Part shown: in pieces, positions 1 through 64,000 of the stretch
Layout: each line of letters starts with the position of its first letter
Position numbering within the stretch: the stretch's first letter is position 1
From: an uncultured bacterium
Lineage (GTDB): Bacteria; Bacillota; Clostridia; Lachnospirales; Lachnospiraceae
Assembly (NCBI GenBank): GCA_947651225.1
Contig: CANSYK010000013.1
Location: 1 to 64,000, forward strand
Reading direction: 5' to 3'
DNA length: 64,000 nucleotides
Notes under the pieces: model-generated
The model's database searches: none
Seen by the model: the letters and a program-made list of their open reading frames with translations, nothing else
Told to the model about the DNA's origin: nothing
Position numbers and translations under genes: made by a program

Positions 1-2
1 TT

Positions 3-485
3 TTAATGAATTACATACCAATTTTCGACAATACACAGTTAAATCTACAGTCTCTGGCAGTTCCAACGCCAGCATCTGCTGCAACTTTCTATAATAGCTA
101 TACAACAGAGGATGGACTTATTATTGAGGAAACATTGACTGTTTTTCCAGAGAAAGCTAATACAGGTATTTCTACATTTTCTACGGGAAAGAAAAAAACA
201 GCTAAAAAAACACATAAAATTAAAAATTCTTCTGGAACCGTATTAGCTACTTATACTTTAACGGGAACTTTTACTTATGGTACAGGTGCTCCAGCGAAAT
301 GTGATTCAGCAAGTTATAGTACTAGCATCAGTGATTCTCATGGCAGTTTTATTGCAAATGCAGCTTATTCTTCTGGAAATCAGGCAATTGGAACATATAC
401 ATTTAGATATGCTATATTTACTATCTCAAAGGATTATGTAGAAAGCCTTACAATTACCTGCTCTGTAAATGGTGATATTTCATAA
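3..485 (+). CDS. Putative exported protein, 5' end cut by window edge
   Basis: Not recognised as a named family. The frame is open to the left edge of the window and an ATG lies at position 6, but no ribosome binding site can be seen, so the true start is probably upstream. The visible 159 residues are rich in Ser, Thr, Ala, Gly and Tyr. An AxA-like site near residue 25 (PTPASA) could be a signal peptidase site. A basic stretch (GKKKTAKKTHKIK) follows near residue 61, then a beta-prone region with two cysteines, one near residue 99 and one close to the C-terminus. This composition suggests a small secreted beta-sheet protein, possibly disulfide-bonded. It ends before a strong bidirectional terminator. 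Function is unknown. Confidence 0.6.
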   Translation, partial: LMNYIPIFDNTQLNLQSLAVPTPASAATFYNSYTTEDGLIIEETLTVFPEKANTGISTFSTGKKKTAKKTHKIKNSSGTVLATYTLTGTFTYGTGAPAKCDSASYSTSISDSHGSFIANAAYSSGNQAIGTYTFRYAIFTISKDYVESLTITCSVNGDIS

Positions 486-838
486 GTGATTTATCTGTTA
501 CATGGCTAAAGGCATTTGCCTAATGCAACTATTTTCTGGCAAATGATTGGCTGAAACTAAAGCGTGTTTGAATTTGCTTTTTGCAAGATGTGCTTCTCAC
601 TTTGTGGGAGATTTGGAGTTTGCTGCCTTTTGCATAGAAAAGAATATATTGTAGAAAATTAAAAAGAGGAGTATAAGGAATCGGCCAATTGATAAAATGC
701 ATTATCAGCCCCTTATACTCCTATGTTGCTTTGATAGTTTCAGTAACAAAGGTTCCAACCTTCTAAAGCAGTAAATTCACACTACTATTCATTATCTTCC
801 TTGAAAAACAGCGAGATATACAAACTATATAACAAACA
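486..838. other. Intergenic region between convergent genes
   Basis: No supported gene. It contains a copy of the recurrent AGCGTGTTTGAA motif (561-572) and a strong palindromic terminator (667-722). The stretch 573-660 has imperfect small inverted repeats around TTTGC and GCAAA but no convincing RNA gene. Confidence 0.6.
667..722. terminator. Bidirectional hairpin terminator
   Basis: Perfect 12-bp arms AGGAGTATAAGG (667-678) and CCTTATACTCCT (711-722) enclose a second inner dyad (TGATAA/TTATCA). It lies between the convergent partial exported-protein gene and the anti-sigma gene, so it can serve both strands. Confidence 0.75.
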
Positions 839-1450
839 TTAGTCTATCAGTGCATTATCAACTATAAAACGAATATCTTTGACCTCTGATTCCATCTTCT
901 GGTACACAGCTTCCTGCTCAGGATCATTTACATCCCACTGCACATCGCTTGCATAACAAAGAATATACGTTTTGTCTCTGGTAGAAAAAAGATAACGGTA
1001 TCCAACAAAATCATATCCCTTCTCTTCATACTGCTCTGCTGTCATCACTTCTTCATAGCAAACAATATAAAACAAAACCCCGCCATCGAGTGGATCTGTA
1101 CCGTCACTGACTGCCTCCCTGATTTGCTTATTGTAAACAACATAATTCTGGTCATTTTTCCCCACAGAATATTTTCCGCTCCAGCCATCCGGTAAAAGCA
1201 TTGTCAGATTGATTTCTTCTAGAGTTACTGTTTCCTGTTTGGCAGGTACTTCCACCACAATCTCGCGCGCAAAGGCAAATGCCCCAACACTAAAACTGCT
1301 AACCATAAGAACAACGGCTGCCGCAACTGCGGCAAAGCCTTTCAACCTTTTTTTTCGATGCTGCTGCCTATAATTAGGAAGCTGTTCTGCCTGCCAGACA
1401 AGTCTTTCATCAATATTTCCAATATGCTCGGTAAACTGTTTTTTATTCAT
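839..1450 (-). CDS. Anti-sigma factor-like single-pass membrane protein
   Basis: A 203-residue protein with a cytoplasmic N-terminal segment of about 36 residues (QFTEHIGNIDERLV), one membrane segment around residues 37-60, and an extracytoplasmic domain with a DUF4367-like pattern (TMLLPDGWSG, YVVYNK). Its first codon overlaps the end of the upstream sigma-factor gene by four bases (ATGA), implying translational coupling. By position and topology it probably binds the neighbouring sigma factor at the membrane and releases it on an envelope signal. The typical zinc-binding ZAS motif HxxxCxxC is not visible, so it is not a classical ZAS anti-sigma factor. The assignment rests on topology and operon context rather than a strong family match. 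Confidence 0.7.
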   Translation of the reverse strand: MNKKQFTEHIGNIDERLVWQAEQLPNYRQQHRKKRLKGFAAVAAAVVLMVSSFSVGAFAFAREIVVEVPAKQETVTLEEINLTMLLPDGWSGKYSVGKNDQNYVVYNKQIREAVSDGTDPLDGGVLFYIVCYEEVMTAEQYEEKGYDFVGYRYLFSTRDKTYILCYASDVQWDVNDPEQEAVYQKMESEVKDIRFIVDNALID

Positions 1451-2004
1451 ACCTCAATCCCCTCCCCCTCCAAATATTTTTTCAACTTTTGGCGCATTCC
1501 ATATAACATAGACTTCACCTTGCTCTGACTAAACCCTGTGCGCATACAAATACTTTCAATCGAGTCGAAATACCAATACCGCCTGATAAAAACATTTCGT
1601 TTTTCATCACTCTGCTTCCAGAGAAATTGATTAATTGCATATTCTATATGCTTCCGTTCCATTTCCGATTCAACATTGTCTGTGCCAGATACACATTCCC
1701 CCAACTCCTCCAATGAAGAAACGGCAGAATGGTTTCGTTTTGCAGCAGAAATGTATTCATATTTCTTTAATGCCAGATTTCTTGTAATCTTACTGACAAA
1801 TGCAGAAAATCTCTCTGGACGCTGTGTTGGAATTGCATTCCATACAGCAAGCCATGTATCATTCACACACTCTTCACTGTCTTCATAATTGGAAAGAATA
1901 TTATTCGCAATATAAGCACATAACTTCCCATATTTTGAAGACGTTTCCTTAATTGCACCCTCATCCCTCTCCCAGTATAGCTTTATAATTTCTTTGTCGT
2001 CCAC
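1447..2004 (-). CDS. ECF-type RNA polymerase sigma factor
   Basis: A 185-residue sigma-70 family regulator of extracytoplasmic-function type. Region 2 is visible near residues 5-75 (YEDSEECVNDTWLAVWNAIP, where DxxQD-like acids contact core polymerase). Region 4 lies near residues 120-180, ending in a helix-turn-helix (SIESICMRTGFSQSKVKSML). The start is GTG at 2004, preceded by the ribosome binding site AGGGGGAA. It is followed by a four-base overlap with a membrane anti-sigma-like gene, the standard ECF arrangement. A 17-bp dyad upstream may control it. Target promoters cannot be told from this window; the neighbouring GH5 gene is a possibility only. Confidence 0.88.
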   Translation of the reverse strand: MDDKEIIKLYWERDEGAIKETSSKYGKLCAYIANNILSNYEDSEECVNDTWLAVWNAIPTQRPERFSAFVSKITRNLALKKYEYISAAKRNHSAVSSLEELGECVSGTDNVESEMERKHIEYAINQFLWKQSDEKRNVFIRRYWYFDSIESICMRTGFSQSKVKSMLYGMRQKLKKYLEGEGIEV

Positions 2005-2072
2005 ATAAAATTCCCCCTCTTATCAGGGACTGTTAATTGCTTCATTGCCAGCCCCTTAGTTTGTGAAAGCTG

Positions 2073-2089
2073 CTTTCACTATATAAGTA
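2073..2089. promoter_or_regulatory. 17-bp dyad upstream of sigma-factor gene
   Basis: GTGAAAGC-t-GCTTTCAC is a perfect 8-bp dyad about 70 bases upstream of the sigma-factor start. It could be an operator or overlap the promoter. No T tract follows on either strand, so a terminator is less likely. Confidence 0.4.
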
Positions 2090-2150
2090 CGGTTTTTCCC
2101 CCATAGGTTGCAATAAATGGCAAAATCTTTCCCTGCAGATCCTAAACAAT

Positions 2151-3182
2151 TTACAGGTACTTAATAACCTCATCCACTACATCCTTAAAATGTTCATCCA
2201 TAAAGCCATATTGCATTTCCTTATAATTCCATGCTGCCCTTCCAATTCCATAATATTCAAATGCCTGATGAATCGTCTGATACCATTTTAGTGCTTCTAC
2301 TGCAGGTACACGGTTAATCACTCCATATTCCCCACAATAAAGTGTTGTATTTCTTTCCTCTGCTATCTGTACTGGTTCTGCAAAAAGAGCCAGAAAAAAT
2401 TCTTTGCCAAACATCTCTTCCATACACCCAAGCTTTGGAAAAACCTCTTCCTGATCTGGAAGCACACGCTTTACTGTCTCATAATATTCTTCATATGTAT
2501 GGGAAAACCCAAAACGAAAATCCTCCGGCATATCTTTCACCCATGTTGCTCCCTGATGTGTAAAAAGCAAAGGATCATAACAGTGGAAATTATATACAAT
2601 AAAGTCATCCTGTGGAGGTGCAAGTGCTTTTACTGCTGTGATACTGTTATTCCAATACCCACCAACTAAAATATAAATATCCGGGACAATACGGCGAATC
2701 CGGCGAATACAAGTATCAGCAATTCTATTCCATCTGTCACATAATTTTTCATCTGTTATTTCATTTAATATTTCAAATGCCAGCCCATCCTTATAACCAC
2801 CAAAACGTCTTGCAAATTCCTCCCAAAGGCGGTAAAAACGTTCCTGACAAAGCTCTTCCTCAAAAAAACCTGTTTCCTGCTCATCTGCATCAAATGAATA
2901 CCCTGCTGTCTTATGCAAATCCAATATCATATTCAAATGAAATTCCCTGCACCAGCCAATGACACGCTGAATATACCCAAAACCCTCTTCCTTATATGTC
3001 CCATCCTCTTCCTCTACCAGATTATAATCCACTGGAACACGCACATGGTCCAGCCCCCATCCGGCTATTCTTTCTATATCTGCTCTTGTAATAAACGTTT
3101 CATAACGTTCTCTTGTATGATCACACTGAGAAAACCAGCCTCCAAGATTCATTCCTCTTTCATAACCTGCCCATTTTTTCAT
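2151..3182 (-). CDS. Glycoside hydrolase family 5 protein (endoglucanase-like)
   Basis: An intracellular (no signal peptide) (beta/alpha)8 glycosidase of about 343 residues. GH5 landmarks are visible: RGMNLGGWF at the N-terminus, HVRVPVDY, the acid/base Glu in FEILNEI (about residue 141) and the nucleophile Glu in YCGEYGV (about residue 285). The conserved YNFHCYDP segment also fits. The family cleaves beta-1,4-linked glucans, mannans or related oligosaccharides; lack of a signal peptide suggests it works on imported oligosaccharides. An ATG at 3182 was chosen; a GTG two codons upstream (3188) is also possible, and AAAGGAG precedes both. It stands alone on the minus strand, downstream of the sigma-factor unit in map order and divergent from the response regulator at 3.5 kb. 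The exact substrate cannot be told. Confidence 0.85.
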   Translation of the reverse strand: MKKWAGYERGMNLGGWFSQCDHTRERYETFITRADIERIAGWGLDHVRVPVDYNLVEEEDGTYKEEGFGYIQRVIGWCREFHLNMILDLHKTAGYSFDADEQETGFFEEELCQERFYRLWEEFARRFGGYKDGLAFEILNEITDEKLCDRWNRIADTCIRRIRRIVPDIYILVGGYWNNSITAVKALAPPQDDFIVYNFHCYDPLLFTHQGATWVKDMPEDFRFGFSHTYEEYYETVKRVLPDQEEVFPKLGCMEEMFGKEFFLALFAEPVQIAEERNTTLYCGEYGVINRVPAVEALKWYQTIHQAFEYYGIGRAAWNYKEMQYGFMDEHFKDVVDEVIKYL

Positions 3183-3482
3183 AATCACTTTACTCCTTTA
3201 TCGTTAAATCTTTCCTATTCAATACATAAACGCACTGCCACTTTTACCACAATTTCATATAAAGTAACAGATTGAACGGAATTTTTATATTATATTTCAG
3301 ATATTTATACCATAATCAGACTTTAATGGCAATATTTCATTCTGCCAGACTTGATCCATCCAACCTCTGCCAAACAAAATATATAAATCACTACAGCAAT
3401 GATTTTTGACAGTTTCCCATGAGTTTAGTACAATAAATCACATATTGCAACTTAGAGCGTGTTTGAAACTATATGGAGGAGA
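3183..3482. other. Divergent intergenic region
   Basis: No gene seen in these 300 bases. They separate the minus-strand GH5 gene from the plus-strand response regulator and should hold both promoters. A copy of the GAGCGTGTTTGAAA motif lies at 3455-3468, directly upstream of the GGAGGA ribosome binding site. Confidence 0.5.
3455..3468 (+). repeat. Recurrent GAGCGTGTTTGAAA motif
   Basis: One of several intergenic copies of the same short sequence (others at 561, 11640, 22566 and 63488). Here it lies 7 bases before the ribosome binding site of the response-regulator gene. Confidence 0.6.
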
Positions 3483-4178
3483 ATGATGAAAATTTTATTA
3501 ATAGAAGATGACCGGGAAATCAGTGAAATGCTAACAAACTTCCTTGCGACAGAGCATTTTGAAATAGTAACTGCCTTTGACGGAAAAAGCGCCTGCAAAA
3601 AATTTTTTTCGGATACATACAGCCTGATCCTGCTTGACCTGATGATACCTGAAATAAGCGGAATAGAAGTTATGAAAACCATACGGGAAAACAGCACTGT
3701 ACCAATTATTATTATTTCTGCAAAGGATTCAGATTCTGACAAAACATTAGGGCTGGGTCTGGGAGCTGATGATTATATAACAAAACCATTTTCCGTTACC
3801 GAAGTGTTAGCAAGAATTAAAGCGAACATCAGAAGAACTACGCAATATGCGGCAAATAATGTAATGGAAAAAAGCACATATACAATGGGAAACCTTACCA
3901 TCAATACAAATGATTATTCTGTAATGAAAAATGGAGAGAAGCTTGAATTAACAGCAAAAGAATTTGAAATTTTAAAGCTCCTTATCAAAAACCCAAACAA
4001 GGTTTATACGAAAGAACAGATTTATTCTACCATATGGAACGATGTATATTTTGGTGATGAGAATGCCGTCAATGTTCATATCAGCAGATTGCGGAGCAAA
4101 ATAGAAGATAACCCACATAACCCACAATATATCGTTACCGTTTGGGGAATCGGTTATAAAGCGAGGGATATCGAATGA
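3483..4178 (+). CDS. OmpR-family response regulator (orphaned)
   Basis: A complete regulator of about 231 residues. The receiver domain (about 2-115) has acidic pocket Asp9/Asp10, phospho-acceptor Asp52 in LLDLMIP and Lys101 in YITKPF. The winged-helix DNA-binding domain (about 135-230) ends VTVWGIGYKARD. ATG at 3483 was chosen over 3459 because GGAGGA (3475-3480) sits just upstream of it. Its stop overlaps the ATG of a histidine kinase that is now destroyed by a nonsense codon and a large deletion, so this regulator has lost its cognate kinase. Similar regulators control ABC transporters that remove bacitracin or lantibiotics. It might still act through crosstalk or be on the way to decay. 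Confidence 0.88.
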   Translation: MMKILLIEDDREISEMLTNFLATEHFEIVTAFDGKSACKKFFSDTYSLILLDLMIPEISGIEVMKTIRENSTVPIIIISAKDSDSDKTLGLGLGADDYITKPFSVTEVLARIKANIRRTTQYAANNVMEKSTYTMGNLTINTNDYSVMKNGEKLELTAKEFEILKLLIKNPNKVYTKEQIYSTIWNDVYFGDENAVNVHISRLRSKIEDNPHNPQYIVTVWGIGYKARDIE

Positions 4179-4968
4179 GTGATAAAACTATTCTATTTTT
4201 ATTAACAGGGATTATTACACTGCTGACAGGTATTGTTTTCTATCAGCGGTTTATTTTTACAAAAGGAATACAGACGCATTTAGAAAATATCAGCAAGGAT
4301 CTGGAAAATATTTAAAAAAATGACAGCGATGAAAAAATCATGATATTTACTGATCATAAAACACTGATGCATTTAAGCGGTCAAATGAACCGGCTTTTGT
4401 TAGACCGGCAAAAAATAAAAACGGACTTTAAAAGGCAGGAAATATCTTCCAAAAAAATGCTTGCTAATATTTCCCATGATATAAAAACACCCATGACAGT
4501 TATATTAGGATTGCCTACAAAAACAAAACAATGAACCTGATGTTTTCCTATCCTGTCAAGAGACAGAAAATTTTGGCATCGCAGATGATAGCAGTCTGGC
4601 TTTTCAATTTTGCCGCACTTACCCTGACAAAACTGCTTTTGTACACCTGTATCTATATAGGCGCACAAAATAATACATCCTCCTTTGTAATTGATTTTGA
4701 TCTGGGAAGCCCAAACTTCTATGTGCAGCTTCTGGCAAAATCCGTCACTGTTGTAAGCATGGGCTTTATTGCATTGTTTGCCGGATTAACTATGAAATCA
4801 TCGAAAGCAACGATTATCACCTCCTTTTTGCTTATTTTTCTTACACAGGCAAATATAGGCGATTTTTCACTGGCTGGCAATGCTGTCTTTCCTGCCATTT
4901 TAATGATAATATCCCTGGCATTTGCTATTCTATCTGTCTGTAATGCAGAGACAAAGGATTTGATGTAA
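4175..4968 (+). pseudogene. Deletion fossil: histidine kinase N-terminus joined to ABC-2 permease C-terminus
   Basis: The first part is the start of a sensor kinase: MSDKTILFLL, one membrane segment, then DLENI. An in-frame TAA (4313-4315) interrupts it, and the same frame continues through the dimerisation helix and intact H-box (ANISHDIKTPMTVILG). At about 4508-4513 the reading switches frame and protein family, to the C-terminal 150 residues of an ABC-2 type permease (AYKNKTMNLMFSYPVKRQK, then about four membrane helices), ending at 4968. The order kinase, ATPase, permease is common in bacitracin/lantibiotic export loci. The simplest explanation is one deletion that removed the kinase ATPase domain, the transporter ATPase and the first part of the permease. 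The permease remnant may still be translated from ATG 4531 but cannot be a working transporter. Confidence 0.85.
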
Positions 4969-5050
4969 CTTTTTATTCCTGCGAAGCAGCAAGCCAGGTG
5001 GGCATGCCTGCATGTCCACCTGGCTTGCTGCTTCGCAGGAATAAAAAGTT
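4967..5050. repeat. Perfect 35-bp-arm palindrome (full copy of repeat family C)
   Basis: Arms 4967-5001 and 5016-5050 are exact reverse complements over 35 bases, with a 14-base loop (GCATGCCTGCATGT). Partial copies of one arm plus loop recur at 40564-40604 and 57821-57871. It overlaps the last two bases of the permease remnant, so it may act as a terminator, but its length and recurrence suggest a mobile REP/MITE-like unit. Confidence 0.85.
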
Positions 5051-5062
5051 GACAAAAAGATA

Positions 5063-5091
5063 TTGGAAACTTCCAGAAAATGCATTATAAT
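5063..5091 (+). promoter_or_regulatory. Probable promoter of HD-GYP gene
   Basis: TTGGAA (5063-5068), 17-base spacer, TATAAT (5086-5091). It is about 107 bases upstream of the GTG start and just beyond the long palindrome. Confidence 0.5.
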
Positions 5092-5197
5092 AATAGGTAC
5101 TGTATATTTTCGCAATATACAGACAACTTGTAATACGCAATTTTCAAACATATTTCTGGAAACAGAAACCAACAATAATAAGAACGGAGATTAATTT

Positions 5198-6307
5198 GTG
5201 ATAAAACGATATTTTGTAAGAACACGCTCATTGGAAGAAGGTATGCGAATAGACCAGACCATCAAAGACAGAATGGATCGGGTATTAATTGCCCGTGGCA
5301 CTATACTGGATTCCTATCTGATTGAATCACTGCGCAAACTTGAGATTGGGGGCATCTATGTTAGTGAGGGAGAAGAAGATCCAGAACCGGAAGAAAAAGC
5401 AATCGAGAAACCAATCCCCGCTGCCGCCAAAAATAATATTTCAAAACACCGAGCACCAGACCCCTCCAAGGTAAAACTGACGGAAAGTGTGAAAAAGAGA
5501 GTTTCTGAGGGAATCCAGTATTTATACAATAATTCTGATTCTGAAAAATTTACTAATACGACCAATAATATTACGAACAATCTAATGAAGGCAATCCAGG
5601 ACAATGATGCGATTGCCGTTGATATTAATGCCTTGAAAACCAGTGATGAATATACTTTTAAGCACAGCGTCGATGTTGCGACAATGTCCATGATAATTGC
5701 CAAAAAACAGGGATTAAAGCAGACAGATATTTATAATATTGGTATTGCGGGGCTTCTCCACGATATGGGAAAATCCAAAATTCCGCTAGAAATTCTGAAT
5801 AAACCCGGCCGCCTGAATGATGACGAATTTGCAATTATGAAAAAACATTCTATCTTTGGATATGAAATATTAAAAGAAAAAAATGAGTTTTCAACTGCAA
5901 TTTCCTTTGCGGTATTACAGCACCATGAAAAGATGAATGGAAAGGGGTATCCTTTGGGCGTTACTTCTGAAAAAATCTCTCCCTATGCAAAAATCCTGTC
6001 TGTAGCAGATGTTTATGATGCTCTTGTAACAGAACGCCCCTACAAAAAATCATTCTCCCAGCGCACTGCTGTCGAAATGATTATGTCTATGACGGAAGAA
6101 TTAGATATTACTGCTATGAAAAGCTTTTTGGGCAGTGTCATTCTCTATCCGGTAGACTCTGATGTACTGTTAAGCACTGGCGAGGAAGCCCGTGTCGTAA
6201 AAAATAATCCTGATTCGGTCCTTCGTCCAGTTGTTGTTGGGCTGACAACCGGACAGGTATATGATTTGGCAAATGATTTGAAATGTGCCAATATTGTTAT
6301 TCAATAA
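5198..6307 (+). CDS. HD-GYP domain phosphodiesterase (c-di-GMP type)
   Basis: A cytoplasmic protein of 369 residues. The N-terminal 60 residues resemble the DUF3391 domain often fused to HD-GYP. An acidic/Pro/Ala linker (about 57-90) is followed by the HD-GYP domain (about 130-330). Metal-binding and catalytic motifs are intact: His156, HD at 188-189 (LLHDMGKSKIP), His217, HHE at 242-244 and GKGYP at 249-252. Such proteins hydrolyse cyclic di-GMP to pGpG or GMP. GTG at 5198 is chosen with ACGGAGA upstream. It stands alone between the fossil transporter and the FtsX operon. The window also encodes a diguanylate cyclase at 30.6 kb, so both making and breaking of the second messenger are represented. 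Confidence 0.9.
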   Translation: MIKRYFVRTRSLEEGMRIDQTIKDRMDRVLIARGTILDSYLIESLRKLEIGGIYVSEGEEDPEPEEKAIEKPIPAAAKNNISKHRAPDPSKVKLTESVKKRVSEGIQYLYNNSDSEKFTNTTNNITNNLMKAIQDNDAIAVDINALKTSDEYTFKHSVDVATMSMIIAKKQGLKQTDIYNIGIAGLLHDMGKSKIPLEILNKPGRLNDDEFAIMKKHSIFGYEILKEKNEFSTAISFAVLQHHEKMNGKGYPLGVTSEKISPYAKILSVADVYDALVTERPYKKSFSQRTAVEMIMSMTEELDITAMKSFLGSVILYPVDSDVLLSTGEEARVVKNNPDSVLRPVVVGLTTGQVYDLANDLKCANIVIQ

Positions 6308-6362
6308 CTGTTATAACGAATCCTGTTTTTTACTTTTTCCAGGATTTAAGGATTATTTAATA

Positions 6363-6397
6363 TTTCCTTTGTTATACTGCCATTATAACAAAGGAAA
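6363..6397 (+). promoter_or_regulatory. Long dyad over -10 and ribosome binding region of the FtsX operon
   Basis: Perfect 14-bp arms TTTCCTTTGTTATA (6363-6376) and TATAACAAAGGAAA (6384-6397), 7-base centre. The left arm runs into a possible -10 (TATACT, 6373-6378). The right arm reaches the AAGGAAAGGAG ribosome binding site. It could be an operator for the downstream regulator or a hairpin masking the ribosome binding site. Confidence 0.6.
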
Positions 6398-6408
6398 GGA
6401 GCAAAACA

Positions 6409-8778
6409 ATGGTTCTGCAAATTCTAAAAAAAGATTTACGGCGAAAAAGAACAATGAATGTTATTCTTTTGATTTTCATTATTCTCGCCGCCACATTCAT
6501 TGCAAGCAGTGTAAATAATATGTTATCTGTTACCACCGCTTTAGACAGCTTTTTTGAAAAAGCGGAGGTACCGGATTACTGGTTTTGCACAACAAACAAA
6601 GAGGAAACCGAACAATTTGAGCATTTTGCAAAGAAATATCAATACGATTTCCTACAACAGGAATTACTTCAGATTGATCCAAATAACATAAAAGTCAGCA
6701 CAGAAAAGGGGAAAAATCCGAAAATCGCATATTCCAACACGATCTGCGTATCGCAGATTGCGACTTCCACAAAACTCTTTGACAAAAACGACAGGGAAAT
6801 AACCACTGTCAATGAAGGTGAAATCTATTTGACAGGAGAAGTATTTTACAATTCCCAAGACCACCTTAAAATCGGCGATACAATTACGATTTCCGACCAT
6901 GGAAAAACAAAAACGTTCCACATAAAAGGGTGTATGAAGGATGCTATGTTTGGTTCTTCTATGATCGGAATGACCCGATTTCTAATCAGCAAAGAAGATT
7001 ATGAATTTTTTGACGATGGCAAGACAAGTAAATTCTACTCCACACTAGTCTATACAAATGACATCAAGTATATGGATCGCTTTAATAAACTTGAACTGAA
7101 TATGATTTTTAGTACCGACTATGATGAAATGAAAATCATGTATATTATGGATATGATTTACGCAGCCGTAATGCTCATTGTTAGTATATGCCTGATTCTG
7201 ATCTCTATGGTAATTCTCCGCTTTACCATTCAATTTACAATGAGTGAAGAATTTCGGGAAATTGGGGTAATGAAGGCTATTGGAATCAAAAACCAGAAAA
7301 TTCGCAGGATTTATATTACAAAATATTTCGCAATTTCATTAATTGGGGGACTAACAGGCTTTTTTCTGAGTATTCCTTTTGGAACTCTTCTGCTGGGAAA
7401 CCTTTCACAAAATATGATACTGCCTGGCAGAAAAAACTACCTTTTAAATCTCGTATGTGCATTTTTAGTAGTAGCAATTGTACTATTGTTCTGCTATCTC
7501 TGTACTGGAAAAATCAGGCATTTTTCTCCAATAGATGCTATCCGAAACGGTGAAAATGGCGAACGCTATTCCAGAAAAGGGTTCATCCATCTAAACAAAA
7601 CAAAGATCCCTCCTATCCCGTTTCTGGCATGTAATGACATTTTAAGCAATACCAGAAGATTTGCCTCTATGCTGATTATATTTACTTTAGGAATTTTGCT
7701 GATTATCATTCCGATTAATACCATTAACACACTCAAATCTGATCAGCTTCTTTCATGGTTCAGCATGGCAAAATGTGACCATGTTATCAGCAAAGAGCAA
7801 ATCTTTAATGCAAACAGTAAGAACCGTTCTCTGGTAGAAGATACGTTACATGACATTCAGACAAAAATTTCTGAAAAAGGAGTACAGGCAGATATTTTCC
7901 AGGAAATAATGTTTCGCATGAATGTCTCTTATAAAGATAAAAAAATGTCCTCCCTCGCCTTCCAGGGTGCAGGAACTGTTACCACCGATATGTACTCTTA
8001 CCTGGAAGGAACCGCACCTCAAAACAAGAATGAAGTGGGGATTTCCCATATTGTAGCAAAAACGATTGCTGCCAATATCGGAGATACCATTACGATCCGA
8101 AATGGTGAAACAGAACGGCAGTATATTGTCACAGCAATTTTTCAGACAATGAACAACATGGGGGAAGGAATCCGTTTTTCTGAAAAGGAAGATCTTGATT
8201 ACTCTTATGCAGGTGGAAGCTTTGGAATACAACTAAAATATTCTGACCAGCCAGGCAAGAAAGAATTGGAAAACAGAAAGGAATTGTTAAAAAAACTTTT
8301 CCCAGATGCAAAAATCTTTACACCCGGAGAATATATCGGCCATATGATTGGTGGTGATGTTATCACAAAAGTCCAGGATATCAAATATCTGATTCTTATT
8401 GTAATACTCTGCATTAATTGCCTTGTAACTGTACTGATGGTAAAGAGTTTTATTACAAAAGAAAAGGGAGAAATTGCTATTTTAAAAACAGTGGGATTTC
8501 AAAATAAATCCCTTATTATCTGGCAGGCACTGCGAATCGGAATCATACTCTTTCTCTCCACCATCCTTGCAACACTACTGTCCACCCCACTCTCCCATCT
8601 TTCCATTGGACCAATTTTCCAGACAATGGGAGCACAGAATATTACTTTTGAAATCGTGCCTTTAGAGGTCTATGTGTTATATCCAGCCATTGTACTCTTT
8701 GTGACTGTTCTGGCAGGAACACTGACTGCAACGCAAATACGGAAAATTTCTACCTCGGAAACTTCAAAAGCAGAATAA
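6409..8778 (+). CDS. FtsX/MacB-type ABC transporter permease with two extracytoplasmic domains
   Basis: A 789-residue permease with a duplicated ABC3/FtsX architecture. There is one N-terminal membrane helix (about 19-40), an extracytoplasmic domain (about 45-240), three helices around 245-365 with the FtsX coupling motif EFREIGVMKAIG, then a second helix-plus-domain unit (about 415-650). Three final helices carry the second coupling motif EIAILKTVGF. This is the MacB/LolE-like exporter or mechanotransmitter family rather than BceB, which has a single large domain. It heads an operon with an ATPase, a response regulator and a kinase, so it probably exports or senses an envelope-active compound. 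ATG at 6409 follows AAGGAAAGGAG. The substrate is unknown. Confidence 0.87.
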   Translation: MVLQILKKDLRRKRTMNVILLIFIILAATFIASSVNNMLSVTTALDSFFEKAEVPDYWFCTTNKEETEQFEHFAKKYQYDFLQQELLQIDPNNIKVSTEKGKNPKIAYSNTICVSQIATSTKLFDKNDREITTVNEGEIYLTGEVFYNSQDHLKIGDTITISDHGKTKTFHIKGCMKDAMFGSSMIGMTRFLISKEDYEFFDDGKTSKFYSTLVYTNDIKYMDRFNKLELNMIFSTDYDEMKIMYIMDMIYAAVMLIVSICLILISMVILRFTIQFTMSEEFREIGVMKAIGIKNQKIRRIYITKYFAISLIGGLTGFFLSIPFGTLLLGNLSQNMILPGRKNYLLNLVCAFLVVAIVLLFCYLCTGKIRHFSPIDAIRNGENGERYSRKGFIHLNKTKIPPIPFLACNDILSNTRRFASMLIIFTLGILLIIIPINTINTLKSDQLLSWFSMAKCDHVISKEQIFNANSKNRSLVEDTLHDIQTKISEKGVQADIFQEIMFRMNVSYKDKKMSSLAFQGAGTVTTDMYSYLEGTAPQNKNEVGISHIVAKTIAANIGDTITIRNGETERQYIVTAIFQTMNNMGEGIRFSEKEDLDYSYAGGSFGIQLKYSDQPGKKELENRKELLKKLFPDAKIFTPGEYIGHMIGGDVITKVQDIKYLILIVILCINCLVTVLMVKSFITKEKGEIAILKTVGFQNKSLIIWQALRIGIILFLSTILATLLSTPLSHLSIGPIFQTMGAQNITFEIVPLEVYVLYPAIVLFVTVLAGTLTATQIRKISTSETSKAE

Positions 8779-8886
8779 GCAATAACAGGATACCAAATGG
8801 TATCTTACTACAACACAAAAAACAGAATCGAAAATCAAAAAAGCAAAACTGTGTGATACAAAAAAATTTGTAAGAAAGGATATTAT

Positions 8887-9654
8887 ATGAATACTATATT
8901 AGAAACAAAAAATTTATGTAAAACATACATTATCAACAAACGCCAGAACAATGTGCTCAAAAATGTGAACTTTTCTATTGCAGAAGGAGAAATGGTCGCC
9001 GTCATGGGACCTTCTGGCTCTGGAAAATCAACGTTATTATATTCCGTATCAGGAATGGATAAAATCACTGCTGGAGAAGTAATCTTTCGTGGCAATAATC
9101 TTTCTGGTTTATCTGCAAAAGAACTTGCCGACTTACGGCTTGATGAAATGGGATTTATTTTCCAGCAGATGTATATGCTCAAAAACCTCTCAGTACTGGA
9201 TAATATTATTCTTCCAGCATGCCAGTCAAAAAAGAATACTGCCAGCCGAAAAGAAAAAGTGCAGTCCGGGCAGGATTTAATGCGAAAACTCGACATTATT
9301 GACATCGCAGATAATGATATTAATGAAGTTTCCGGCGGACAGCTCCAAAGAGCCTGTATCTGCAGAAGCATGATTAACCACCCGAAGATTATTTTTGCCG
9401 ATGAGCCAACTGGGGCGCTAAATCGTACTTCCTCAGAAGATGTTATGGAAGAACTGACAAAAATCAACAAAGATGGCACTACGATTATGCTTGTTACCCA
9501 TGATGTAAAGGTTGCCGCAAAATGCACACGAGTTCTTTATATTGTTGATGGAAACATCAAAGGGGAGTATAATTTAGACAAGTACAACTCCTCCTCAGAG
9601 CTTCGGGAGAGGGAACGCTCACTAAACAACTGGCTGATGGAAATGGGATGGTAA
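8887..9654 (+). CDS. ABC transporter ATPase (MacB/LolD type)
   Basis: A 255-residue nucleotide-binding subunit. Walker A GPSGSGKST is at 41-49, the Q-loop in FIFQQMYML at about 90-97, the signature VSGGQ at 147-151, Walker B IIFADEP at 167-173, and the switch His in VTHD near 203. It partners the preceding two-domain FtsX-type permease, 108 bases upstream. AAGAAAGGA precedes ATG 8887. Its end overlaps the beginning of the regulator reading frame. A small dyad GATACC-aaat-GGTATC lies in the preceding gap. All ATPase motifs are intact, unlike the related ATPase remnant at 32.7 kb. Confidence 0.92.
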   Translation: MNTILETKNLCKTYIINKRQNNVLKNVNFSIAEGEMVAVMGPSGSGKSTLLYSVSGMDKITAGEVIFRGNNLSGLSAKELADLRLDEMGFIFQQMYMLKNLSVLDNIILPACQSKKNTASRKEKVQSGQDLMRKLDIIDIADNDINEVSGGQLQRACICRSMINHPKIIFADEPTGALNRTSSEDVMEELTKINKDGTTIMLVTHDVKVAAKCTRVLYIVDGNIKGEYNLDKYNSSSELRERERSLNNWLMEMGW

Positions 9655-9656
9655 TT

Positions 9657-10319
9657 ATGATGGATATTCTGGTAGTCGAAGATAATAAGGAATTAGCAAC
9701 TCTTTTATGTGATTTTCTCCGTGCGGAAAATTATGTTGTAAGCCTTGCCGAAACTGGTGAAAAGGCACTTCTTTTATATGAACAATATGGTGCAAAGCTT
9801 ATCGTTCTTGATATTATGCTTCCTGGGATGGATGGATTTGCTGTCTGCAAAAAAATCTGCGAGCTTGGCAATACTCCCATTATCATTGTCAGCGCAAAAA
9901 CAGAAAAAGACGATAAATTAAACGGGCTTCTTCTTGGTGCGGATGACTATATCGAAAAACCTTATGATATTGATATTATGCTTGCAAAAATCAAGGGAAT
10001 ATTTAAACGGCAATATTCCCTTGATGAAATTACAGATGGAAACCTGAAACTCAATAAAGTCACCCGAACCGCATACAAAGAAAACAAACCGCTGGAACTG
10101 ACCGCAAAGGAATTTGACCTGCTCTTGCTATTCCTGGAAAATAAAGGCAAGGTATTAAAAAAAGATTTCATTTTCCGGCAAATCTGGGGCTCTGACAGCT
10201 TTTCAGAGCCTCAGACTTTAACCGTACACATCAAGTGGCTTCGGCAAAAAATAGAAGAAGAACCGAAAAATCCAAAGCGGATTTTAACAGTCTGGGGAGT
10301 GGGGTATCAATTTCAATGA
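9657..10319 (+). CDS. OmpR-family response regulator of the FtsX operon
   Basis: About 221 residues. The receiver has Asp9 in the acidic pocket, phospho-acceptor Asp52 (VLDIMLPGMDG) and Lys101 (YIEKPYD). The C-terminal winged helix ends LTVWGVGYQFQ. Two adjacent ATG codons at 9657 and 9660 are both plausible; 9648 would lie within the ATPase end. It follows the ATPase directly and its stop overlaps the kinase ATG (ATGA), so the pair is translationally coupled. It probably autoregulates the transporter operon; the 14-bp dyad at 6363-6397 is a candidate site. Confidence 0.9.
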   Translation: MMDILVVEDNKELATLLCDFLRAENYVVSLAETGEKALLLYEQYGAKLIVLDIMLPGMDGFAVCKKICELGNTPIIIVSAKTEKDDKLNGLLLGADDYIEKPYDIDIMLAKIKGIFKRQYSLDEITDGNLKLNKVTRTAYKENKPLELTAKEFDLLLLFLENKGKVLKKDFIFRQIWGSDSFSEPQTLTVHIKWLRQKIEEEPKNPKRILTVWGVGYQFQ

Positions 10320-11623
10320 AAAGTTTTTACAAATTTTATACAATAGCAATTGCAGGTATTGTCCTGATTTTTGTTGCTGCAAATCTTTTTCTTGCCAGAA
10401 CAGAAAAAACAGAAACCAGACGGTATTATCGGGTGGAAGTAAACCGCATTGTAAATGAAATAAAGCGAAACGGCGTAGAAAATGTCAACCTTTCTGATTA
10501 CCGTTATATCACCCATATTGAAACATTTTATGAGAATGGTTCCCTAGTTTCCTCGTCAGAAAATCATCAGAAAAATAATGCTTTAGAAGAGAGAAAGAAA
10601 ACATTTTATGAAGGTACTGACAGTGATTATATCATTCGAGAAATTAATGGAATATTTTATCGGTTTGATTACCTAACCTCAACTGACAAAAAACTTAATA
10701 CCGTGACAACCGTTGTAAATTTTATTCTGGCTGCAATGTCGCTAATGATTTTATCCATTTTGACTTATGTCTGGTACAAAATCTTAAAACCCTTTCATTC
10801 CCTGCGTGAAGTTCCCTATGAGCTTTCCCGTGGAAACCTGACAATTCCTGTTAAGGAAAGCAAAAGCCGTTTTTTTGGAAAATTCGTCTGGGGTATTAAT
10901 ATGCTTCGGGAAAATATAGAACAGCAGAAACAGCGCGAACTTGCACTAATACATGATAAAAAAACACTGGTGCTATCTATTTCCCATGATATTAAAACCC
11001 CCCTTTCTGCGATTAAACTATATTCACAGGCACTTTCCAAAGAGCTTTACAAAGACCCTGCCAAAAAGATTGAAATTGCTGAAAGTATCAATGAAAAAAC
11101 AAATGAAATAGAAAAATTTATCTCACAAATTATCAAAGCCTCCAATGAGGATTTTTTAAATCTTGAAGTACAGAAAGGAGAATTTTATCTGTCAGAACTA
11201 ATTCATAAAATCACCCAGTACTATACAGAAAAATTGGAGTTGATCCGAATTGCTTTCTCTATTGACCACTATTCGGATTGTATTCTGAAAGGTGACCTTG
11301 ACAGAAGCATTGAAGTATTGCAAAATATCATAGAAAATGCTGTAAAGTACGGAGATGGGCACAATATCAGCCTTGCATTTTCTGAGGAAAATGATTGCCA
11401 GCTTATTACAGCAAAAAACAGCGGCTGTACTCTGTCTGAAACAGAGCTTCCACACATTTTTGACAGTTTCTGGCGTGGTTCTAACACAGGCAACAATGCC
11501 GGAAGCGGTCTTGGACTTGCCATCTGCCGCCAGCTTATGTACAAAATGAATGGTGATATTTTCGCTGAAATTCAGGATAACATGATGTGTGTCACTCTTG
11601 TTTTTGGAAAGGCAGGCGGATAA
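10316..11623 (+). CDS. Sensor histidine kinase of the FtsX operon
   Basis: A 435-residue kinase with two membrane helices (about 8-27 and 133-152) flanking a sensor domain of about 105 residues. Then come a HAMP-like linker, the H-box with phospho-accepting His224 (SISHDIKTPLSAIK), and the ATPase domain with N-box (EVLQNIIENAVKYG) and G2 box (GSGLGLAICRQL). ATG 10316 overlaps the regulator stop; a longer frame from 10235 would lie within the regulator gene and is rejected. The extracytoplasmic domain implies direct ligand sensing, or sensing through the two-domain permease. All catalytic boxes are intact. Confidence 0.9.
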   Translation: MKSFYKFYTIAIAGIVLIFVAANLFLARTEKTETRRYYRVEVNRIVNEIKRNGVENVNLSDYRYITHIETFYENGSLVSSSENHQKNNALEERKKTFYEGTDSDYIIREINGIFYRFDYLTSTDKKLNTVTTVVNFILAAMSLMILSILTYVWYKILKPFHSLREVPYELSRGNLTIPVKESKSRFFGKFVWGINMLRENIEQQKQRELALIHDKKTLVLSISHDIKTPLSAIKLYSQALSKELYKDPAKKIEIAESINEKTNEIEKFISQIIKASNEDFLNLEVQKGEFYLSELIHKITQYYTEKLELIRIAFSIDHYSDCILKGDLDRSIEVLQNIIENAVKYGDGHNISLAFSEENDCQLITAKNSGCTLSETELPHIFDSFWRGSNTGNNAGSGLGLAICRQLMYKMNGDIFAEIQDNMMCVTLVFGKAGG

Positions 11624-11639
11624 ACTTCTGATGATATTA

Positions 11640-11654
11640 GAGCGTGTTTGAAAA
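11640..11654 (+). repeat. Recurrent GAGCGTGTTTGAAAA motif
   Basis: Copy of the motif also seen at 3455. It is followed at 11661-11673 by ATTAGCAGTTCCT, matching the repeat next to clpC (22553-22564) but in the opposite relative order. Confidence 0.6.
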
Positions 11655-11805
11655 TAACTTATTAGCAGTTCCTTAATATTAATATTTCCTTAATACTTTC
11701 TCAAATAAAATTATTTATTATAATATTATAAACCTATGCGCTTAAAACAGTAATCAGGGTTACATAAGAACTTATCAACAGCTTCAAGAAAGGGATTTCG
11801 AAACT

Positions 11806-12504
11806 ATGAATGATAAAATTTTAGTCGTTGATGATGAACAGGAAATTGCTGACCTGGTCGCAATTTATTTGGAAAATGAAGGTTTTACGGTATATAAATT
11901 TTATAACCCCACAGAAGCCTTGAACTGTATTCAGACGGAAACGTTAGACCTTGCTGTTATTGATGTTATGATGCCAGAGATTGATGGCTTTACCCTTTGC
12001 CGAAAAATTCGGGAAATGCATCAGTATCCCATTATCATGCTGACTGCCAAAGGAGAAGAGATTGACAAAATAAATGGGCTTACTTTAGGGGCTGACGACT
12101 ATATCACAAAACCTTTCCTGCCTTTGGAACTGGTTGCCCGTGTGAAAGCACAGCTTCGCAGATATAAACGTTATAATACAAGCCAGGAACAGGCAGCAGA
12201 TGAAGATATTCTTATTCATTCTGGCCTGGTGCTGAACATTAAAACGCATGAATGTACGCTGAATGAAAAACCACTTTCCCTTACGCCAACAGAATTTTCC
12301 ATTTTACAGATTCTTTGTCAGCAAAAGGGACAGGTCATCAGTTCCGAAGAATTATTTCATCAGATATGGAAGGACGAATATTATACAAAAAATAATACGA
12401 TTACTGTCCATATCCGCCATCTGCGAGAAAAAATGGGAGATTCTTTTGAAAACCCAAAATATATAAAAACAGTCTGGGGGGTGGGATATAAAATTGAAAA
12501 TTAA
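11806..12504 (+). CDS. VanR-like OmpR-family response regulator
   Basis: 232 residues. The receiver has Asp9/Asp10, phospho-acceptor Asp53 (VIDVMMPEIDG) and Lys102 (YITKPF). The winged helix (about 135-230) ends KTVWGVGYKIEN. The receiver style and the adjoining kinase with a short extracytoplasmic loop match VanR/VanS pairs, which in other bacteria respond to glycopeptides or cell-wall perturbation. The kinase starts inside its last codons. A VanY-like carboxypeptidase follows downstream, but no vanH, ligase or vanX is present in the window. The leader 11655-11805 is AT-rich with a TATAAT at 11719-11724 but no good -35. Confidence 0.85.
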   Translation: MNDKILVVDDEQEIADLVAIYLENEGFTVYKFYNPTEALNCIQTETLDLAVIDVMMPEIDGFTLCRKIREMHQYPIIMLTAKGEEIDKINGLTLGADDYITKPFLPLELVARVKAQLRRYKRYNTSQEQAADEDILIHSGLVLNIKTHECTLNEKPLSLTPTEFSILQILCQQKGQVISSEELFHQIWKDEYYTKNNTITVHIRHLREKMGDSFENPKYIKTVWGVGYKIEN

Positions 12505-13627
12505 ATTACAGAAACTTGGCATCTTGTTATTTGTTACATTTCTTGGGATGGTTGTATGTTACACAGCGTTAAATTTTTTTGACATTACTTTAAATGGAGT
12601 CTTTCTTGACTGGTTCGACAGACACTTTATGTACAAGTATGAAGTTCTAAATGCTTCGGGCGATATGGTATCTGCCCATGATATTAACTGGGGAAAATTA
12701 AAATCATCCTTTCTTATTGTTTCATTTTTTTTAATTGAAGCCTGGGTTGTTACTGCTTTTCTGACCGCACAGATTTCTGCCAGAAAAGCTTCCAAAAAAG
12801 CGCTTACAGAAGCAGAAAAAAAAATCCATGAATATATGACAAAAGATGCAGATGTAGAGGAAATTTTCCCAGACAACTATAAAGATATCGCCACCCAAAT
12901 GCTGGCAATCAAGACAAATATGCTTCGAAACGAACAGACACTTCGGGAAGAAGCCCTTCGAAAAAACGATTTGATTACCTATCTTGCGCATGACTTAAAA
13001 ACTCCGCTCACTTCCATTATTGGTTACCTGAGCCTGTTAGATGAAATACCGGAAATGCCGGAAAAACAGCGCAAAAAATATACTAAAATCACATTGGATA
13101 AAGCGCAGCGCTTAGAAAAACTGATTAATGAATTTTTTGAAATCACACACTATAACCTGCAGCAGATTTCCCTTGAAAAGGAAACGGTTGACCTTTCCTA
13201 TATGCTTTTTCAAATGGCAGATGAATTTTATCCAATCCTTCAGGCACATGGCAATACTGCAAAACTGGAGATAGACGAAAACCTTACGGTTTTGGCCGAT
13301 CCGATTGAGCTGGCACGTGTATTCAATAATATTTTAAAAAATGCGGTGGCTTACAGCTCCCCTGATACACCAATTAAAATACAGGCAAAAAAGGAAGAAC
13401 ATCATGTACAGATTTGTTTTTCCAATGAAGGAAAAACAATTCCAAAGCAAAAGCTGGATTCTATCTTTGAAAAATTTTTCCGTCTGGACGATGCACGGGC
13501 AACCAATACCGGCGGTGCCGGACTGGGACTTGCCATCGCAAAGGAAATTGTCACTTTGCATAATGGTACGATTTCCGCTTCCAGTGAAAATGGCATCACT
13601 GCATTTTTAATAACGCTTCCTGATTAA
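12494..13627 (+). CDS. VanS-like sensor histidine kinase
   Basis: 377 residues from a TTG start (12494) that overlaps the regulator gene by 11 bases; GGGTGGGA lies upstream. Two membrane helices (about 8-28 and 73-92) enclose a short loop of about 45 residues containing FLDWFDRHFM, a VanS-type arrangement. The H-box has His166 (YLAHDLKTPLTSIIGYL). The ATPase domain has N-box (RVFNNILKNAVAYS), F-box (FEKFFRLD) and G2 box (GGAGLGLAIAKEI). It should phosphorylate the preceding regulator. Signal specificity cannot be read from sequence; the carboxypeptidase downstream is the best clue to a peptidoglycan-related stimulus. Confidence 0.87.
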   Translation: MKIKLQKLGILLFVTFLGMVVCYTALNFFDITLNGVFLDWFDRHFMYKYEVLNASGDMVSAHDINWGKLKSSFLIVSFFLIEAWVVTAFLTAQISARKASKKALTEAEKKIHEYMTKDADVEEIFPDNYKDIATQMLAIKTNMLRNEQTLREEALRKNDLITYLAHDLKTPLTSIIGYLSLLDEIPEMPEKQRKKYTKITLDKAQRLEKLINEFFEITHYNLQQISLEKETVDLSYMLFQMADEFYPILQAHGNTAKLEIDENLTVLADPIELARVFNNILKNAVAYSSPDTPIKIQAKKEEHHVQICFSNEGKTIPKQKLDSIFEKFFRLDDARATNTGGAGLGLAIAKEIVTLHNGTISASSENGITAFLITLPD

Positions 13628-14142
13628 AAACTATCATTCAATAACTGGATAAAGACTTCACACCTTAGATAATTGTTATTTAGTTACCTACCTGATGACA
13701 ATGTATCATCTATTATTTTAATATAAATTTTTATTTGCTCTATTAGCTTTTCATCATCTGTCATTTTTAGAAGTTGCTCATAATTTGACTTCTGGCTTCT
13801 AAACAGATACTGAAATTCTAATTGATTCATATAATCATCTCCCATAATATAATCGCCTTTTCAAGCGATACTATACCATAGTGTAAAGCCTTTATTCAGT
13901 TATCAATGTTAAGGATTTTTCTATGATTACATACATTTTATTATCTTACTATGGATAATGCAAGCAAATTATTACTATTTGCGGCTATTCTAAATATTAA
14001 TAATTTCTTAGGAATCAAATAGGTATTTATTAAAACATTACCTCCTCGTACATGATATTGTGTTATTGTTCCATTTCAAACAATATAAGAAACTGCACTT
14101 ATACAATCGGTTTCTTATTATATCACAAACGGGGGTATTAAA
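13628..14142. other. AT-rich intergenic region between VanS-like and VanY-like genes
   Basis: No intact gene supported. A minus-strand open stretch (about 13684-13829) resembles a small acidic protein, but an ATG with a ribosome binding site reads only 20 codons before a frame break, so it may be a decayed small gene. A half copy of repeat family B (ATTACTATTTGCGGCTATTC, start of 13971-13994) and a 9-bp dyad (14085-14118) lie closer to the carboxypeptidase gene. Confidence 0.5.
14085..14118 (+). promoter_or_regulatory. Dyad upstream of the VanY-like gene
   Basis: ATAAGAAAC (14085-14093) and GTTTCTTAT (14110-14118) are perfect 9-bp arms separated by 16 bases, 25 bases before the start codon. 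It could be an operator or leader hairpin controlling the carboxypeptidase. Confidence 0.4.
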
Positions 14143-14910
14143 ATGAATAAAAATAAAAACAAAAACAGACAAAACACATATTTTTCTCTGCTTACAAAAA
14201 TTACCGTTACACTTTTCTTATGCTGTGCCTTTCTTATCGGAAAACTTGGATTCCAGTTATTGGGCACGCTGCCGGATTCTGGTCAATCTGATTTAGGTAA
14301 TGTCTTTTCCCAGACTTCACAGGCAAAAAATTCACAGCCAGAAGCTTCTGCCAGCATATCACCGGAAACAGACTGGGAATTAATTTTGGTCAACCGTTCC
14401 AATCCTATCCCAAAGGGTTATGATGTCAAACTGACACAGCTAAGAAATAATCAGTCTGTTGACAGCCGGATTTATCCTTCTTTACAGAAAATGTTTGACG
14501 ATATGAGAGCGGCTGGACTGACACCAGTAATTTCTTCCTCTTACCGCACTGCGGAAAAACAACAGTCCCTTTTAGACGAGAAAATTGCTGATTATCAAAA
14601 AGAAGGTCATTCCGATAAAGAGGCTGAAAAGCTCGCCAAAGCGTGGGTTGCCGTTCCCGGAACCAGCGAGCACCAGCTTGGTATGGCTGTAGACATTACC
14701 TCAACAGACCGTAATTCACAAAATCCTTCTATTATCTGGGAATGGCTTATGAAAAACAGTTATAAATATGGGTTTATTCTTCGCTATCCAGAAGACAAAG
14801 AAGAAATCACTAATACGATCTATGAACCATGGCATTATCGCTATGTTGGCAAAACTGCAGCAAAAGAAATCTATGAACGACAGATTTGTCTTGAAGAATA
14901 CTTGCAATAG
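14143..14910 (+). CDS. VanY-like D-alanyl-D-alanine carboxypeptidase (peptidase M15B)
   Basis: 255 residues with one N-terminal membrane anchor (about 17-40), then a Ser/Gln-rich linker and an extracytoplasmic M15B zinc peptidase domain (about 80-245). Metal and catalytic residues are visible: SSSYRT, His177 and Asp184 in SEHQLGMAVD, catalytic Glu228 and His231 in YEPWHYRYVG. The family removes the terminal D-Ala from peptidoglycan stems, lowering cross-linking and glycopeptide binding sites. GGGGG precedes the ATG. It follows a VanR/VanS-like pair by 515 bases and is probably its target, though it has its own leader. It ends at a strong terminator shared with the opposing ABC gene. Confidence 0.88.
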   Translation: MNKNKNKNRQNTYFSLLTKITVTLFLCCAFLIGKLGFQLLGTLPDSGQSDLGNVFSQTSQAKNSQPEASASISPETDWELILVNRSNPIPKGYDVKLTQLRNNQSVDSRIYPSLQKMFDDMRAAGLTPVISSSYRTAEKQQSLLDEKIADYQKEGHSDKEAEKLAKAWVAVPGTSEHQLGMAVDITSTDRNSQNPSIIWEWLMKNSYKYGFILRYPEDKEEITNTIYEPWHYRYVGKTAAKEIYERQICLEEYLQ

Positions 14911-14933
14911 CATCTTATATAATAGTAACTGGA

Positions 14934-14992
14934 AAGGAGCTGTCAGCCAATAACTCCACAGCAAATGGTGGATTGTTGACTGACAGCTCCTT
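14934..14992. terminator. Bidirectional terminator
   Basis: Perfect 13-bp arms AAGGAGCTGTCAG (14934-14946) and CTGACAGCTCCTT (14980-14992), with an additional imperfect inner stem. It sits between convergent genes and overlaps the stop codon of the minus-strand ABC exporter gene. Confidence 0.75.
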
Positions 14993-16730
14993 ACCCTGCA
15001 AACTGGCTCATATAAAGATTGGTATAAAATCCTTTCTTTGCCAACAGCTCGCTATGGCTGCCCTGCTCAATAATCTGTCCGTCTTTCATTACCAGAATAA
15101 TATCTGCACTCTGAATCGTGGACAGGCGGTGTGCCACAATAAAACTGGTTCTGCCTTCCATCAGCTTTTGGAAGGCACTCTGAATCTGCATCTCTGTACG
15201 GGTATCAATAGATGAGGTTGCCTCATCCAATATCAGAATAGATGGTTTGCAGAGAATCACACGTGCAATACAAAGAAGCTGCCGCTGTCCCTGGGAAAGA
15301 TTTTCTCCATTTTCTTTTACAATGGTGTCATATCCTTTTGGAAGACGTTTGATAAAGCTATGGGCATGGGAAAGCTTTGCCGCTTCCATCGCCTCTTCCC
15401 TTGTCGCACCTTTTCTTCCAAATAAAATATTTTCCAAAACGGTTCCATCTTTTAGCCAGGTTTCCTGAAGCACCATACCATACTGACTCCGAAGATTTTC
15501 TCTGGAAAGGCTGCGAATATCCTTTCCATCCATCTTAATTGCCCCTTTATCCACATCATAAAAGCGCATAATCAGATTGATAATTGTGGTTTTCCCACAG
15601 CCTGTCGGCCCAACAATTGCTACACGCTGTCCGGGCTTTACAGACAGGTTCAGGTTCTGAATCAATGGTTTATCAGGGACATAGGAAAAATCAACATGTT
15701 CTATTTCCATAGCGCCTGATGCATTTTCTATCTTTTCTTCTGCCATGCCGTTATTCGTTTCTTCTTGTTCTTCTATCAATTCAAATACTCTGCCTGCACA
15801 GGTAATTGCATTCTGCAATTCCGTTATCACGCCGGAAATTTCATTGAAAGGTTTCGTATATTGATTAGCATAGCTTAAAAAGCAGGAAAGTGTTCCGACA
15901 CTCAGTCTGCCATGAATGGCAAAAAATGCTCCTGAAATTCCAACGCCTGCATAGACCAGATTGTTGACAAAGCGGGTTGCCGGATTGGTAATAGAGGAAA
16001 AAAAGGTTGCACGCAGAGAATAACCTTCCAGACGCTTATTGACTTCATCAAAACGTTTCAACGCTTTCTTTTCATGCCCATATGCCTGCACCACCTGCTG
16101 ATTTCCAATCATTTCATCAATCAGCCCAGTCTGCTCTCCTCTGGCTTCTGATTGTTTCTGAAACATTACATGTGTTTTCTTTGCAATAAATGCCGCCACA
16201 AAGAAAGATAGCGGTGTTACCAGAACAACCACCAGAGTAATCCAAACATTCATACGAAGCATAAAAATAAGTGTTCCCAAAATTGTCAGAATTCCTGTAA
16301 ACGCCTGGGTAAATCCCATCAAAAGGCCATCGGCAAACTGGTCGACATCGGCAATGATCCTGCTGACCAAATCTCCGGACGAATGTACATCCAGATATTT
16401 TAATGGAAGCTTTTGCAGCTTATGAAAGGCATCCCGGCGGATATCACGCACCACCAGATAGGTAATCCTGTTATTTGCCACATTCATCAGCCATTGGGCA
16501 ATTCCTGTTATCATAATAATCACTGCCATTTTTACTAACAGTTCCTTTAATACCACAAAGTCCACCCTGCCTTCTTCTACCATCACATCTACGGCATACC
16601 CAGTCAGTATAGGAAGATACAGTGTAAATACAACACTTACAGCCGCACAGAGAAGCGAGCCAAGAATCAGCCACCAATAATGTCTGATATACAATAAAAT
16701 TTTCCGAATAGTCTCTTTCTGATTTTTCAT
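14991..16730 (-). CDS. Heterodimeric ABC exporter subunit with canonical ATPase site
   Basis: 579 residues: six membrane helices (about 15-310) fused to a nucleotide-binding domain (about 340-579). Walker A GPTGCGKTT is at 374-382, the signature reads LSQGQRQ, and Walker B LILDEATS keeps the catalytic Glu. With the upstream gene, 18 bases away, whose Walker B carries Asp instead of Glu, it forms an asymmetric heterodimer of the BmrCD/TM287-288 type. Such pumps export drugs, peptides or lipids. ATG 16730 is preceded by GGGGGAT. The two subunits are the last genes before a bidirectional terminator. The substrate is unknown. Confidence 0.92.
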   Translation of the reverse strand: MKNQKETIRKILLYIRHYWWLILGSLLCAAVSVVFTLYLPILTGYAVDVMVEEGRVDFVVLKELLVKMAVIIMITGIAQWLMNVANNRITYLVVRDIRRDAFHKLQKLPLKYLDVHSSGDLVSRIIADVDQFADGLLMGFTQAFTGILTILGTLIFMLRMNVWITLVVVLVTPLSFFVAAFIAKKTHVMFQKQSEARGEQTGLIDEMIGNQQVVQAYGHEKKALKRFDEVNKRLEGYSLRATFFSSITNPATRFVNNLVYAGVGISGAFFAIHGRLSVGTLSCFLSYANQYTKPFNEISGVITELQNAITCAGRVFELIEEQEETNNGMAEEKIENASGAMEIEHVDFSYVPDKPLIQNLNLSVKPGQRVAIVGPTGCGKTTIINLIMRFYDVDKGAIKMDGKDIRSLSRENLRSQYGMVLQETWLKDGTVLENILFGRKGATREEAMEAAKLSHAHSFIKRLPKGYDTIVKENGENLSQGQRQLLCIARVILCKPSILILDEATSSIDTRTEMQIQSAFQKLMEGRTSFIVAHRLSTIQSADIILVMKDGQIIEQGSHSELLAKKGFYTNLYMSQFAG

Positions 16731-16748
16731 TATTATCCCCCGCCTTTC

Positions 16749-18494
16749 TTAATTTTGAATACTCTTCTCATTTTCTTCCTGGTACTGGGACTGGTGAATC
16801 TCTCTATATACCTGACAGTTTTCTAATAATTCCTCATGTGTTCCCATACCAATTACTTTTCCATCTTCTAAAACAATAATTTTGTCTGCATGACGGATAG
16901 ACGAAGTGCGCTGTGATACCATGAAAACCGTAGGCGAATATGACAGACTTTTTAAACCGCCCCGAAGCTTTGCATCTGTCGCATAATCTAACGCTGAAGT
17001 GCTGTCATCAAAAATCAGGATTTCCGGTTTGCGAACCAGCGCCCTCGCAATGGTAAGACGCTGTCTCTGCCCTCCTGAAAGATTTCTGCCCCCTTGTTCT
17101 ACAAAAGACTGAATTCCATTCTCCTTCTTTTCCACAAATTCCAGAGACTGGGAAAGTTCCAATGCTTCCTGCAGCTCCTCCTCCGAGGCATTCTCATTGC
17201 CCCAGAGCAGATTTTCACGGATTGTTCCCTTAAATAAAACGGCTTTCTGCATTACAATTCCCACTTTATTTCGAAGCTCTTCCAAGTCATAAGAACGGAC
17301 ATCCTTTCCATCCACTTTTACAAATCCCTCTGTCACATCATAAAAGCGCGGAATCAGATGGACAAGCGTACTTTTGCCAGAGCCGGTTCCTCCGATAATT
17401 CCAATCGTCTGCCCTTTATCTGCTGTAAAGGTAATTTTTTCTACCGAAGGTTCCAATGCCCCCTGGTAACACATGGAAACATTCTCAAAGATTACCTGCC
17501 CCTTTATCCTGTTTTCCCTTCTATCTTCTTCCTGCCCTGCCATCTCCAGGGAAGAATGAATTTCCATCACACTCTCAATCCGGTTTGCACAGGCAAGCGC
17601 CTTATTGGATAATACAATAGTATTTGCTAATTTTACTAACTCTACTAAAATCTGGGACAGGTAATTAATCAGCGCAATAATCTGTCCCTGTGAAAGAGTA
17701 CCCGCATCAATTCTCACGCCGCCAATCCACAAAAGGGCGACAAGCGCCATATTAATCATAACATAAGTAACCGGATTGGTCAGAGCAGAAATTTTTCCAA
17801 CAAAAAGCTGCGCCTTTGCCAGAAAATCATTTTCTACACAAAACTCTTCCTCTTCTTCCTCTTCTCTGTGAAATGCACGAATCACACGGACGCCCGTCAG
17901 ATTTTCACGGGTACTTCCAAGCACCTTATCAAGCGCCCCCTGCACCCTTTTATACAATGGCATGCTAACAACCATAATGCCAAAAATTACCAGGGCAAGC
18001 AGCGGAATAACAACCACAAATACAAGCGCCGCCTTTATATCATAAAAAAAGGCACAAATCATTGCTCCAAATACAATAAACGGCGAGCGTAGAAACAGGC
18101 GGAGCGCCATATTTACTCCTGACTGCACCTGATTAATATCGCTTGTCATTCTTGTAATCAAGGTGGAAGTCCCAACCTGGTCAATTTCTGCAAATGACAA
18201 TGACTCAATATGTTCAAACAACGCATGGCGCAGCCTTGCCGCAAATCCCACTGCCGCTTTCGCCGCAAAATATTGCGCTGTAATCGAACACGTCAATCCG
18301 ACAATTGCCAGTAAAATCAAAATCCCACCATATCGGATAATATAATCCCTGTCCTGATTGGCAATTCCACAATCAATAATTGCGGCCGTTACCATCGGAA
18401 CTGTCAGATCAAACCCTGCTTCTAACAATTTAAAAAGCGGACCCAGGATACACTCCTTTTCATATCCTTTCATATAAACCAGTAATTTTTTCAT
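16749..18494 (-). CDS. Heterodimeric ABC exporter subunit with degenerate ATPase site
   Basis: 581 residues: six membrane helices (about 15-300), then a nucleotide-binding domain with Walker A GGTGSGKST, signature LSGGQRQR and Walker B LIFDDSTS. The catalytic Glu after Walker B is Asp, the usual mark of the non-hydrolysing site in heterodimeric exporters; its partner downstream retains Glu. The segment between membrane and ATPase domains holds an acidic run (EEEEEEEF) in the cytoplasmic loop near residue 215. It is the first gene of a two-gene operon. The upstream region 18495-18743 is shared with the divergent methyltransferase gene. Confidence 0.92.
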   Translation of the reverse strand: MKKLLVYMKGYEKECILGPLFKLLEAGFDLTVPMVTAAIIDCGIANQDRDYIIRYGGILILLAIVGLTCSITAQYFAAKAAVGFAARLRHALFEHIESLSFAEIDQVGTSTLITRMTSDINQVQSGVNMALRLFLRSPFIVFGAMICAFFYDIKAALVFVVVIPLLALVIFGIMVVSMPLYKRVQGALDKVLGSTRENLTGVRVIRAFHREEEEEEEFCVENDFLAKAQLFVGKISALTNPVTYVMINMALVALLWIGGVRIDAGTLSQGQIIALINYLSQILVELVKLANTIVLSNKALACANRIESVMEIHSSLEMAGQEEDRRENRIKGQVIFENVSMCYQGALEPSVEKITFTADKGQTIGIIGGTGSGKSTLVHLIPRFYDVTEGFVKVDGKDVRSYDLEELRNKVGIVMQKAVLFKGTIRENLLWGNENASEEELQEALELSQSLEFVEKKENGIQSFVEQGGRNLSGGQRQRLTIARALVRKPEILIFDDSTSALDYATDAKLRGGLKSLSYSPTVFMVSQRTSSIRHADKIIVLEDGKVIGMGTHEELLENCQVYREIHQSQYQEENEKSIQN

Positions 18495-18672
18495 AATTCC
18501 ATTTCCTACCTATCTTTTTCACCAAAATTCCGTTCATTACATCCGACTTCAAAAAATATACCCGAATCTTATGCGCCAGTCCAACCATTCCGGTTTTTTC
18601 CAAAATCGCTGCCGACAATAACGAACAATAACCATATTTTACCATACCTTGCCTATTTATGTATAATAGAAT

Positions 18673-18701
18673 TTGCCAACTGACGCATTTTTATTTATAA
18701 T
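18673..18701 (+). promoter_or_regulatory. Probable promoter of the RNA methyltransferase gene
   Basis: TTGCCA (18673-18678), 17-base spacer, TATAAT (18696-18701), about 43 bases before the chosen start. Confidence 0.65.
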
Positions 18702-18743
18702 AGTTGTTACAATTCACAATATATCATAGAAATGAGGTCACAT

Positions 18744-19910
18744 ATGAGCCAATATGAACTGATTGCCCCATGTCATTTCGGTCTGGAGGCAGTTTTAAAA
18801 AAAGAAATCCTGCGTCTGGGATACGAGATTGTAAAAGTGGAAGATGGAAAAATCACCTTTTCTGGAGACAGCGATGCCATCTGCCGCTCTAATATTTTTT
18901 TAAGGACAACAGAGCGTGTTCTGCTAAAAGCAGGAAGTTTCCGTGCAACAACTTTCGATGAACTGTTTGAGGGCACAAAAGCCATTCCCTGGGAGCAATA
19001 TATCCCAAAAAACGGAAAATTCTGGGTGACAAAAGCAACATCCATTAAAAGCAATCTGTTTAGTCCTTCTGATATTCAGTCAATTATGAAAAAAGCTATG
19101 GTAGAACGCATGAAGGAAAAGTACAAGGTAAACTGGTTTCCAGAAAATGGCGCCGACTATCCAGTACGTGTAACGATTATGAAGGACGAAGTTGTGATTG
19201 GATTAGATACCTCTGGCGATTCCCTTCATAAACGTGGCTACCGACAGGCGACCGTTAAAGCACCAATTACGGAAACCCTTGCCGCTGCCCTGATTTTACT
19301 GACACCCTGGAACCACAACCGAATTCTGGTTGACCCATTTTGCGGAAGCGGCACTTTCCCGATTGAAGCCGCAATGATTGGCTCCAATATTGCGCCTGGC
19401 ATGAACCGTTCTTTTACATCCGAAAACTGGACACATCTGATTCCAAAAAAGCAGTGGTATGACGCTGTAAATGAAGCAGAAGACGCTATTCTTCGGAACT
19501 GCGATATGGATATTCAGGGCTATGATATCAGCCATGATGCTATAAAAGCTGCTATAGAAAACGCAAGGAGAGCTGATGTGGAGAACCTCGTTCACTTCCA
19601 GCAGCGTCCAGTAAAAGATTTAAGCCATCGCAAAAAATATGGCTTTATTATTACAAATCCTCCTTATGGAGAACGATTGGACAGGCCAGAAGAAATGCCA
19701 GAACTCTACCGTGAAATCGGAGAAGCCTGGCGAAAGCTTGATGACTGGTCCATGTATCTGATTACTGCTTATGAAGATGCTCAGCGTTATATTGGAAAAA
19801 AGGCAGATAAAAACCGTAAGATTTATAATGGAATGATGAAAACATATTTCTATCAGTATATGGGCGCAAAACCACCTAAGAAAAAGGGTGGAAGCTCCCC
19901 TAACGCCTGA
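18744..19910 (+). CDS. THUMP-domain class I RNA methyltransferase (RlmL/YpsC type)
   Basis: 388 residues. An N-terminal ferredoxin-like/THUMP RNA-binding half (about 1-160; ELIAPCHFGLEAVLKKEI) precedes a Rossmann methyltransferase half. S-adenosylmethionine motif DPFCGSGTFPIEAAMI and the catalytic NPPYGERL motif are visible; the latter is typical of N2-guanine methyltransferases. The family methylates 23S rRNA guanine (G2445 in E. coli RlmL N-terminal half). ATG 18744 was chosen because GAGG lies just upstream, within a longer frame beginning 18732. The C-terminus is Lys/Pro/Gly rich. It is a single-gene unit with its own promoter, ended by a hairpin. Confidence 0.9.
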   Translation: MSQYELIAPCHFGLEAVLKKEILRLGYEIVKVEDGKITFSGDSDAICRSNIFLRTTERVLLKAGSFRATTFDELFEGTKAIPWEQYIPKNGKFWVTKATSIKSNLFSPSDIQSIMKKAMVERMKEKYKVNWFPENGADYPVRVTIMKDEVVIGLDTSGDSLHKRGYRQATVKAPITETLAAALILLTPWNHNRILVDPFCGSGTFPIEAAMIGSNIAPGMNRSFTSENWTHLIPKKQWYDAVNEAEDAILRNCDMDIQGYDISHDAIKAAIENARRADVENLVHFQQRPVKDLSHRKKYGFIITNPPYGERLDRPEEMPELYREIGEAWRKLDDWSMYLITAYEDAQRYIGKKADKNRKIYNGMMKTYFYQYMGAKPPKKKGGSSPNA

Positions 19911-19976
19911 AAGAACCATGACTAAAAAGAACGCAAAAACAGCGTTGTTTGCAATACAATTTCCTATCATATAAAA

Positions 19977-20021
19977 AAGGTGGAACACATGATATCTAAA
20001 AAATACATTGTATTCCACCTT
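19977..20021. terminator. Hairpin between convergent genes
   Basis: AAGGTGGAA (19977-19985) pairs with TTCCACCTT (20013-20021); the stem extends imperfectly inward. A smaller hairpin AACGC/GCGTT followed by GTTT lies before it (about 19930-19950). Confidence 0.6.
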
Positions 20022-20039
20022 CCATTACCCAATTAAAAC

Positions 20040-20073
20040 ATTACTATTTTCTAAAACAGCCATGAATAGTAAC
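20040..20073. repeat. Degenerate copy of repeat family B
   Basis: TTACTATT (20041-20048) and GCCATGAATAGTAAC (20059-20073) resemble the arms of the 37.5 kb element, with only a short loop. It lies between the convergent methyltransferase gene and the small gene after radA. Confidence 0.5.
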
Positions 20074-20099
20074 ATTAAAACACACTTCTGACGAAATTT

Positions 20100-20447
20100 T
20101 CATACATCAGACATTGCATATAAAAATTCTACGATTTGTTTAATATTATCCAATGTATCCCGCTGATAAACCGTTTCCTTCTCCAACTCATGGGATACAT
20201 TATTGACTAAAAATGCAGTGTCCAAGAGTTTCTCAAGCAAATTCTTAATCATTTCCAAAATGCATTCCCGATCTTGTTCAGAACAATCTTGCATCTCCTC
20301 TACACATTGCATAATTTCATCAATTCCATTTACCAGCTTATCTGTAATATTGATGGAATCCAACGACATCTGCTCTAAGGAACCAAGCGAATTCTCCATA
20401 CGTTCCAGTACGATTTCCGTTGTTTCCTCCGTTTTTCGTAATTCCAA
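20100..20447 (-). CDS. Small acidic coiled-coil protein downstream of radA
   Basis: Not recognised. 115 residues, almost wholly helical, with heptad-like Leu/Ile/Met spacing and many Glu/Asp (TEIVLERMENSLGSLEQM, LVNGIDEIMQCVEEM). Three cysteines fall in the middle (QCVEEMQDC, REC). The pattern recalls the signalling helices of chemoreceptor-like proteins but no known motif is certain. Its start codon abuts the radA stop, so it is probably co-transcribed and translationally coupled with radA. No membrane segment. A role in DNA repair, division or signalling would be speculation. Confidence 0.65.
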   Translation of the reverse strand: MELRKTEETTEIVLERMENSLGSLEQMSLDSINITDKLVNGIDEIMQCVEEMQDCSEQDRECILEMIKNLLEKLLDTAFLVNNVSHELEKETVYQRDTLDNIKQIVEFLYAMSDV

Positions 20448-21821
20448 TTACAACACCCCCAATACTTCATGCACCGTCTGAATGCCAATTAACTGCATCC
20501 CTTTCAATAATTCCTTTGGTATCTCAAGCTGCTTTTTATTTACCTCTGGCAAAATACACCTCTGGAATCCAAGTTTTGCAGCTTCCAGCACTCTTTGCTC
20601 TGCCATATTAACTGCGCGCACCTCACCAACCAGACCAACTTCTCCAAAACAAATCGTCTCGCTGTCCAATGCCTGATTGCGATAACTGGAAAGCAATGCC
20701 GCCACAATTCCCAAATCAAGCGCTGGCTCATTAATCCGCATGCCGCCAGCGACATTAATATAAGCATCGCAGTCTCCAAGGCGAAGACCCAGCCTTTTTT
20801 CAATTACTGCCATAAGCAGATTTACCCGGTTATAATCCGTACCTGCCGCTGTACGACGTGGCATATTAAAATTAGTATGGCAGACCAATGCCTGTACCTC
20901 AATTAATATTGGCCTTGTCCCTTCCATGGAACATGCCACTACAGAACCTGGTTCATTTTCCGGCTTTCCCTGCAGCATATATTCGGAAGGATTTACAACC
21001 TCAACCAGGCCACTTCCCCGCATTTCAAAAACACCAATTTCATTGGTAGAGCCAAAACGGTTTTTTACACCCCTTAAAAAACGATAAGACGCACTTCCAT
21101 CTCCTTCAAAATAAAGTACGGTATCTACCATATGCTCCAGCACACGTGGTCCTGCAACAACTCCCTCTTTTGTCACGTGGCCAACCACAAAAATCGAAAC
21201 TGCCATCTCTTTTGCAAGACGCATCAGAACACCCGTTGTTTCCCGAATTTGCCCGACACTTCCTGGTGCAGAACCAATCTCTTCCCGATACATCGTCTGA
21301 ATTGAATCAATAATCACAACATCTGGTTTCCATTCACTAATGGATTCTGATACAAAATCCAGATTGGTTTCACTTAAAAGCAAAAGCTCCTGCTCAAACG
21401 TACCAAGACGATCCGCCCGCATCTTAATCTGTTTTACCGATTCCTCCCCAGAAACATAAAGTACTTTCTTTCCAATCGCAACAAGCCTCTGACACATCTG
21501 TAAAAGAAGCGTTGACTTTCCGATTCCAGGATCGCCTCCTACAAGAACCAGAGAACCTGCTACAATTCCACCGCCCAGCACTCTGTCAAGTTCACCAATT
21601 CCCGTCAGAACTCTCTCCTCCTCCAAAACAGAGACTTCTGATAACTTTGTTGGCTTTTTTCTTTCCGTTCCTGCCTGCTCTTTTCTGGAAGTCGATTTTA
21701 GAATTGGCTCTTCTACAAAAGTATTCCATTCCTTACAGCCGGGACACTGTCCCAGCCATTTAGGACTTTCAAAACCACATTCTTTACAGAAAAAAGCTGT
21801 TTTATTTTTTCCTTTCGCCAT
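20448..21821 (-). CDS. radA: DNA repair protein RadA
   Basis: 457 residues, the usual RadA length. An N-terminal four-cysteine zinc finger (FCKECGFESPKWLGQCPGCK), a RecA-like ATPase core with Walker A GGDPGIGKST and Walker B VVIIDSIQT, the RadA-specific KNRFG motif (GVKNRFGSTNEIG), and a C-terminal Lon-like domain (GGMRINEPALDLGI) are all visible. RadA is a DnaB-like branch-migration helicase in recombination. It lies downstream of clpC and a 137-residue unknown gene. In many Firmicutes clpC-radA is followed by disA; here a small coiled-coil gene takes that place. ATG 21821 overlaps the preceding stop by one base. Confidence 0.97.
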   Translation of the reverse strand: MAKGKNKTAFFCKECGFESPKWLGQCPGCKEWNTFVEEPILKSTSRKEQAGTERKKPTKLSEVSVLEEERVLTGIGELDRVLGGGIVAGSLVLVGGDPGIGKSTLLLQMCQRLVAIGKKVLYVSGEESVKQIKMRADRLGTFEQELLLLSETNLDFVSESISEWKPDVVIIDSIQTMYREEIGSAPGSVGQIRETTGVLMRLAKEMAVSIFVVGHVTKEGVVAGPRVLEHMVDTVLYFEGDGSASYRFLRGVKNRFGSTNEIGVFEMRGSGLVEVVNPSEYMLQGKPENEPGSVVACSMEGTRPILIEVQALVCHTNFNMPRRTAAGTDYNRVNLLMAVIEKRLGLRLGDCDAYINVAGGMRINEPALDLGIVAALLSSYRNQALDSETICFGEVGLVGEVRAVNMAEQRVLEAAKLGFQRCILPEVNKKQLEIPKELLKGMQLIGIQTVHEVLGVL

Positions 21822-22234
21822 TACATCTTTACGACACGAATCCCGTAGGACTGCTCTTTATCGATTTCAATACTAAGTACAAGTTTGCCGCCAAGATTTG
21901 TCTTCATCCTTCCTGCATTTGTACCATCTACATAAACCTCATATTCCGTTTCTGGCTCAAGCTCTAAGGTAATAGAAGCGTCCTCCCAGCCCTCTACGGA
22001 AAACACGACCTCCTTTTCTGTCACCTTTAATCCGGCAACAACCGTCCCTGGCACCGATTCGTATACAAACAGTCCATTTTTTTCTAGTTTTGTAATTTCT
22101 TTAAAAGTTTTGACTTTGTAAAGATCCCCCTCAAATTCAAAGTCCGATAACTTCTGCTTCGTGTCAAATTCATAGTTGCCAAAACTTAATGTACCATCAC
22201 TTTCCTTACGAATTAATTCTTTTACTACTGCCAT
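21821..22234 (-). CDS. Conserved-looking protein of unknown function between clpC and radA
   Basis: Not recognised by function. 137 residues, acidic, no signal peptide or membrane segment. The N-terminal half contains GTLSFGNYEF and GDLYKVKTFKEITKLEKNG; the C-terminal half looks beta-sandwich-like (ELEPETEYEVYVDG, NLGGKLVLSIEI), as in carbohydrate- or ligand-binding folds. AGGAGGATAAGG precedes the ATG. It overlaps radA by one base (TAATG-type coupling), so it is expressed with radA. The 318 bases upstream are filled with repeat elements, which may separate it from clpC transcription. Confidence 0.75.
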   Translation of the reverse strand: MAVVKELIRKESDGTLSFGNYEFDTKQKLSDFEFEGDLYKVKTFKEITKLEKNGLFVYESVPGTVVAGLKVTEKEVVFSVEGWEDASITLELEPETEYEVYVDGTNAGRMKTNLGGKLVLSIEIDKEQSYGIRVVKM

Positions 22235-22552
22235 GAGCCTTATCCTCCTATGTTTTTCGATTTTCCGTTATTCTTTTGTTACTATTTACGGCTATTCTAA
22301 ACATCATGCGAAAAACCAGCCGTGAACAATAACATTCTTTTACAAAATGTCTTACATTTTGCTCCGTTTCGTAATATATGCATTATACCATATTTGCGTT
22401 CTGTTTTCCAGTATAACGTCTGCTAAAAACAATTCCGATTTCGCACGTAGTTATTCACTCTGTTATGTGAATAGTAACCTAACCGTACATATCTATAGAG
22501 GGCTGTGAACAATAATAACATCTCTGGAACTGCAAATAATTCATTTAATTTA
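22235..22552. other. Repeat-filled intergenic region upstream of the 137-aa gene
   Basis: No gene. It holds a compact family B element (22278-22333), a degenerate family B piece (22450-22478, with a right-arm-like GCTGTGAACAATAATAAC at 22502-22518) and most of a family A hairpin (22526-22563). The last reaches the clpC stop codon. Confidence 0.65.
22278..22333. repeat. Compact copy of repeat family B
   Basis: Arms GTTACTATTTACGGCT (22278-22293) and AGCCGTGAACAATAAC (22318-22333). The 24-base centre plus the next base is the exact reverse complement of a 25-base stretch inside the longer element at 37466-37552, showing that the two are the same element in opposite orientation. Confidence 0.8.
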
Positions 22553-22580
22553 TTAGCAGTTCCTAGAGCGTGTCTGGAAA
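22526..22580. repeat. Family A hairpin plus GAGCGTGT motif at the clpC 3' end
   Basis: GGAACTGC (22526-22533) pairs with GCAGTTCC (22556-22563) and is followed by TAGAGCGTGTCTGGAAAA. The clpC stop codon (22553-22555) and last residues (RSRNC) are encoded within the element, so insertion probably replaced the original gene end. Confidence 0.65.
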
Positions 22581-25021
22581 ATAAGTTTTTCTTCTTCCCC
22601 ATCTGCCTTCCCACAATCGGCAAATACCTTATCTCCTGGCTTTATTCCACCAGAAAGAACCTTGTCAGCAAGAGCATCCTCGATTTTTGACTGAATACTG
22701 CGGCGAATTGGGCGCGCCCCATAATTTTTGTCAAAACCGCTCTTAGCAATATACTCCACAACTTTTTTAGAAACCTCAAGTGAAATACTCATCTGTACCT
22801 CTAAACGTTTACTGAGTGAAGCAATCATAAGGCTGACGATTTCCTGTATATTTTCCTGTGTCAGTGTATGGAATACTAACATTTCATCAATACGGTTGAT
22901 AAATTCCGGTTTGAAGATTTTCTTTACCTCTTCCAGAACGCTTTCCCGCATCTTTTTATAATCTGCCTCTGCATTATCCTGCATACCAAATCCCAGATGT
23001 TTTGGCGCAATAATCTGCTGCGCCCCCGCATTAGAAGTCATAATAATAATTGTATTTTTAAAACTGACTTTTCGTCCCTGGGCATCTGTTACATGTCCAT
23101 CCTCCAAAATCTGCAGAAGAATATTAAACACATCAAGATGTGCCTTTTCAATTTCGTCAAATAAAATTACAGAATATGGACGGCGGCGCACCTTTTCACT
23201 AAGCTGCCCTCCATCTTCATAACCGACATATCCAGGAGGTGAACCAATCATTTTTGATACACTGTGCTTTTCCATATATTCAGACATATCCACCCGAATA
23301 ATCTCATTTTCCTGCCCAAATACCGCAGCGGCAAGCGCTTTGGAAAGTTCTGTCTTTCCAACTCCGGTTGGTCCTAAAAACAGGAACGAACCAATCGGCC
23401 TGTTTGGGTCTTTCAACCCTACCCTGCCTCGGCGCACCGCCTTTGCCACTGCCGCAACCGCTTCATCCTGCCCGACAACACGTTTATGAAGTTCTTCTTC
23501 CAGATGGCGCAGACGTTCTGTTTCCTCTTGCTGAAGCTTCTGCACTGGTATCTTTGTCCAGTCCGCAATGACATTTGCCACATCTGTCTCTGTTACAGTC
23601 AGCGCTTTTCCCTGACGTCTCTTTTCCAGTTCCTGCTTTAACCGCTCTATCCCTTCCTTGCATTTCTCCTGCCGTTTTTTCATTTCATTGGCAAGCGAAA
23701 AATCCTCCTGACAGATTGCCTCCTCCTTTTTCCGCTCACATTCTGTATATTCTTCTTCTAAAGAACGAAGCTCTGGTGACGGAAGATATTGGCTGATACA
23801 AGCTCTTGCTGATGCCTCGTCAACAACATCAATCGCCTTGTCTGGAAGAAAACGGTCATTAATATATCGCTCCGATAACTTCACAGCGGCTGCAATCGCA
23901 CTATCTGCAATGATAACATGATGATGTTCCTCATACCGTTCCCGAAGTCCCTTTAAAATCCCCAACGTCTGCTCTTCATCTGGCTCTTCTACCACAACTG
24001 GCTGAAAACGCCGTTCCAATGCAGCATCCTTTTCTATATATTTGCGGTATTCTTCCCTCGTTGTCGCACCGATAATCTGGATTTCTCCCCTTGCCAGCGC
24101 AGGTTTCAAAATATTTGCCGCATCAATGGCACCTTCTGCCCCTCCAGCACCGATAATCGTATGGATTTCATCAATAAACAGAAGAATATTGCCAGACTGG
24201 CTCACTTCACGAAGCGACCTTTTAATTCGCTCTTCAAACTCACCACGATACTTGGAACCTGCCACCATACCAGACAAATCTAATACCAACACCCTTTTTT
24301 CCTGCAGGATTTCAGGAATATCTCCCTGAGCAATTTTCTGTGCAAGCCCTTCCACAACTGCTGTTTTTCCCACACCAGGCTCGCCAATCAGACAAGGATT
24401 GTTTTTCGTCCTTCTGCTTAAAATTTGTATCAGACGCCTTGTTTCTACCTCTCTTCCGACAACAGGGTCCAATTTCCCTTCCTTTGCATAGGCTGTCAAA
24501 TCACGACTGTACTGGTCTAACATAGGTGTTGCGGATTTTCCCCGACGGCCTTTTTGCATCATATATTCATTTTTTGCGCTGGTCATATCCTGCCCAGTTG
24601 CTGTCAACACATCAATAAACAACTTCTGCACATTGATTCCCTTTGTATTTAAAAGCCGCATGGCAATACAATCTGTCTCTTTTAACATGGCAATCAGGAT
24701 ATGCTCTGTACCAGCACTTGGCGCATTCAGCCGTTCCGCCTCAGAAAGGCTGTTATTGACAATTTTCTGTGCCCGCGGCGTCATTTCGATATTGCCCGTT
24801 GTAAGCACATTGGTATCCGTTGTCAGGTTATCCTCAACCAACTCTATAATTTTATCATAAAGCACGCCATTTTCTTTTAATACCTCACTTGCTACCCCTT
24901 TTGTACGCAAAAGGGCAAGCAGTAAATGTTCTGTTCCCGTAAATCCATGACCGAGAGAAACTGCCTGTTTTCTGGCATTCTCTATTACACGTTTGGCACT
25001 TTTGGTAAAACGTTTCTGCAT
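22553..25021 (-). CDS. clpC: ATP-dependent Clp protease ATPase subunit ClpC
   Basis: 822 residues from ATG 25021, chosen because TGGAGGAATAT immediately precedes it; upstream in-frame ATGs lack such a site. Two N-terminal Clp repeats ([24 protein letters not shown]) are followed by AAA domain 1 (Walker [10 protein letters not shown], Walker B LFIDEIHT), a coiled-coil/UVR-like middle segment (about 400-480), and AAA domain 2 (Walker [10 protein letters not shown], Walker [23 protein letters not shown]). ClpC unfolds proteins for ClpP. ctsR, mcsA and mcsB, often upstream, are absent, and no CtsR- or CIRCE-like operator is obvious. The last residues lie within a repeat element. Confidence 0.96.
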
Positions 25022-25116
25022 ATATTCCTCCATTCCTGTCTCAGAATATGTTTCAATATCCATTCTCACTATTCGAAAAGAATCATTCTGACCTGTCTTT
25101 TTATTTTATAAATTAT

Positions 25117-26469
25117 TTACCTTTTTGAACGCAAAATTGCGGAAATTGCAAATAAAGCCATCAACCCGCAAAAGGCTGCCATAATCCCCACCACATATTT
25201 CAAGCTCTGAACTGTTTTCTCCTGCTCTGTGAGCCCAAAAACAGAATCTCCATCCAGACTCCGATACCATGACTTCACCTTTTCATATGGCATCAATGTG
25301 TTTTCCGTTTTATCATATAAATATAATTCCTTCTTATTTCCTTTTCCATAAAGTAATACAAAGCTGCTTTCCTTACTGTTTTCTAAAGCATACGCTGTAA
25401 CCGTTTTTCCGCCAATCTCAATCTCTGTCTCTGTAAATCCGGAAGGTATCACATCTTTTCCAGGTGTTAAAAGCTGTATTGTGGCATTTCCTAACAGGTA
25501 TGTTTTCCCATTCTTTTTCGAAACAGTCAGTTTATTGGCACCTTTGCCGCTGTCTGCCGTTTTCTGGATGGTAACGGAAAGTTTGTAGACCCTCTTCTTT
25601 CCATTTGTACCTGTGACTGCTATTTTAATCGTATTCTTCCCTTCCGTCAACTTTTTATTGCCCTTGATTACTACTTCTGCCAGACTATCCTCTGTTTCAT
25701 AAGTAATGGGAAGCGTTTTCTCATCTGTTGTAACAATTGCACTGTACTTTTTTATCTCCGGCGAAAAATCAGGAGCCAGTGACACTCCTTCGCCAATCGA
25801 AAGCTTCCTTAATTTATTTGAACCAATAATATCATTTTTTGATGGAGTAGGTTTTGGTGATGCCGTTTCAGGATCTTTTGACGGAACAGACGAAGCTGAT
25901 ACTTCTGGCGTTGCCGTTTCTTTTGGCTCTTTCGTCTTTTTTGGACTGGCAGTTTTTTCTGCCTGATTCTCCTTTACTACAACAACTAATGGAGTATAGG
26001 AAACAGACAGGTTGGAGGAAGTATCATTATCTGCTGTCACCTCAAAACCCTTTTTCAGGGAAATAGAAGTGCTTCCCCTGTCGCGTGCAATGAATTTGAT
26101 AGAATACGTGATTTTCGTTGCACTCACTGTCCGCTCTGTATCATCAATCTGAAATTCATCATCATTCCCGTGTACAACACTCCCGCCTGTTACAAACCGC
26201 AAAATCCTGTTATCATATGTAAAATAAGCATTAAACCCCTTGATCAGCTCTGAAGACTTTACTGTAATAATAACATAGACCTCATCCCCTATTACCGCAT
26301 CTGTATTTTTTGTCGAAATAGAAATCGTAGCACCTGCTGCTTCTGCCCTTTTCACAGGCATTCCCAAAAGCAGCAGACAGAAAAAAACAGGCAGAACTCC
26401 TAAAAGCAGTCTGCCCATCCTGCCCCTGACGGCAATGTTTGCATCGCTTTTAAAAATTCTGTCTGTCAT
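25117..26469 (-). CDS. Cohesin-like and cadherin-like surface protein, membrane anchored
   Basis: 450 residues. A signal peptide (about 18-45, ending AEAAG), a cohesin-type beta domain (about 48-170; SISTKNTDAVIGDEVYVIIT, GFNAYFTYDNRILRF), and a Pro/Thr/Ser/Lys linker (about 175-215) are followed by a cadherin-like beta-sandwich domain (about 218-305; LRKLSIGEGVSLAPDF, KKYSAIV) and an uncharacterised region. One C-terminal membrane helix is followed by RSKR. In cellulosomes cohesins bind dockerins; here no dockerin is seen, so a general adhesive or scaffold role is more likely. It lies 33 bases after a cell-wall hydrolase that carries the same cadherin-like domain type. Confidence 0.8.
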   Translation of the reverse strand: MTDRIFKSDANIAVRGRMGRLLLGVLPVFFCLLLLGMPVKRAEAAGATISISTKNTDAVIGDEVYVIITVKSSELIKGFNAYFTYDNRILRFVTGGSVVHGNDDEFQIDDTERTVSATKITYSIKFIARDRGSTSISLKKGFEVTADNDTSSNLSVSYTPLVVVVKENQAEKTASPKKTKEPKETATPEVSASSVPSKDPETASPKPTPSKNDIIGSNKLRKLSIGEGVSLAPDFSPEIKKYSAIVTTDEKTLPITYETEDSLAEVVIKGNKKLTEGKNTIKIAVTGTNGKKRVYKLSVTIQKTADSGKGANKLTVSKKNGKTYLLGNATIQLLTPGKDVIPSGFTETEIEIGGKTVTAYALENSKESSFVLLYGKGNKKELYLYDKTENTLMPYEKVKSWYRSLDGDSVFGLTEQEKTVQSLKYVVGIMAAFCGLMALFAISAILRSKR

Positions 26470-26502
26470 AATTGATTTCCCTCCCTGTTAAATTGTTATT
26501 TG

Positions 26503-28719
26503 TTAACTTGCCTTACGAGTTACTTTAATCTTATAGCTGCGGACACTGCCACTTTCTGAAGTTACCTTTACAGTATATGTCGTTGTCCCCACTGGTACGG
26601 ACTTTGTTCCCTTTCCACTAATCTTTGCACTGGAAGATACTGCTGTCGCATTAATCTTAATACTGTCTACATTAGCGGCAACCGTTACTTTATAAGTCTT
26701 GCTTCCGTCATCACCTAATGTAAACTTGCTGCTAAAAGCATGCCCTGTTATTGAAAGCGTTTTCAGGTAGTTGTTTGGGTTCGCACCACCAGATGGTACA
26801 CTACATGCCTTGTCTGGCATATTGTTGTAGACTGGAATAGAAAATACAATAGACATTTTTCCTTTGTCTGTACCATATGCTGTATTCGTCTTTGTTGCTT
26901 CACTGTCTGGAGCCTCTATATTTCCCATATACTGGTGCTCATAGCGGTTCTTGGAGGTTACATTGAACTTCTGCAGGTACAATGTATTCTGTCCAACATT
27001 AATATAGTTCTTACCGATATAGGAAGCCCCACCTACAATTGATTTATATGGTGAATTCCATGGTCTGGAATATGTATTACCAGTGCTTGCCCATTTCAGT
27101 CCATTTGCGATTGCACCGCCTGCTACGGTACTGTTATTGGCACCAATATTATAAAAATTATAAATCCCTTCATATCCTGACACTTTGCCAGATACGGAAC
27201 TGCTCATCATTGTTGAACTGATTACTACTTCCTGCTTTACCCTGGAAGCAAGATGGTAAGGACTTACCCCTGATTCCGATGCGGCAGTTATAAATGCCTT
27301 GGAATATTTCATAGACTTCGATTTGCCATCATCTGATTTATAAGTAAATGTTTTATTTGCCATTGGTGTATTCTGCAAAATCTTTTCTACCCCATCCTGT
27401 GTATGGGAAGACTTCTGATACTCCAGACTTTCAAACTGGAAAATCCCACGTTCATCCAGGAAATTGCGCGGATCCATATAGTATTTTACTGCCTCTTCTG
27501 AAGCTGTCACCCAGGTAGAGCCATCAAACGGAATATATTTATCTGTTTTCCAATCATATGCGCCGCTTGCTGTAGACTTCCAGGCATGAGACTTACTGTT
27601 CGGAAGCAGGTTAAGCCCTACCTTGCTTTCTGCTTTAATAACATCATCCCACTTAAGACCTGTTTTATATGGCTTAAATATCCAGTCGGGATATTTGTCA
27701 TGTAGTGCTAACAGGGATGATACATAGGATTCCGGAAAACCATCATCCCGTAACTTTTTCTTATATTCCTCATCTGTCAATGGCGGCGTCGCTGTTGGCT
27801 TTGCCGTTGCGGCAGACGTTGGTTTTGGTGTTGCCGTCGCTTTACCAGAAGTCGCCGGCTTCGACGTAGCTGTCGGCACTGGAGTTGCCGCCGCTTTTTC
27901 TTCTGTTACAATCTGTAAAAATCCAACCTCATCTGTAACATATCCCTTTACAGAAGAACCGTTATAACTTACTTTCACAGAAAGATATTTTGTACCAGAA
28001 ACTATTTTCTCGCCTAAAATCGTCAATTGCTTTCCGTTTTTAACCGTGACATTCTGCTTCTTTACCGTCACTGCTGTCGTCTTTCCGGCATCTACTAAAA
28101 CCGTAACAGCTGCAGAAGACTTAATAACACCTGGCAGTCCTTTTTCGCACTGAAGTGTTACATTTTTGGAAAGAACATACCCTTTACACGTCTTTGAATT
28201 AAACGATACAGAAATTTTATACCATTTCTTATTTTTTACAATACTTTCAGATAAAATCCTTACCTTTTTTCCCTTCTCCAGGGAAACTTCTTTCGAATCT
28301 GATTTTAAGACCGCAGCGCTGGATGACGCCGTCTGACGCACTTTCAGTGTTTTTGCGGAAACATTTCCATAAACTTTTGTACAGACGCTGCCTGTCTGCA
28401 CCTTGACATAATCGGCTGATACATATCCTTTCACTGTTTTGCTGTTCTGTGTGAACTTAACATGATACCAGTTGCCATTTTTTCCGGTAATAGTAACCTT
28501 TGTGCCATTTGACAATGTAACACCCGTCCCACCTGATTTTACAATGGCATAGCTTGTCCCCGGACCAGTACGCACATTAAGATATCCAGACACGTTTACG
28601 GTTCCAATTGCTGTTGCGCCAACACTGCTTTCTTTCGTGTTTCTCAATCCGAAGAAAAAGAATATGGTACATACAATCAAAAACGTGCTGCACAGTAATA
28701 TTTTTCTTTTGCCTTTCAT
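26503..28719 (-). CDS. SH3-domain cell-wall hydrolase (GH73-like glucosaminidase)
   Basis: 738 residues, secreted. A signal/anchor helix (about 5-25) is followed by three bacterial SH3 domains (about 38-108, 112-190, 195-270), each with GYV near its end. A Thr/Pro/Ala linker (about 275-315) leads to a catalytic region resembling LytB/GH73 beta-N-acetylglucosaminidases (about 320-635; FLDERGIFQFESLEYQ, YNFYNIGA). The end is a cadherin-like domain (about 645-738; LKTLSITGHAFS). The enzyme would cut peptidoglycan glycan strands during growth or separation. It probably forms an operon with the cohesin-like protein downstream and follows hslO by 13 bases. Confidence 0.87.
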   Translation of the reverse strand: MKGKRKILLCSTFLIVCTIFFFFGLRNTKESSVGATAIGTVNVSGYLNVRTGPGTSYAIVKSGGTGVTLSNGTKVTITGKNGNWYHVKFTQNSKTVKGYVSADYVKVQTGSVCTKVYGNVSAKTLKVRQTASSSAAVLKSDSKEVSLEKGKKVRILSESIVKNKKWYKISVSFNSKTCKGYVLSKNVTLQCEKGLPGVIKSSAAVTVLVDAGKTTAVTVKKQNVTVKNGKQLTILGEKIVSGTKYLSVKVSYNGSSVKGYVTDEVGFLQIVTEEKAAATPVPTATSKPATSGKATATPKPTSAATAKPTATPPLTDEEYKKKLRDDGFPESYVSSLLALHDKYPDWIFKPYKTGLKWDDVIKAESKVGLNLLPNSKSHAWKSTASGAYDWKTDKYIPFDGSTWVTASEEAVKYYMDPRNFLDERGIFQFESLEYQKSSHTQDGVEKILQNTPMANKTFTYKSDDGKSKSMKYSKAFITAASESGVSPYHLASRVKQEVVISSTMMSSSVSGKVSGYEGIYNFYNIGANNSTVAGGAIANGLKWASTGNTYSRPWNSPYKSIVGGASYIGKNYINVGQNTLYLQKFNVTSKNRYEHQYMGNIEAPDSEATKTNTAYGTDKGKMSIVFSIPVYNNMPDKACSVPSGGANPNNYLKTLSITGHAFSSKFTLGDDGSKTYKVTVAANVDSIKINATAVSSSAKISGKGTKSVPVGTTTYTVKVTSESGSVRSYKIKVTRKAS

Positions 28720-28732
28720 CCTATCATTCCCC

Positions 28733-29605
28733 CTACGTCAAAAATGTCTTTAATTCCTCTGTAGTAAAATGATAATGCGAGCCACAAAAATGACAGTTCA
28801 CCTCTATTGTTTCTCCTGCATCAATCATTTCCTGTAAATCCTTTCTTCCAATGCTGGCTACTGCTGCCGCAACATGTTCTTTTGAACAATTACACGCATA
28901 TTGTGTCGGAATCCTATCCAAAATCTCTACATCCAGGCTCCCCATCAAATGATGAATCATATCCTCCGGTGTCATGCCCTGTTCTAATAAATCTGTTACA
29001 GAATGTACATGCTTTACCGAATCTTCTACGATATCAATTACGGAATCCTCCGCATATGGCATTACCTGAATGATAAAACCACCTGCCTGCTTTACATGAT
29101 TCTCTTTATTGAGCAGCACACCAAGCCCAACGGAAGAAGGTACCTGTTCAGATATAGCAAAATAATATGTCAAATCCTCGGCAATTTCTCCAGATACCAA
29201 ATGCGTCTGTCCGTTATACGGTTCTTTCATGCCAATATCCCTGATTACGTTTAAAAAGCCAGGCCCAAGTGCTCCTGACACATCTAATTTCCCCTTGCTG
29301 TTCGGTGGAAGTATCACTGCTGGCTGCTGTACATAGCATTTTACATTTGCTTTCGAATCTGACGTGACAGTCAACCCACCAATTGGCCCGCCACACTGAA
29401 TCTGAAGGGTCAAAATATCCTTTTCCCCTTTCATCATACTTCCCATCATGCTTCCAGCTGTCAGAAGCCTTCCAACAGCAGCCGTTGCAACAGGGCTTGT
29501 GTTGTGAATTTCCCTTGCTTTCTCTACTAAATCCTTCGACGTCACGGCAAACACACGAAGCTGGTGGTTCGCTGCTGTCGCCCTGATCATATAATCTTGA
29601 CTCAT
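28733..29605 (-). CDS. hslO: Redox-regulated chaperone Hsp33
   Basis: 290 residues, standard Hsp33 length. The N-terminal chaperone fold (MIRATAANHQLRVFAVTS, GGLTVTSDS, KEPYNGQTHLVSGEIAED) is followed by the zinc-binding redox switch, CNC near 237 and CHFC near 270. In reducing conditions the four cysteines hold zinc; oxidation releases it and activates holdase activity. It overlaps the upstream methyltransferase gene by four bases (ATGA), indicating translational coupling. For an anaerobe this fits defence against oxygen or bile/oxidant stress. Confidence 0.96.
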   Translation of the reverse strand: MSQDYMIRATAANHQLRVFAVTSKDLVEKAREIHNTSPVATAAVGRLLTAGSMMGSMMKGEKDILTLQIQCGGPIGGLTVTSDSKANVKCYVQQPAVILPPNSKGKLDVSGALGPGFLNVIRDIGMKEPYNGQTHLVSGEIAEDLTYYFAISEQVPSSVGLGVLLNKENHVKQAGGFIIQVMPYAEDSVIDIVEDSVKHVHSVTDLLEQGMTPEDMIHHLMGSLDVEILDRIPTQYACNCSKEHVAAAVASIGRKDLQEMIDAGETIEVNCHFCGSHYHFTTEELKTFLT

Positions 29606-30405
29606 TCTTTTCCTCTTTTCTGCACTATAAAATACACTCGTTCACTCTCTTCATCTGGTACATTTTTTGTAAGCGCTTCATAGATTTCCAAACAGAAAAG
29701 TCCCTCTTTCTCAAGACATTCTCTGACTTCTCCCATCTCATAAGCACGCTGTCTGTGAAGCTCGTCCGTTCTGACAAACAAATCACTTCCCTCTTCCACA
29801 GCCTCATAAACTGTTAGCAGATATTCATTCAGCTTTTCCTCTTCATGGTAAATATTTTCCCATATATAACTAGCATTGTCACGGTTATCTGCCAAAGTCC
29901 TGCTGCCCAGTATTTCCCGATAAAAATAATCTGTCTTTAAATCAAAGATAAATATGCCATTATCTTCCAAAAAAAGCGATACCTGATGGAATACTTTTTC
30001 CAAATCCTCTTTATTACAGATATAATTCATCCCATCACAAACACAAAACATCGCCCTGACTGAACCATATAATTCAAAGTCTCTCATGTCCTGATGTAAA
30101 AGCAGGACATCTTTGGGACATTTCTGCCTTGCAATCCCCAGCATTTCTTCTGATAGATCCAGTCCAATCATTTCATATCCAGCACTGGCAAATCGTTTTG
30201 TCATTTCTCCTGTCCCACATGCCAGCTCTGCAACAAGTCCCTCACGAATCCCATACTCTGCAAAGAGCCCCTGCAGATACCCGAACCATTCATCATAAGG
30301 TATATCGTCCATAAACAGGTCATAGACCATCGCAAATCCACCATAAATTTCTGATTCTTCCTGCCCTGTTTCATATTCTTCTAAATGTTCTGGCTGGTTC
30401 TGCAT
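29602..30405 (-). CDS. Class I SAM-dependent methyltransferase
   Basis: 267 residues from ATG 30405, chosen because GGGGTGGA lies upstream; a TTG nine codons earlier is possible. Motif I (VAELACGTGEMTKRFA), motif II (MIGLDLSEEML) and an acidic loop (FCVCDGMNYI) identify the Rossmann methyltransferase fold. The N-terminal GGFAMVYDLFMDDIPYDEW is typical of small-molecule methyltransferases found beside hslO or ribosomal-protein genes in Clostridia. Substrate unknown. Its stop overlaps the hslO start by four bases. Confidence 0.85.
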   Translation of the reverse strand: MQNQPEHLEEYETGQEESEIYGGFAMVYDLFMDDIPYDEWFGYLQGLFAEYGIREGLVAELACGTGEMTKRFASAGYEMIGLDLSEEMLGIARQKCPKDVLLLHQDMRDFELYGSVRAMFCVCDGMNYICNKEDLEKVFHQVSLFLEDNGIFIFDLKTDYFYREILGSRTLADNRDNASYIWENIYHEEEKLNEYLLTVYEAVEEGSDLFVRTDELHRQRAYEMGEVRECLEKEGLFCLEIYEALTKNVPDEESERVYFIVQKRGKE

Positions 30406-30495
30406 CTTTTCCACCCCTTCGGTATGTGACAAACAGTAATGTGTCTATGTTAACATAATTTCTTTCAGATTTCAATTTCCAAATACAGCAAAAAA

Positions 30496-30516
30496 GGCAC
30501 CAGCCCCGCCGATGCC
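30496..30516 (-). terminator. Intrinsic terminator after the diguanylate cyclase gene
   Basis: On the minus strand GGCATCGGC-ggg-GCTGGTGCC (9 pairs, two G-U) is followed by six T residues. It lies 77 bases past the stop of the GGDEF gene. Confidence 0.75.
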
Positions 30517-30592
30517 CCATTCCATTATTTATTATACCTGAAATTTTCCAACTTGCAACACGCTGCTCAATTACACTTACAAAGCTGCTTTT

Positions 30593-32506
30593 CTATCTTC
30601 GCCTTGAATGGTAATGTACTTTATCTTCATACATCCTTTCATCCGCCGCCTTAATAAACTCATCTAATGTAAGCTTCTCTTCTGGAACAGCTGATACACA
30701 ACCAATACTTGCTTCAATTTTATATGGCCTATCAGAATGTTCATTAAAATCTTGCAGATATTGTGCAATATCCTGCTGAAACTTTTCTGTTTCCTCTTCT
30801 GTTTCTATCTTTCCAGCAATCACAAATTCATCCCCGCCAAATCGGGCACAGACATAGCGTCCTCTCGAAACCTCGAGAAGCGTTCTTCCAACCATAGTAA
30901 TCGCAAAATCCCCATCGGCATGACCATATGTATCATTAATTGGTTTTAATCCATTTAAATCCACAGAAGCGACCATTAATAGCAATCCTTCTTCCACACA
31001 CTGCTTATAAATCACTTCCAGCCTCTGGTAAAATCCACGCCTGTTAAGAAGCCCTGTCATAGGGTCATGGACATATTTATTTTCCAGATTATTAATAATT
31101 GCCTGCTGTTTTTGATGAATCCTTGTCGTTTCTAATGCATTACTGATATTCATAAAAAACTGATAGGTATAGGTCATGTGCATCTTTTCCGGATGGTAAA
31201 CAAGAGCTACGTAACCAATCGGTTCTTCTAAAACATGAAGCGGAAGAAACATAATATTGTCTTCTTTTTCCAGTATTTCCTCTAATTTAGGCACCAGATT
31301 CGCTGTAGGGAAATCCGTAATGCCAAGCCACTCACCGCCAATCTTTGACAGCATAACATCCATTGTATCAGAATACTGAATCCTTTTAAAACCAGACTCT
31401 TCAAGAATATCGGCAAGCGCCTCCTTCTGGGTTAAAAAATTATCAATGATACAAAGCCAAAAGGTATCTGCACAAAAATTATCCGCATATTTTTTCAGAT
31501 TATCAAAAACCCCCTGAAAGGAATCATTATCTGTCAAATCAGCCACCATATCAATCTGATCACGGTTAAACTGACTGTAATCAGCCATTTTCTCATACAA
31601 CTTCCGAATCAGGGAACCGTACCTCCTTGTATCATTCCAGTCACAGCCACAGGAACAGCCAAGAGAAAAAACAGAATCCACCCAAGAGCATTCCTCTATC
31701 TCCCCTCCTGCAAAATACCTCTGTAAAATCTTAAAAGAAAACAAAGCCGCCTGCGCATAATCATGCTTTGCTGTTGTAATCGCCGGCATATGTTCCAATG
31801 CCTCTGGAATGCCGTCAAATCCGGTTACAGCAACATCTTCTGGAATTTTGTATCCTGCCTGCATCAGGTAATCACAAACGGCGATTGCCATCGTATCGTT
31901 GGCACAGACAATTGCCTCTGGAAATGGAAGCTCGCTTACCAGAAACTCTTCCACAGCCTGCTTTGTCGGCTCGCCCCAAAATCCACCGTAAGCAATCCGC
32001 TTCTCTTCCACAGGAATTCCATGACGCTCTAAAACGGTTCGATATGCCTCCATACGCTCATCTGAAAATCTATTTCCTGGCTGTCCACCAATAAAGTTTA
32101 TTCTTTTATAGTGATGGTGTTCAATCAGATGCGTTACAATCTCTTCCATTGCCTTCTGATACTTAAAATCTATATTATAACAGCCTTTTATATAGTGATC
32201 GACTGATACAACCGGAATATGGCGCTTCTGTGCTTTTCTTACAATCTCACTGCGCACACCGTCATTTTTTATTGTTTCGGCAAGCAGAACAATCCCATCA
32301 ATCCGTTCATAATTCATCAAATGGAAAATATTACTTTCTCCGATGTCATGCTTTTCATAGTAATACAGGGAACTGAATGAATGAAACATCAAAAGCTTAA
32401 AACCAAAGGTACCAGCCAGCGAATAGAAGACTTTCAGCAATACATCAATGTAATCTTCCTCAATTCCTGCTGAACAAATCGCTATATATTTTATATCTGC
32501 ATCCAT
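30593..32506 (-). CDS. Diguanylate cyclase with LacI-like ligand-binding domain
   Basis: 637 residues. The N-terminal 290 residues match the periplasmic-binding-protein fold of LacI/GalR regulators (YKRINFIGGQPGNRFSDERM, VVCAND-like IVCANDTMAIA, VAVTGFDGIPEA), but there is no helix-turn-helix and no signal peptide. A middle GAF-like region (about 290-460) is followed by a GGDEF domain (about 470-637) with DPMTGLLNRRGF and the intact active site RFGGDEFVIAG. It should make cyclic di-GMP in response to a cytoplasmic sugar-like ligand. It is monocistronic, with a terminator behind it. The HD-GYP protein at 5.2 kb is a potential antagonist. Confidence 0.88.
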   Translation of the reverse strand: MDADIKYIAICSAGIEEDYIDVLLKVFYSLAGTFGFKLLMFHSFSSLYYYEKHDIGESNIFHLMNYERIDGIVLLAETIKNDGVRSEIVRKAQKRHIPVVSVDHYIKGCYNIDFKYQKAMEEIVTHLIEHHHYKRINFIGGQPGNRFSDERMEAYRTVLERHGIPVEEKRIAYGGFWGEPTKQAVEEFLVSELPFPEAIVCANDTMAIAVCDYLMQAGYKIPEDVAVTGFDGIPEALEHMPAITTAKHDYAQAALFSFKILQRYFAGGEIEECSWVDSVFSLGCSCGCDWNDTRRYGSLIRKLYEKMADYSQFNRDQIDMVADLTDNDSFQGVFDNLKKYADNFCADTFWLCIIDNFLTQKEALADILEESGFKRIQYSDTMDVMLSKIGGEWLGITDFPTANLVPKLEEILEKEDNIMFLPLHVLEEPIGYVALVYHPEKMHMTYTYQFFMNISNALETTRIHQKQQAIINNLENKYVHDPMTGLLNRRGFYQRLEVIYKQCVEEGLLLMVASVDLNGLKPINDTYGHADGDFAITMVGRTLLEVSRGRYVCARFGGDEFVIAGKIETEEETEKFQQDIAQYLQDFNEHSDRPYKIEASIGCVSAVPEEKLTLDEFIKAADERMYEDKVHYHSRRR

Positions 32507-32677
32507 CTGCCCGTTCTCCTTTGCTTCTTACAACCCTGCCTGAAATTATCAAACGCCTGGTCAGTCGTTTTCTATATACTGCCTGCTTTTAAACTATATA
32601 TAGCCAGTATACTTGATATATGGATCTTCTTCAAGAAAAATTTTGCTTTCCAACAGAGCAACAATTTATATGCGAAA

Positions 32678-32706
32678 AAAGAGGAGCGGTTATCCTGCTC
32701 CTCTTT
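32678..32706 (-). terminator. Intrinsic terminator of the decayed ABC module
   Basis: AAAGAGGAGC (32678-32687) and GCTCCTCTTT (32697-32706), perfect 10-bp stem, 9-base loop. On the minus strand it ends in six T residues, 21 bases after the ATPase remnant stop. Confidence 0.85.
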
Positions 32707-32726
32707 CCCTATTTTGCTTTATCCTT

Positions 32727-33318
32727 TTACTCCACTACACCATCAGAAATACGCAGAATGCGATCAGCGTAGTCTGCCATTTGTCGGTCATGTGTCACCA
32801 TCACAATCGTTTGATGATATTGCTCCGAAGCACTGGCCAGCATCTCTGCCACATTCTTTGCATTCTCTCCATCCAGATTGCCGCTGGGCTCATCCGCAAA
32901 AATGACTGCCGGCTTCGCAACCAATGCCCTTGCAATAGAAACTCTCTGCTGCTCACCTATTTTCCCGTTTTCCGTCAATACGCAGCGGCAGGACAACATT
33001 TTCATAGGAAGTAAACTCTGGCATCAGATTATAATCCTGATACACATACCCTGTATTTCGCCTGCGGAAAACTGCCTTTTCCTTCTCCTTCATCCCCACA
33101 ATATTTTTTCCATCAATCCATACTTCACCCTCATCCGGCTCATCCAGGCCTGCCAGAACATGCAGCAAAGTGGACTTTCCAGAGCCACTCTTTCCAATTA
33201 CTACCACAAATTCTCCCTTCTTAATGGAAATATCACATTTTTTCAATGCAGGCACATCAATAAGACCATTGGAATACGTTCTTTTAATCCCTTTTGCCTC
33301 TAAAATCTTATTTTCCAT
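32727..33318 (-). pseudogene. ABC ATPase remnant with out-of-frame internal deletion
   Basis: The start is clear: AAGGAGG before ATG 33318, then MENKILEAKGIKRTY. Walker A GKSGSGKST and a Q-loop (YVYQDYNL) are intact. The frame stops right after LPLRIDGKREN. In another frame the sequence resumes at GEQQRVSIARAL, Walker B VIFADEPSGNLD and MVTHD, to 32727. About 40 residues of the helical subdomain, including most of the LSGG signature, are missing compared with MacB/BceA-type ATPases. This is a real deletion plus frame change, so the ATPase cannot work. It is the last gene of a module whose other members are also damaged. Confidence 0.87.
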
Positions 33319-33344
33319 AGCACCCTCCTTAGACATCCGTTCTG

Positions 33345-35695
33345 TCATTGTTTCATCCCTTTTAGATAACACCACTCTGACACCAGCGTAAATAACACCA
33401 CAGCTATGACAAGGATTGCAAAAATCCCCCACAGCCACACATCCTGCAGCCTGTCTCCCCAGCCAGCAATCATGCCAATCCAGAGACCGCACAACGGTAT
33501 ACAAAGAATCCCCCACAAATACCCTCTGCTGTGAAAGAATGTTCTCCCCCATAAAATATCCCTTTTCCATACTCCCTGTTGCAGTAGAAGCTGTAACTGT
33601 CCACGCATCTGCTCCATCTCTTTCCTCTCCATAGTCTGCATAATAAAGAAATAGCAGCCTACTACCAAAAGAATAACTGTAACAGAAATTATCCTCTGCC
33701 TGTCCAGCTCTCCCTGTTTTTTGCTTTTAAACTCTGTCATACTCTGGTATTCACAACCATACTCTGAAAACATCCCTGCTACCTGCTTTTCTACTTTGGA
33801 CTGGTTCGTTCCTTCCTCCAGCCATACATTCAAAGTATGGTAGCTCAAGGCTTCTCCCTGTTTATCCGCCAGTTTCTTCATCATCTTTTCAGAACCTATG
33901 AAATAATAGCCCCCTCCCTGCTCTACATGATCATAATAACTATAATACCCCCTCCAGATTTGTGTGCTCCTTATCCAAAATAGCACTCATTGCACCGTCA
34001 TCTGGTATCGCAAACAAAATTCCCTGTTCTCCTGCCCAGAAGGCAGCACTATCAAACGCCTTACCACACTGACACAGTTCCCTATCTGTTGCTTCACTTT
34101 CCTCCAGCCCATAAAACACATATTCATAGCAAGCTAAATCATTAGGAATCATAGCAAACGCTTTATTATATTCCCCCTCTGCCACCTGTGATATATTTTC
34201 CTTTAAAAGAGCAAAACTTCCTGACAGTTCATCTTCTATATATTGATTTATCCGAAACTCACTGTTCTCATTGTTATCCCAATCCAGCTTCATATCACAG
34301 GCAAACGATATCTCTTTCACATCCTGAATCCCCTGGATTTTCTGCATTTTTTCTTTCTGCTCTTCTATAAATCCACTAGACAGTGTTGCACCATAATCTT
34401 CCAATGCAATCGGTTCTATTTGCTTTACCTCACACCTCTTTTCTTCCTTTACCACTTCAGAAACTGTACTATTCTCTAAAATTTCCTTATTATAGGCAAG
34501 CCTGCCGTTGTTGTCAAGTATCATCAACGCCCCGCTGCCTCCCCCTGAACATCTAACACCTCCTATGATATCTGCCATAGCCACGGCGCTGCAATTTTCC
34601 AGATACCTGCCCCTCCAAAGCAGGCCCATATACAGCACAATGGAAAGCGCTACTACCGTAAACAACACCCTCACTACAGCCTTCCCAGGATACATCCGCC
34701 CTCTCCTCTTCTGAAATAACACGAATCCCCCAAAACGTCTGTCCCGTTTCCTTTGCAGATGCTTTAACCTCCTCACTGGCATCTGTCCTGTCATTTCATG
34801 CAGGCCTTTTACCCGGAATCCCATACGGCACCACAAAAATACCAGTAAAAATACCCCTAAGGTAAACAAAAGAATCAAAAACAAGGAACGTCCACTAAAT
34901 AAAAAATATTGGGAATCTCATATTTCGCTGACAAAATCTTTGCCCCGATTCCAGTAAATGCCATAGAACAAATCAAAGCAGCGCAGGCAGTAGGAAGAAA
35001 CACTGCCGTCCACTCAATTCCTATCATTCCCCGAAGCTGCCCCTTCGTCATTCCCAATTCCAGATATCGAAAATAAATACTGCGCCTGTCATGCAGACAG
35101 CTGGTAAACAGATAAATCAAAGACATGCTTCTCCCAGAAGCGCACATAACGCTATCGCCATATCGTTTACCCAGTTTCTCGTATAGGAAGCAAGGATACC
35201 CGTCACAGTAACCTCTTTCACGTCATACTGTGGTTGTCCATCCTTAGGGATTTTGGTGTTATAGTTAAGCGTTATCTTCTGTCCCACCTCAAGGCTTGCT
35301 CCCAGTTTAGACAATGCCCGCTTTGTCACCGCCACCTCATTCTCCGTTTTCGGCAGACGCCCTTCATATATTCTGATATTTGACTGCTCAAAAAAAGTTT
35401 GGTCTGCTGTGCCAATCTCCCCTCCCCTTTTTTCTGTGGTGCGCACCACCATGCTCCCCTCCTTGTCAACATAAGCATGTTCACGGATTAGCCTACTCTC
35501 ATTTTCCGCCGCCAAAAACCAATTTCCTCCTTCTTTAAGCGCATTTTCCCTTTGGAAGCGGTTCATCACATCCTGAAAAATCATAATGCCACCGAAAAGA
35601 AAAACACATAGAAAAGACAAAAGCGCTACTTTCCACATACTTCTTCTCCGCCGGTATGTACTTAAAACTACTGTTTCTATAAAACTTCGATTCAT
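33345..35695 (-). pseudogene. FtsX-type ABC permease broken by at least three frameshifts
   Basis: Pieces in order: 35695-35117 (first membrane helix, extracytoplasmic domain, GILASYTRNWVNDMAIA), 35147-34875 (helices with the FtsX coupling motif YLELGMTKGQLRGM), 34884-33940 (more helices and second extracytoplasmic domain), and 33986-33345 (end of the second domain and final helices, QGVWKRDILW). Joined, they make a two-domain FtsX permease like the intact one at 6.4 kb. Breaks lie near 35117-35147, at a T run near 34900 and at a C5 run (33948-33952, G on the coding strand). The intact start has strong hydrophobic and charged pattern (YRRRRSMWKVALLSF). Functional loss is near certain unless the frameshifts are sequencing errors. 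Confidence 0.85.
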
Positions 35696-35741
35696 AATCT
35701 CCCGCCTTCCTGTTATTCATTTATAGAAAGTACTTTCTTTA

Positions 35742-35786
35742 GGAACTGTAAATAAATTAAATGAACAAGTTGCGATTTACAGTTCC
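35742..35786. repeat. Family A hairpin repeat
   Basis: GGAACTGTAAA (35742-35752) pairs with TTTACAGTTCC (35776-35786). The first 28 bases are the exact reverse complement of 63522-63549. It lies between the decayed permease and kinase genes. Confidence 0.75.
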
Positions 35787-35823
35787 TTACTCAGGAGAAT
35801 AACACAAAAGTCTTACAAATCAC

Positions 35824-36634
35824 TTACAATTTCCCTTTTAATTCAAATTGAGGCAAAAACACCTCAAACACCGCACCTTTCTCTCCGTTATAAGCTTCCA
35901 TTTTCCCATGATGCCTTCCTATGATTTCATAGGCAAGATGAAGCCCAATCCCTGTACTCCCTGCAGCCTCCTGCTCTCCAGAATAAAATCTATGAAATAA
36001 ATTTCTTATTTTCTTCTCATCAATTCCCTGTCCCTTGTCCTTAATTCGAATCCTTACCCCACTGTTCTCCTGCTCAATCTCTGTCGTAATTTCTGGAGCC
36101 TCCATCTCCTGTTTCCTCTCCTGTTCCCGTTCGCTATATCGGTACTGTAACTGCAGGATTTTTAAAAACATCTCCCCTGCCCGCTGGATTCGTCCCACTC
36201 GCTGGTGTTCTGTAAACTCCTTCCACTCCGTTTCATATTGGATAAGCCCCTCCAAAGATTCCTCCTCAATCCCCTGCTGCAATACCGGAATCCCCTGCTC
36301 TAACAGGCGGCACAATCTTTCATTTTCCTTTTCCAGTCCCCATTGGTATCTCCGAAAAATCCAAATAATCAGAATAAAAAAAAGCAGCGCCCAAAGAAAA
36401 TATTTCCACAGAACGTTATCCCGCCTGTCTCTGTCCACCCCATACCAATCCTGTTCCTCATAGGCATTCTGCTCCAACGCTTCTCTTAACAGTTCCTCTG
36501 TCCCTTTATCCATTTCTCCTGTCACCCTATCAGGATATTTCTCCTGATACATCAAATAGTTTAAAACCTTCCTAACACACTCCTTGTCCTCCTGCTGCAA
36601 TTTTGCTACCAGACAGGACTTTTCTCTCTTTCAT
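35824..36634 (-). pseudogene. Degenerate sensor histidine kinase lacking H-box and N-box
   Basis: GGGAGGG precedes ATG 36634 (MKERK), but that frame does not continue into the kinase; the kinase frame opens behind a TGA and reads from about 36600, so a one-base shift lies in between. One membrane helix follows near the middle (YFLWALLFFILIIWIF). The dimerisation region runs from EWKEFTEHQRVGRIQRAGEM directly to IRIKDKGQGID: the phospho-accepting His motif and the ATPase N-box are missing. The G1 box (DKGQGID), F-box-like FHRFYSG and G2 box (GSTGIGLHLAYEI) remain. It cannot autophosphorylate. It lies 19 bases behind the regulator gene. Confidence 0.78.
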
Positions 36635-36653
36635 ATGACCCTCCCTGCCCTTC

Positions 36654-37379
36654 CTATAAACCAGCTTCCTGCACCTGAACCAAATAGCGGTACCCCCCCC
36701 CACCACCACACACACACACACACACTACATCCCAGTAAGGCTGGTTTTCATAATCCCCAACTTTTTTCCGCAAGCGGCTCAATGTAACAGAAAGTGTGTT
36801 ATCCTCCACAAAATTTCCCTGTTCATCCCAGATATGGGCAAGAATCTGTTCTCTTTTTAATACTCTGCCTTGATGAAGCATCATGTATTCTAAAAGCATC
36901 CATTCCGTTTTTGACAGCTTCACCTCTCCCCACTTCTCCCCCTGCCTGCGAAAAAGCTTGTGACTTTCCCTACAAAGCTTTAAATCACCACTTAAAAGAA
37001 TTCCTTCTTCCTCCTTCCGCCCTACCCGGCGCAGATTGTCAGAAATTCTGGATAGCAGCTCTGCCACCCGGAAGGGCTTGGTTACATAATCATCCCCTCC
37101 CATATCTAATCCTTTCACCACACTTGCCTCATCAGAACAGACTGTCAGAAAAATAATCGGCGTATCACAAAACGTGCGAATCCTCTGGCATAAAACAAAA
37201 CCGCTTTTGTCAGGAAGCATTACATCAATCAGATATAAATCTGCCTCTATCCCCTCCATAAAAGCTTTCTCTGCCTCCTTATAACTTTTCACAGCCTTCA
37301 CCTGATAATCTCTCCGGGTAAGAATCTCCACCATATCTCTCCTTAAAATTTCATCGTCTTCCACTAATACAATTAGCAT
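36654..37379 (-). CDS. OmpR-family response regulator with microsatellite in the DNA-binding wing
   Basis: About 241 residues. Receiver motifs are intact: EDDE, LIDVMLPDKSG and YVTKPF. The winged-helix domain is normal up to NQPYWDVV. Where family members read RGVGYRYL, this protein has V-C-V-C-V-C followed by five Gly before YRYL, because of a (CA)9 and C9 tract on the plus strand. The extra residues sit in the beta-hairpin wing that touches the DNA minor groove. Changes in tract length would shift the last 15 or so codons. ATG 37379 is preceded by GGAG; a GTG eight codons upstream is possible. It heads the decayed kinase/permease/ATPase module. Confidence 0.8.
   Translation of the reverse strand: MLIVLVEDDEILRRDMVEILTRRDYQVKAVKSYKEAEKAFMEGIEADLYLIDVMLPDKSGFVLCQRIRTFCDTPIIFLTVCSDEASVVKGLDMGGDDYVTKPFRVAELLSRISDNLRRVGRKEEEGILLSGDLKLCRESHKLFRRQGEKWGEVKLSKTEWMLLEYMMLHQGRVLKREQILAHIWDEQGNFVEDNTLSVTLSRLRKKVGDYENQPYWDVVCVCVCGGGGGYRYLVQVQEAGL
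36693..36724. repeat. C9 plus (CA)9 microsatellite within coding sequence
   Basis: Nine C (36693-36701), a short ACCACC bridge, then nine CA units (36707-36724). Both tracts are prone to slippage and neither total insert is expected in an OmpR-type wing. Confidence 0.9.
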
Positions 37380-37465
37380 CCTCTCTTCACTCCATTTTCC
37401 CACTGATTTTGCTGTACATAAAGCTGCACTTTATCATCATACTATATTTTTGTATTCTGTAAAAG

Positions 37466-37552
37466 GTTACTATTCACGGCTGGTTTTGCAGCGCCAGACG
37501 GCATAGCCGGATGGTTTTTCGCATGATGTTTAGAATAGCCGTGAATAGTAAC
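37466..37552. repeat. Full copy of repeat family B
   Basis: 16-bp perfect arms GTTACTATTCACGGCT (37466-37481) and AGCCGTGAATAGTAAC (37537-37552) enclose 55 bases. The inner part includes GCCAGACGGCATAGCCGGAT, itself partly palindromic. It shares 25 bases with the compact copy at 22278-22333. Confidence 0.85.
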
Positions 37553-37580
37553 TGTAAAAGAACCCAGATTGCATCATTTT

Positions 37581-37622
37581 CGAATATACGTTCTTGCTTT
37601 ATTTATCAAATCATGTTACTAT
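37581..37622 (+). promoter_or_regulatory. SOS (LexA/DinR) box and promoter of uvrA
   Basis: CGAATATACGTTCT (37581-37594) fits the Gram-positive LexA box CGAACNNNNGTTYC at all but two positions. It ends on the first base of -35 TTGCTT (37594-37599). A 17-base spacer leads to -10 TACTAT (37617-37622). LexA would block polymerase here until DNA damage. Confidence 0.75.
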
Positions 37623-37709
37623 AGGAAACACAGTTTAAAAAAAGAAATACTTTGTTACACAAATAGTAACAATACTTTTGATAAAAACAAGAAAGGATTG
37701 GTGATTATC

Positions 37710-40553
37710 TTGCATAAGCATGAAGAAGCCAGAAAATATATCCGCATCCGCGGTGCGCAGGAACACAACTTAAAAAACATTAATATTAACATTCCACGCG
37801 ATTCTTTCGTGGTACTCACAGGCTTAAGCGGCTCTGGAAAATCTTCGCTTGCCTTTGATACCATTTACGCAGAAGGCCAGCGGCGTTATATGGAGTCACT
37901 TTCTTCTTATGCCCGCATGTTTTTAGGACAAATGGAAAAGCCAAATGTAGAAAGCATTGAAGGACTTTCCCCTGCTATCTCCATTGACCAGAAATCAACA
38001 AACCGCAACCCACGCTCTACTGTGGGAACGGTTACAGAAATATACGATTATTACCGCCTTCTTTTTGCGCGGATTGGCATCCCACACTGCCCAAAGTGTG
38101 GAAAAGAGATAAAAAAGCAGACGGTTGACCAGATGGTTGATGAGATTATGACCTATGAAACTGGCACAAAACTCCAGCTCCTTGCCCCTGTTGTCCGCGG
38201 CCGCAAGGGAACCCATGTAAAAGTTTTTGAATCCGCCCGGAAAAGCGGATATGTCCGTGTAGTAGTAGATGGGCATCTTTACGAACTTACAGAAGAAATC
38301 AGCCTGGAAAAGAACAAAAAACACAATATCGAAATTATGGTCGACCGCCTTGTAGTACGTGATGGGATTCAAAAGAGGCTTGCGGATTCCATTGAAAATG
38401 TACTACGTCTCTCCGACGGTCTGTTAATTGTCGATATTCCACAAAAAGGACAAATAAATTTCAGCCAGAGTTTTTCCTGTCCAGACTGCGGCATCAGCAT
38501 TGAAGAAATCGAACCACGTAACTTTTCTTTCAACAACCCATTTGGCGCCTGTGAAACCTGCCACGGACTGGGTTTTAGCATGGAATTCTCGGAAAGCTTG
38601 ATTATACCAGATCCTTCCCTTAGTATACCAGAAGGCGCACTTGCTGTACCTGGCTGGCAGTCTGCCACCAATTCCGGAAGCTATGGACGTTCTATTTTGG
38701 ACGCTATAGCACGGGAGTACGGCTTTGATTTGGATGTTCCTTACCAGGATTTGTCCGATGAAACCAAAAAACTGATTATGCATGGCACTGACGGTAAAAC
38801 AGTACGTGTTAAATATACCGGCCAGCATGGAACAGGGGTATATGATATTGCATTTGAGGGAATTATCCACAATGTGGAAAGACGTTACCGTGAAACATCT
38901 TCTGATACCAGCAAAAAGGAATATGAAAGCTATATGGAGATTATTCCCTGCAACGCCTGTAAAGGAAAGCGCCTGAAACCAGGCGCACTTGCCGTTACCG
39001 TTGGCAGCAAAAATATTTCCGAGATTACAGAACTTTCTATCAGCGATTTGGTAGACTACATGAATCAGCTTAATCTTACAGATCGTCAGCTTGCTATTGG
39101 TGAGCTGGTACTTCGTGAGATTCATGCCCGGCTGGCCTTTCTGATGGATGTAGGGCTTGGCTATCTTTCCCTTGCGCGCAATGCTGGCACTTTATCTGGC
39201 GGTGAGGCACAGCGTATCCGGCTGGCGACACAGATTGGCTCCGGCCTTGTCGGCGTGGCATATATTCTGGACGAGCCAAGTATCGGACTTCACCAGCGTG
39301 ATAATGACAAGCTTTTAAAAACTTTAATCCGCCTAAAAGACCTTGGAAATACTCTGCTTGTTGTGGAACATGACGAAGACACTATGCTTGCAGCAGACCA
39401 TATCGTCGATATCGGTCCTGGTGCCGGCATCCATGGAGGCGAGGTTATCGCAGAAGGCACAGCAGAAGAAATTATGGCAAATGAAAACTCCATTACCGGC
39501 GCCTATTTAAGCGGTAGAATCAAGATTCCTGTACCGGAAACCAGACGAAAGCCGACAGGATTTATTACGGTAAAAGGCGCACAGGAAAACAACCTGAAAA
39601 AAATTAATGTTGACTTTCCGCTTGGCGTAATGACCTGTGTAACGGGTGTTTCCGGCTCTGGCAAAAGCTCGCTTGTCAATGAAATCCTTTACAAAAGCCT
39701 TGCCAAAAACTTAAACCGTGCACGTTGTATTCCAGGAAAGCACAAATGCATCACCGGACTGGAACAACTTGATAAAGTAATCGCCATTGACCAGTCACCA
39801 ATCGGGAGAACTCCACGTTCCAACCCTGCTACCTATACCGGAGTATTCGACTTGATTCGTGACCTGTTTGCCGCCACGCCAGACGCAAAGGCAAAGGGCT
39901 ACAAAAAAGGCCGGTTCAGTTTTAACGCCAAAGGTGGACGCTGTGAAGCCTGCAGCGGAGATGGTATCAACAAAATTGAAATGAACTTCCTGCCGGATAT
40001 TTATATCCCATGTGAAGTCTGCCATGGAAAACGTTATAACCGGGAAACATTGGAAGTAAAGTACAAGGGAAAAACGATTTCTGATGTTTTGGAAATGACA
40101 GTAGAAGAAGCATTGCACTTCTTTGAACCACTTCCGCGTATCCGCCGTAAAATTGAAACCCTGCACGATGTCGGACTTTCCTATATTAAACTGGGACAGC
40201 CTTCCACTACACTGTCTGGTGGAGAAGCACAACGGATTAAACTGGCAACAGAGTTAAGTAAACGGAGCACCGGAAAAACGGTTTACATTTTGGACGAGCC
40301 GACCACCGGACTTCATTTTGCCGATGTCCATAAACTGATTGACATTTTGCACCGCCTTGCGGAAAACGGCAACACTGTCATTGTCATTGAACACAATCTG
40401 GACGTTATCAAAACAGCCGATTATATCATTGATATCGGACCGGAAGGCGGAGACAAAGGCGGAACCGTTGTCACATCCGGCACCCCGGAAGAGGTAGTAA
40501 AATGCAAGGAGTCCTATACCGGCTACTATATTAAAAAGATGCTTGCACAATAG
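37710..40553 (+). CDS. uvrA: Excinuclease ABC subunit A
   Basis: 947 residues from TTG 37710 ([20 protein letters not shown]); GTG 37701 is an alternative, and GAAAGGA lies upstream. The open frame extends to 37569 but would start within the promoter. UvrA features are complete: Walker [10 protein letters not shown] and GVSGSGKSS, zinc modules [18 protein letters not shown] and [23 protein letters not shown], signatures [12 protein letters not shown] and [12 protein letters not shown], and ATP sites ending VEHDEDTM and IEHNLDVI. UvrA finds bulky DNA lesions and loads UvrB. It has an SOS box; uvrB is not in the window. A half copy of repeat C follows the stop. Confidence 0.97.
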
Positions 40554-40563
40554 TCAAATGTAC

Positions 40564-40604
40564 ATGCAAGCATGTCCACCTGGCTCGTTGCTTTACAGGA
40601 ATAA
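40564..40604. repeat. Half copy of repeat family C
   Basis: ATGCAAGCATGTCCACCTGG (40564-40583) and following bases match the loop and right arm of the 4967-5050 palindrome with few changes. It ends directly before the GGAG ribosome binding site of the next gene. Confidence 0.7.
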
Positions 40605-40615
40605 GGAGAAATACA

Positions 40616-41206
40616 ATGGAACAAAAAAAACATTCCTTTTTTGCCATGCTGGCACGTATGAAATATATTGAGCGCTGGGCTCTTATGAGAAATTCTGTCA
40701 AAGAAAACATCAGCGAGCACTCTTTAGAAGTTGCAATGATTGCCCATGCGCTTGCCATCCTTGGCAATAAACGCCTGCAAAAAAATTATTGTGCGGAACA
40801 CGCCGCTATGATTGGCCTTTACCACGACTGTACAGAAATCATTACCGGAGATATGCCAACTCCTGTAAAATATGAAAACAATGAAATCCAGTCTGCCTAT
40901 AAGCAGATTGAAAAGGCAGCGGCGTTCCGTCTGCTTAATATGCTTCCTTCCGATATCCGGGAAGAATATGAACCATATTTTCTCGAATCCCCAGAAGATA
41001 AGGAACTGCGGCTTTTAGTCAAAGCCGCAGACAAAATTTCTGCACTAGTTAAATGCGCTGAAGAAATAAAAGCCGGCAACCGGGAATTCTGCAGCGCAGA
41101 AGCCACTTTGCAGGAAGCTATAAAAAAGCTGCACTGCCCGGAAGCCGACCTTTTTATGAAAGATTTTTTTCCAATGTACCAGCTTACGCTGGACGAATTA
41201 AATTAA
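40616..41206 (+). CDS. YfbR-like 5'-deoxynucleotidase (HD domain)
   Basis: 196 residues. Residues equivalent to the E. coli YfbR active site are present: His35 (ISEHSLEVA), His70-Asp71 (LYHDCTEIITGD) and Asp139 (AADKIS). The Arg/Trp motif ERWALM precedes them. YfbR removes phosphate from deoxyribonucleoside 5'-monophosphates, balancing nucleotide pools. ATG 40616 follows AAGGAGAAATACA, a site that begins at the end of a repeat C half copy. It lies 62 bases after uvrA on the same strand and may be co-transcribed, which would link dNMP turnover to repair. Confidence 0.88.
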   Translation: MEQKKHSFFAMLARMKYIERWALMRNSVKENISEHSLEVAMIAHALAILGNKRLQKNYCAEHAAMIGLYHDCTEIITGDMPTPVKYENNEIQSAYKQIEKAAAFRLLNMLPSDIREEYEPYFLESPEDKELRLLVKAADKISALVKCAEEIKAGNREFCSAEATLQEAIKKLHCPEADLFMKDFFPMYQLTLDELN

Positions 41207-41229
41207 AACAACTTTTTGCCGAACACAAT

Positions 41230-42024
41230 CTAACCCAATAGCGCTTTATCACTTGCAAATTCCTCACCACTGACCTCTTCAAACTTCTTTAAGAGGTCTT
41301 CTACGGTGAGTTTTTTCTTTTCTTCGCCACGAATATCCAATATCACTTGTCCCTCATTCATCATAATCAAACGGTTTCCATGAACGATTGCATCACGCAT
41401 ATTATGCGTTACCATCATCGCCGTTAAATGATGTTCTGAAATAATCTGGTCTGACAGTTCCAGAACCTTTGCCGCCGTCTTTGGGTCCAATGCTGCTGTA
41501 TGCTCATCTAACAAAAGAAGCTTTGGTTTTTTCAGTGTTGCCATCAAGAGCGTCAATGCTTGCCTTTGCCCGCCAGAAAGCAGCCCGACCTTTGATGTCA
41601 TGCGGTCTTCCAACCCAAGATCCAGTGTAGCAAGAAGTTCTTTATATTCTTTTCTTTCCTTTTTTGTAATCCCCCAGCTAAGACCACGGCGTGTTCCCCT
41701 TCGTGCCGCCAGCGCAAGATTTTCCTGAATTTCCATTGTAGCAGTTGTCCCAGTCATCGGGTCTTGAAAAACTCTCCCCAATACGGCTGCCCTTTTATGT
41801 TCTGGAAAACCAGTCACATCCTCTGCGTCAATCAGAATTCTTCCAGAATCAATTGGCCAAACGCCCGCAATCGCATTTAACACCGTTGACTTTCCGGCTC
41901 CATTTCCACCAATCACCGTTACAAAATCACCTTCCTCTAATTGAAGGTCTACCCCGTTTAATGCCTTCTTCTCATTGATTGTGCCCAGATTGAACGTTTT
42001 GTGGACATCCATTAATTCTAACAT
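41230..42024 (-). CDS. ABC transporter ATPase (uncharacterised COG1101-type importer)
   Basis: 264 residues. Walker A GGNGAGKST is at 39-47, the Q-loop in GRVFQDPMTGT, signature LLSGGQRQAL and Walker B LLLLDEHTAALDP, then MVTHN. The DEHTAALDP Walker B and GRVFQDP motif are typical of the COG1101 ATPase that works with a COG4120 permease and a COG2984 binding lipoprotein. The start overlaps the permease stop by one base. No binding protein gene is in the window, so the substrate (tryptophan or related small molecules in a few characterised relatives) remains open. Confidence 0.88.
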   Translation of the reverse strand: MLELMDVHKTFNLGTINEKKALNGVDLQLEEGDFVTVIGGNGAGKSTVLNAIAGVWPIDSGRILIDAEDVTGFPEHKRAAVLGRVFQDPMTGTTATMEIQENLALAARRGTRRGLSWGITKKERKEYKELLATLDLGLEDRMTSKVGLLSGGQRQALTLLMATLKKPKLLLLDEHTAALDPKTAAKVLELSDQIISEHHLTAMMVTHNMRDAIVHGNRLIMMNEGQVILDIRGEEKKKLTVEDLLKKFEEVSGEEFASDKALLG

Positions 42025-42974
42025 TATCTTGCACCTCCTTTCGCTGCCCTTCGATAGGAATTCTTTGACTTTCCTTTCAGATATGGTACCGCAAGGAATA
42101 CCGCAACCACAATTGCTGAGAACAGTTTCAGATCAATTGACGGCAGACCAAGCCAGCATACGAAACTAATGACAATATAATAAATAATGCTTCCGACTGT
42201 TACAAAAAACAATCTCGCTGAAAAGTTTAGTTTCTTTCCAAAAATAGCCTCTCCTAACACTTCACCTATAATAACAGAAGCAAGACCGATTACAATCGCT
42301 CCCCTTCCCATATTGACATCACAGTTTCCCTGGTACTGCGCAAGAATCCCTCCGGCAAACCCAACCAGACCATTTGAAAATACAAGTGCAATCACTTTTG
42401 ATACTGATGTATTGATTCCCTGCGCACGTGACATATTAGGATTGCATCCCGTTGCACGAATTGTAAATCCCATCTCTGTTCCAAAAAACCAGTATAAAAT
42501 CGCAATAATTGCAATTGTAATAATTCCTGTGACCAGAATTGTCATTGAAATATATCGCAGGGAAACAATTAAATCAAACTGGTCTACACTGACCGCCTGA
42601 TTTGCCTTTCCTCCTGTAATATTCAGATTAATGGAATACAGGGCAATCTGTGTTAAAATACCGGCAAGGATATCCGGTATTCCAAATATGGTATGTAACA
42701 CGCCTGTGATGAACCCAGCTGCCATACCAGCCACAAATGCCATAGCCACCGCTACAATCGGCGAATATCCAGCAAGAATCAATACTACCGTGACCGCACC
42801 GCCTGTGGCAAGTGTGCCATCCACCGTCAAATCAGCAAAATTCAATATTTTATAAGTAATATAGACACCAATCGACATAATCCCCCAAATCAGCCCCTGT
42901 GAAATATTTCCTGGCAAAGCCCTTACTAAGGCGGTTACATCTAATGCTCCCAATACGGGAATTAAACTTAACAT
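42024..42974 (-). CDS. ABC transporter permease (uncharacterised COG4120-type importer)
   Basis: 316 residues with eight or more membrane helices. ATG 42974 was chosen because AGGAGGAGATT precedes it; the open frame runs about 30 codons further upstream without support. Signature segments of this permease family are seen (QGLIWGIMSIGVYITYKIL, DLTVDGTLATGG, RATGCNPNMSRAQGI). The RATGxNxxMA-like cytoplasmic loop is the coupling helix for the ATPase. It is placed between HIT and the ATPase gene. The usual substrate-binding lipoprotein gene is absent nearby and must be elsewhere if the transporter works. Confidence 0.88.
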   Translation of the reverse strand: MLSLIPVLGALDVTALVRALPGNISQGLIWGIMSIGVYITYKILNFADLTVDGTLATGGAVTVVLILAGYSPIVAVAMAFVAGMAAGFITGVLHTIFGIPDILAGILTQIALYSINLNITGGKANQAVSVDQFDLIVSLRYISMTILVTGIITIAIIAILYWFFGTEMGFTIRATGCNPNMSRAQGINTSVSKVIALVFSNGLVGFAGGILAQYQGNCDVNMGRGAIVIGLASVIIGEVLGEAIFGKKLNFSARLFFVTVGSIIYYIVISFVCWLGLPSIDLKLFSAIVVAVFLAVPYLKGKSKNSYRRAAKGGAR

Positions 42975-42994
42975 AATCTCCTCCTTTTTGTCCT

Positions 42995-43420
42995 TTACGA
43001 AAAACCGTTTCTTATTTTTTCTGCTAATGCTTCTATATCCGTCCCAGCCTTGTGCTCTGTCCACTTAATGTTGACATCGTCCCCTTTATAACGTGGAATC
43101 AGATGGACATGCAGATGAAATACCGTCTGCCCTGCTGCCTCCCCATTATTCTGCAGTACATTGATTCCATCACATTGCAGAACCTCCATTAACACCTTAC
43201 AGCATTTTTTTGCCACCGGCAAAAGCTTCTCACAATATTCTTCTGGAAGCTCCAGCAGATTTGCCGCATGTGTTTTTGGCAGAATAATACAATGACCTTT
43301 AGAAGCGGGATTGACATCCATAATCACTTTAAAATCCTCATCCTCATAAATTGCATTGGTGGGAATCTGCCCATTAGCCAGCTTACAAAAAATACACTCT
43401 TCCTTTACTTCTTTCTTCAT
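42995..43420 (-). CDS. HIT family nucleotide hydrolase/transferase
   Basis: 141 residues. The histidine triad HLHVH is present (QTVFHLHVHLIPRY) and CIFC near the N-terminus suggests a zinc site as in many bacterial HIT proteins. The family hydrolyses nucleoside phosphoramidates or dinucleoside polyphosphates. ATG 43420 follows AGGAGG. The gene ends 20 bases before the permease start and is likely in the same operon, downstream of the flavodoxin/SCP2-like gene. Confidence 0.93.
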   Translation of the reverse strand: MKKEVKEECIFCKLANGQIPTNAIYEDEDFKVIMDVNPASKGHCIILPKTHAANLLELPEEYCEKLLPVAKKCCKVLMEVLQCDGINVLQNNGEAAGQTVFHLHVHLIPRYKGDDVNIKWTEHKAGTDIEALAEKIRNGFS

Positions 43421-43442
43421 CCTATTAACCTCCTGTCATTCA

Positions 43443-44456
43443 TTACTTTACACCAAACCGGAATAATGTATCAAAGGTATGGAGCACCCGAAAATTTCCT
43501 TTTGCCGTTAATTCCCCTGACATAAAAGTAGTCTGGAGTGGTGCTTCCCCATACACAATATTTTCCAGAACCTTTTTGGTTGACTTGATTTCCACATCAA
43601 CAGAATCCTTCTTGCCATAGTAGCAATTCAGTTTTCCATTGTCAACTTCTAAAATCAGGCGTCTCTGAAATTCCCTGATTTCCCATGAAAATGATACAGA
43701 AAGATCAGCAACCGGAGTAAATGCCCTTTTGAAGTCCTCAATATATGGCTCTTCCGGCTCAAACATTCCTGTGTCCTCAGGGCTGTCTCCCATCATTTGC
43801 TTAAACATCTGTGTCAATTCCTGAATATCTTCCTTCTGCTGCCTTACATAAGAATCATTTGACACATACATAGAAAGCTGCTCGCTCTCCTGTGGCGTTA
43901 AGCGAATCGTTTTCGGCTTCAGGACATTCTCACGTACTGCCATGCTGCTTGATGGCAGGGAACTCAATTTTTTGGAAAAGGTACGATAAAAGCCCTCTGT
44001 CTTCTTTTCAATCAGATACGCATACTCTGCACTTGTCTCAAAAGTGACGGTATCACTGACATAGGCACAGATTCCATCACATGGAATCCCGCCAAGCATC
44101 TCCCATGCCTTCACCATGGTGAACTGGGCGTCCTTTTCTCCATAAGTTGTTGCCAGGACAATCGGCATCATATACAGAGATTTTATCTTTTCCCTGTCCC
44201 CATACAGCCAGCAGGCATCTAAAAACTGCCATAGAAATCCACCAATTCCCATCCATTCCACCGAAGCAACTAAAATCACTGCTTCTGCTTCTTTCAAAGT
44301 CTTTGGCAAAACGGAAATCCCCCGCTTATCCTCATAAAGGTTATATTTTTTCACCTTTATATTAAGCTCATCCAGGACACTTATCACCTTATTCATCACA
44401 AAGATTGCCGGATCATCAATCAGCCCTCTTCCACCGTAATAAATATTTACCTTCAT
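43443..44456 (-). CDS. Flavodoxin/NADPH-FMN reductase-like protein fused to SCP2-like domain
   Basis: 338 residues. The N-terminal half has flavodoxin-fold features (MKVNIYYGGRG, AEAVILVASVEWMGIGGFLW, VLATTYGEKDAQFTMVKAWE). The C-terminal part (about 235-337) resembles SCP2/sterol-carrier or alkyl-SCP domains (RRLILEVDNGKLNCYYGKKD, LENIVYGEAPLQTTFMSGEL), which bind lipophilic ligands. ATG 44456 is preferred over the TTG before it, with GGAG upstream. A reductase acting on a lipid-like or quinone-like substrate is a reasonable inference. Neighbours are a rhomboid protease and HIT; no functional link is obvious. Confidence 0.75.
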   Translation of the reverse strand: MKVNIYYGGRGLIDDPAIFVMNKVISVLDELNIKVKKYNLYEDKRGISVLPKTLKEAEAVILVASVEWMGIGGFLWQFLDACWLYGDREKIKSLYMMPIVLATTYGEKDAQFTMVKAWEMLGGIPCDGICAYVSDTVTFETSAEYAYLIEKKTEGFYRTFSKKLSSLPSSSMAVRENVLKPKTIRLTPQESEQLSMYVSNDSYVRQQKEDIQELTQMFKQMMGDSPEDTGMFEPEEPYIEDFKRAFTPVADLSVSFSWEIREFQRRLILEVDNGKLNCYYGKKDSVDVEIKSTKKVLENIVYGEAPLQTTFMSGELTAKGNFRVLHTFDTLFRFGVK

Positions 44457-44472
44457 CAATCAATCTCCATTT

Positions 44473-45546
44473 CTATGCGTAATCACGTTTTTCTCTTTGC
44501 GGCTTTTCCCTCATAAGAAGGGCGGCAAGCAAAAAACCAGCAAAAAAGCCCCCGATATGGGCGGCGTTATCTACTCCCTGGCTTGTCAATCCTCCATACA
44601 GGCTCAGGAAAGCCATCCATGCAATCTGCCGTACACTATACCGCTCCCTCTTCCCCTTGTGGAAAAGAACCAGATACAGCATCGCACCAACGGTTCCAAA
44701 AATAGCCCCAGACGCACCAATGGAAACGATATAATCATTCCGCAACATATTATAAACCATTGAGGCACACCCTGCAAGGATTCCTGAACCAAGATATAAA
44801 ATTCCATATTTCCATCTTCCAAGTTCTGACTCCAAAACAGAACCCATAAATGCCAGAACCAGCATATTATTAAAGATGTGTTCTATATTACTGTGCAAAA
44901 AGACAGAAGTCAACAACCGATACCACTGCCCCTGTGAAATCACCTCATACCAGCCAAGCGCCCCTGCGTCCAGCCAGCTTTCGTCTGAAAAAGCATTAAA
45001 AAGGTCCGTATACAGAAAAATCGCAATGTTTATCACAATAATCAGTATATTGCTAAGCGGCAGCTTTTTATTGTTAAAAACATTCTGCAAGCGCTGCCAG
45101 GCACTTTGCGTACCACCATACTTTATATCGTCCTGCTGCGGATTTGCCTGCCTGCAGGCAAACAGTTCCTCCAAAGGTCTGCGGAGTACCATAAACCCCT
45201 CTTCTGACGTTTCATATACCATTACCTGGCCCCTGCCCGGCACGATTCTCCAAAAACTTTCATAATTTTGGAACAATCTCCCTGCACTGCTGTCATTATC
45301 ACTCACAAGAAGATACAAAAAGTGACAGTAATAGCAGTCACGTTTCCGCAAAAAAGCACGAATCTGCTCTGACACATGATAGAACTGCTCTGTTTCCAGA
45401 AACCTTCCTGACGTTTCATCCAATGTTACAACAGCATATCCTTCCCTGCGCTCCTGGCGCAAGGACAGGTGAATATCTGGTGTATTAATCGGAATGGTTT
45501 CATAACCATATTGTAATAAAATATGCTCAATCTGATTGTACATCAT
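44473..45546 (-). CDS. Rhomboid intramembrane serine protease
   Basis: 357 residues. An N-terminal cytoplasmic domain of about 160 residues precedes six or seven membrane helices. Catalytic residues are Ser279 in GASGAIFG and His330 in NAAHIGGFF; HSNIEHIFNNM supports rhomboid identity. The large N-terminal domain is like that of B. subtilis GluP. Rhomboids cleave transmembrane helices of other proteins. Two adjacent ATG codons (45546, 45543) are preceded by GGGAGAGG. It heads the minus-strand series rhomboid, flavoprotein, HIT, permease, ATPase. Confidence 0.92.
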   Translation of the reverse strand: MMYNQIEHILLQYGYETIPINTPDIHLSLRQERREGYAVVTLDETSGRFLETEQFYHVSEQIRAFLRKRDCYYCHFLYLLVSDNDSSAGRLFQNYESFWRIVPGRGQVMVYETSEEGFMVLRRPLEELFACRQANPQQDDIKYGGTQSAWQRLQNVFNNKKLPLSNILIIVINIAIFLYTDLFNAFSDESWLDAGALGWYEVISQGQWYRLLTSVFLHSNIEHIFNNMLVLAFMGSVLESELGRWKYGILYLGSGILAGCASMVYNMLRNDYIVSIGASGAIFGTVGAMLYLVLFHKGKRERYSVRQIAWMAFLSLYGGLTSQGVDNAAHIGGFFAGFLLAALLMREKPQREKRDYA

Positions 45547-45696
45547 TCCTCTCCCTCTACAGAATTCCTCTTATTTTGATACAGTATCTCCATTTCCGTT
45601 CCTTTATAATAGCAGACAAATGAAGATTTATCTACTAATTCTCCTTATTTTGTCGAAGAAGAAATAATTATGGCAGCCGATACCTTCTTTACGTTT

Positions 45697-45742
45697 CCCC
45701 TATAAAAATATTATCATAGACAAAACATAAGAATCATAGGGG
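45697..45742 (+). promoter_or_regulatory. CCCCTAT/ATAGGGG dyad around the leader of the next gene
   Basis: CCCCTAT (45697-45703) can pair with ATAGGGG (45736-45742); the right half is part of the G-rich ribosome binding site of the GTG start at 45752. It might mask translation initiation. Confidence 0.3.
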
Positions 45743-45751
45743 GGATTAACC

Positions 45752-46546
45752 GTGAAACAATTTTTAGAAAACTACAACTTATTATTTGCCATGACAATCC
45801 TGACAGCACTTGCAATTGCCTTCAAATGCATCGGCGCAATAGTCTATCAGATGCTTCTGCGGGACTCTGAACAGGTTCCCAGCACAAAAAATAAATGGAT
45901 TCGTGCAATGTATACCAAATTTGAAGCCTGCTATAAGCTGAAAATCCCAATTCACAATCCTGACTGTTTTGTCGAAAATCATATGGCACAATACCATGTC
46001 TTTGGTATTTCCTTGAATACCCTGGAAAATACGGATATATTCTGTGGTCTTATTGTAACAGCTGTTACACTGTTAAGCATAATGTGCGGAATCTATTATG
46101 AATTTCCTCTGCGCTGGACACTAATCCACAGTATGACACTGGTATGCTTTCTTTTATTTCTTGCCGCCGGAGAACTTATGTTCCAGGTGCGCCATAAAAG
46201 AAATCTGCTTCATTTGCAACTATTAAATTATTTTGAAAATACTTTACAGGCAAAACTGGAAAATCAATATCTTCATCCAGAAGAGCGCAGAGCTTATGAA
46301 AATGCCTATTTCGACTCAGAAGAAGATACCGGGAAAAATGAAAAAGAGCAGAAAGAACCAATGATGGCGGCATCTTCTGAACTCTTTGGCAATCCTATTG
46401 CTCCTGATATGCAGGAATTGATTGATTCCCTGTTAGAGGAGTCAAAAATTGATAACGACATCAATGAACAGCAGGAAAAACTTCATGCTGCTGCCACCAC
46501 TGAAAAATACCGTCTTGTAGAGGAAATCATAAAAGAGTATTTTTAA
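45752..46546 (+). CDS. Three-helix membrane protein with acidic cytoplasmic tail, unknown function
   Basis: Not recognised. 264 residues from GTG 45752, preceded by AGGGGGG. Membrane helices lie at about 9-35, 95-115 and 120-145, with a Lys/Tyr-rich segment between the first two (KNKWIRAMYTKFEACYKLKIP). The last 110 residues are cytoplasmic and charged (DSEEDTGKNEKEQKEP) and probably helical, ending RLVEEIIKEYF. A MerR-family gene follows 24 bases later, so the pair is likely co-transcribed; the regulator may respond to or control this protein. Confidence 0.7.
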   Translation: MKQFLENYNLLFAMTILTALAIAFKCIGAIVYQMLLRDSEQVPSTKNKWIRAMYTKFEACYKLKIPIHNPDCFVENHMAQYHVFGISLNTLENTDIFCGLIVTAVTLLSIMCGIYYEFPLRWTLIHSMTLVCFLLFLAAGELMFQVRHKRNLLHLQLLNYFENTLQAKLENQYLHPEERRAYENAYFDSEEDTGKNEKEQKEPMMAASSELFGNPIAPDMQELIDSLLEESKIDNDINEQQEKLHAAATTEKYRLVEEIIKEYF

Positions 46547-46570
46547 TCAAAAGAAAGGTATGGTATTAAT

Positions 46571-47272
46571 ATGGAAAAAAGATATAGTATATCCGACGCT
46601 GCAAAACAACTGGAAGTAGAACCTCATGCCCTTCGTTACTGGGAAGTAGAGCTTGGTCTGCACATTGAAAGAAACGCACAGGGACACCGCTTTTACACAC
46701 CGGAAGATGTTACTCTGCTCCAGCAGATTAAAGGTTTAAAAGAACAGGGCTTCCAGCTAAAAGCTATCAAAATAGTTCTCCCTGACATCCACAATGTATG
46801 TCAGATGGAGACACAGAAATTGTACCATCTACGGGAAGAGTTAAACCAGCAAGTCATGGACGAAAGCAGCCAAACATCCACATCGCATATGGCACAGGTC
46901 ATGCCGCTTCATCCTGAGAGGATGGATGCCGCCTCCCAGAAGCAGACAGCCAAAGCTATGAGCGCTGAAGAAAAACTACGCCACTTTGAAGCAATGATGC
47001 GCAAAATGATCCGCAATACCGTCGCCGAAATGGACAGGGAATCTGAAGAACGCATCTGTGAAAAAATCACCACAAAACTCCTAAAAGAATTGGATTATCT
47101 GACACGCCAGAAAGAAGAACTGCAGGAACGGCAAATCAACTTGCTCAATCAGATTCTTGCCGAAGTGCGCCATGATTTGCCGGAAAGCGCAGCAAGTAAT
47201 GAAGAATCTGTAAAGCAGCTTCAGTCACGCAATAAAGATAAAGCAAAAAAGAAAAAATTATTTGCTAAGTAG
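46571..47272 (+). CDS. MerR-family transcriptional regulator
   Basis: 233 residues. The N-terminal winged helix-turn-helix (about 3-70; YSISDAAKQLEVEPHALRYW, NAQGHRFYTPEDV) is followed by a helical linker and a long, highly charged coiled coil (about 135-215) and a Lys-rich tail (KDKAKKKKLFAK). MerR proteins remodel promoters with long spacers. No metal-binding cysteine pattern or drug-binding domain is visible, so the effector is unknown. Placement just after a three-helix membrane protein suggests a shared function. Confidence 0.85.
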   Translation: MEKRYSISDAAKQLEVEPHALRYWEVELGLHIERNAQGHRFYTPEDVTLLQQIKGLKEQGFQLKAIKIVLPDIHNVCQMETQKLYHLREELNQQVMDESSQTSTSHMAQVMPLHPERMDAASQKQTAKAMSAEEKLRHFEAMMRKMIRNTVAEMDRESEERICEKITTKLLKELDYLTRQKEELQERQINLLNQILAEVRHDLPESAASNEESVKQLQSRNKDKAKKKKLFAK

Positions 47273-47327
47273 AACGAATGGTGTTAAAATTAGAGTCACT
47301 ATTAGCAGATAAGAAAGGTAAGATACA

Positions 47328-47891
47328 ATGGGAAATTTTCGATTTGATAAATGTGGTGACATTGAAGGGCTTTACTTAATACAGCCAGAGATACGCGGCG
47401 ACGCAAGAGGTTATTTTATGGAAAGTTACAACTATCAGGATTTTAAGGACGCTGGACTTGACATGGTTTTTGTACAGGACAACCAGTCAAATTCCTCAAA
47501 AGGCGTTCTGCGCGGGCTTCATTTCCAGAAAGAACATACACAGGGCAAACTTGTCCGTGTTTTAAATGGCGAAGTCTTTGATGTTGTAGTGGATATACGC
47601 AAAGATTCTAAAACATTCGGCAAGTGGCATGGTGTTATTTTAAGCGCCAAAAAGAAAAATATGTTTTATGTGCCGGAAGGGTTTGCACATGGATTTTATG
47701 TGCTGTCTGATACCGCAGAATTTTTTTATAAATGTACTGACTTTTATGATCCATCTTCAGAAGCAGGTATTCCATGGAATGACGAAACTATTGGAATCAA
47801 ATGGCCAATACCAGAGGGGGAAACTCCAATTCTTGCAGAAAAAGACAGAAAATATCCTCCTTTTTCAGAGGATATTGCCCTGAACTTTTAA
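47328..47891 (+). CDS. rfbC: dTDP-4-dehydrorhamnose 3,5-epimerase
   Basis: 187 residues, normal RmlC length. Signature segments: GDARGYFMESYN, VQDNQSNSSKGVLRGLHFQ (with the catalytic His), GEVFDVVVDIRKDS and FYVPEGFAHGFYVLSD. The enzyme epimerises C3 and C5 of dTDP-4-keto-6-deoxyglucose on the way to dTDP-L-rhamnose. rfbD follows 16 bases later; rfbA and rfbB are not in the window. Rhamnose here probably feeds a cell-surface polysaccharide. Confidence 0.95.
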   Translation: MGNFRFDKCGDIEGLYLIQPEIRGDARGYFMESYNYQDFKDAGLDMVFVQDNQSNSSKGVLRGLHFQKEHTQGKLVRVLNGEVFDVVVDIRKDSKTFGKWHGVILSAKKKNMFYVPEGFAHGFYVLSDTAEFFYKCTDFYDPSSEAGIPWNDETIGIKWPIPEGETPILAEKDRKYPPFSEDIALNF

Positions 47892-47907
47892 AAAATGGAG
47901 GATTTCT

Positions 47908-48753
47908 ATGAAAAAGATACTGATTACCGGCTGCAATGGGCAGCTTGGGAGGGCACTCAATTTCCTTCTAAAAGGAAAAAATATCGAAATCATCAATACC
48001 GACGTTGATTCACTTGATATTTGTAACGAAAGCCAGGTACTTGAACTTGTAAAAAAAGAAATGCCTGATACAATTATCAACTGTGCGGCACATACTTCTG
48101 TTGACAAATGTGAAACCGATCAAGAAAACGCTTACCAGATTAATGCAGTTGGTCCGGAAAATCTTGCTAAAGCAGCAAAAGAAATAAACGCACAGATTGT
48201 ACAGGTATCAACAGATTATGTGTTTGATGGCAATACAGACAAACCATACACCGAAGCAGATAGTCCCTGCCCACAAAGTGTTTATGGCTCTACGAAACTG
48301 GCAGGAGAAAAAGCAGTTGCCGCTTGTACAGACAAGCACTATATTGTCCGAACCGCCTGGCTGTATGGCGATGGAAATAACTTTGTAAAAACCATGCTGC
48401 GTCTTGCAAAAGAGCGTGATACCATTACTGTTGTAAATGACCAGTTTGGCTCCCCAACTTCTGCCCTGGAACTTGGCCGGATGCTCCTTCATATTGTCGA
48501 CGCCAGAGAATACGGAATATACCATGCCACCTGCGAAGGTGTGACAAACTGGTATGAATTTGCAAAAACTATCTTTTCCCTTGCGCATACAGAAGTCAAC
48601 CTGGTTCCTGTAACCACAGAAGAATACACAGCGGCTGTTGCCAAACGCCCCGCTTTTTCTGTTCTGGAAAATCATCGATTAAACTCGCAAGGGACATACC
48701 GAATGAAGAACTGGCAGGATGCATTAGTGGAATATATGGAGAAATTGTCTTGA
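47908..48753 (+). CDS. rfbD: dTDP-4-dehydrorhamnose reductase
   Basis: 281 residues. NAD(P)-binding GCNGQLGRAL at the N-terminus, the Thr/Asp motif STDYVFDG, the catalytic YxxxK (YGSTKLAGEKA) and RTAWLYG identify RmlD. It performs the last step of dTDP-L-rhamnose synthesis. GGAGG precedes ATG 47908. Its stop overlaps the TTG start of the following glycosyltransferase by four bases (TTGA), a strong sign of translational coupling. Confidence 0.95.
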   Translation: MKKILITGCNGQLGRALNFLLKGKNIEIINTDVDSLDICNESQVLELVKKEMPDTIINCAAHTSVDKCETDQENAYQINAVGPENLAKAAKEINAQIVQVSTDYVFDGNTDKPYTEADSPCPQSVYGSTKLAGEKAVAACTDKHYIVRTAWLYGDGNNFVKTMLRLAKERDTITVVNDQFGSPTSALELGRMLLHIVDAREYGIYHATCEGVTNWYEFAKTIFSLAHTEVNLVPVTTEEYTAAVAKRPAFSVLENHRLNSQGTYRMKNWQDALVEYMEKLS

Positions 48754-49910
48754 AAATACTATTTTACCAATGGAATGCTTATAATTTATATGATATCCGC
48801 ATCACTTTAGAATCACTTGGACATGAAATCACAATGCTAAAGCAGCCGATTCTCAATCCAGAAGAAGATTCTGCCTATGTGAACCATCTTTGTGAACAGT
48901 TAAAAAAAGAGCATTATGACTTTCTCTTTTCCATTAATTTCTTTCCTGTCCTTGCACAGGCATGTCACGATTCCAGCCTGCCCTATGTCTGCTGGAACTG
49001 TGACAGCCCATTGCTTGCCATGTATCACAAATCTATTTTCTATCCTACGAATATTGTTTTCTGCTTTGACCAGTCTAATTTTAAAGAATTTCAGGCTCTT
49101 GGTGTCAAAAATATTTTTCACCTTCCCCTTGCTGTCCATACAGAACGCCTTTCCAGACAGATTCATATGGATAAAGCGCCAGAATATCCTGTTTCCTTTG
49201 TGGGAAGCCTCTATGAAAAAAATTCTTATGACCGTATTGCAGAAAAGCTTCCTTCCTATCTCCGTGGCTATTTGGAGGGCGCAATGAATGCCCAGCTTTT
49301 AATTTCTGGGGGCAATTTGCTGGAACTGCTTTTGACAGAAGATATCTGCCTTATGTTAGAAGAACTTACGGAATATCACCGTTCAGAACATTCTTTTGCC
49401 AGTATACATGCTCTCTTTGCCAGTACTGTACTGGGATTTAAAACGGCCTCCTTAGAAAGGCACCAGAATTTAAATGCCCTGTCTCTTTCTATACCAGTCC
49501 ACCTTTTTACTGACAGCCAGACAAAGAACCTTCCGCTTGTCCATATACATGCTCCTGTCAATTATCTGTCCGAAATGCCACAGATTTTTCATGACAGCAA
49601 AATCAACTTGAATATGACAATTCCCAATATTAAAACCGGAATTCCGCTGCGTGTCTGGGATATTTTAGGGAGCGGCGGATTTGCTTTGACTAATTATCAA
49701 TCGGAATTTGATGGCATCTTTCAGGCAGGAGACACGCTGGAAATCTTTGAAGACAAGGAAGAACTTCTGGAAAAAGCAACATTTTATTTAGAACATGACG
49801 GCATACGAAATAAAATTGCCAGGCAGGGATTAGAGCTTGTCACAAAAGAGCATAATTATACTGTCCGCATCAATCAAATGCTCTGCCAGATTAAACGCTG
49901 CCTAAACTAA
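48750..49910 (+). CDS. CgeB/DUF3880-type glycosyltransferase
   Basis: 386 residues from TTG 48750. The N-terminal Rossmann half (MKILFYQWNAYNLYDIRIT) includes the DUF3880 pattern (LPYVCWNCDSPLLA). The C-terminal half has the GT-B donor-binding features of the CgeB family (MTIPNIKTGIPLRVWDILGS, GGFALTNYQSEF). Related proteins modify spore coats, flagellin or surface glycans. Coupling to rfbD suggests that it transfers rhamnose or a related sugar. No membrane segment. The acceptor is unknown. Confidence 0.82.
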   Translation: MKILFYQWNAYNLYDIRITLESLGHEITMLKQPILNPEEDSAYVNHLCEQLKKEHYDFLFSINFFPVLAQACHDSSLPYVCWNCDSPLLAMYHKSIFYPTNIVFCFDQSNFKEFQALGVKNIFHLPLAVHTERLSRQIHMDKAPEYPVSFVGSLYEKNSYDRIAEKLPSYLRGYLEGAMNAQLLISGGNLLELLLTEDICLMLEELTEYHRSEHSFASIHALFASTVLGFKTASLERHQNLNALSLSIPVHLFTDSQTKNLPLVHIHAPVNYLSEMPQIFHDSKINLNMTIPNIKTGIPLRVWDILGSGGFALTNYQSEFDGIFQAGDTLEIFEDKEELLEKATFYLEHDGIRNKIARQGLELVTKEHNYTVRINQMLCQIKRCLN

Positions 49911-49933
49911 ATATAGAAAGGATTAAGAAACAC

Positions 49934-52024
49934 ATGAAATTATCAGATAAAATTCTAGAAGAAAAAAAGGAATATGAAGAACGGTTTTCGCTTGCAACTG
50001 AACGAATCCGCTCGATCTATAAAGAAACACAAGAAAAAGACTGCCCTGTCAGGAAACATGGCGCTGCTTTTGGAGAATGTTTTTTCTACACCGCTTCTTT
50101 TTTATTGCAGATTGCTGACTTTTTAGAGCAAAAAGAAAAGAAAAAACTGTCTGAATACTCCCTTGAGGAACTAAAGGCACTAAACACTACTCTATATCAG
50201 GATGTCCTTCCTGCAAATTATGAAAAAAGTTTTTCCAATCCGGCATATGCAAAAAAGACGCTTGGAGAAGAATTTTCTACGGTCTTGTGTACTTTATATA
50301 CCGAACTTCGCAGTAATATCGCCTATGCCTTTGAGAACAGGCTCTTTTACCTAACCATCAGCTTTGAACTTTTTATCGAAATCTATAATATTTTAGAACA
50401 GCCAAACGCCGATGCCAAAGAGGTAAAATCTGCAATATATTATTATTTCTTTGACTATGCAGATCTTATGGCCGAAGACAATCTTCACGATTCCTTTGAT
50501 CCGGAATATGACTTTGCCGCCGACATAATCTGCCACTGTGATTTGCAGGATTTACGCTATCTATATTATTTTGGAGAATATATTTCTGAAAATGAATTAA
50601 AAACAGCGGCCTATTTGAATACCTTGTCTGAAGAGGAAATCCACGATATGGCATTTACCTTTACTGATGGCTTCCGCCGCGGCTTTGAACTGTACCGGAT
50701 TGACCTTTCAAAGAAAAGGGCAGTCAATATCCGCTACCGTCTTGGTATGGAACGACTGGTACGCACTATCATAGAACAATTTCGGGAACTTGGATTGAAA
50801 CCTTGTATTTATCGTGCTGGCACCAGTATCCGTCAGCGAAGCCCACGCGGAAAAATCGGATATACCGGATCTTCCCCAAACAAACAGTACGACTACGACC
50901 ACCGCATGGACGATGCCATCTTTTTTGACAAAGCCTATGCCGACCGTCGGTTACAGGTACAAAAACAAGTGCTGGAATCCATAAAAGACCTCTGTGCTGA
51001 CTTTGCAGGCCCTGCCGTTATTGAAACTTTTGGCGAAGAACCTTTTAATCCGATTGAAAAAGAAGAAGCCCTGCAATATTCTGCAAAACAGCAGAAATGG
51101 AAAGTGGAATTTCAAGCAGCAAATGGTCTTTTAACCAATGAATATATTCCGGGGGATCAGACCAGTTTTTCGATTATCGCCTACCCTCTGCCGGAAATTG
51201 GGACAGATTATGAAAATATATTTGCAGAAACCATTCGTGTCAATACCCTGAACCAGACAGAATATCTGGATATTCAGACAAAAATGATTGATGCGCTTGA
51301 CCAGGGCGAATTTGTCACCATTACCGGACGCAAAAAGAACAAAACAAAATTGACGGTCTCCCTGACACCAATAGAACAGCCCGAAAAAGAAACCCGTTTT
51401 GAAAACTGCCTTGCAGATGTCAACATCCCACTTGGAGAAGTCTTTACCACACCACAGTTAAAGGGTACAGAAGGTATACTTCATGTGACAAAGGTATTTT
51501 TAAATGACTTAGAATACCATGACCTTTCCCTGACTTTTAAAGATGGTGTTGTCACAGACTATAACTGCAGTAATTTTAACACCGAAGAGGAAAATAAAAG
51601 ATATATCCGTGCCAACGTTTTATATCACCATGATACCCTTCCAATGGGCGAATTTGCAATTGGAACCAATACAACCGCTTATGCCATGGGAAAAAAATAC
51701 AATATTTCCCATCTGCTCCCTATCCTGATTGCAGAAAAAACCGGACCGCACTTTGCAGTAGGCGATACCTGTTTTTCCCATGAAGAAGAACTTACCACTT
51801 ACAATCCCGATGGCAAAAAAATGATTGCAAAAGAAAATGATTACTCTCTGCTACGCCATACCGACAGCCAAAACGCCTATTTTAACTGCCACACAGACAT
51901 CACGATTCCATATGATGAGCTGGGTGATATCTGCGTACACACAAAAGACGGAAAAGTAATTCCAATTATTCAGGATGGCCGCTTTGTCCTACCTGGAACA
52001 GAGCAGTTAAATAAGGAACTGTAG
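49934..52024 (+). CDS. M29-type (thermophilic) aminopeptidase-like protein with long N-terminal extension
   Basis: 696 residues. The C-terminal 370 residues carry the M29 pattern: DVNIPLGEVFTTPQLKGTEG, YHHDTLPMGEFAIGTN and EKTGPHFAVGD, which hold the Glu and His ligands of the dinuclear metal site. The N-terminal 320 residues are helical, with no signal peptide, and are longer than in AmpS/AmpT; their role is unknown. It follows the glycosyltransferase by 23 bases, an unexpected pairing. Its last codons (KEL) run into a GGAACTGTAG hairpin. Cleavage of N-terminal amino acids from peptides is the family activity. Confidence 0.78.
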   Translation: MKLSDKILEEKKEYEERFSLATERIRSIYKETQEKDCPVRKHGAAFGECFFYTASFLLQIADFLEQKEKKKLSEYSLEELKALNTTLYQDVLPANYEKSFSNPAYAKKTLGEEFSTVLCTLYTELRSNIAYAFENRLFYLTISFELFIEIYNILEQPNADAKEVKSAIYYYFFDYADLMAEDNLHDSFDPEYDFAADIICHCDLQDLRYLYYFGEYISENELKTAAYLNTLSEEEIHDMAFTFTDGFRRGFELYRIDLSKKRAVNIRYRLGMERLVRTIIEQFRELGLKPCIYRAGTSIRQRSPRGKIGYTGSSPNKQYDYDHRMDDAIFFDKAYADRRLQVQKQVLESIKDLCADFAGPAVIETFGEEPFNPIEKEEALQYSAKQQKWKVEFQAANGLLTNEYIPGDQTSFSIIAYPLPEIGTDYENIFAETIRVNTLNQTEYLDIQTKMIDALDQGEFVTITGRKKNKTKLTVSLTPIEQPEKETRFENCLADVNIPLGEVFTTPQLKGTEGILHVTKVFLNDLEYHDLSLTFKDGVVTDYNCSNFNTEEENKRYIRANVLYHHDTLPMGEFAIGTNTTAYAMGKKYNISHLLPILIAEKTGPHFAVGDTCFSHEEELTTYNPDGKKMIAKENDYSLLRHTDSQNAYFNCHTDITIPYDELGDICVHTKDGKVIPIIQDGRFVLPGTEQLNKEL

Positions 52025-52045
52025 GAAAAGAACTGCTACAGTTCC
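52015..52045. terminator. GGAACTGTAG hairpin between convergent genes
   Basis: GGAACTGTAG (52015-52024) and CTACAGTTCC (52036-52045), perfect 10-bp stem. The left arm contains the aminopeptidase stop codon. It resembles repeat family A, and lies between convergent genes. Confidence 0.65.
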
Positions 52046-52052
52046 TAAAGTT

Positions 52053-52826
52053 CTATAAATTGGCAAAATCCAGGAATAAAAGCTTCATCTTCTCTTCACT
52101 GTCTACAAATTCATTTCCATGATTTGTACCAGTATACAAAAGTTTTCCGTCCCTATAGGCAAACAGGGTATTCAAAGGCAGTTCTTCCCACAAGCTCCCA
52201 TCTAACGGCCTTGTGGAAATCACAACTGCCTCCCCCCTGTGGCAACAAAAGAGGCTTTCTTTATAATTGGTATGGACATAAAAAAGTTCTCCATCATAAA
52301 AAATAAGATTTAATTTATTTTCTGGTGATATCTTTGAAATAATCTCATCCATTAAATGAAACCGTTCTTCCTGCGTCAATGCCCTGTTTTTCCGCTCCTG
52401 TTCTACATTCACCCTGCTAATCATATAGCTAAGAATCCTCTCGCTGTCTGTCTCCCCCTCCTGCATATGCACAAAAGGATTCAGTGCATCACATTCAAAA
52501 ATAGTCCCATTATGCGCCAATGTCCAGACACGCTCCTGATTATCCCGCATTACAAAAGGATGGGTGTTTTCGTATTCCAGATTTCCCCTTGTTGCAAGCC
52601 GAATATGTGCAATCATATTGTCTGCTTCAATCTTTGCCTGAAGCCTCTGTTTCAAATAATCACTTTTGCAGGAATTTTCCGGTTGTTTTTCCAAAGACAC
52701 TGCATTTCCATAAAAAAATGCCATCCCCCACCCATGGGGATGTTCCACACCATGCGAAAAGAACTCCCGCAGCAAATCATTTAACAGAAGCTTCTTTTTC
52801 GAACTGACTCCAAACAATTCACACAT
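52053..52826 (-). CDS. Class II glutamine amidotransferase, YafJ/EgtC-like
   Basis: 257 residues of the Ntn-hydrolase GATase_4 family. Cys2 follows the initiator Met (MCELFG) and would be the nucleophile after Met removal. Other conserved parts are GVEHPHGWGMAFFYG, MIAHIRLATRGN, LAHNGTI and TDSERILSYM. No synthase domain is fused, as in EgtC, which hydrolyses a gamma-glutamyl amide in ergothioneine synthesis. It overlaps the upstream glutamate-cysteine ligase-like gene by eight bases and is third in an operon with two such ligases. A role in removing or transferring a gamma-glutamyl group is inferred from this. Confidence 0.85.
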   Translation of the reverse strand: MCELFGVSSKKKLLLNDLLREFFSHGVEHPHGWGMAFFYGNAVSLEKQPENSCKSDYLKQRLQAKIEADNMIAHIRLATRGNLEYENTHPFVMRDNQERVWTLAHNGTIFECDALNPFVHMQEGETDSERILSYMISRVNVEQERKNRALTQEERFHLMDEIISKISPENKLNLIFYDGELFYVHTNYKESLFCCHRGEAVVISTRPLDGSLWEELPLNTLFAYRDGKLLYTGTNHGNEFVDSEEKMKLLFLDFANL

Positions 52827-54096
52827 TTGCTCTTTCCTGCCTTTCCTTTGCTAATTTCAGTGCTTTTTTTACATAGCTGCCCTGAAACTGTTCCCGGATT
52901 TTCCATGCATACCGATTTTGGGCATCTAGAAACTTCTCACATTCAAACGCTAAAACCTCTTCTACCGGAATCCTAAGAGATTGGTAAAATTCTTTCATTG
53001 CCTCAATTATTTTGATTGCTGCACCTGCAACGGAATAATTTTCTCCATCGGAAAGCACAATTCTGACTGTCTTTAAATCATACCGTGCGGCATTTTTAAA
53101 ATTCTGCACTGCCTGTATCTGTTCCTTCCCTTTAAAATGCCAGTCTTTTGAAGCAGCAAGCCATACCATAAGAAGCTGTGCAAAAACAATATCCTTTTCC
53201 TCCACGCCAAACTCCGAAAGGGGATTTAAGTCAAACATCCGCAGTTCAATATGGTTCACCCCATTCTCCCGCAGGGCATCCAGACTGTTTTCTCCCTTCG
53301 GTTTTAAGCGAATCGGATAATATAATTCTGACGCTGCTTTTAACAGTCCACTATCCACATATTTCTGAATGCTGGCAGCATAGGCATCAATATTGGAATA
53401 GTCAAAAACTGGCGCAAACTCATTCCAATATCCTATTTCACTGCATCTGACTGACGCCATGCCAGTAAAAATATCCCTGTCATAAACTCCTTTTTCCACA
53501 AAAGAACTGTCCATAACCGGGCTTGCAGCCGTAATTGCCACAAGAAGCCAGCCGTAAGCCGCCATTTTCTTTGCCAGATTCAGATAAAGATGATTTTTAT
53601 ATTCTGTATAATCCCTTATCTCCTGCAATCTAAAATTTTCTTTTAATAATTCTTCCGAAAAAGAAAAATTCACATGAATTCCAGAAAAAGTCATTTTATA
53701 GCGTCCATATTTATCTGACAAATAATCCCGGTACGCCGTTTTGGACACATTTTCCCCTTCAAAACGTGCAACCGGAATATCCCTTTCATTCTCAATATAA
53801 GGTGGATTGGAAAAAGGCCATAGATATTCTTTTTGGGGAAGGCTCTGCAACTTTTTGTGAATACGGCGGCTGTGGGAGTTAAGTTCCTTTACAGCGGCCT
53901 CTATGCTGTTATGCACTGCCGTGTTAATTTCTGTCTGATTTTCGCAAAAGTCCTTTACAATATGCGCATCCTCAGGAAAAGGATGCAGGGTATGCGCAAA
54001 TTTTCCATTTCCAAGAACCCGCAGACTCTCCATCTCCAATCCAAAATATCCATCCAAAATATGCGTTTTTATCGATTCCTTCTCGATGTGCAGCAT
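52819..54096 (-). CDS. GshA-type glutamate-cysteine ligase-like protein
   Basis: 425 residues from ATG 54096, with GGGAGG upstream; a GTG one codon earlier is possible. It matches the proteobacterial/GshF-N glutamate-cysteine ligase family: GLEMESLRVLGNGKFAHTLH, ENQTEINTAV, NPPYIENERDIPVARF, RYGRYKMTFSGIH-like YGRYKMTFSGIHVNFSF and HIELRMFDLNP. The enzyme would join the gamma-carboxyl of Glu to an amino group, classically Cys, with ATP. It starts on the last base of the upstream GCS2-family gene. No glutathione synthetase is present in the window. Confidence 0.85.
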   Translation of the reverse strand: MLHIEKESIKTHILDGYFGLEMESLRVLGNGKFAHTLHPFPEDAHIVKDFCENQTEINTAVHNSIEAAVKELNSHSRRIHKKLQSLPQKEYLWPFSNPPYIENERDIPVARFEGENVSKTAYRDYLSDKYGRYKMTFSGIHVNFSFSEELLKENFRLQEIRDYTEYKNHLYLNLAKKMAAYGWLLVAITAASPVMDSSFVEKGVYDRDIFTGMASVRCSEIGYWNEFAPVFDYSNIDAYAASIQKYVDSGLLKAASELYYPIRLKPKGENSLDALRENGVNHIELRMFDLNPLSEFGVEEKDIVFAQLLMVWLAASKDWHFKGKEQIQAVQNFKNAARYDLKTVRIVLSDGENYSVAGAAIKIIEAMKEFYQSLRIPVEEVLAFECEKFLDAQNRYAWKIREQFQGSYVKKALKLAKERQERANV

Positions 54097-55280
54097 CACA
54101 ACCTCCCATATTCCTCGATATAATCATCCATACTCTTTCCTGACAAAAGCCCCTCTGCCATTTCTCTTGCAGGACTGAGAAGATTTTCTGCTCTTTGATG
54201 CAAAGACACCAAAAACTTTTCTTCTCCAAACCCTCTTTTGTGCAAGCCTGCTTTTGCAATATCCAGTACATCCATAATAAGAACAGAAACTTTCTTCCAG
54301 TCAAAGGTATCAGGAAGCTCTTTTTTTACAAACATACGCCTAAGCTCGGAAGCATTATACCCTTTATGATAAATCACATGATCATTCTCTAACAGCCCTG
54401 TCAATGCACCAAGATTTTCCATCAGACCGGCATGCAATGCTGCTGATGCCATAATCTCCTTTACCGGCTGCTCACAGACACTGCGAAATTCTACCGTTCC
54501 CTGGAATGTCAAATCTTCAAATTTGAAGGAACGCAAATATTGCAAATCCGACAATTCCGGCTGAATACAAATATTTTGATAACCATTCCCATCAAAATAT
54601 TCTCCAACAATTTCATCCAGTTCAAAATATTCTGCCAGTGATACCGGATGAAAATTAACATATTTTCCTTCCCGTTCCACGCAATACAAACTCATACTCG
54701 CAATATAGCGTATAATTTCATCGGTTGATTCAAACTCCAGACCATACATATCTACATTATGCCTGTTCAGCCCATGAAGGCTGTTCCGCCAAAAACCATC
54801 CCGGCTGCAGAGAATCTCCTGATTTTCTCCCCATGGAGAATTTGCAAAAACCAGCGCCTTAAGTGGCTCTAACTTTGTAAACGTGTTTAACGTTTCTACC
54901 AGACTGCCTTCCTCTACATCCATCTGTATCTGGCTTGCACAGGAAAACAGCCCAAAGTTTGGGTGATTGTGGAATAAAATCTTCCTGCCATACTCTTTAT
55001 AAGAAGAAAGATGATGCAGCAGCATACGGTACCGTTCACTGACTACAGGCACATTATTGTTGACAGCATGACATGGGTTAATCCCCATTCCCGTCAGCGC
55101 ATGGTTATATTTCCCTAAAGACTCCTGTACAAAGCAATAATATGATACGAACCGCTGATACAATATGTTCATATCTAATTCTGTCCCAAAGGAAAACTCC
55201 AATGTATTATAACTGCAGTCAAATGAAATCCCATCTCCCGTCTCCTCATCAATTGCCTCTTCCAATTTTCTATTTTTCAT
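54096..55280 (-). CDS. GCS2-family glutamate-cysteine ligase-like protein
   Basis: 394 residues from ATG 55280 (GAGG upstream). It fits the GCS2 family (EgtA, plant-type and YbdK-like carboxylate-amine ligases): FSFGTELDM, CASQIQMDVEEGSLVETL, ALVFANSPWGE, SRDGFWRNSLHG and GTVEFRSVCEQP. The family forms gamma-glutamyl or related amide bonds with ATP. It is the first gene of a translationally coupled operon with a second, unrelated-family ligase and an EgtC-like amidotransferase. Having both ligase families side by side is unusual. A DUF1858 gene lies 180 bases upstream on the same strand. Confidence 0.82.
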   Translation of the reverse strand: MKNRKLEEAIDEETGDGISFDCSYNTLEFSFGTELDMNILYQRFVSYYCFVQESLGKYNHALTGMGINPCHAVNNNVPVVSERYRMLLHHLSSYKEYGRKILFHNHPNFGLFSCASQIQMDVEEGSLVETLNTFTKLEPLKALVFANSPWGENQEILCSRDGFWRNSLHGLNRHNVDMYGLEFESTDEIIRYIASMSLYCVEREGKYVNFHPVSLAEYFELDEIVGEYFDGNGYQNICIQPELSDLQYLRSFKFEDLTFQGTVEFRSVCEQPVKEIMASAALHAGLMENLGALTGLLENDHVIYHKGYNASELRRMFVKKELPDTFDWKKVSVLIMDVLDIAKAGLHKRGFGEEKFLVSLHQRAENLLSPAREMAEGLLSGKSMDDYIEEYGRL

Positions 55281-55308
55281 TTTTTCCAACCTCTGCATAT
55301 GAGTATAA

Positions 55309-55335
55309 GGAACGATGGCACCCCTTCATCGTTCC
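55309..55335 (-). terminator. Hairpin between DUF1858 gene and the ligase operon
   Basis: GGAACGATG (55309-55317) and CATCGTTCC (55327-55335), perfect 9-bp stem with a 9-base loop. The T tract is weak, so it may be a terminator with partial read-through or a leader structure for the ligase operon. Confidence 0.5.
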
Positions 55336-55461
55336 CGGCAAAATTTTTGCAGCATCTTGCTCCTGCTTATGGAAAGTATATTAACACCATTTACCTACTA
55401 TGTCAATATGTTTATATGTTATACATCCCTTTTTCTTTCACTTCCCAAAACTGCATTCTTT

Positions 55462-55668
55462 CTACTCTACAGAACCATTAATATGCTCGTCCAGCTTGTG
55501 AATTAATTCCTCCAAATCACATTGATGTGTCTGACATGCCTGCTCCAATGTCTCCCTCGGGGACATATGGCAGGATATACAGTGCATTCCCATTTCATTA
55601 AAACACTCCGCCGCAGACGGATGATACTGTAAAATTGCTCCTATTAATGAATATTTTGTAATAACCAT
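55462..55668 (-). CDS. DUF1858 redox-disulfide domain protein
   Basis: 68 residues, the full length of the domain. TKYSLIGAILQYHPSAAECF followed by MGMHCISCHMSPRETLEQAC matches the hybrid-cluster-protein-associated disulfide domain also found at the N-terminus of ScdA/YtfE proteins. The CxxC motif (HCISCH) is expected to switch between dithiol and disulfide or to serve in electron transfer. It is transcribed towards the glutamate-cysteine ligase operon. Divergent from it is a signal-peptidase-like gene. Confidence 0.88.
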   Translation of the reverse strand: MVITKYSLIGAILQYHPSAAECFNEMGMHCISCHMSPRETLEQACQTHQCDLEELIHKLDEHINGSVE

Positions 55669-55716
55669 TTACAACCTCATTTCTGTAAGGAACTGTCCAC
55701 AACAACATTTCCTTAC

Positions 55717-55745
55717 TTGTCATTTTTCCTTGCATATTATATACT
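55717..55745 (+). promoter_or_regulatory. Promoter of the signal-peptidase-like operon
   Basis: TTGTCA (55717-55722), 17-base spacer, TATACT (55740-55745). It places the transcript start near 55752, so the frame beginning at 55717 cannot be the gene start; the ATG at 55783 is favoured. Confidence 0.75.
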
Positions 55746-55782
55746 ATTGGAAATGGAGATACAAGAACGGAGATTTATTAAT

Positions 55783-56259
55783 ATGACGCCAGAAGAAGCA
55801 TCAAAAAAAACGCTGGAACAACTTCTTCCGCTTCTTAAGGAAGGACAGGCTGTTGAAATCCACCCACAGGGAAGCAGTATGTTTCCGCTTTTAACAGAAG
55901 GCAGGGACAGTGTCATGATTCAGGCATTAGATGGTACTGTGCCAAAAAGAGGGGATATTTTACTCTACCAGAGAAGCAGCGGGCTTTTGGTGCTACACCG
56001 GGTTTGCCGTACCCGGAAAGAAGGTTATTATTTTGTCGGGGACAATCAGACAGAAGTGGAAGGACCTTTGGATTTTTCACAGCTTCTTGGCATAGTAACA
56101 CAGATTCGGCGCAAGGGACGACTTTTTTCTGTACAACATCCTGTTTATCAGGCGGTCAGCAGAGCATGGCTTTTTGTGCGCCCAATCCGCCACTTGATCA
56201 GCCGGCCAATTGGGATATTATGGCGTGCCATCCAGAACAAATTACGAAGATTTTTATAG
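55783..56259 (+). CDS. S26B-like (Ser-His) signal-peptidase-family protein
   Basis: 158 residues from ATG 55783, with ACGGAG upstream and a promoter consistent with this start. Ser32 in GSSMFPLL is the expected nucleophile; His72 in VLHRV replaces the Lys of ordinary signal peptidases, as in SipW/eukaryotic-type enzymes; Asp87 in FVGDNQ completes the triad. There is no clear N-terminal membrane anchor; the C-terminus is basic and amphipathic (RPIRHLISRPIGILWRAI). Such S24/S26 proteins occur with NTP_transf_5 and PqqD proteins in putative RiPP loci. The nucleotidyltransferase gene follows 26 bases later. The substrate is unknown. Confidence 0.78.
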   Translation: MTPEEASKKTLEQLLPLLKEGQAVEIHPQGSSMFPLLTEGRDSVMIQALDGTVPKRGDILLYQRSSGLLVLHRVCRTRKEGYYFVGDNQTEVEGPLDFSQLLGIVTQIRRKGRLFSVQHPVYQAVSRAWLFVRPIRHLISRPIGILWRAIQNKLRRFL

Positions 56260-56285
56260 ATATCATTAAAAAATGAGGAAATCAC

Positions 56286-57461
56286 ATGAAACAGGAAGAA
56301 ACACTTTTCTTAAAAATATTAAATGCTTCTCTTCATCCAGAAGATACTGCCCTCTGGCAGTCTTTTGATCCTGCTTTATTGCAGGAACTACAGCCAAAAA
56401 TTTTTACACTTGCCAGAAAGCATAAAATTCTTCCACCAGTATATGAACTGTACTGCTGCAAGGAAATTTCACTGGAACATACTCCTCAGCTTACCTCAGA
56501 AATTTCCACCTATGCACTTTCCTGCTACCAGATGTATGGCTTTACGAATTATGTTTCCAGGCTTTTGGATTCTGCTGAAATTCCCTTTTTCCTTTTAAAA
56601 GGGATCAAGCTTTCCGAGCTTTATCCAAAGCCGGAATTCCGCCGTTTTGGAGATGTGGATATCCTGATTAATGATGACACTCTTTTTGAAAAGGCAAGAC
56701 AGCTCTTGTCAGAAAATGGTTTTCAATCCCAAAAACTTTTAGTAGACCATCACATTGAAATGACCTATGTACGGCCGGAACGAACTTATATTTTAGAACT
56801 GCACCGAAAAGCCATTTCCAGCCAGGACAGCAAAAAGCTGGACACTTCCATTAACAGGTTTTTTGACTCTCTTCCACTAGAACAGCCGCTTTCTCCCGCA
56901 GTGGAAGCATTTTACCTGATTCTTCATATGCTGCAGCATTTGCTAAGCTCCGGCTTTGGCGTTAAACTGCTCTGTGACTGGGTTGTATATCTGGAACACC
57001 ATATAGATAAAATAGATTCCGTACAGCTAAAAACCATCTTAGATGAGCTTGGCCTCTTTACCTTTGCGCATACCATAACAGAACTCTGTGTCCAAAAACT
57101 GGGACTGACTATGGTTCCCGAATGTTTCTGCCAGCCGCTTTCTGACAAAAAACAGAAAATGGCGGTATTGGCAGAAGATATCTTTACCGCAGGCGAATTT
57201 GGAAAAACCGATCCCTCCCGTATGCTGATTTTAAAAAATGGTTCCTCTTTTTCTGACTATTTAAAAGAATTCCATTTCCAGATGAAGCGACGCTATCCGT
57301 CCTTACAGCGTATTGTACCATTATGGCCGGCACTGTGGATTCTGACAGGATTCTATTTTGTTTACAATAACCGCCATTTGCGCCACACAAGTACACACGA
57401 TATTTTACAAAATGCCAAAGCGCGCCAACGCCTGTTAGATAAAATGCGGATTCGTCTCTAA
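56286..57461 (+). CDS. NTP_transf_5 nucleotidyltransferase-family protein
   Basis: 391 residues. The Pol-beta-like core is visible: FFLLKGIKLSELYP, then RRFGDVDILIN with the DxD-type catalytic acids, then HHIEMTYVRPERTYILELH. The C-terminal 180 residues are helical with a hydrophobic segment (PLWPALWILTGFYFVYNNRH). This family is found in lasso-peptide and other RiPP clusters, where related enzymes may nucleotidylate or phosphorylate the peptide. It sits between an S26B-like protease and a PqqD-like protein. GAGGAA lies before ATG 56286. Substrate unknown. Confidence 0.8.
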   Translation: MKQEETLFLKILNASLHPEDTALWQSFDPALLQELQPKIFTLARKHKILPPVYELYCCKEISLEHTPQLTSEISTYALSCYQMYGFTNYVSRLLDSAEIPFFLLKGIKLSELYPKPEFRRFGDVDILINDDTLFEKARQLLSENGFQSQKLLVDHHIEMTYVRPERTYILELHRKAISSQDSKKLDTSINRFFDSLPLEQPLSPAVEAFYLILHMLQHLLSSGFGVKLLCDWVVYLEHHIDKIDSVQLKTILDELGLFTFAHTITELCVQKLGLTMVPECFCQPLSDKKQKMAVLAEDIFTAGEFGKTDPSRMLILKNGSSFSDYLKEFHFQMKRRYPSLQRIVPLWPALWILTGFYFVYNNRHLRHTSTHDILQNAKARQRLLDKMRIRL

Positions 57462-57463
57462 AA

Positions 57464-57490
57464 AAGCGCACCAACTTTGTTGGTGCGCTT
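57464..57490. terminator. Perfect 12-bp hairpin between nucleotidyltransferase and PqqD genes
   Basis: AAGCGCACCAAC (57464-57475), TTT loop, GTTGGTGCGCTT (57479-57490). The T run lies on the minus-strand side, so on the plus strand it may act as an attenuator or processing hairpin rather than a full terminator. Confidence 0.65.
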
Positions 57491-57543
57491 AACGGCTGCT
57501 ACATGACAACGCAACTTCCTATCACACAAGAAAGGTTAAAATT

Positions 57544-57813
57544 ATGCGGGCAAATAATACTTTTACTTTACGCAATATTGGTGATATTTATTTTATTCTT
57601 CCAGCAGACCGGACAGCCTTCCTGTCTACTGACCAGATGCTTACCATCAATGAAACAGGCGCTTATCTCTGGAACTGCCTGCAAAAAAATGTGACATTAG
57701 AAGAACTGGCTTCTGCGTTACAAAATTATTACCAAATCGATTATGAAATGGCGTATGAAGATACCAAAGGATTCCTTGTATCACTACAAAAAATCCATGC
57801 GATAAGCGAGTAA
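57544..57813 (+). CDS. PqqD-family peptide-chaperone-like protein
   Basis: 89 residues, the size of a free-standing PqqD/RRE domain. NIGDIYFILPADRTAFLSTD, LTINETGAYLWNCLQKNVTLEELA and the following helix (DYEMAYEDTKGFLVSLQ) give the winged-helix pattern that binds RiPP leader peptides. AAAGG precedes ATG 57544. No precursor peptide, radical SAM enzyme or cyclase is visible within the window, so its partner is either elsewhere or the module has another use. An overlapping 63-codon frame from 57503 is judged a shadow. Confidence 0.82.
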   Translation: MRANNTFTLRNIGDIYFILPADRTAFLSTDQMLTINETGAYLWNCLQKNVTLEELASALQNYYQIDYEMAYEDTKGFLVSLQKIHAISE

Positions 57814-57820
57814 AGAACTG

Positions 57821-57871
57821 CTTTATTCCTGCCAAGCAACACGCCAGGCGAACATACCTGCATGTATACTT
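57821..57871. repeat. Half copy of repeat family C
   Basis: TTTATTCCTGCCAAGCAACA and following bases match the left arm and loop of the 4967-5050 palindrome with several changes. It is between the PqqD gene and the convergent ABC-2 permease gene. Confidence 0.65.
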
Positions 57872-57899
57872 GGAAAATGCAGATTGTGAGAATAAATTT

Positions 57900-58601
57900 T
57901 CAAACACACTGCAGGCAATGCACTTTCTTATATGCCACAATAAATAATCCTGCTGCAATCAGCATATTTCCCACAATAATACAGATATTTTCTAATCCAA
58001 TCTGCAAATTATTTACCTGATTCAGCATACGGCTAACCTGTTCTGAATAAATAAACTTTGCTACCTTTGCAATTGTATGATTAAACCCTGACAACATAGG
58101 CAGAAAAGAGAAAACCACCATAACCGGTACCGTTATAGAAGTAGCCATCATTTCTGTCCGGCTCCAGATGCCAATTGCCGCTCCGATCAAAATAGAGGCT
58201 AAAATCCCCACTGCCATAATTCCCATAAAAATAATACTCTCTTTTAACTTATAGTTGCCAGCAAGGCAGATTACCATTGCCCCAAGCATGCACACAAACC
58301 AGATATAACTGCCAATCCCCAATAAATACTCATGCGGCCTTACATTTGACATCATCAATACCCGAAGTGTATTTTTCTCCTTTTCTTCTGCTATCACAGC
58401 CGCCATACTTGTCAAAGGCGCCATCCCTATATACATTGCAGCAAACATGGTTACAAAATAATTCTTTGGCATTTCTTCTATTTGTATTGCCTCATTCATT
58501 ATCAGGGTAAGCACAGGAAACATGACAAACTGAATCAAAATGGCCTTATTTTTAAAAGTATCTTTTATTTGCTTTTTAAAAACCGCAGCAATATTATTCA
58601 T
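57900..58601 (-). CDS. ABC-2 type transporter permease
   Basis: 233 residues from ATG 58601 (GGGAGGAT just upstream). Six membrane helices are expected; MFAAMYIGMAPLTSMAAVIAE, EEKEKNTLRVLMMSNVRP and EYLLGIGSYIW match the ABC-2 permease pattern around the coupling loop. It overlaps the ATPase gene by eight bases. The two form an exporter controlled by a LytTR protein. Similar small exporters move peptides, antibiotics or lipids. The final residues (KVHCLQCV) end near the half copy of repeat C. Confidence 0.88.
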   Translation of the reverse strand: MNNIAAVFKKQIKDTFKNKAILIQFVMFPVLTLIMNEAIQIEEMPKNYFVTMFAAMYIGMAPLTSMAAVIAEEKEKNTLRVLMMSNVRPHEYLLGIGSYIWFVCMLGAMVICLAGNYKLKESIIFMGIMAVGILASILIGAAIGIWSRTEMMATSITVPVMVVFSFLPMLSGFNHTIAKVAKFIYSEQVSRMLNQVNNLQIGLENICIIVGNMLIAAGLFIVAYKKVHCLQCV

Positions 58602-59451
58602 ATCCTCCCAACTCCTTTCCCGTAAGTTTAATAAAAACATTTTCCAATGTTGGCTCTGTGGAATGAATCGCTTCAATCCTGTTTTCTTCTAAATATTCTT
58701 TCACCAGAAGAGCAGAAGCAGCACTATTCTCCAGTATTGTCATTTCTCCATTTTTTAAAGTTATCCGAAGTTTATTCAGATGGTCATATTTCTTACAAAT
58801 ATTCATTGGTACCCCGTATTCTACAATGCTGCCTTTATTTAACAATGCAACATGGTCACAAAGATATTCTGCCTCATACATATTATGTGTTGTAAGAAAA
58901 ATCGTTGTCCCCTTTTCCCTTTGCTCTGCCAGAATACAATGTATCTCTCTTGTCGTGACAGGATCCAGACCAGAAGTCGGCTCGTCCAGAAAAAGTATCT
59001 TCGCATGATTCATCAATGCCCTTGCCAGTGACAACCGACTCTTCATGCCTTTTGATAATTTTGAAACTGCAGTACGACGATTTTCATACAAATGAATCCT
59101 CTTTAAAATATGATCAACGGAATTGCGAGGTACATGATAAATTTCGGCATAAAAACACAAATTGTCATATACCGACAAACGGTCATATAATCCAAAACTT
59201 TCCATCATTGTACCGATTTGTTTATGTTCCAGTGCAGTTAGCTTTTTTGTATCCCTTCCAAGAAGCTCTGCATATCCGCTATCCTGCTGCATTTGTCCTG
59301 TCAGAATTTTTATAAGTGTGGTCTTTCCTGCCCCGGACGGTCCTAACATCCCAAAGATTTCCCCCCGCTGTACTTTAAAAGTAATATTATCCAGAATCTG
59401 ATGTTTTGCAAGCTTAAGAGAAAGATTTTTTGTTATAATCATATCACCCAT
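58594..59451 (-). CDS. ABC-2 type transporter ATPase
   Basis: 285 residues. Walker A GPSGAGKTT is at about 38-46, the signature is LSKGMKSRL, Walker B ILFLDEPTSGLDP and the switch TTHNMYEAE. The C-terminal 65 residues form the DUF4162-like extension common to drug/bacteriocin exporters (EPTLENVFIKLTGKEL). ATG 59451 is preceded by AAAGGAGG and overlaps the DUF3021 gene by eight bases; the permease overlaps its end, so all genes are coupled. Confidence 0.92.
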   Translation of the reverse strand: MGDMIITKNLSLKLAKHQILDNITFKVQRGEIFGMLGPSGAGKTTLIKILTGQMQQDSGYAELLGRDTKKLTALEHKQIGTMMESFGLYDRLSVYDNLCFYAEIYHVPRNSVDHILKRIHLYENRRTAVSKLSKGMKSRLSLARALMNHAKILFLDEPTSGLDPVTTREIHCILAEQREKGTTIFLTTHNMYEAEYLCDHVALLNKGSIVEYGVPMNICKKYDHLNKLRITLKNGEMTILENSAASALLVKEYLEENRIEAIHSTEPTLENVFIKLTGKELGGYE

Positions 59452-59929
59452 TTTTAGAAGCCTCCTTTTCTTTCAAACGCCGCAATGCTTCTTCCATCTG
59501 CCTGTTTTCCATCTTTTCTTTTATTAACATAGTAAAAAAACTCCCAAGAAAGGAAAGCCCAAAGCAAAGAAAAAACATTACCCATGGCTGCCACATATTT
59601 GCGGGAAACCAGTGAAATATGACAATAAAAGAAGCTATAATGGCTGTCAAAGAAAGCAGCATACCAATTGTCCTCAAGCAAATTGACATTTTCTTTATCA
59701 ATATATCTGTAAAAAAAACAAAACGCACCCCAACATTCAGAACCGAAATACATAAAAACTGAAAAGAAATCTTTACCGGAACCCCCTGGCTTCCCAGTTC
59801 AAACATGGCAGAAATCTCCTTCGCAGAATTTCCGAATATCAGACATAAAATATTCATCATTAACATCGTAAATCCAAATATGATCATTACCTCTGCCAGA
59901 TAACCAAAAATTGTTTTCTTTTCTTCCAT
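59444..59929 (-). CDS. DUF3021 membrane protein
   Basis: 161 residues with four membrane helices (about 10-32, 52-72, 85-108, 115-138) and a charged cytoplasmic C-terminus rich in Glu/Arg/Lys (MENRQMEEALRRLKEKE). DUF3021 proteins are typically encoded beside LytTR regulators and are thought to restrain them at the membrane, in place of a histidine kinase. It follows the LytTR gene with no gap and overlaps the ATPase gene. AGGGGTGAT lies before ATG 59929. Confidence 0.85.
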   Translation of the reverse strand: MEEKKTIFGYLAEVMIIFGFTMLMMNILCLIFGNSAKEISAMFELGSQGVPVKISFQFLCISVLNVGVRFVFFTDILIKKMSICLRTIGMLLSLTAIIASFIVIFHWFPANMWQPWVMFFLCFGLSFLGSFFTMLIKEKMENRQMEEALRRLKEKEASKNG

Positions 59930-60370
59930 TTATATCACCCCTAATCTTTTTTTCAAAGCATCCGCATATTGCCTTGAAGCTATAATTTGTTCGCCATTTG
60001 TCATAGTAATCCGAATTCTTCTGTTAATGTCCGCTTTCAATGATTGAATTTTTTGCAGATGAACCAGAAGGGATTTGCTTATACGGAAGAAACCGTATTC
60101 CTCCAGCTGCTGCTCCAGCTCATACAACCGAAAATCCGACTCATATATTTCGTCATCTGTGTAAATAAAGCACTTCCGCTCCACACTTTCTATATAGATT
60201 ACCTGTGCGATATCCAGTAAGTAAATTTCATTGTCCTTCCTGCCCGTTAACTGCTGATTCATCATCCGCAATGTCGATAAAAGCTTTTCCACATCCGATG
60301 TCAATTTCTTACAGGTAACAGAAATTTTTAAATCTTTTGCTTCTTCATCAATCAAAATCTCTATCTTCAA
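59930..60370 (-). CDS. LytTR-domain transcriptional regulator
   Basis: 146 residues: an N-terminal acidic segment (MKIEILIDEEAKDLKISVTC) and a LytTR DNA-binding domain (about 45-146; IYLLDIAQVIYIESVERKCF, EEYGFFRISKSLLVHL, GEQIIASRQYADALKKRL). There is no receiver domain, so it is not a classical response regulator. The start is TTG 60370 with GGAGGGAGGTGG upstream. Such LytTR/DUF3021 pairs often repress or activate their own ABC operon. A promoter (60401-60428) lies just upstream. Confidence 0.88.
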   Translation of the reverse strand: MKIEILIDEEAKDLKISVTCKKLTSDVEKLLSTLRMMNQQLTGRKDNEIYLLDIAQVIYIESVERKCFIYTDDEIYESDFRLYELEQQLEEYGFFRISKSLLVHLQKIQSLKADINRRIRITMTNGEQIIASRQYADALKKRLGVI

Positions 60371-60400
60371 AATACCACCTCCCTCCTGAAAGTTATTTCT

Positions 60401-60428
60401 ATTATACTTTATACTACACAGCGTTCAA
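60401..60428 (-). promoter_or_regulatory. Promoter of the LytTR/DUF3021/ABC operon
   Basis: On the minus strand TTGAAC (60428-60423), 16-base spacer, TATAAT (60406-60401), about 30 bases before the TTG start. The spacer contains AGTATAAAG, so self-binding by LytTR is possible. Confidence 0.65.
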
Positions 60429-60515
60429 CCACCTGAAACACAGAATGCCACTTTTCAAACGTAAGATGCCAGTATCTTGTGTCCCACTGCTACTACCTGC
60501 CACACTTTCCATTCA

Positions 60516-60555
60516 AAAAATAAAAGCAGGTATTTCTACACCTGCTTTTATTTTT
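60516..60555 (-). terminator. Strong intrinsic terminator
   Basis: Perfect 16-bp arms (60516-60531 and 60540-60555), AAAAATAAAAGCAGGT and its complement, 8-base loop. It lies 9 bases past the stop of the AAA/PD-(D/E)XK gene and ends in T residues on both strands. Confidence 0.85.
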
Positions 60556-60564
60556 GTATCTCAT

Positions 60565-62256
60565 TCAGCCAATCAAAACATTCTTTCCTTCAAATGCAAA
60601 CCCATACATTCTAATCCGTTCTGCTGGAATTCCCTTTGCCTGCAAGGATTCTGCATAACGCTTTTTTTCAATCTGCAAAAGCGCTTCCTTTACCGTATCT
60701 TCCAGACTTTTCTCCTTTTGCGGGCGATACACTTTGAACTCCAGGATAATGGCATCGTCTTTTTCATTTCCTTTTAATGGTTCCAGCATAATATCATAAC
60801 GCCCAAAACCACTTTCACGGTTTGAAGTAATTGTATAGCGGTCTGCTAAATCCGTCATCAACCCCAGCACAAACCCATGATAAAAACGTTCCGGCTGTGA
60901 TTTTTCCGATGGCTTTCTGCCTGTATCAAAATTACTGAATGTATCCAGGGTAACACGGTTCATGTACTCATTCATTGCATCAATATCTCCTGACAACAAT
61001 GCCCTGACAAAATCATTGTATGCCGGTGAATACTTTCGAAACCACCCCCTGACCATATCCTGGAACATAAATTTGACTTCTTTATTAGTAAGCTTTAAGT
61101 CATACTCTGCACCCCGCTCGCTAAATATATAATGTTCCACCTTCAAATAACCGCTTGCCAAAAGCAGACTCCAGATGGCATCTTCGTTGTTGTCAAGCTG
61201 GTTAAATACAATCTGCTCATCAATTATTGTATGATTTGTTCCACCATTTAGCAAATCTTCCATAATAACCTTTACATTTTTACTTCCTTCCTGTATCAGC
61301 TTTCCAACAAGACTGTTACTGCTGGTATTCGCCCAGTAAATCGAAAATTTTCTTTTATCAAGAAAATTTATAATTGACCATGGATTATAGATATCTGTCC
61401 TGTTTCCAAATGTAAAGCCATCATACCAATCCCGAACTCCTTTTTCCATATCCTCCAGTGAAAACTCATGCAGGGCTTCTGTCACCTCTTTTTGGGTAAA
61501 GCCAAAAAAATCCGCATATTTATCAGAAGTTGCCGTGATCACTTCAAGATTATTTAAGTCAGAAAAAATACTTTCTTTACTAACACGTGTAATTCCTGTC
61601 ATAATTGCCCTGTCAAGATACGGATTCGTCTTAAAAGTGGAATGAAACAGATTTCCTGTAAATGCCACCATCTCTTCCCAATAACCGTTCACATAGGCTT
61701 CTTGCATTGGTGTATCATACTCATCCAGTAAAATAATAACTTTTTTCCCATAATACTGCATCAGCAATTTGGAAAGCATATTTAACGACATCGCCGCAAT
61801 ATATTCATCCATTTCCCATGATACTTCATTAAAAAGTATTTTTTCTTTCTCACTCATTAATCCATCCACAGTTAAAAGAAAATCATATTTATCATACTGT
61901 TCATAAATCAGACGGCATATCATTTTGCGCATTTGTGAAAAATCTCTTGTTCCTTTTACCCCTGCAAAACTGAGACTGATAACCGGAAACTTTCCCTGCA
62001 AGCTGTGGTATTCTTCCTCCTTCCATATATTCAGCCCTTCAAACAAATCACTTCGATTGGCATATTCCACAGAAAAAAACTGTTCCACCATACTCATATT
62101 CAATGTTTTTCCAAACCGCCTTGGACGGGTAATCAATGTCACTTCATCTTCATTTTCCCACCATTCTTTAATAAACAACGTTTTATCTACATAAAAATTA
62201 TGCCTCCCCACAACCTTTTCGTAATTCTGTTTTCCGATTCCAATTACTCTTGCCAT
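60565..62256 (-). CDS. AAA-ATPase-like / PD-(D/E)XK nuclease-like protein
   Basis: 563 residues. The N-terminal AAA-ATPase_like domain has FYVDKTLFIKEWW, a Walker A-like RPRRFGKTLNMSM, and Walker B VIILLDEYDTPMQEAY. The C-terminal domain has GRYDIMLEP and ILEFKVYRPQ, the D...ExK active-site pattern of PD-(D/E)XK nucleases. The family is abundant in gut anaerobes, often in many copies, and its role is not established; transposon or defence links have been suggested. ATG 62256 is preceded by GGGAGAG. It is monocistronic with a strong terminator. Confidence 0.9.
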   Translation of the reverse strand: MARVIGIGKQNYEKVVGRHNFYVDKTLFIKEWWENEDEVTLITRPRRFGKTLNMSMVEQFFSVEYANRSDLFEGLNIWKEEEYHSLQGKFPVISLSFAGVKGTRDFSQMRKMICRLIYEQYDKYDFLLTVDGLMSEKEKILFNEVSWEMDEYIAAMSLNMLSKLLMQYYGKKVIILLDEYDTPMQEAYVNGYWEEMVAFTGNLFHSTFKTNPYLDRAIMTGITRVSKESIFSDLNNLEVITATSDKYADFFGFTQKEVTEALHEFSLEDMEKGVRDWYDGFTFGNRTDIYNPWSIINFLDKRKFSIYWANTSSNSLVGKLIQEGSKNVKVIMEDLLNGGTNHTIIDEQIVFNQLDNNEDAIWSLLLASGYLKVEHYIFSERGAEYDLKLTNKEVKFMFQDMVRGWFRKYSPAYNDFVRALLSGDIDAMNEYMNRVTLDTFSNFDTGRKPSEKSQPERFYHGFVLGLMTDLADRYTITSNRESGFGRYDIMLEPLKGNEKDDAIILEFKVYRPQKEKSLEDTVKEALLQIEKKRYAESLQAKGIPAERIRMYGFAFEGKNVLIG

Positions 62257-62301
62257 ACGCTCTCCCTTTTATTCTGAACCTATTGTCGGAATTCTTTCAC
62301 C

Positions 62302-63441
62302 TCAAAATGCCTGTTTGTCAGCAATACGCATTAACTCACGCTCTGACTCTATCTCGGATGGATATGGATATGCCCTGGCACACTTTTCAAACTTTCTTTT
62401 GATTGCCTCTGCCTTAGAAAAATCCGACTCACAAAGCAGCGCATATGCATATTCTGTCCTCAGCACAGCCAGAAACTTTTTCATTGATTTCATAAACTTT
62501 TGCTGCTCCTTTGTAAAAAGCTTTGCCGCCGCCTCTTTATTGCCATCAATCAATTCACAATACATTCGGTCACAAGTCAGTAAACTCCTGTAAATTCCCA
62601 CTATTCCACTTTCTATTTTAAGGAAATGTGCCATCAATTTATTGGCCTCTTCAAAACTCTGCATATCCATAAGGCGGTTACAGGCAAAAACACCAATCGT
62701 AGCAATCACGCTGTTGCGCATCTCATCATCAGCAGGCATACGAAACCATTCCTCTGGCATATCTTTCAACCGAATCCCCTTTGCCTGCTGCTCCTGTACC
62801 TTCAGTTGTATCCAGAAGGAACGAAGCGCCTTATCATCTTTTGCCAGCGAAAGTGCATTGTATCCATCATTGTCAACAACGCCCAACCGCATAGGAACAC
62901 CATTCATAAGCCCCAAAATAAAGCCAATCACAGAAAACATCAGCAATGAAACTGTCAAAAAGTTCATCCCCGGAATAATTAAATAAAAGCATAAAAATAT
63001 AGCAGATACCACAATATTCATAATAGAACCGCCAAAATTATATAAAGCAACAGGAATTTTCCCATTTACCATGTCAGGCGGATTCATAAGACATTGTCCC
63101 CCTGTCCCTGTAAGTGAAAAACGTTTCCGTCTAATCCTGCCATTTTCCTTTAACCACATAAAATTCATAATCCGAAAAGAGCTGAACTGATATCCTGTGG
63201 CCAGCCCAAAAACCAAATGCCCTGCCTCATGTATAACCATCTGCACCAAAATGCCAAAATACATAATAATAATTAATAAAAGCATTGTACAAAATTCTTC
63301 TAAAGGCGTTCTATCTACTGACTTATGGGCATCAATAAAAACCCCTATCAATACTCCACAAATTGCCCCAATCACCACAAAAAATGCTCCTGCAATCCAT
63401 TGCTGCCACGAACGCTTCCTCTTTTTCTGTTTCTTTTCCAT
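62302..63441 (-). CDS. M50-like membrane metalloprotease
   Basis: 379 residues. The N-terminus is basic (MEKKQKKRKRSWQQW), then membrane helices at about 14-36 and 52-70. The zinc motif HEAGH spans 71-75 (VIHEAGHLVFGL) and a second motif, NDGYNA in GVVDNDGYNALSLAKD, resembles the NPDG/LDG motif of site-2 proteases. Two more helices lie around 133-180. The last 170 residues are a cytoplasmic helical, TPR-like region (MRNSVIATIGVFACNRLMDM, EAAAKLFTKEQQKFMKSM). It probably cleaves a membrane-embedded substrate, but no PDZ domain or anti-sigma partner is adjacent. GAAGG precedes ATG 63441. Confidence 0.82.
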   Translation of the reverse strand: MEKKQKKRKRSWQQWIAGAFFVVIGAICGVLIGVFIDAHKSVDRTPLEEFCTMLLLIIIMYFGILVQMVIHEAGHLVFGLATGYQFSSFRIMNFMWLKENGRIRRKRFSLTGTGGQCLMNPPDMVNGKIPVALYNFGGSIMNIVVSAIFLCFYLIIPGMNFLTVSLLMFSVIGFILGLMNGVPMRLGVVDNDGYNALSLAKDDKALRSFWIQLKVQEQQAKGIRLKDMPEEWFRMPADDEMRNSVIATIGVFACNRLMDMQSFEEANKLMAHFLKIESGIVGIYRSLLTCDRMYCELIDGNKEAAAKLFTKEQQKFMKSMKKFLAVLRTEYAYALLCESDFSKAEAIKRKFEKCARAYPYPSEIESERELMRIADKQAF

Positions 63442-63487
63442 TTTACCTTCTCCCTATAGTTGTGTGGTTGTCGTCTCCATACCTCTA

Positions 63488-63549
63488 GAGCGTGTAACTA
63501 ATTAAATGAAAAAACATTCTCCTTGTTCATTTAATTTATTTACAGTTCC
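63488..63549. repeat. GAGCGTGT motif plus family A repeat
   Basis: GAGCGTGT (63488-63495) is followed by a 28-base segment (63522-63549) that is the exact reverse complement of 35742-35769. Its last base is the first base of the GNAT stop codon (63549-63551). Confidence 0.75.
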
Positions 63550-64000
63550 TAAAGTTCACGATAATATGGGCATATATCTTCATAATGCCCATCTTTCATC
63601 CGAAACCCTTGTGGAATTGTTCCTAACAAGACAAATCCCAGACGTTCATAAAGATGACGTGCATGGATATTGGTTGCTACAACGGCATTAAACTGCAATA
63701 TCTTAAAGCCATGGAGCTTCCCCTGCATCATACAATCTAAAACTAACTTTTCGCCAATATGCTGTCCTCTGAAATCTGAACTCACTGCATAGCTTGCATT
63801 ACATATATGGGCACACCGGCCAACATTGTTGGGGTGCAATATATACAGCCCGCAGACCTCCTCTGTTTCAGAATTTACAGCAACCGCACTATATGTCTGC
63901 GAAGCAAAGAATTCCGCTCCTGTCTGAACTGTCAAAAGTTCTTCCTGCGGAAAAGCATTGCCTTCCTCTACAATTTCATTCCATATTTTAATCATCTCTG
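63549..64000 (-). CDS. GNAT acetyltransferase, 5' end cut by window edge
   Basis: The visible 148 codons start at an in-frame ATG at 63995, but the frame stays open to the window end. Typical relatives begin about 13 residues earlier, so the start is probably outside. The acetyl-CoA site DFRGQHIGEKLVLDCM (RGxxIG) and the C-terminal NIHARHLYERLGFVLLGTIP identify a GNAT N-acetyltransferase close to the phosphinothricin/L-amino-acid N-acetyltransferase group. The substrate is unknown. The stop codon overlaps a repeat element. Confidence 0.85.
   Translation of the reverse strand, partial: EMIKIWNEIVEEGNAFPQEELLTVQTGAEFFASQTYSAVAVNSETEEVCGLYILHPNNVGRCAHICNASYAVSSDFRGQHIGEKLVLDCMMQGKLHGFKILQFNAVVATNIHARHLYERLGFVLLGTIPQGFRMKDGHYEDICPYYREL

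What the first reader, a model, noticed from the sequence alone, without database searches (positions are those of the whole stretch)
52053..55668. Thiol-like operon: two glutamate-cysteine ligase families, an EgtC-like amidotransferase and a DUF1858 protein
Seen: GCS2-type gene, GshA-type gene and class II amidotransferase overlap by 1 and 8 bases, so they are co-translated; a CxxC DUF1858 gene lies upstream on the same strand. Known: EgtA (GCS2) makes gamma-Glu-Cys and EgtC (class II amidohydrolase) removes gamma-Glu in ergothioneine synthesis; GshA makes gamma-Glu-Cys for glutathione. Inference: the operon may add gamma-Glu to one or two different amines and later remove it, giving a gamma-glutamyl thiol or other small molecule in an anaerobe. 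EgtB, EgtD and glutathione synthetase are absent here.
Basis: partly seen in the sequence, partly recalled or inferred. Interest (0 to 1): 0.72.

Follow-up and report, generated by a model that had tools for sequence, protein, structure and literature searches.

The report
Gamma-glutamylcysteine operon with one damaged ligase
Many gut and rumen Clostridia carry a conserved gene set that most likely joins glutamate to cysteine to make a small thiol and later splits it again to give cysteine back; in this genome one of the two joining enzymes has lost its catalytic front part.

Summary
The three overlapping genes are real and belong together. Of the best 80 relatives of the GCS2-like gene (406 found), 74 have the amidotransferase (GAT) on the same strand of the same locus, 60 have GshA, 59 both, in three orders. 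DUF1858 does not belong: no convincing hit in 93 loci. Genes within 500 bp of the cluster are often sulfur-related (48 of 132, against 5 of 508 in control stretches of 20 carrier genomes). A GshF-type glutathione synthetase domain is missing in 30 of 32 genomes, EgtD (over cut-off) in 22 of 22. GAT also overlaps a third ligase type, or adjoins an amino-acid importer. Best reading: a gamma-glutamylcysteine cycle with variable ligases and a constant EgtC-like gamma-glutamyl hydrolase. New here: the window's GCS2-like gene has an in-frame internal deletion of about 65 codons removing the G-x-E-x-E motif that all 75 aligned relatives keep, so here only GshA should make gamma-Glu-Cys. Activity is inferred, not shown.

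The parts
52053..52826 (-). GAT: stand-alone class II (Ntn) amidotransferase/hydrolase, 257 aa, EgtC/YafJ-like; proposed gamma-glutamyl hydrolase
52819..54099 (-). GshA-type glutamate-cysteine ligase without an ATP-grasp domain (ATG start 54096, GTG 54099); proposed working gamma-Glu-Cys ligase here
   Evidence: PF04262 207.5 bits, PRK02471 285 bits, below its cut-off 425, PDB 3ln7/3ln6/1v4g; 13 site positions invariant in 56 of 56, window included
54096..55298 (-). GCS2-like (plant-GCL-like) ligase with an in-frame internal deletion of about 65 codons; likely start ATG 55280; probably inactive as a ligase
   Evidence: alignment gap; no missing piece upstream to 55721; junction ...EEAI|DEETGDG..., RBS; G27, E29, E31 in 75 of 75 relatives, absent here; plant GCL
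55250..55251 (-). deletion junction in the GCS2-like gene (position to within a few codons)
   Evidence: by comparison with L012, L029, L015, L024 and G009
55462..55668 (-). DUF1858 / TIGR03980 CxxC protein; neighbour only, not part of the conserved set
   Evidence: no convincing tblastn hit in 93 loci

Best explanation
The cluster is a gamma-glutamylcysteine (gamma-Glu-Cys) module of anaerobic Clostridia. A ligase (GCS2-like plant-type, GshA-type, or a third EgtA/plant-like type) uses ATP to couple the gamma-carboxyl of glutamate to the amino group of cysteine. No GshF-type glutathione synthetase follows, so gamma-Glu-Cys is itself the end thiol: a less reactive, storable form of cysteine. 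GAT, an N-terminal-cysteine Ntn hydrolase, binds the free gamma-glutamyl group and hydrolyses gamma-Glu-Cys (or its oxidised or imported form) to glutamate and cysteine when cysteine is needed. Shown: the gene set, its conservation, its sulfur context, the kept active-site positions, the missing GshF-type synthetase. Inferred: substrates, direction of flux and the storage role. In this window the GCS2-like ligase lost its catalytic N-terminal region by an internal deletion, so GshA alone should supply gamma-Glu-Cys.
For: Conservation: GAT in 74 of 80 loci, GshA in 60, all three in 59, same strand, three orders; tight spacing or overlap. Sulfur context: 48 of 132 genes within 500 bp against 5 of 508 in control stretches; leaving out the Rrf2, LysR and ThiF groups, 24 of 132 against 2 of 508 (my sum). 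Exemplars over their NCBIfam cut-offs: OAH/OAS sulfhydrylase, CysK, MnmA, clostridial NifU; below cut-off: MetQ, SufS-like, TtcA-like. Variable ligase, constant GAT: 11 of 33 genomes have GCS2-like plus GAT but no GshA match (20 of the 33 were picked because GshA was missing at the locus); G130, G284 and G330 have a third ligase overlapping GAT (53-58% identical to each other). GAT adjoins an SBP/permease/ATPase importer, with no ligase beside it, in G216 and G189. No GshF-type synthetase domain in 30 of 32. Site positions kept: GshA 56 of 56, GAT 73 of 73, GCS2-like motif 75 of 75 relatives. Precedents: gut Bifidobacterium dentium with gshA makes gamma-Glu-Cys (PMC8128206: title, start of abstract in a listing, two passages); haloarchaea likely make and recycle gamma-Glu-Cys (PMC7278568, passages).
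Against: No activity or metabolite was measured. Making and cleaving the same bond from one tightly coupled operon would be a futile cycle unless regulated, and one locus (L039, 1 of 80) has GAT and GCS2-like as one open frame, which argues for a joint rather than an opposed reaction. 59 of 80 loci keep both ligases, so simple redundancy does not explain their joint retention. GshA plus GAT without a GCS2-like gene is seen only with damage: in G304 GshA has an in-frame stop and GAT is cut by the contig end, in G290 both genes are broken. GAT in G278 and G137 has neither ligase nor importer beside it. G189 also has a GshF gene elsewhere. In the window itself no sulfur gene lies beside the cluster.
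Confidence: 0.47

Rival explanations
1. Protect-modify-deprotect, as in ergothioneine synthesis: the ligase makes gamma-Glu-Cys, an enzyme encoded elsewhere builds on it, and GAT removes the gamma-glutamyl group from a later product, giving an unknown cysteine-derived thiol.
Against: No modifying enzyme is constant near the cluster: no other gene group is in more than 21 of 80 loci. EgtD is absent over cut-off in 22 of 22. GAT occurs next to an importer with no ligase beside it.
Confidence: 0.25
2. GAT is the glutaminase or gamma-glutamyl-transfer partner of the ligase: it takes gamma-glutamyl groups or glutamate from glutamine and feeds the ligase, so the pair is one synthase.
For: The GAT-GCS2 single open frame in L039; overlap of the genes; class II domains feed synthases such as PurF and GlmS, which also match the fold.
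Against: GAT goes with three ligase types and also stands beside an importer with no ligase next to it, which a dedicated subunit would hardly do. Known ligases of this fold use free glutamate (established knowledge, not tested here).
Confidence: 0.12
3. The two ligases glutamylate different amines, e.g. GshA makes gamma-Glu-Cys and the GCS2-like enzyme acts on another amine.
For: 59 of 80 loci keep both; the GCS2-like family is divergent (18% identity over 418 aligned residues to plant GCL; no Pfam match for L006 at 0.001); no clean case of GshA plus GAT alone was found outside this window.
Against: GCS2-like plus GAT exist without any GshA match in 11 genomes; a third ligase can take their place beside GAT; loss of the GCS2-like motif here leaves GshA and GAT with all tested site positions.
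Confidence: 0.23
4. The deletion in the window's GCS2-like gene is an assembly artefact, or the short protein still works, for instance as a partner of GshA.
For: Amino-acid-changing divergence of the rest of the gene is near that of the other two (dN to L012 0.171, against 0.146 for GshA and 0.140 for GAT; synonymous sites are saturated); the genome is in 167 contigs.
Against: The junction is in frame with a fitting start and RBS, and only one match exists in the genome.
Confidence: 0.3

Closest known systems
Ergothioneine pathway pair EgtA (ligase) and EgtC (Ntn hydrolase)
   Same: A glutamate-cysteine ligase with a class II Ntn gamma-glutamyl hydrolase of the same fold; GAT keeps the nucleophile and gamma-glutamyl-site positions (roles recalled).
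   Different: GAT scores 57.3 bits against an EgtC cut-off of 218.65; EgtD absent over cut-off in 22 of 22 genomes; GshA and GCS2-like are of other ligase types, only the third ligase (L092) has an EgtA match, 71 bits against 370.8.
Glutathione synthesis by GshF (GshAB) or GshA plus GshB
   Same: GshA-type ligase with all 13 tested site positions, closest solved relatives GshF 3ln7/3ln6.
   Different: GshF-type synthetase domain in only 2 of 32 genomes, not in the own; GshB-type inconclusive.
Fungal DUG pathway (Dug3 gamma-glutamyl hydrolase of glutathione)
   Same: Stand-alone class II amidotransferase proposed to free cysteine from a gamma-glutamyl thiol.
   Different: Bacterial, paired with a ligase; no Dug3 sequence was compared here (relation recalled; Dug3 papers seen only in the listing).
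Gamma-glutamylcysteine as product in haloarchaea and Bifidobacterium dentium
   Same: GshA with gamma-Glu-Cys as product (PMC7278568, PMC8128206, passages).
   Different: No dedicated hydrolase is mentioned in the passages seen; the gamma-Glu-Cys reductase of haloarchaea was not sought here.

Membership tests
EgtC equivalog (TIGR03442) | score at or above the curated cut-off | tested here: not met
   57.3 bits against 218.65
EgtC-like Ntn gamma-glutamyl hydrolases (fold and site) | N-terminal Cys nucleophile and gamma-glutamyl-binding residues on the same fold | tested here: met
Ergothioneine pathway | EgtD methyltransferase in the genome | tested here: not met
   0 of 22 over the cut-off of PF10017; two sub-threshold hits of 22.3 and 19.1 bits
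Glutathione synthesis | GshF-type ATP-grasp synthetase domain in the genome | tested here: not met
   2 of 32 genomes (G113, G114) have it, own genome not
Glutathione synthesis | GshB-type synthetase (PF02955) in the genome | tested here: inconclusive
   8 of 32 with a match, 7 over the cut-off, own genome included, but at 23-47 bits; the own hit is one of two tandem frames of 326 and 321 aa that look RimK-like by eye; B. subtilis and four archaea ring in the control too
GshA (gamma-proteobacterial-type glutamate-cysteine ligase) | family profile and catalytic plus cysteine-site residues | tested here: met
   PF04262 207.5 bits against 27; 13 positions invariant in 56 of 56, lined up with 1v4g; residue roles recalled
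GshA | ligates Glu to Cys | not testable with these tools
   needs an enzyme assay
Plant-type glutamate-cysteine ligase / GCS2 (clustered family) | fold and G-x-E-x-E plus E-x-R motifs | tested here: met
Plant-type glutamate-cysteine ligase equivalog (TIGR01436) | score at or above the curated cut-off | tested here: not met
   window copy 37.7 bits, third ligase L092 159.9 bits, cut-off 463.15
Plant-type glutamate-cysteine ligase / GCS2 (the window's copy) | G-x-E-x-E motif present | tested here: not met
   deleted

The most novel reading that the evidence does not exclude
A widespread, so far unnamed thiol cycle of gut and rumen Clostridia: gamma-Glu-Cys is made by any of three ligase types, one of them a divergent family whose tested full-length member has no Pfam match, and re-opened by one conserved Ntn hydrolase, giving these anaerobes a cysteine buffer where glutathione and ergothioneine are missing.
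Probability: 0.4. Interest if true: 0.72.

Novelty: new variant of a known kind. Interest (0 to 1): 0.56.

Why it matters
Which small thiol many gut Clostridia use is not settled (my knowledge). In the listings of searches (5 to 25 rows shown each, often out of many more; open-access papers only) I saw no title or abstract start on this gene set. A ligase-hydrolase pair conserved near cysteine genes is a direct, testable candidate, and gamma-Glu-Cys from a gut bacterium is reported to act on gut goblet cells (PMC8128206: title, start of abstract, two passages). The swapping of ligases around one constant hydrolase points to the hydrolase as the defining part.

Tried and rejected
DUF1858 as a fourth member: tblastn in 93 loci gave only two hits, E 0.06 and 0.76; rejected. 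Ergothioneine: no EgtD over cut-off in 22 of 22; rejected. Glutathione: GshF-type domain in 2 of 32 only; rejected for most carriers tested, the own genome included; weak PF02955 hits leave GshB inconclusive. A cysteine T-box or riboswitch: a T-box motif scan with up to 2 mismatches gave 8 hits, none directly in front of the cluster (one in L038 lies about 900 bases ahead of the CysK gene that precedes GAT), and Rfam gave 0 matches in 7 sources, window included. Search for papers on plant GCL site residues: 0 papers. Dating the deletion by rates: synonymous sites are saturated and the dN difference is small. Broken copies elsewhere (L060, L027, L079 GCS2-like; L034, L100, L101 GshA; L101, L048 GAT) may be real or sequence errors and are not used as proof. 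GAT in L091 and L095 has neither ligase nor importer beside it; unexplained.

Rows dropped and biases: alignments A4, A5, A6 hold 39, 32 and 34 rows chosen by hand for spread; the site counts use larger sets (75 relatives plus window, 55 plus window, 72 plus window), which leave out copies with stops, without a start, cut by contig ends or under 200 aa. Only the best 80 of 406 relatives were examined; they are not independent: L009, L031 and L088 are the same contigs as the first relatives L006, L005 and L007 and several are near-identical. The 33 genomes were picked, 20 of them for a missing GshA at the locus. Control stretches are the first 20 kb or less of contigs C2 and C5 of 20 genomes, not random draws, while the near genes come from all 80 loci. 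Names of neighbour groups were given by eye; ten groups were checked on one exemplar each, four sulfur-set groups (MetI, TcyP, TcyA, LarE) were not. The ThiF exemplar is nearest to TcdA below cut-off, the Rrf2 exemplar is below the IscR and CymR cut-offs.

Full report

The set is conserved. In 99 genomes (own plus relatives) 4 hold the GCS2-like gene, the own included. A scan of named genomes found 406 relatives; the best 80 were taken. Of these 80, 74 have GAT and 60 have GshA on the same strand, 59 have both; the orders are GshA>GAT>GCS2 in 31, GAT>GCS2>GshA in 14, GCS2>GshA>GAT in 14, GAT and GCS2 only in 15, GCS2 and GshA only in 1, GCS2 alone in 5; some of the last three kinds are cut by contig ends. 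Neighbouring members mostly lie within 60 bases or overlap (GAT>GCS2 45 of 51, GCS2>GshA 22 of 25, GshA>GAT 37 of 40, GCS2>GAT 5 of 6; a single GAT>GshA pair, in L027 whose GCS2-like copy was left out for a stop, is 1454 apart). On the GCS2 tree of 76 rows the six arrangement classes need 15 changes (least possible 5; shuffled mean 41), so the set was rearranged and trimmed several times. One locus, L039, has GAT and GCS2-like in one open frame. DUF1858 is not conserved.

Which parts are constant. In 33 whole genomes GAT is found in 31 (E 1e-10 or less) and GshA in 21 (E 1e-5 or less), two of these being the long GshF type. Eleven genomes have GCS2-like and GAT but no GshA match; 20 of the 33 were picked because GshA was missing at the locus, so this is not a frequency, and draft genomes may lack genes. 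In 245 genomes of the order, 35 have a GshA match (22 of them in frames of 759 aa or more, i.e. GshF size), 4 a GCS2-like match and 14 GAT, all at E 1e-20 or less. Thirteen stretches were then read. In ten, GAT occurs in a genome without a GCS2-like match: in G130, G284 and G330 it overlaps a third ligase (for L092 TIGR01436 160 bits and EgtA 71 bits, both below cut-off; Pfam GCS2 52 and 61 bits for L092 and L093; L089 is 56-58% identical to these); in G304 it follows GshA, but this GshA has an in-frame stop and GAT is cut by the contig end; in G290 both are broken; in G216 and G189 it adjoins an amino-acid importer (SBP_bac_3) with no ligase beside it, though G189 has a GshF gene elsewhere; in G278 and G137 none of these is beside it; in G295 the contig ends inside or at GAT. 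G205 has a GCS2-like piece at its contig end. G039 and G184 have GshA beside MetY or CysK without GAT. The ligase thus varies and GAT is the constant part; a clean GshA-plus-GAT pair without GCS2-like was not found.

Sulfur context. Genes within 500 bp of the cluster fall in sulfur-related groups in 48 of 132 cases, at 500-1500 bp in 21 of 101, against 5 of 508 genes in control stretches of 20 carrier genomes. Exemplars over their NCBIfam cut-offs are O-acetylhomoserine/serine sulfhydrylase, cysteine synthase A, MnmA and a clostridial NifU scaffold; below cut-off are MetQ, a SufS-like desulfurase, a TtcA-like protein, an Rrf2 regulator (IscR/CymR kin) and a ThiF/TcdA-like enzyme. The groups were defined on these same loci, so the near count is somewhat favoured; leaving out Rrf2, LysR and ThiF still gives 24 of 132 against 2 of 508. 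In the window itself no such gene is next door.

The damaged copy. Against 75 relatives the window's GCS2-like protein alone lacks G27, E29 and E31. The three minus-strand frames upstream to 55721 hold no missing piece. The DNA reads as a normal start (AGAGG, 9 bases, ATG at 55280) and a normal N-terminus (MKNRKLEEAI) joined in frame to DEETGDGISFDCSYN, so about 65 codons were lost; a short repeat may have mediated this (inferred). Amino-acid-changing divergence of the rest is near that of GshA and GAT. The same-genus copy in G009 is whole, and the own genome has no second match. The Anaerobutyricum hallii copy (L060) also looks broken near its C-terminus, with GshA and GAT open, though sequence errors cannot be ruled out.

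Mechanism and rivals. I favour a regulated gamma-Glu-Cys cycle: ligase stores cysteine, GAT releases it. The main unease is the futile-cycle problem and the L039 fusion, which leave room for a protect-modify-deprotect pathway or a glutaminase-fed synthase. Retention of both ligases in 59 of 80 loci is not explained by the cycle alone and may reflect different regulation, kinetics or substrates.

Literature. Searches covered open-access full text only; I saw their listings (capped) and read passages of two papers. None of the rows seen describes this gene set; papers outside that library or below the caps were not seen.

Noticed in passing
window 55717-57813, + strand: A small S26-like peptidase (weak match), an NTP_transf_5 protein and a PqqD protein in a row, a possible modified-peptide neighbourhood.
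   Followed up: no
L144 1726-3675 (G000:C69): Tandem RimK-like (by eye) ATP-grasp frames of 326 and 321 aa in the own genome; PF02955 hits also in G009, G070, G099, G104, G114 and G119, several of them as pairs.
   Followed up: partly
L048 5077-5877: GAT gene with an in-frame TGA; G217 shows a match with the same coordinates and is probably the same genome.
   Followed up: no
L039 9224-11368: GAT and the GCS2-like ligase form one open frame of 714 aa in an Erysipelotrichaceae assembly.
   Followed up: partly
L090 5253-9370 and L094 816-4886: GAT next to an amino-acid ABC importer without a ligase beside it.
   Followed up: partly
G113:C8:29311-30105: An 872-aa frame with a GshF-like ATP-grasp region (36% identity), besides the genome's GshF.
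   Followed up: no
L060 4406-6913: In Anaerobutyricum hallii DSM 3353 the GCS2-like gene runs out of frame into GshA; broken or a sequence error.
   Followed up: partly
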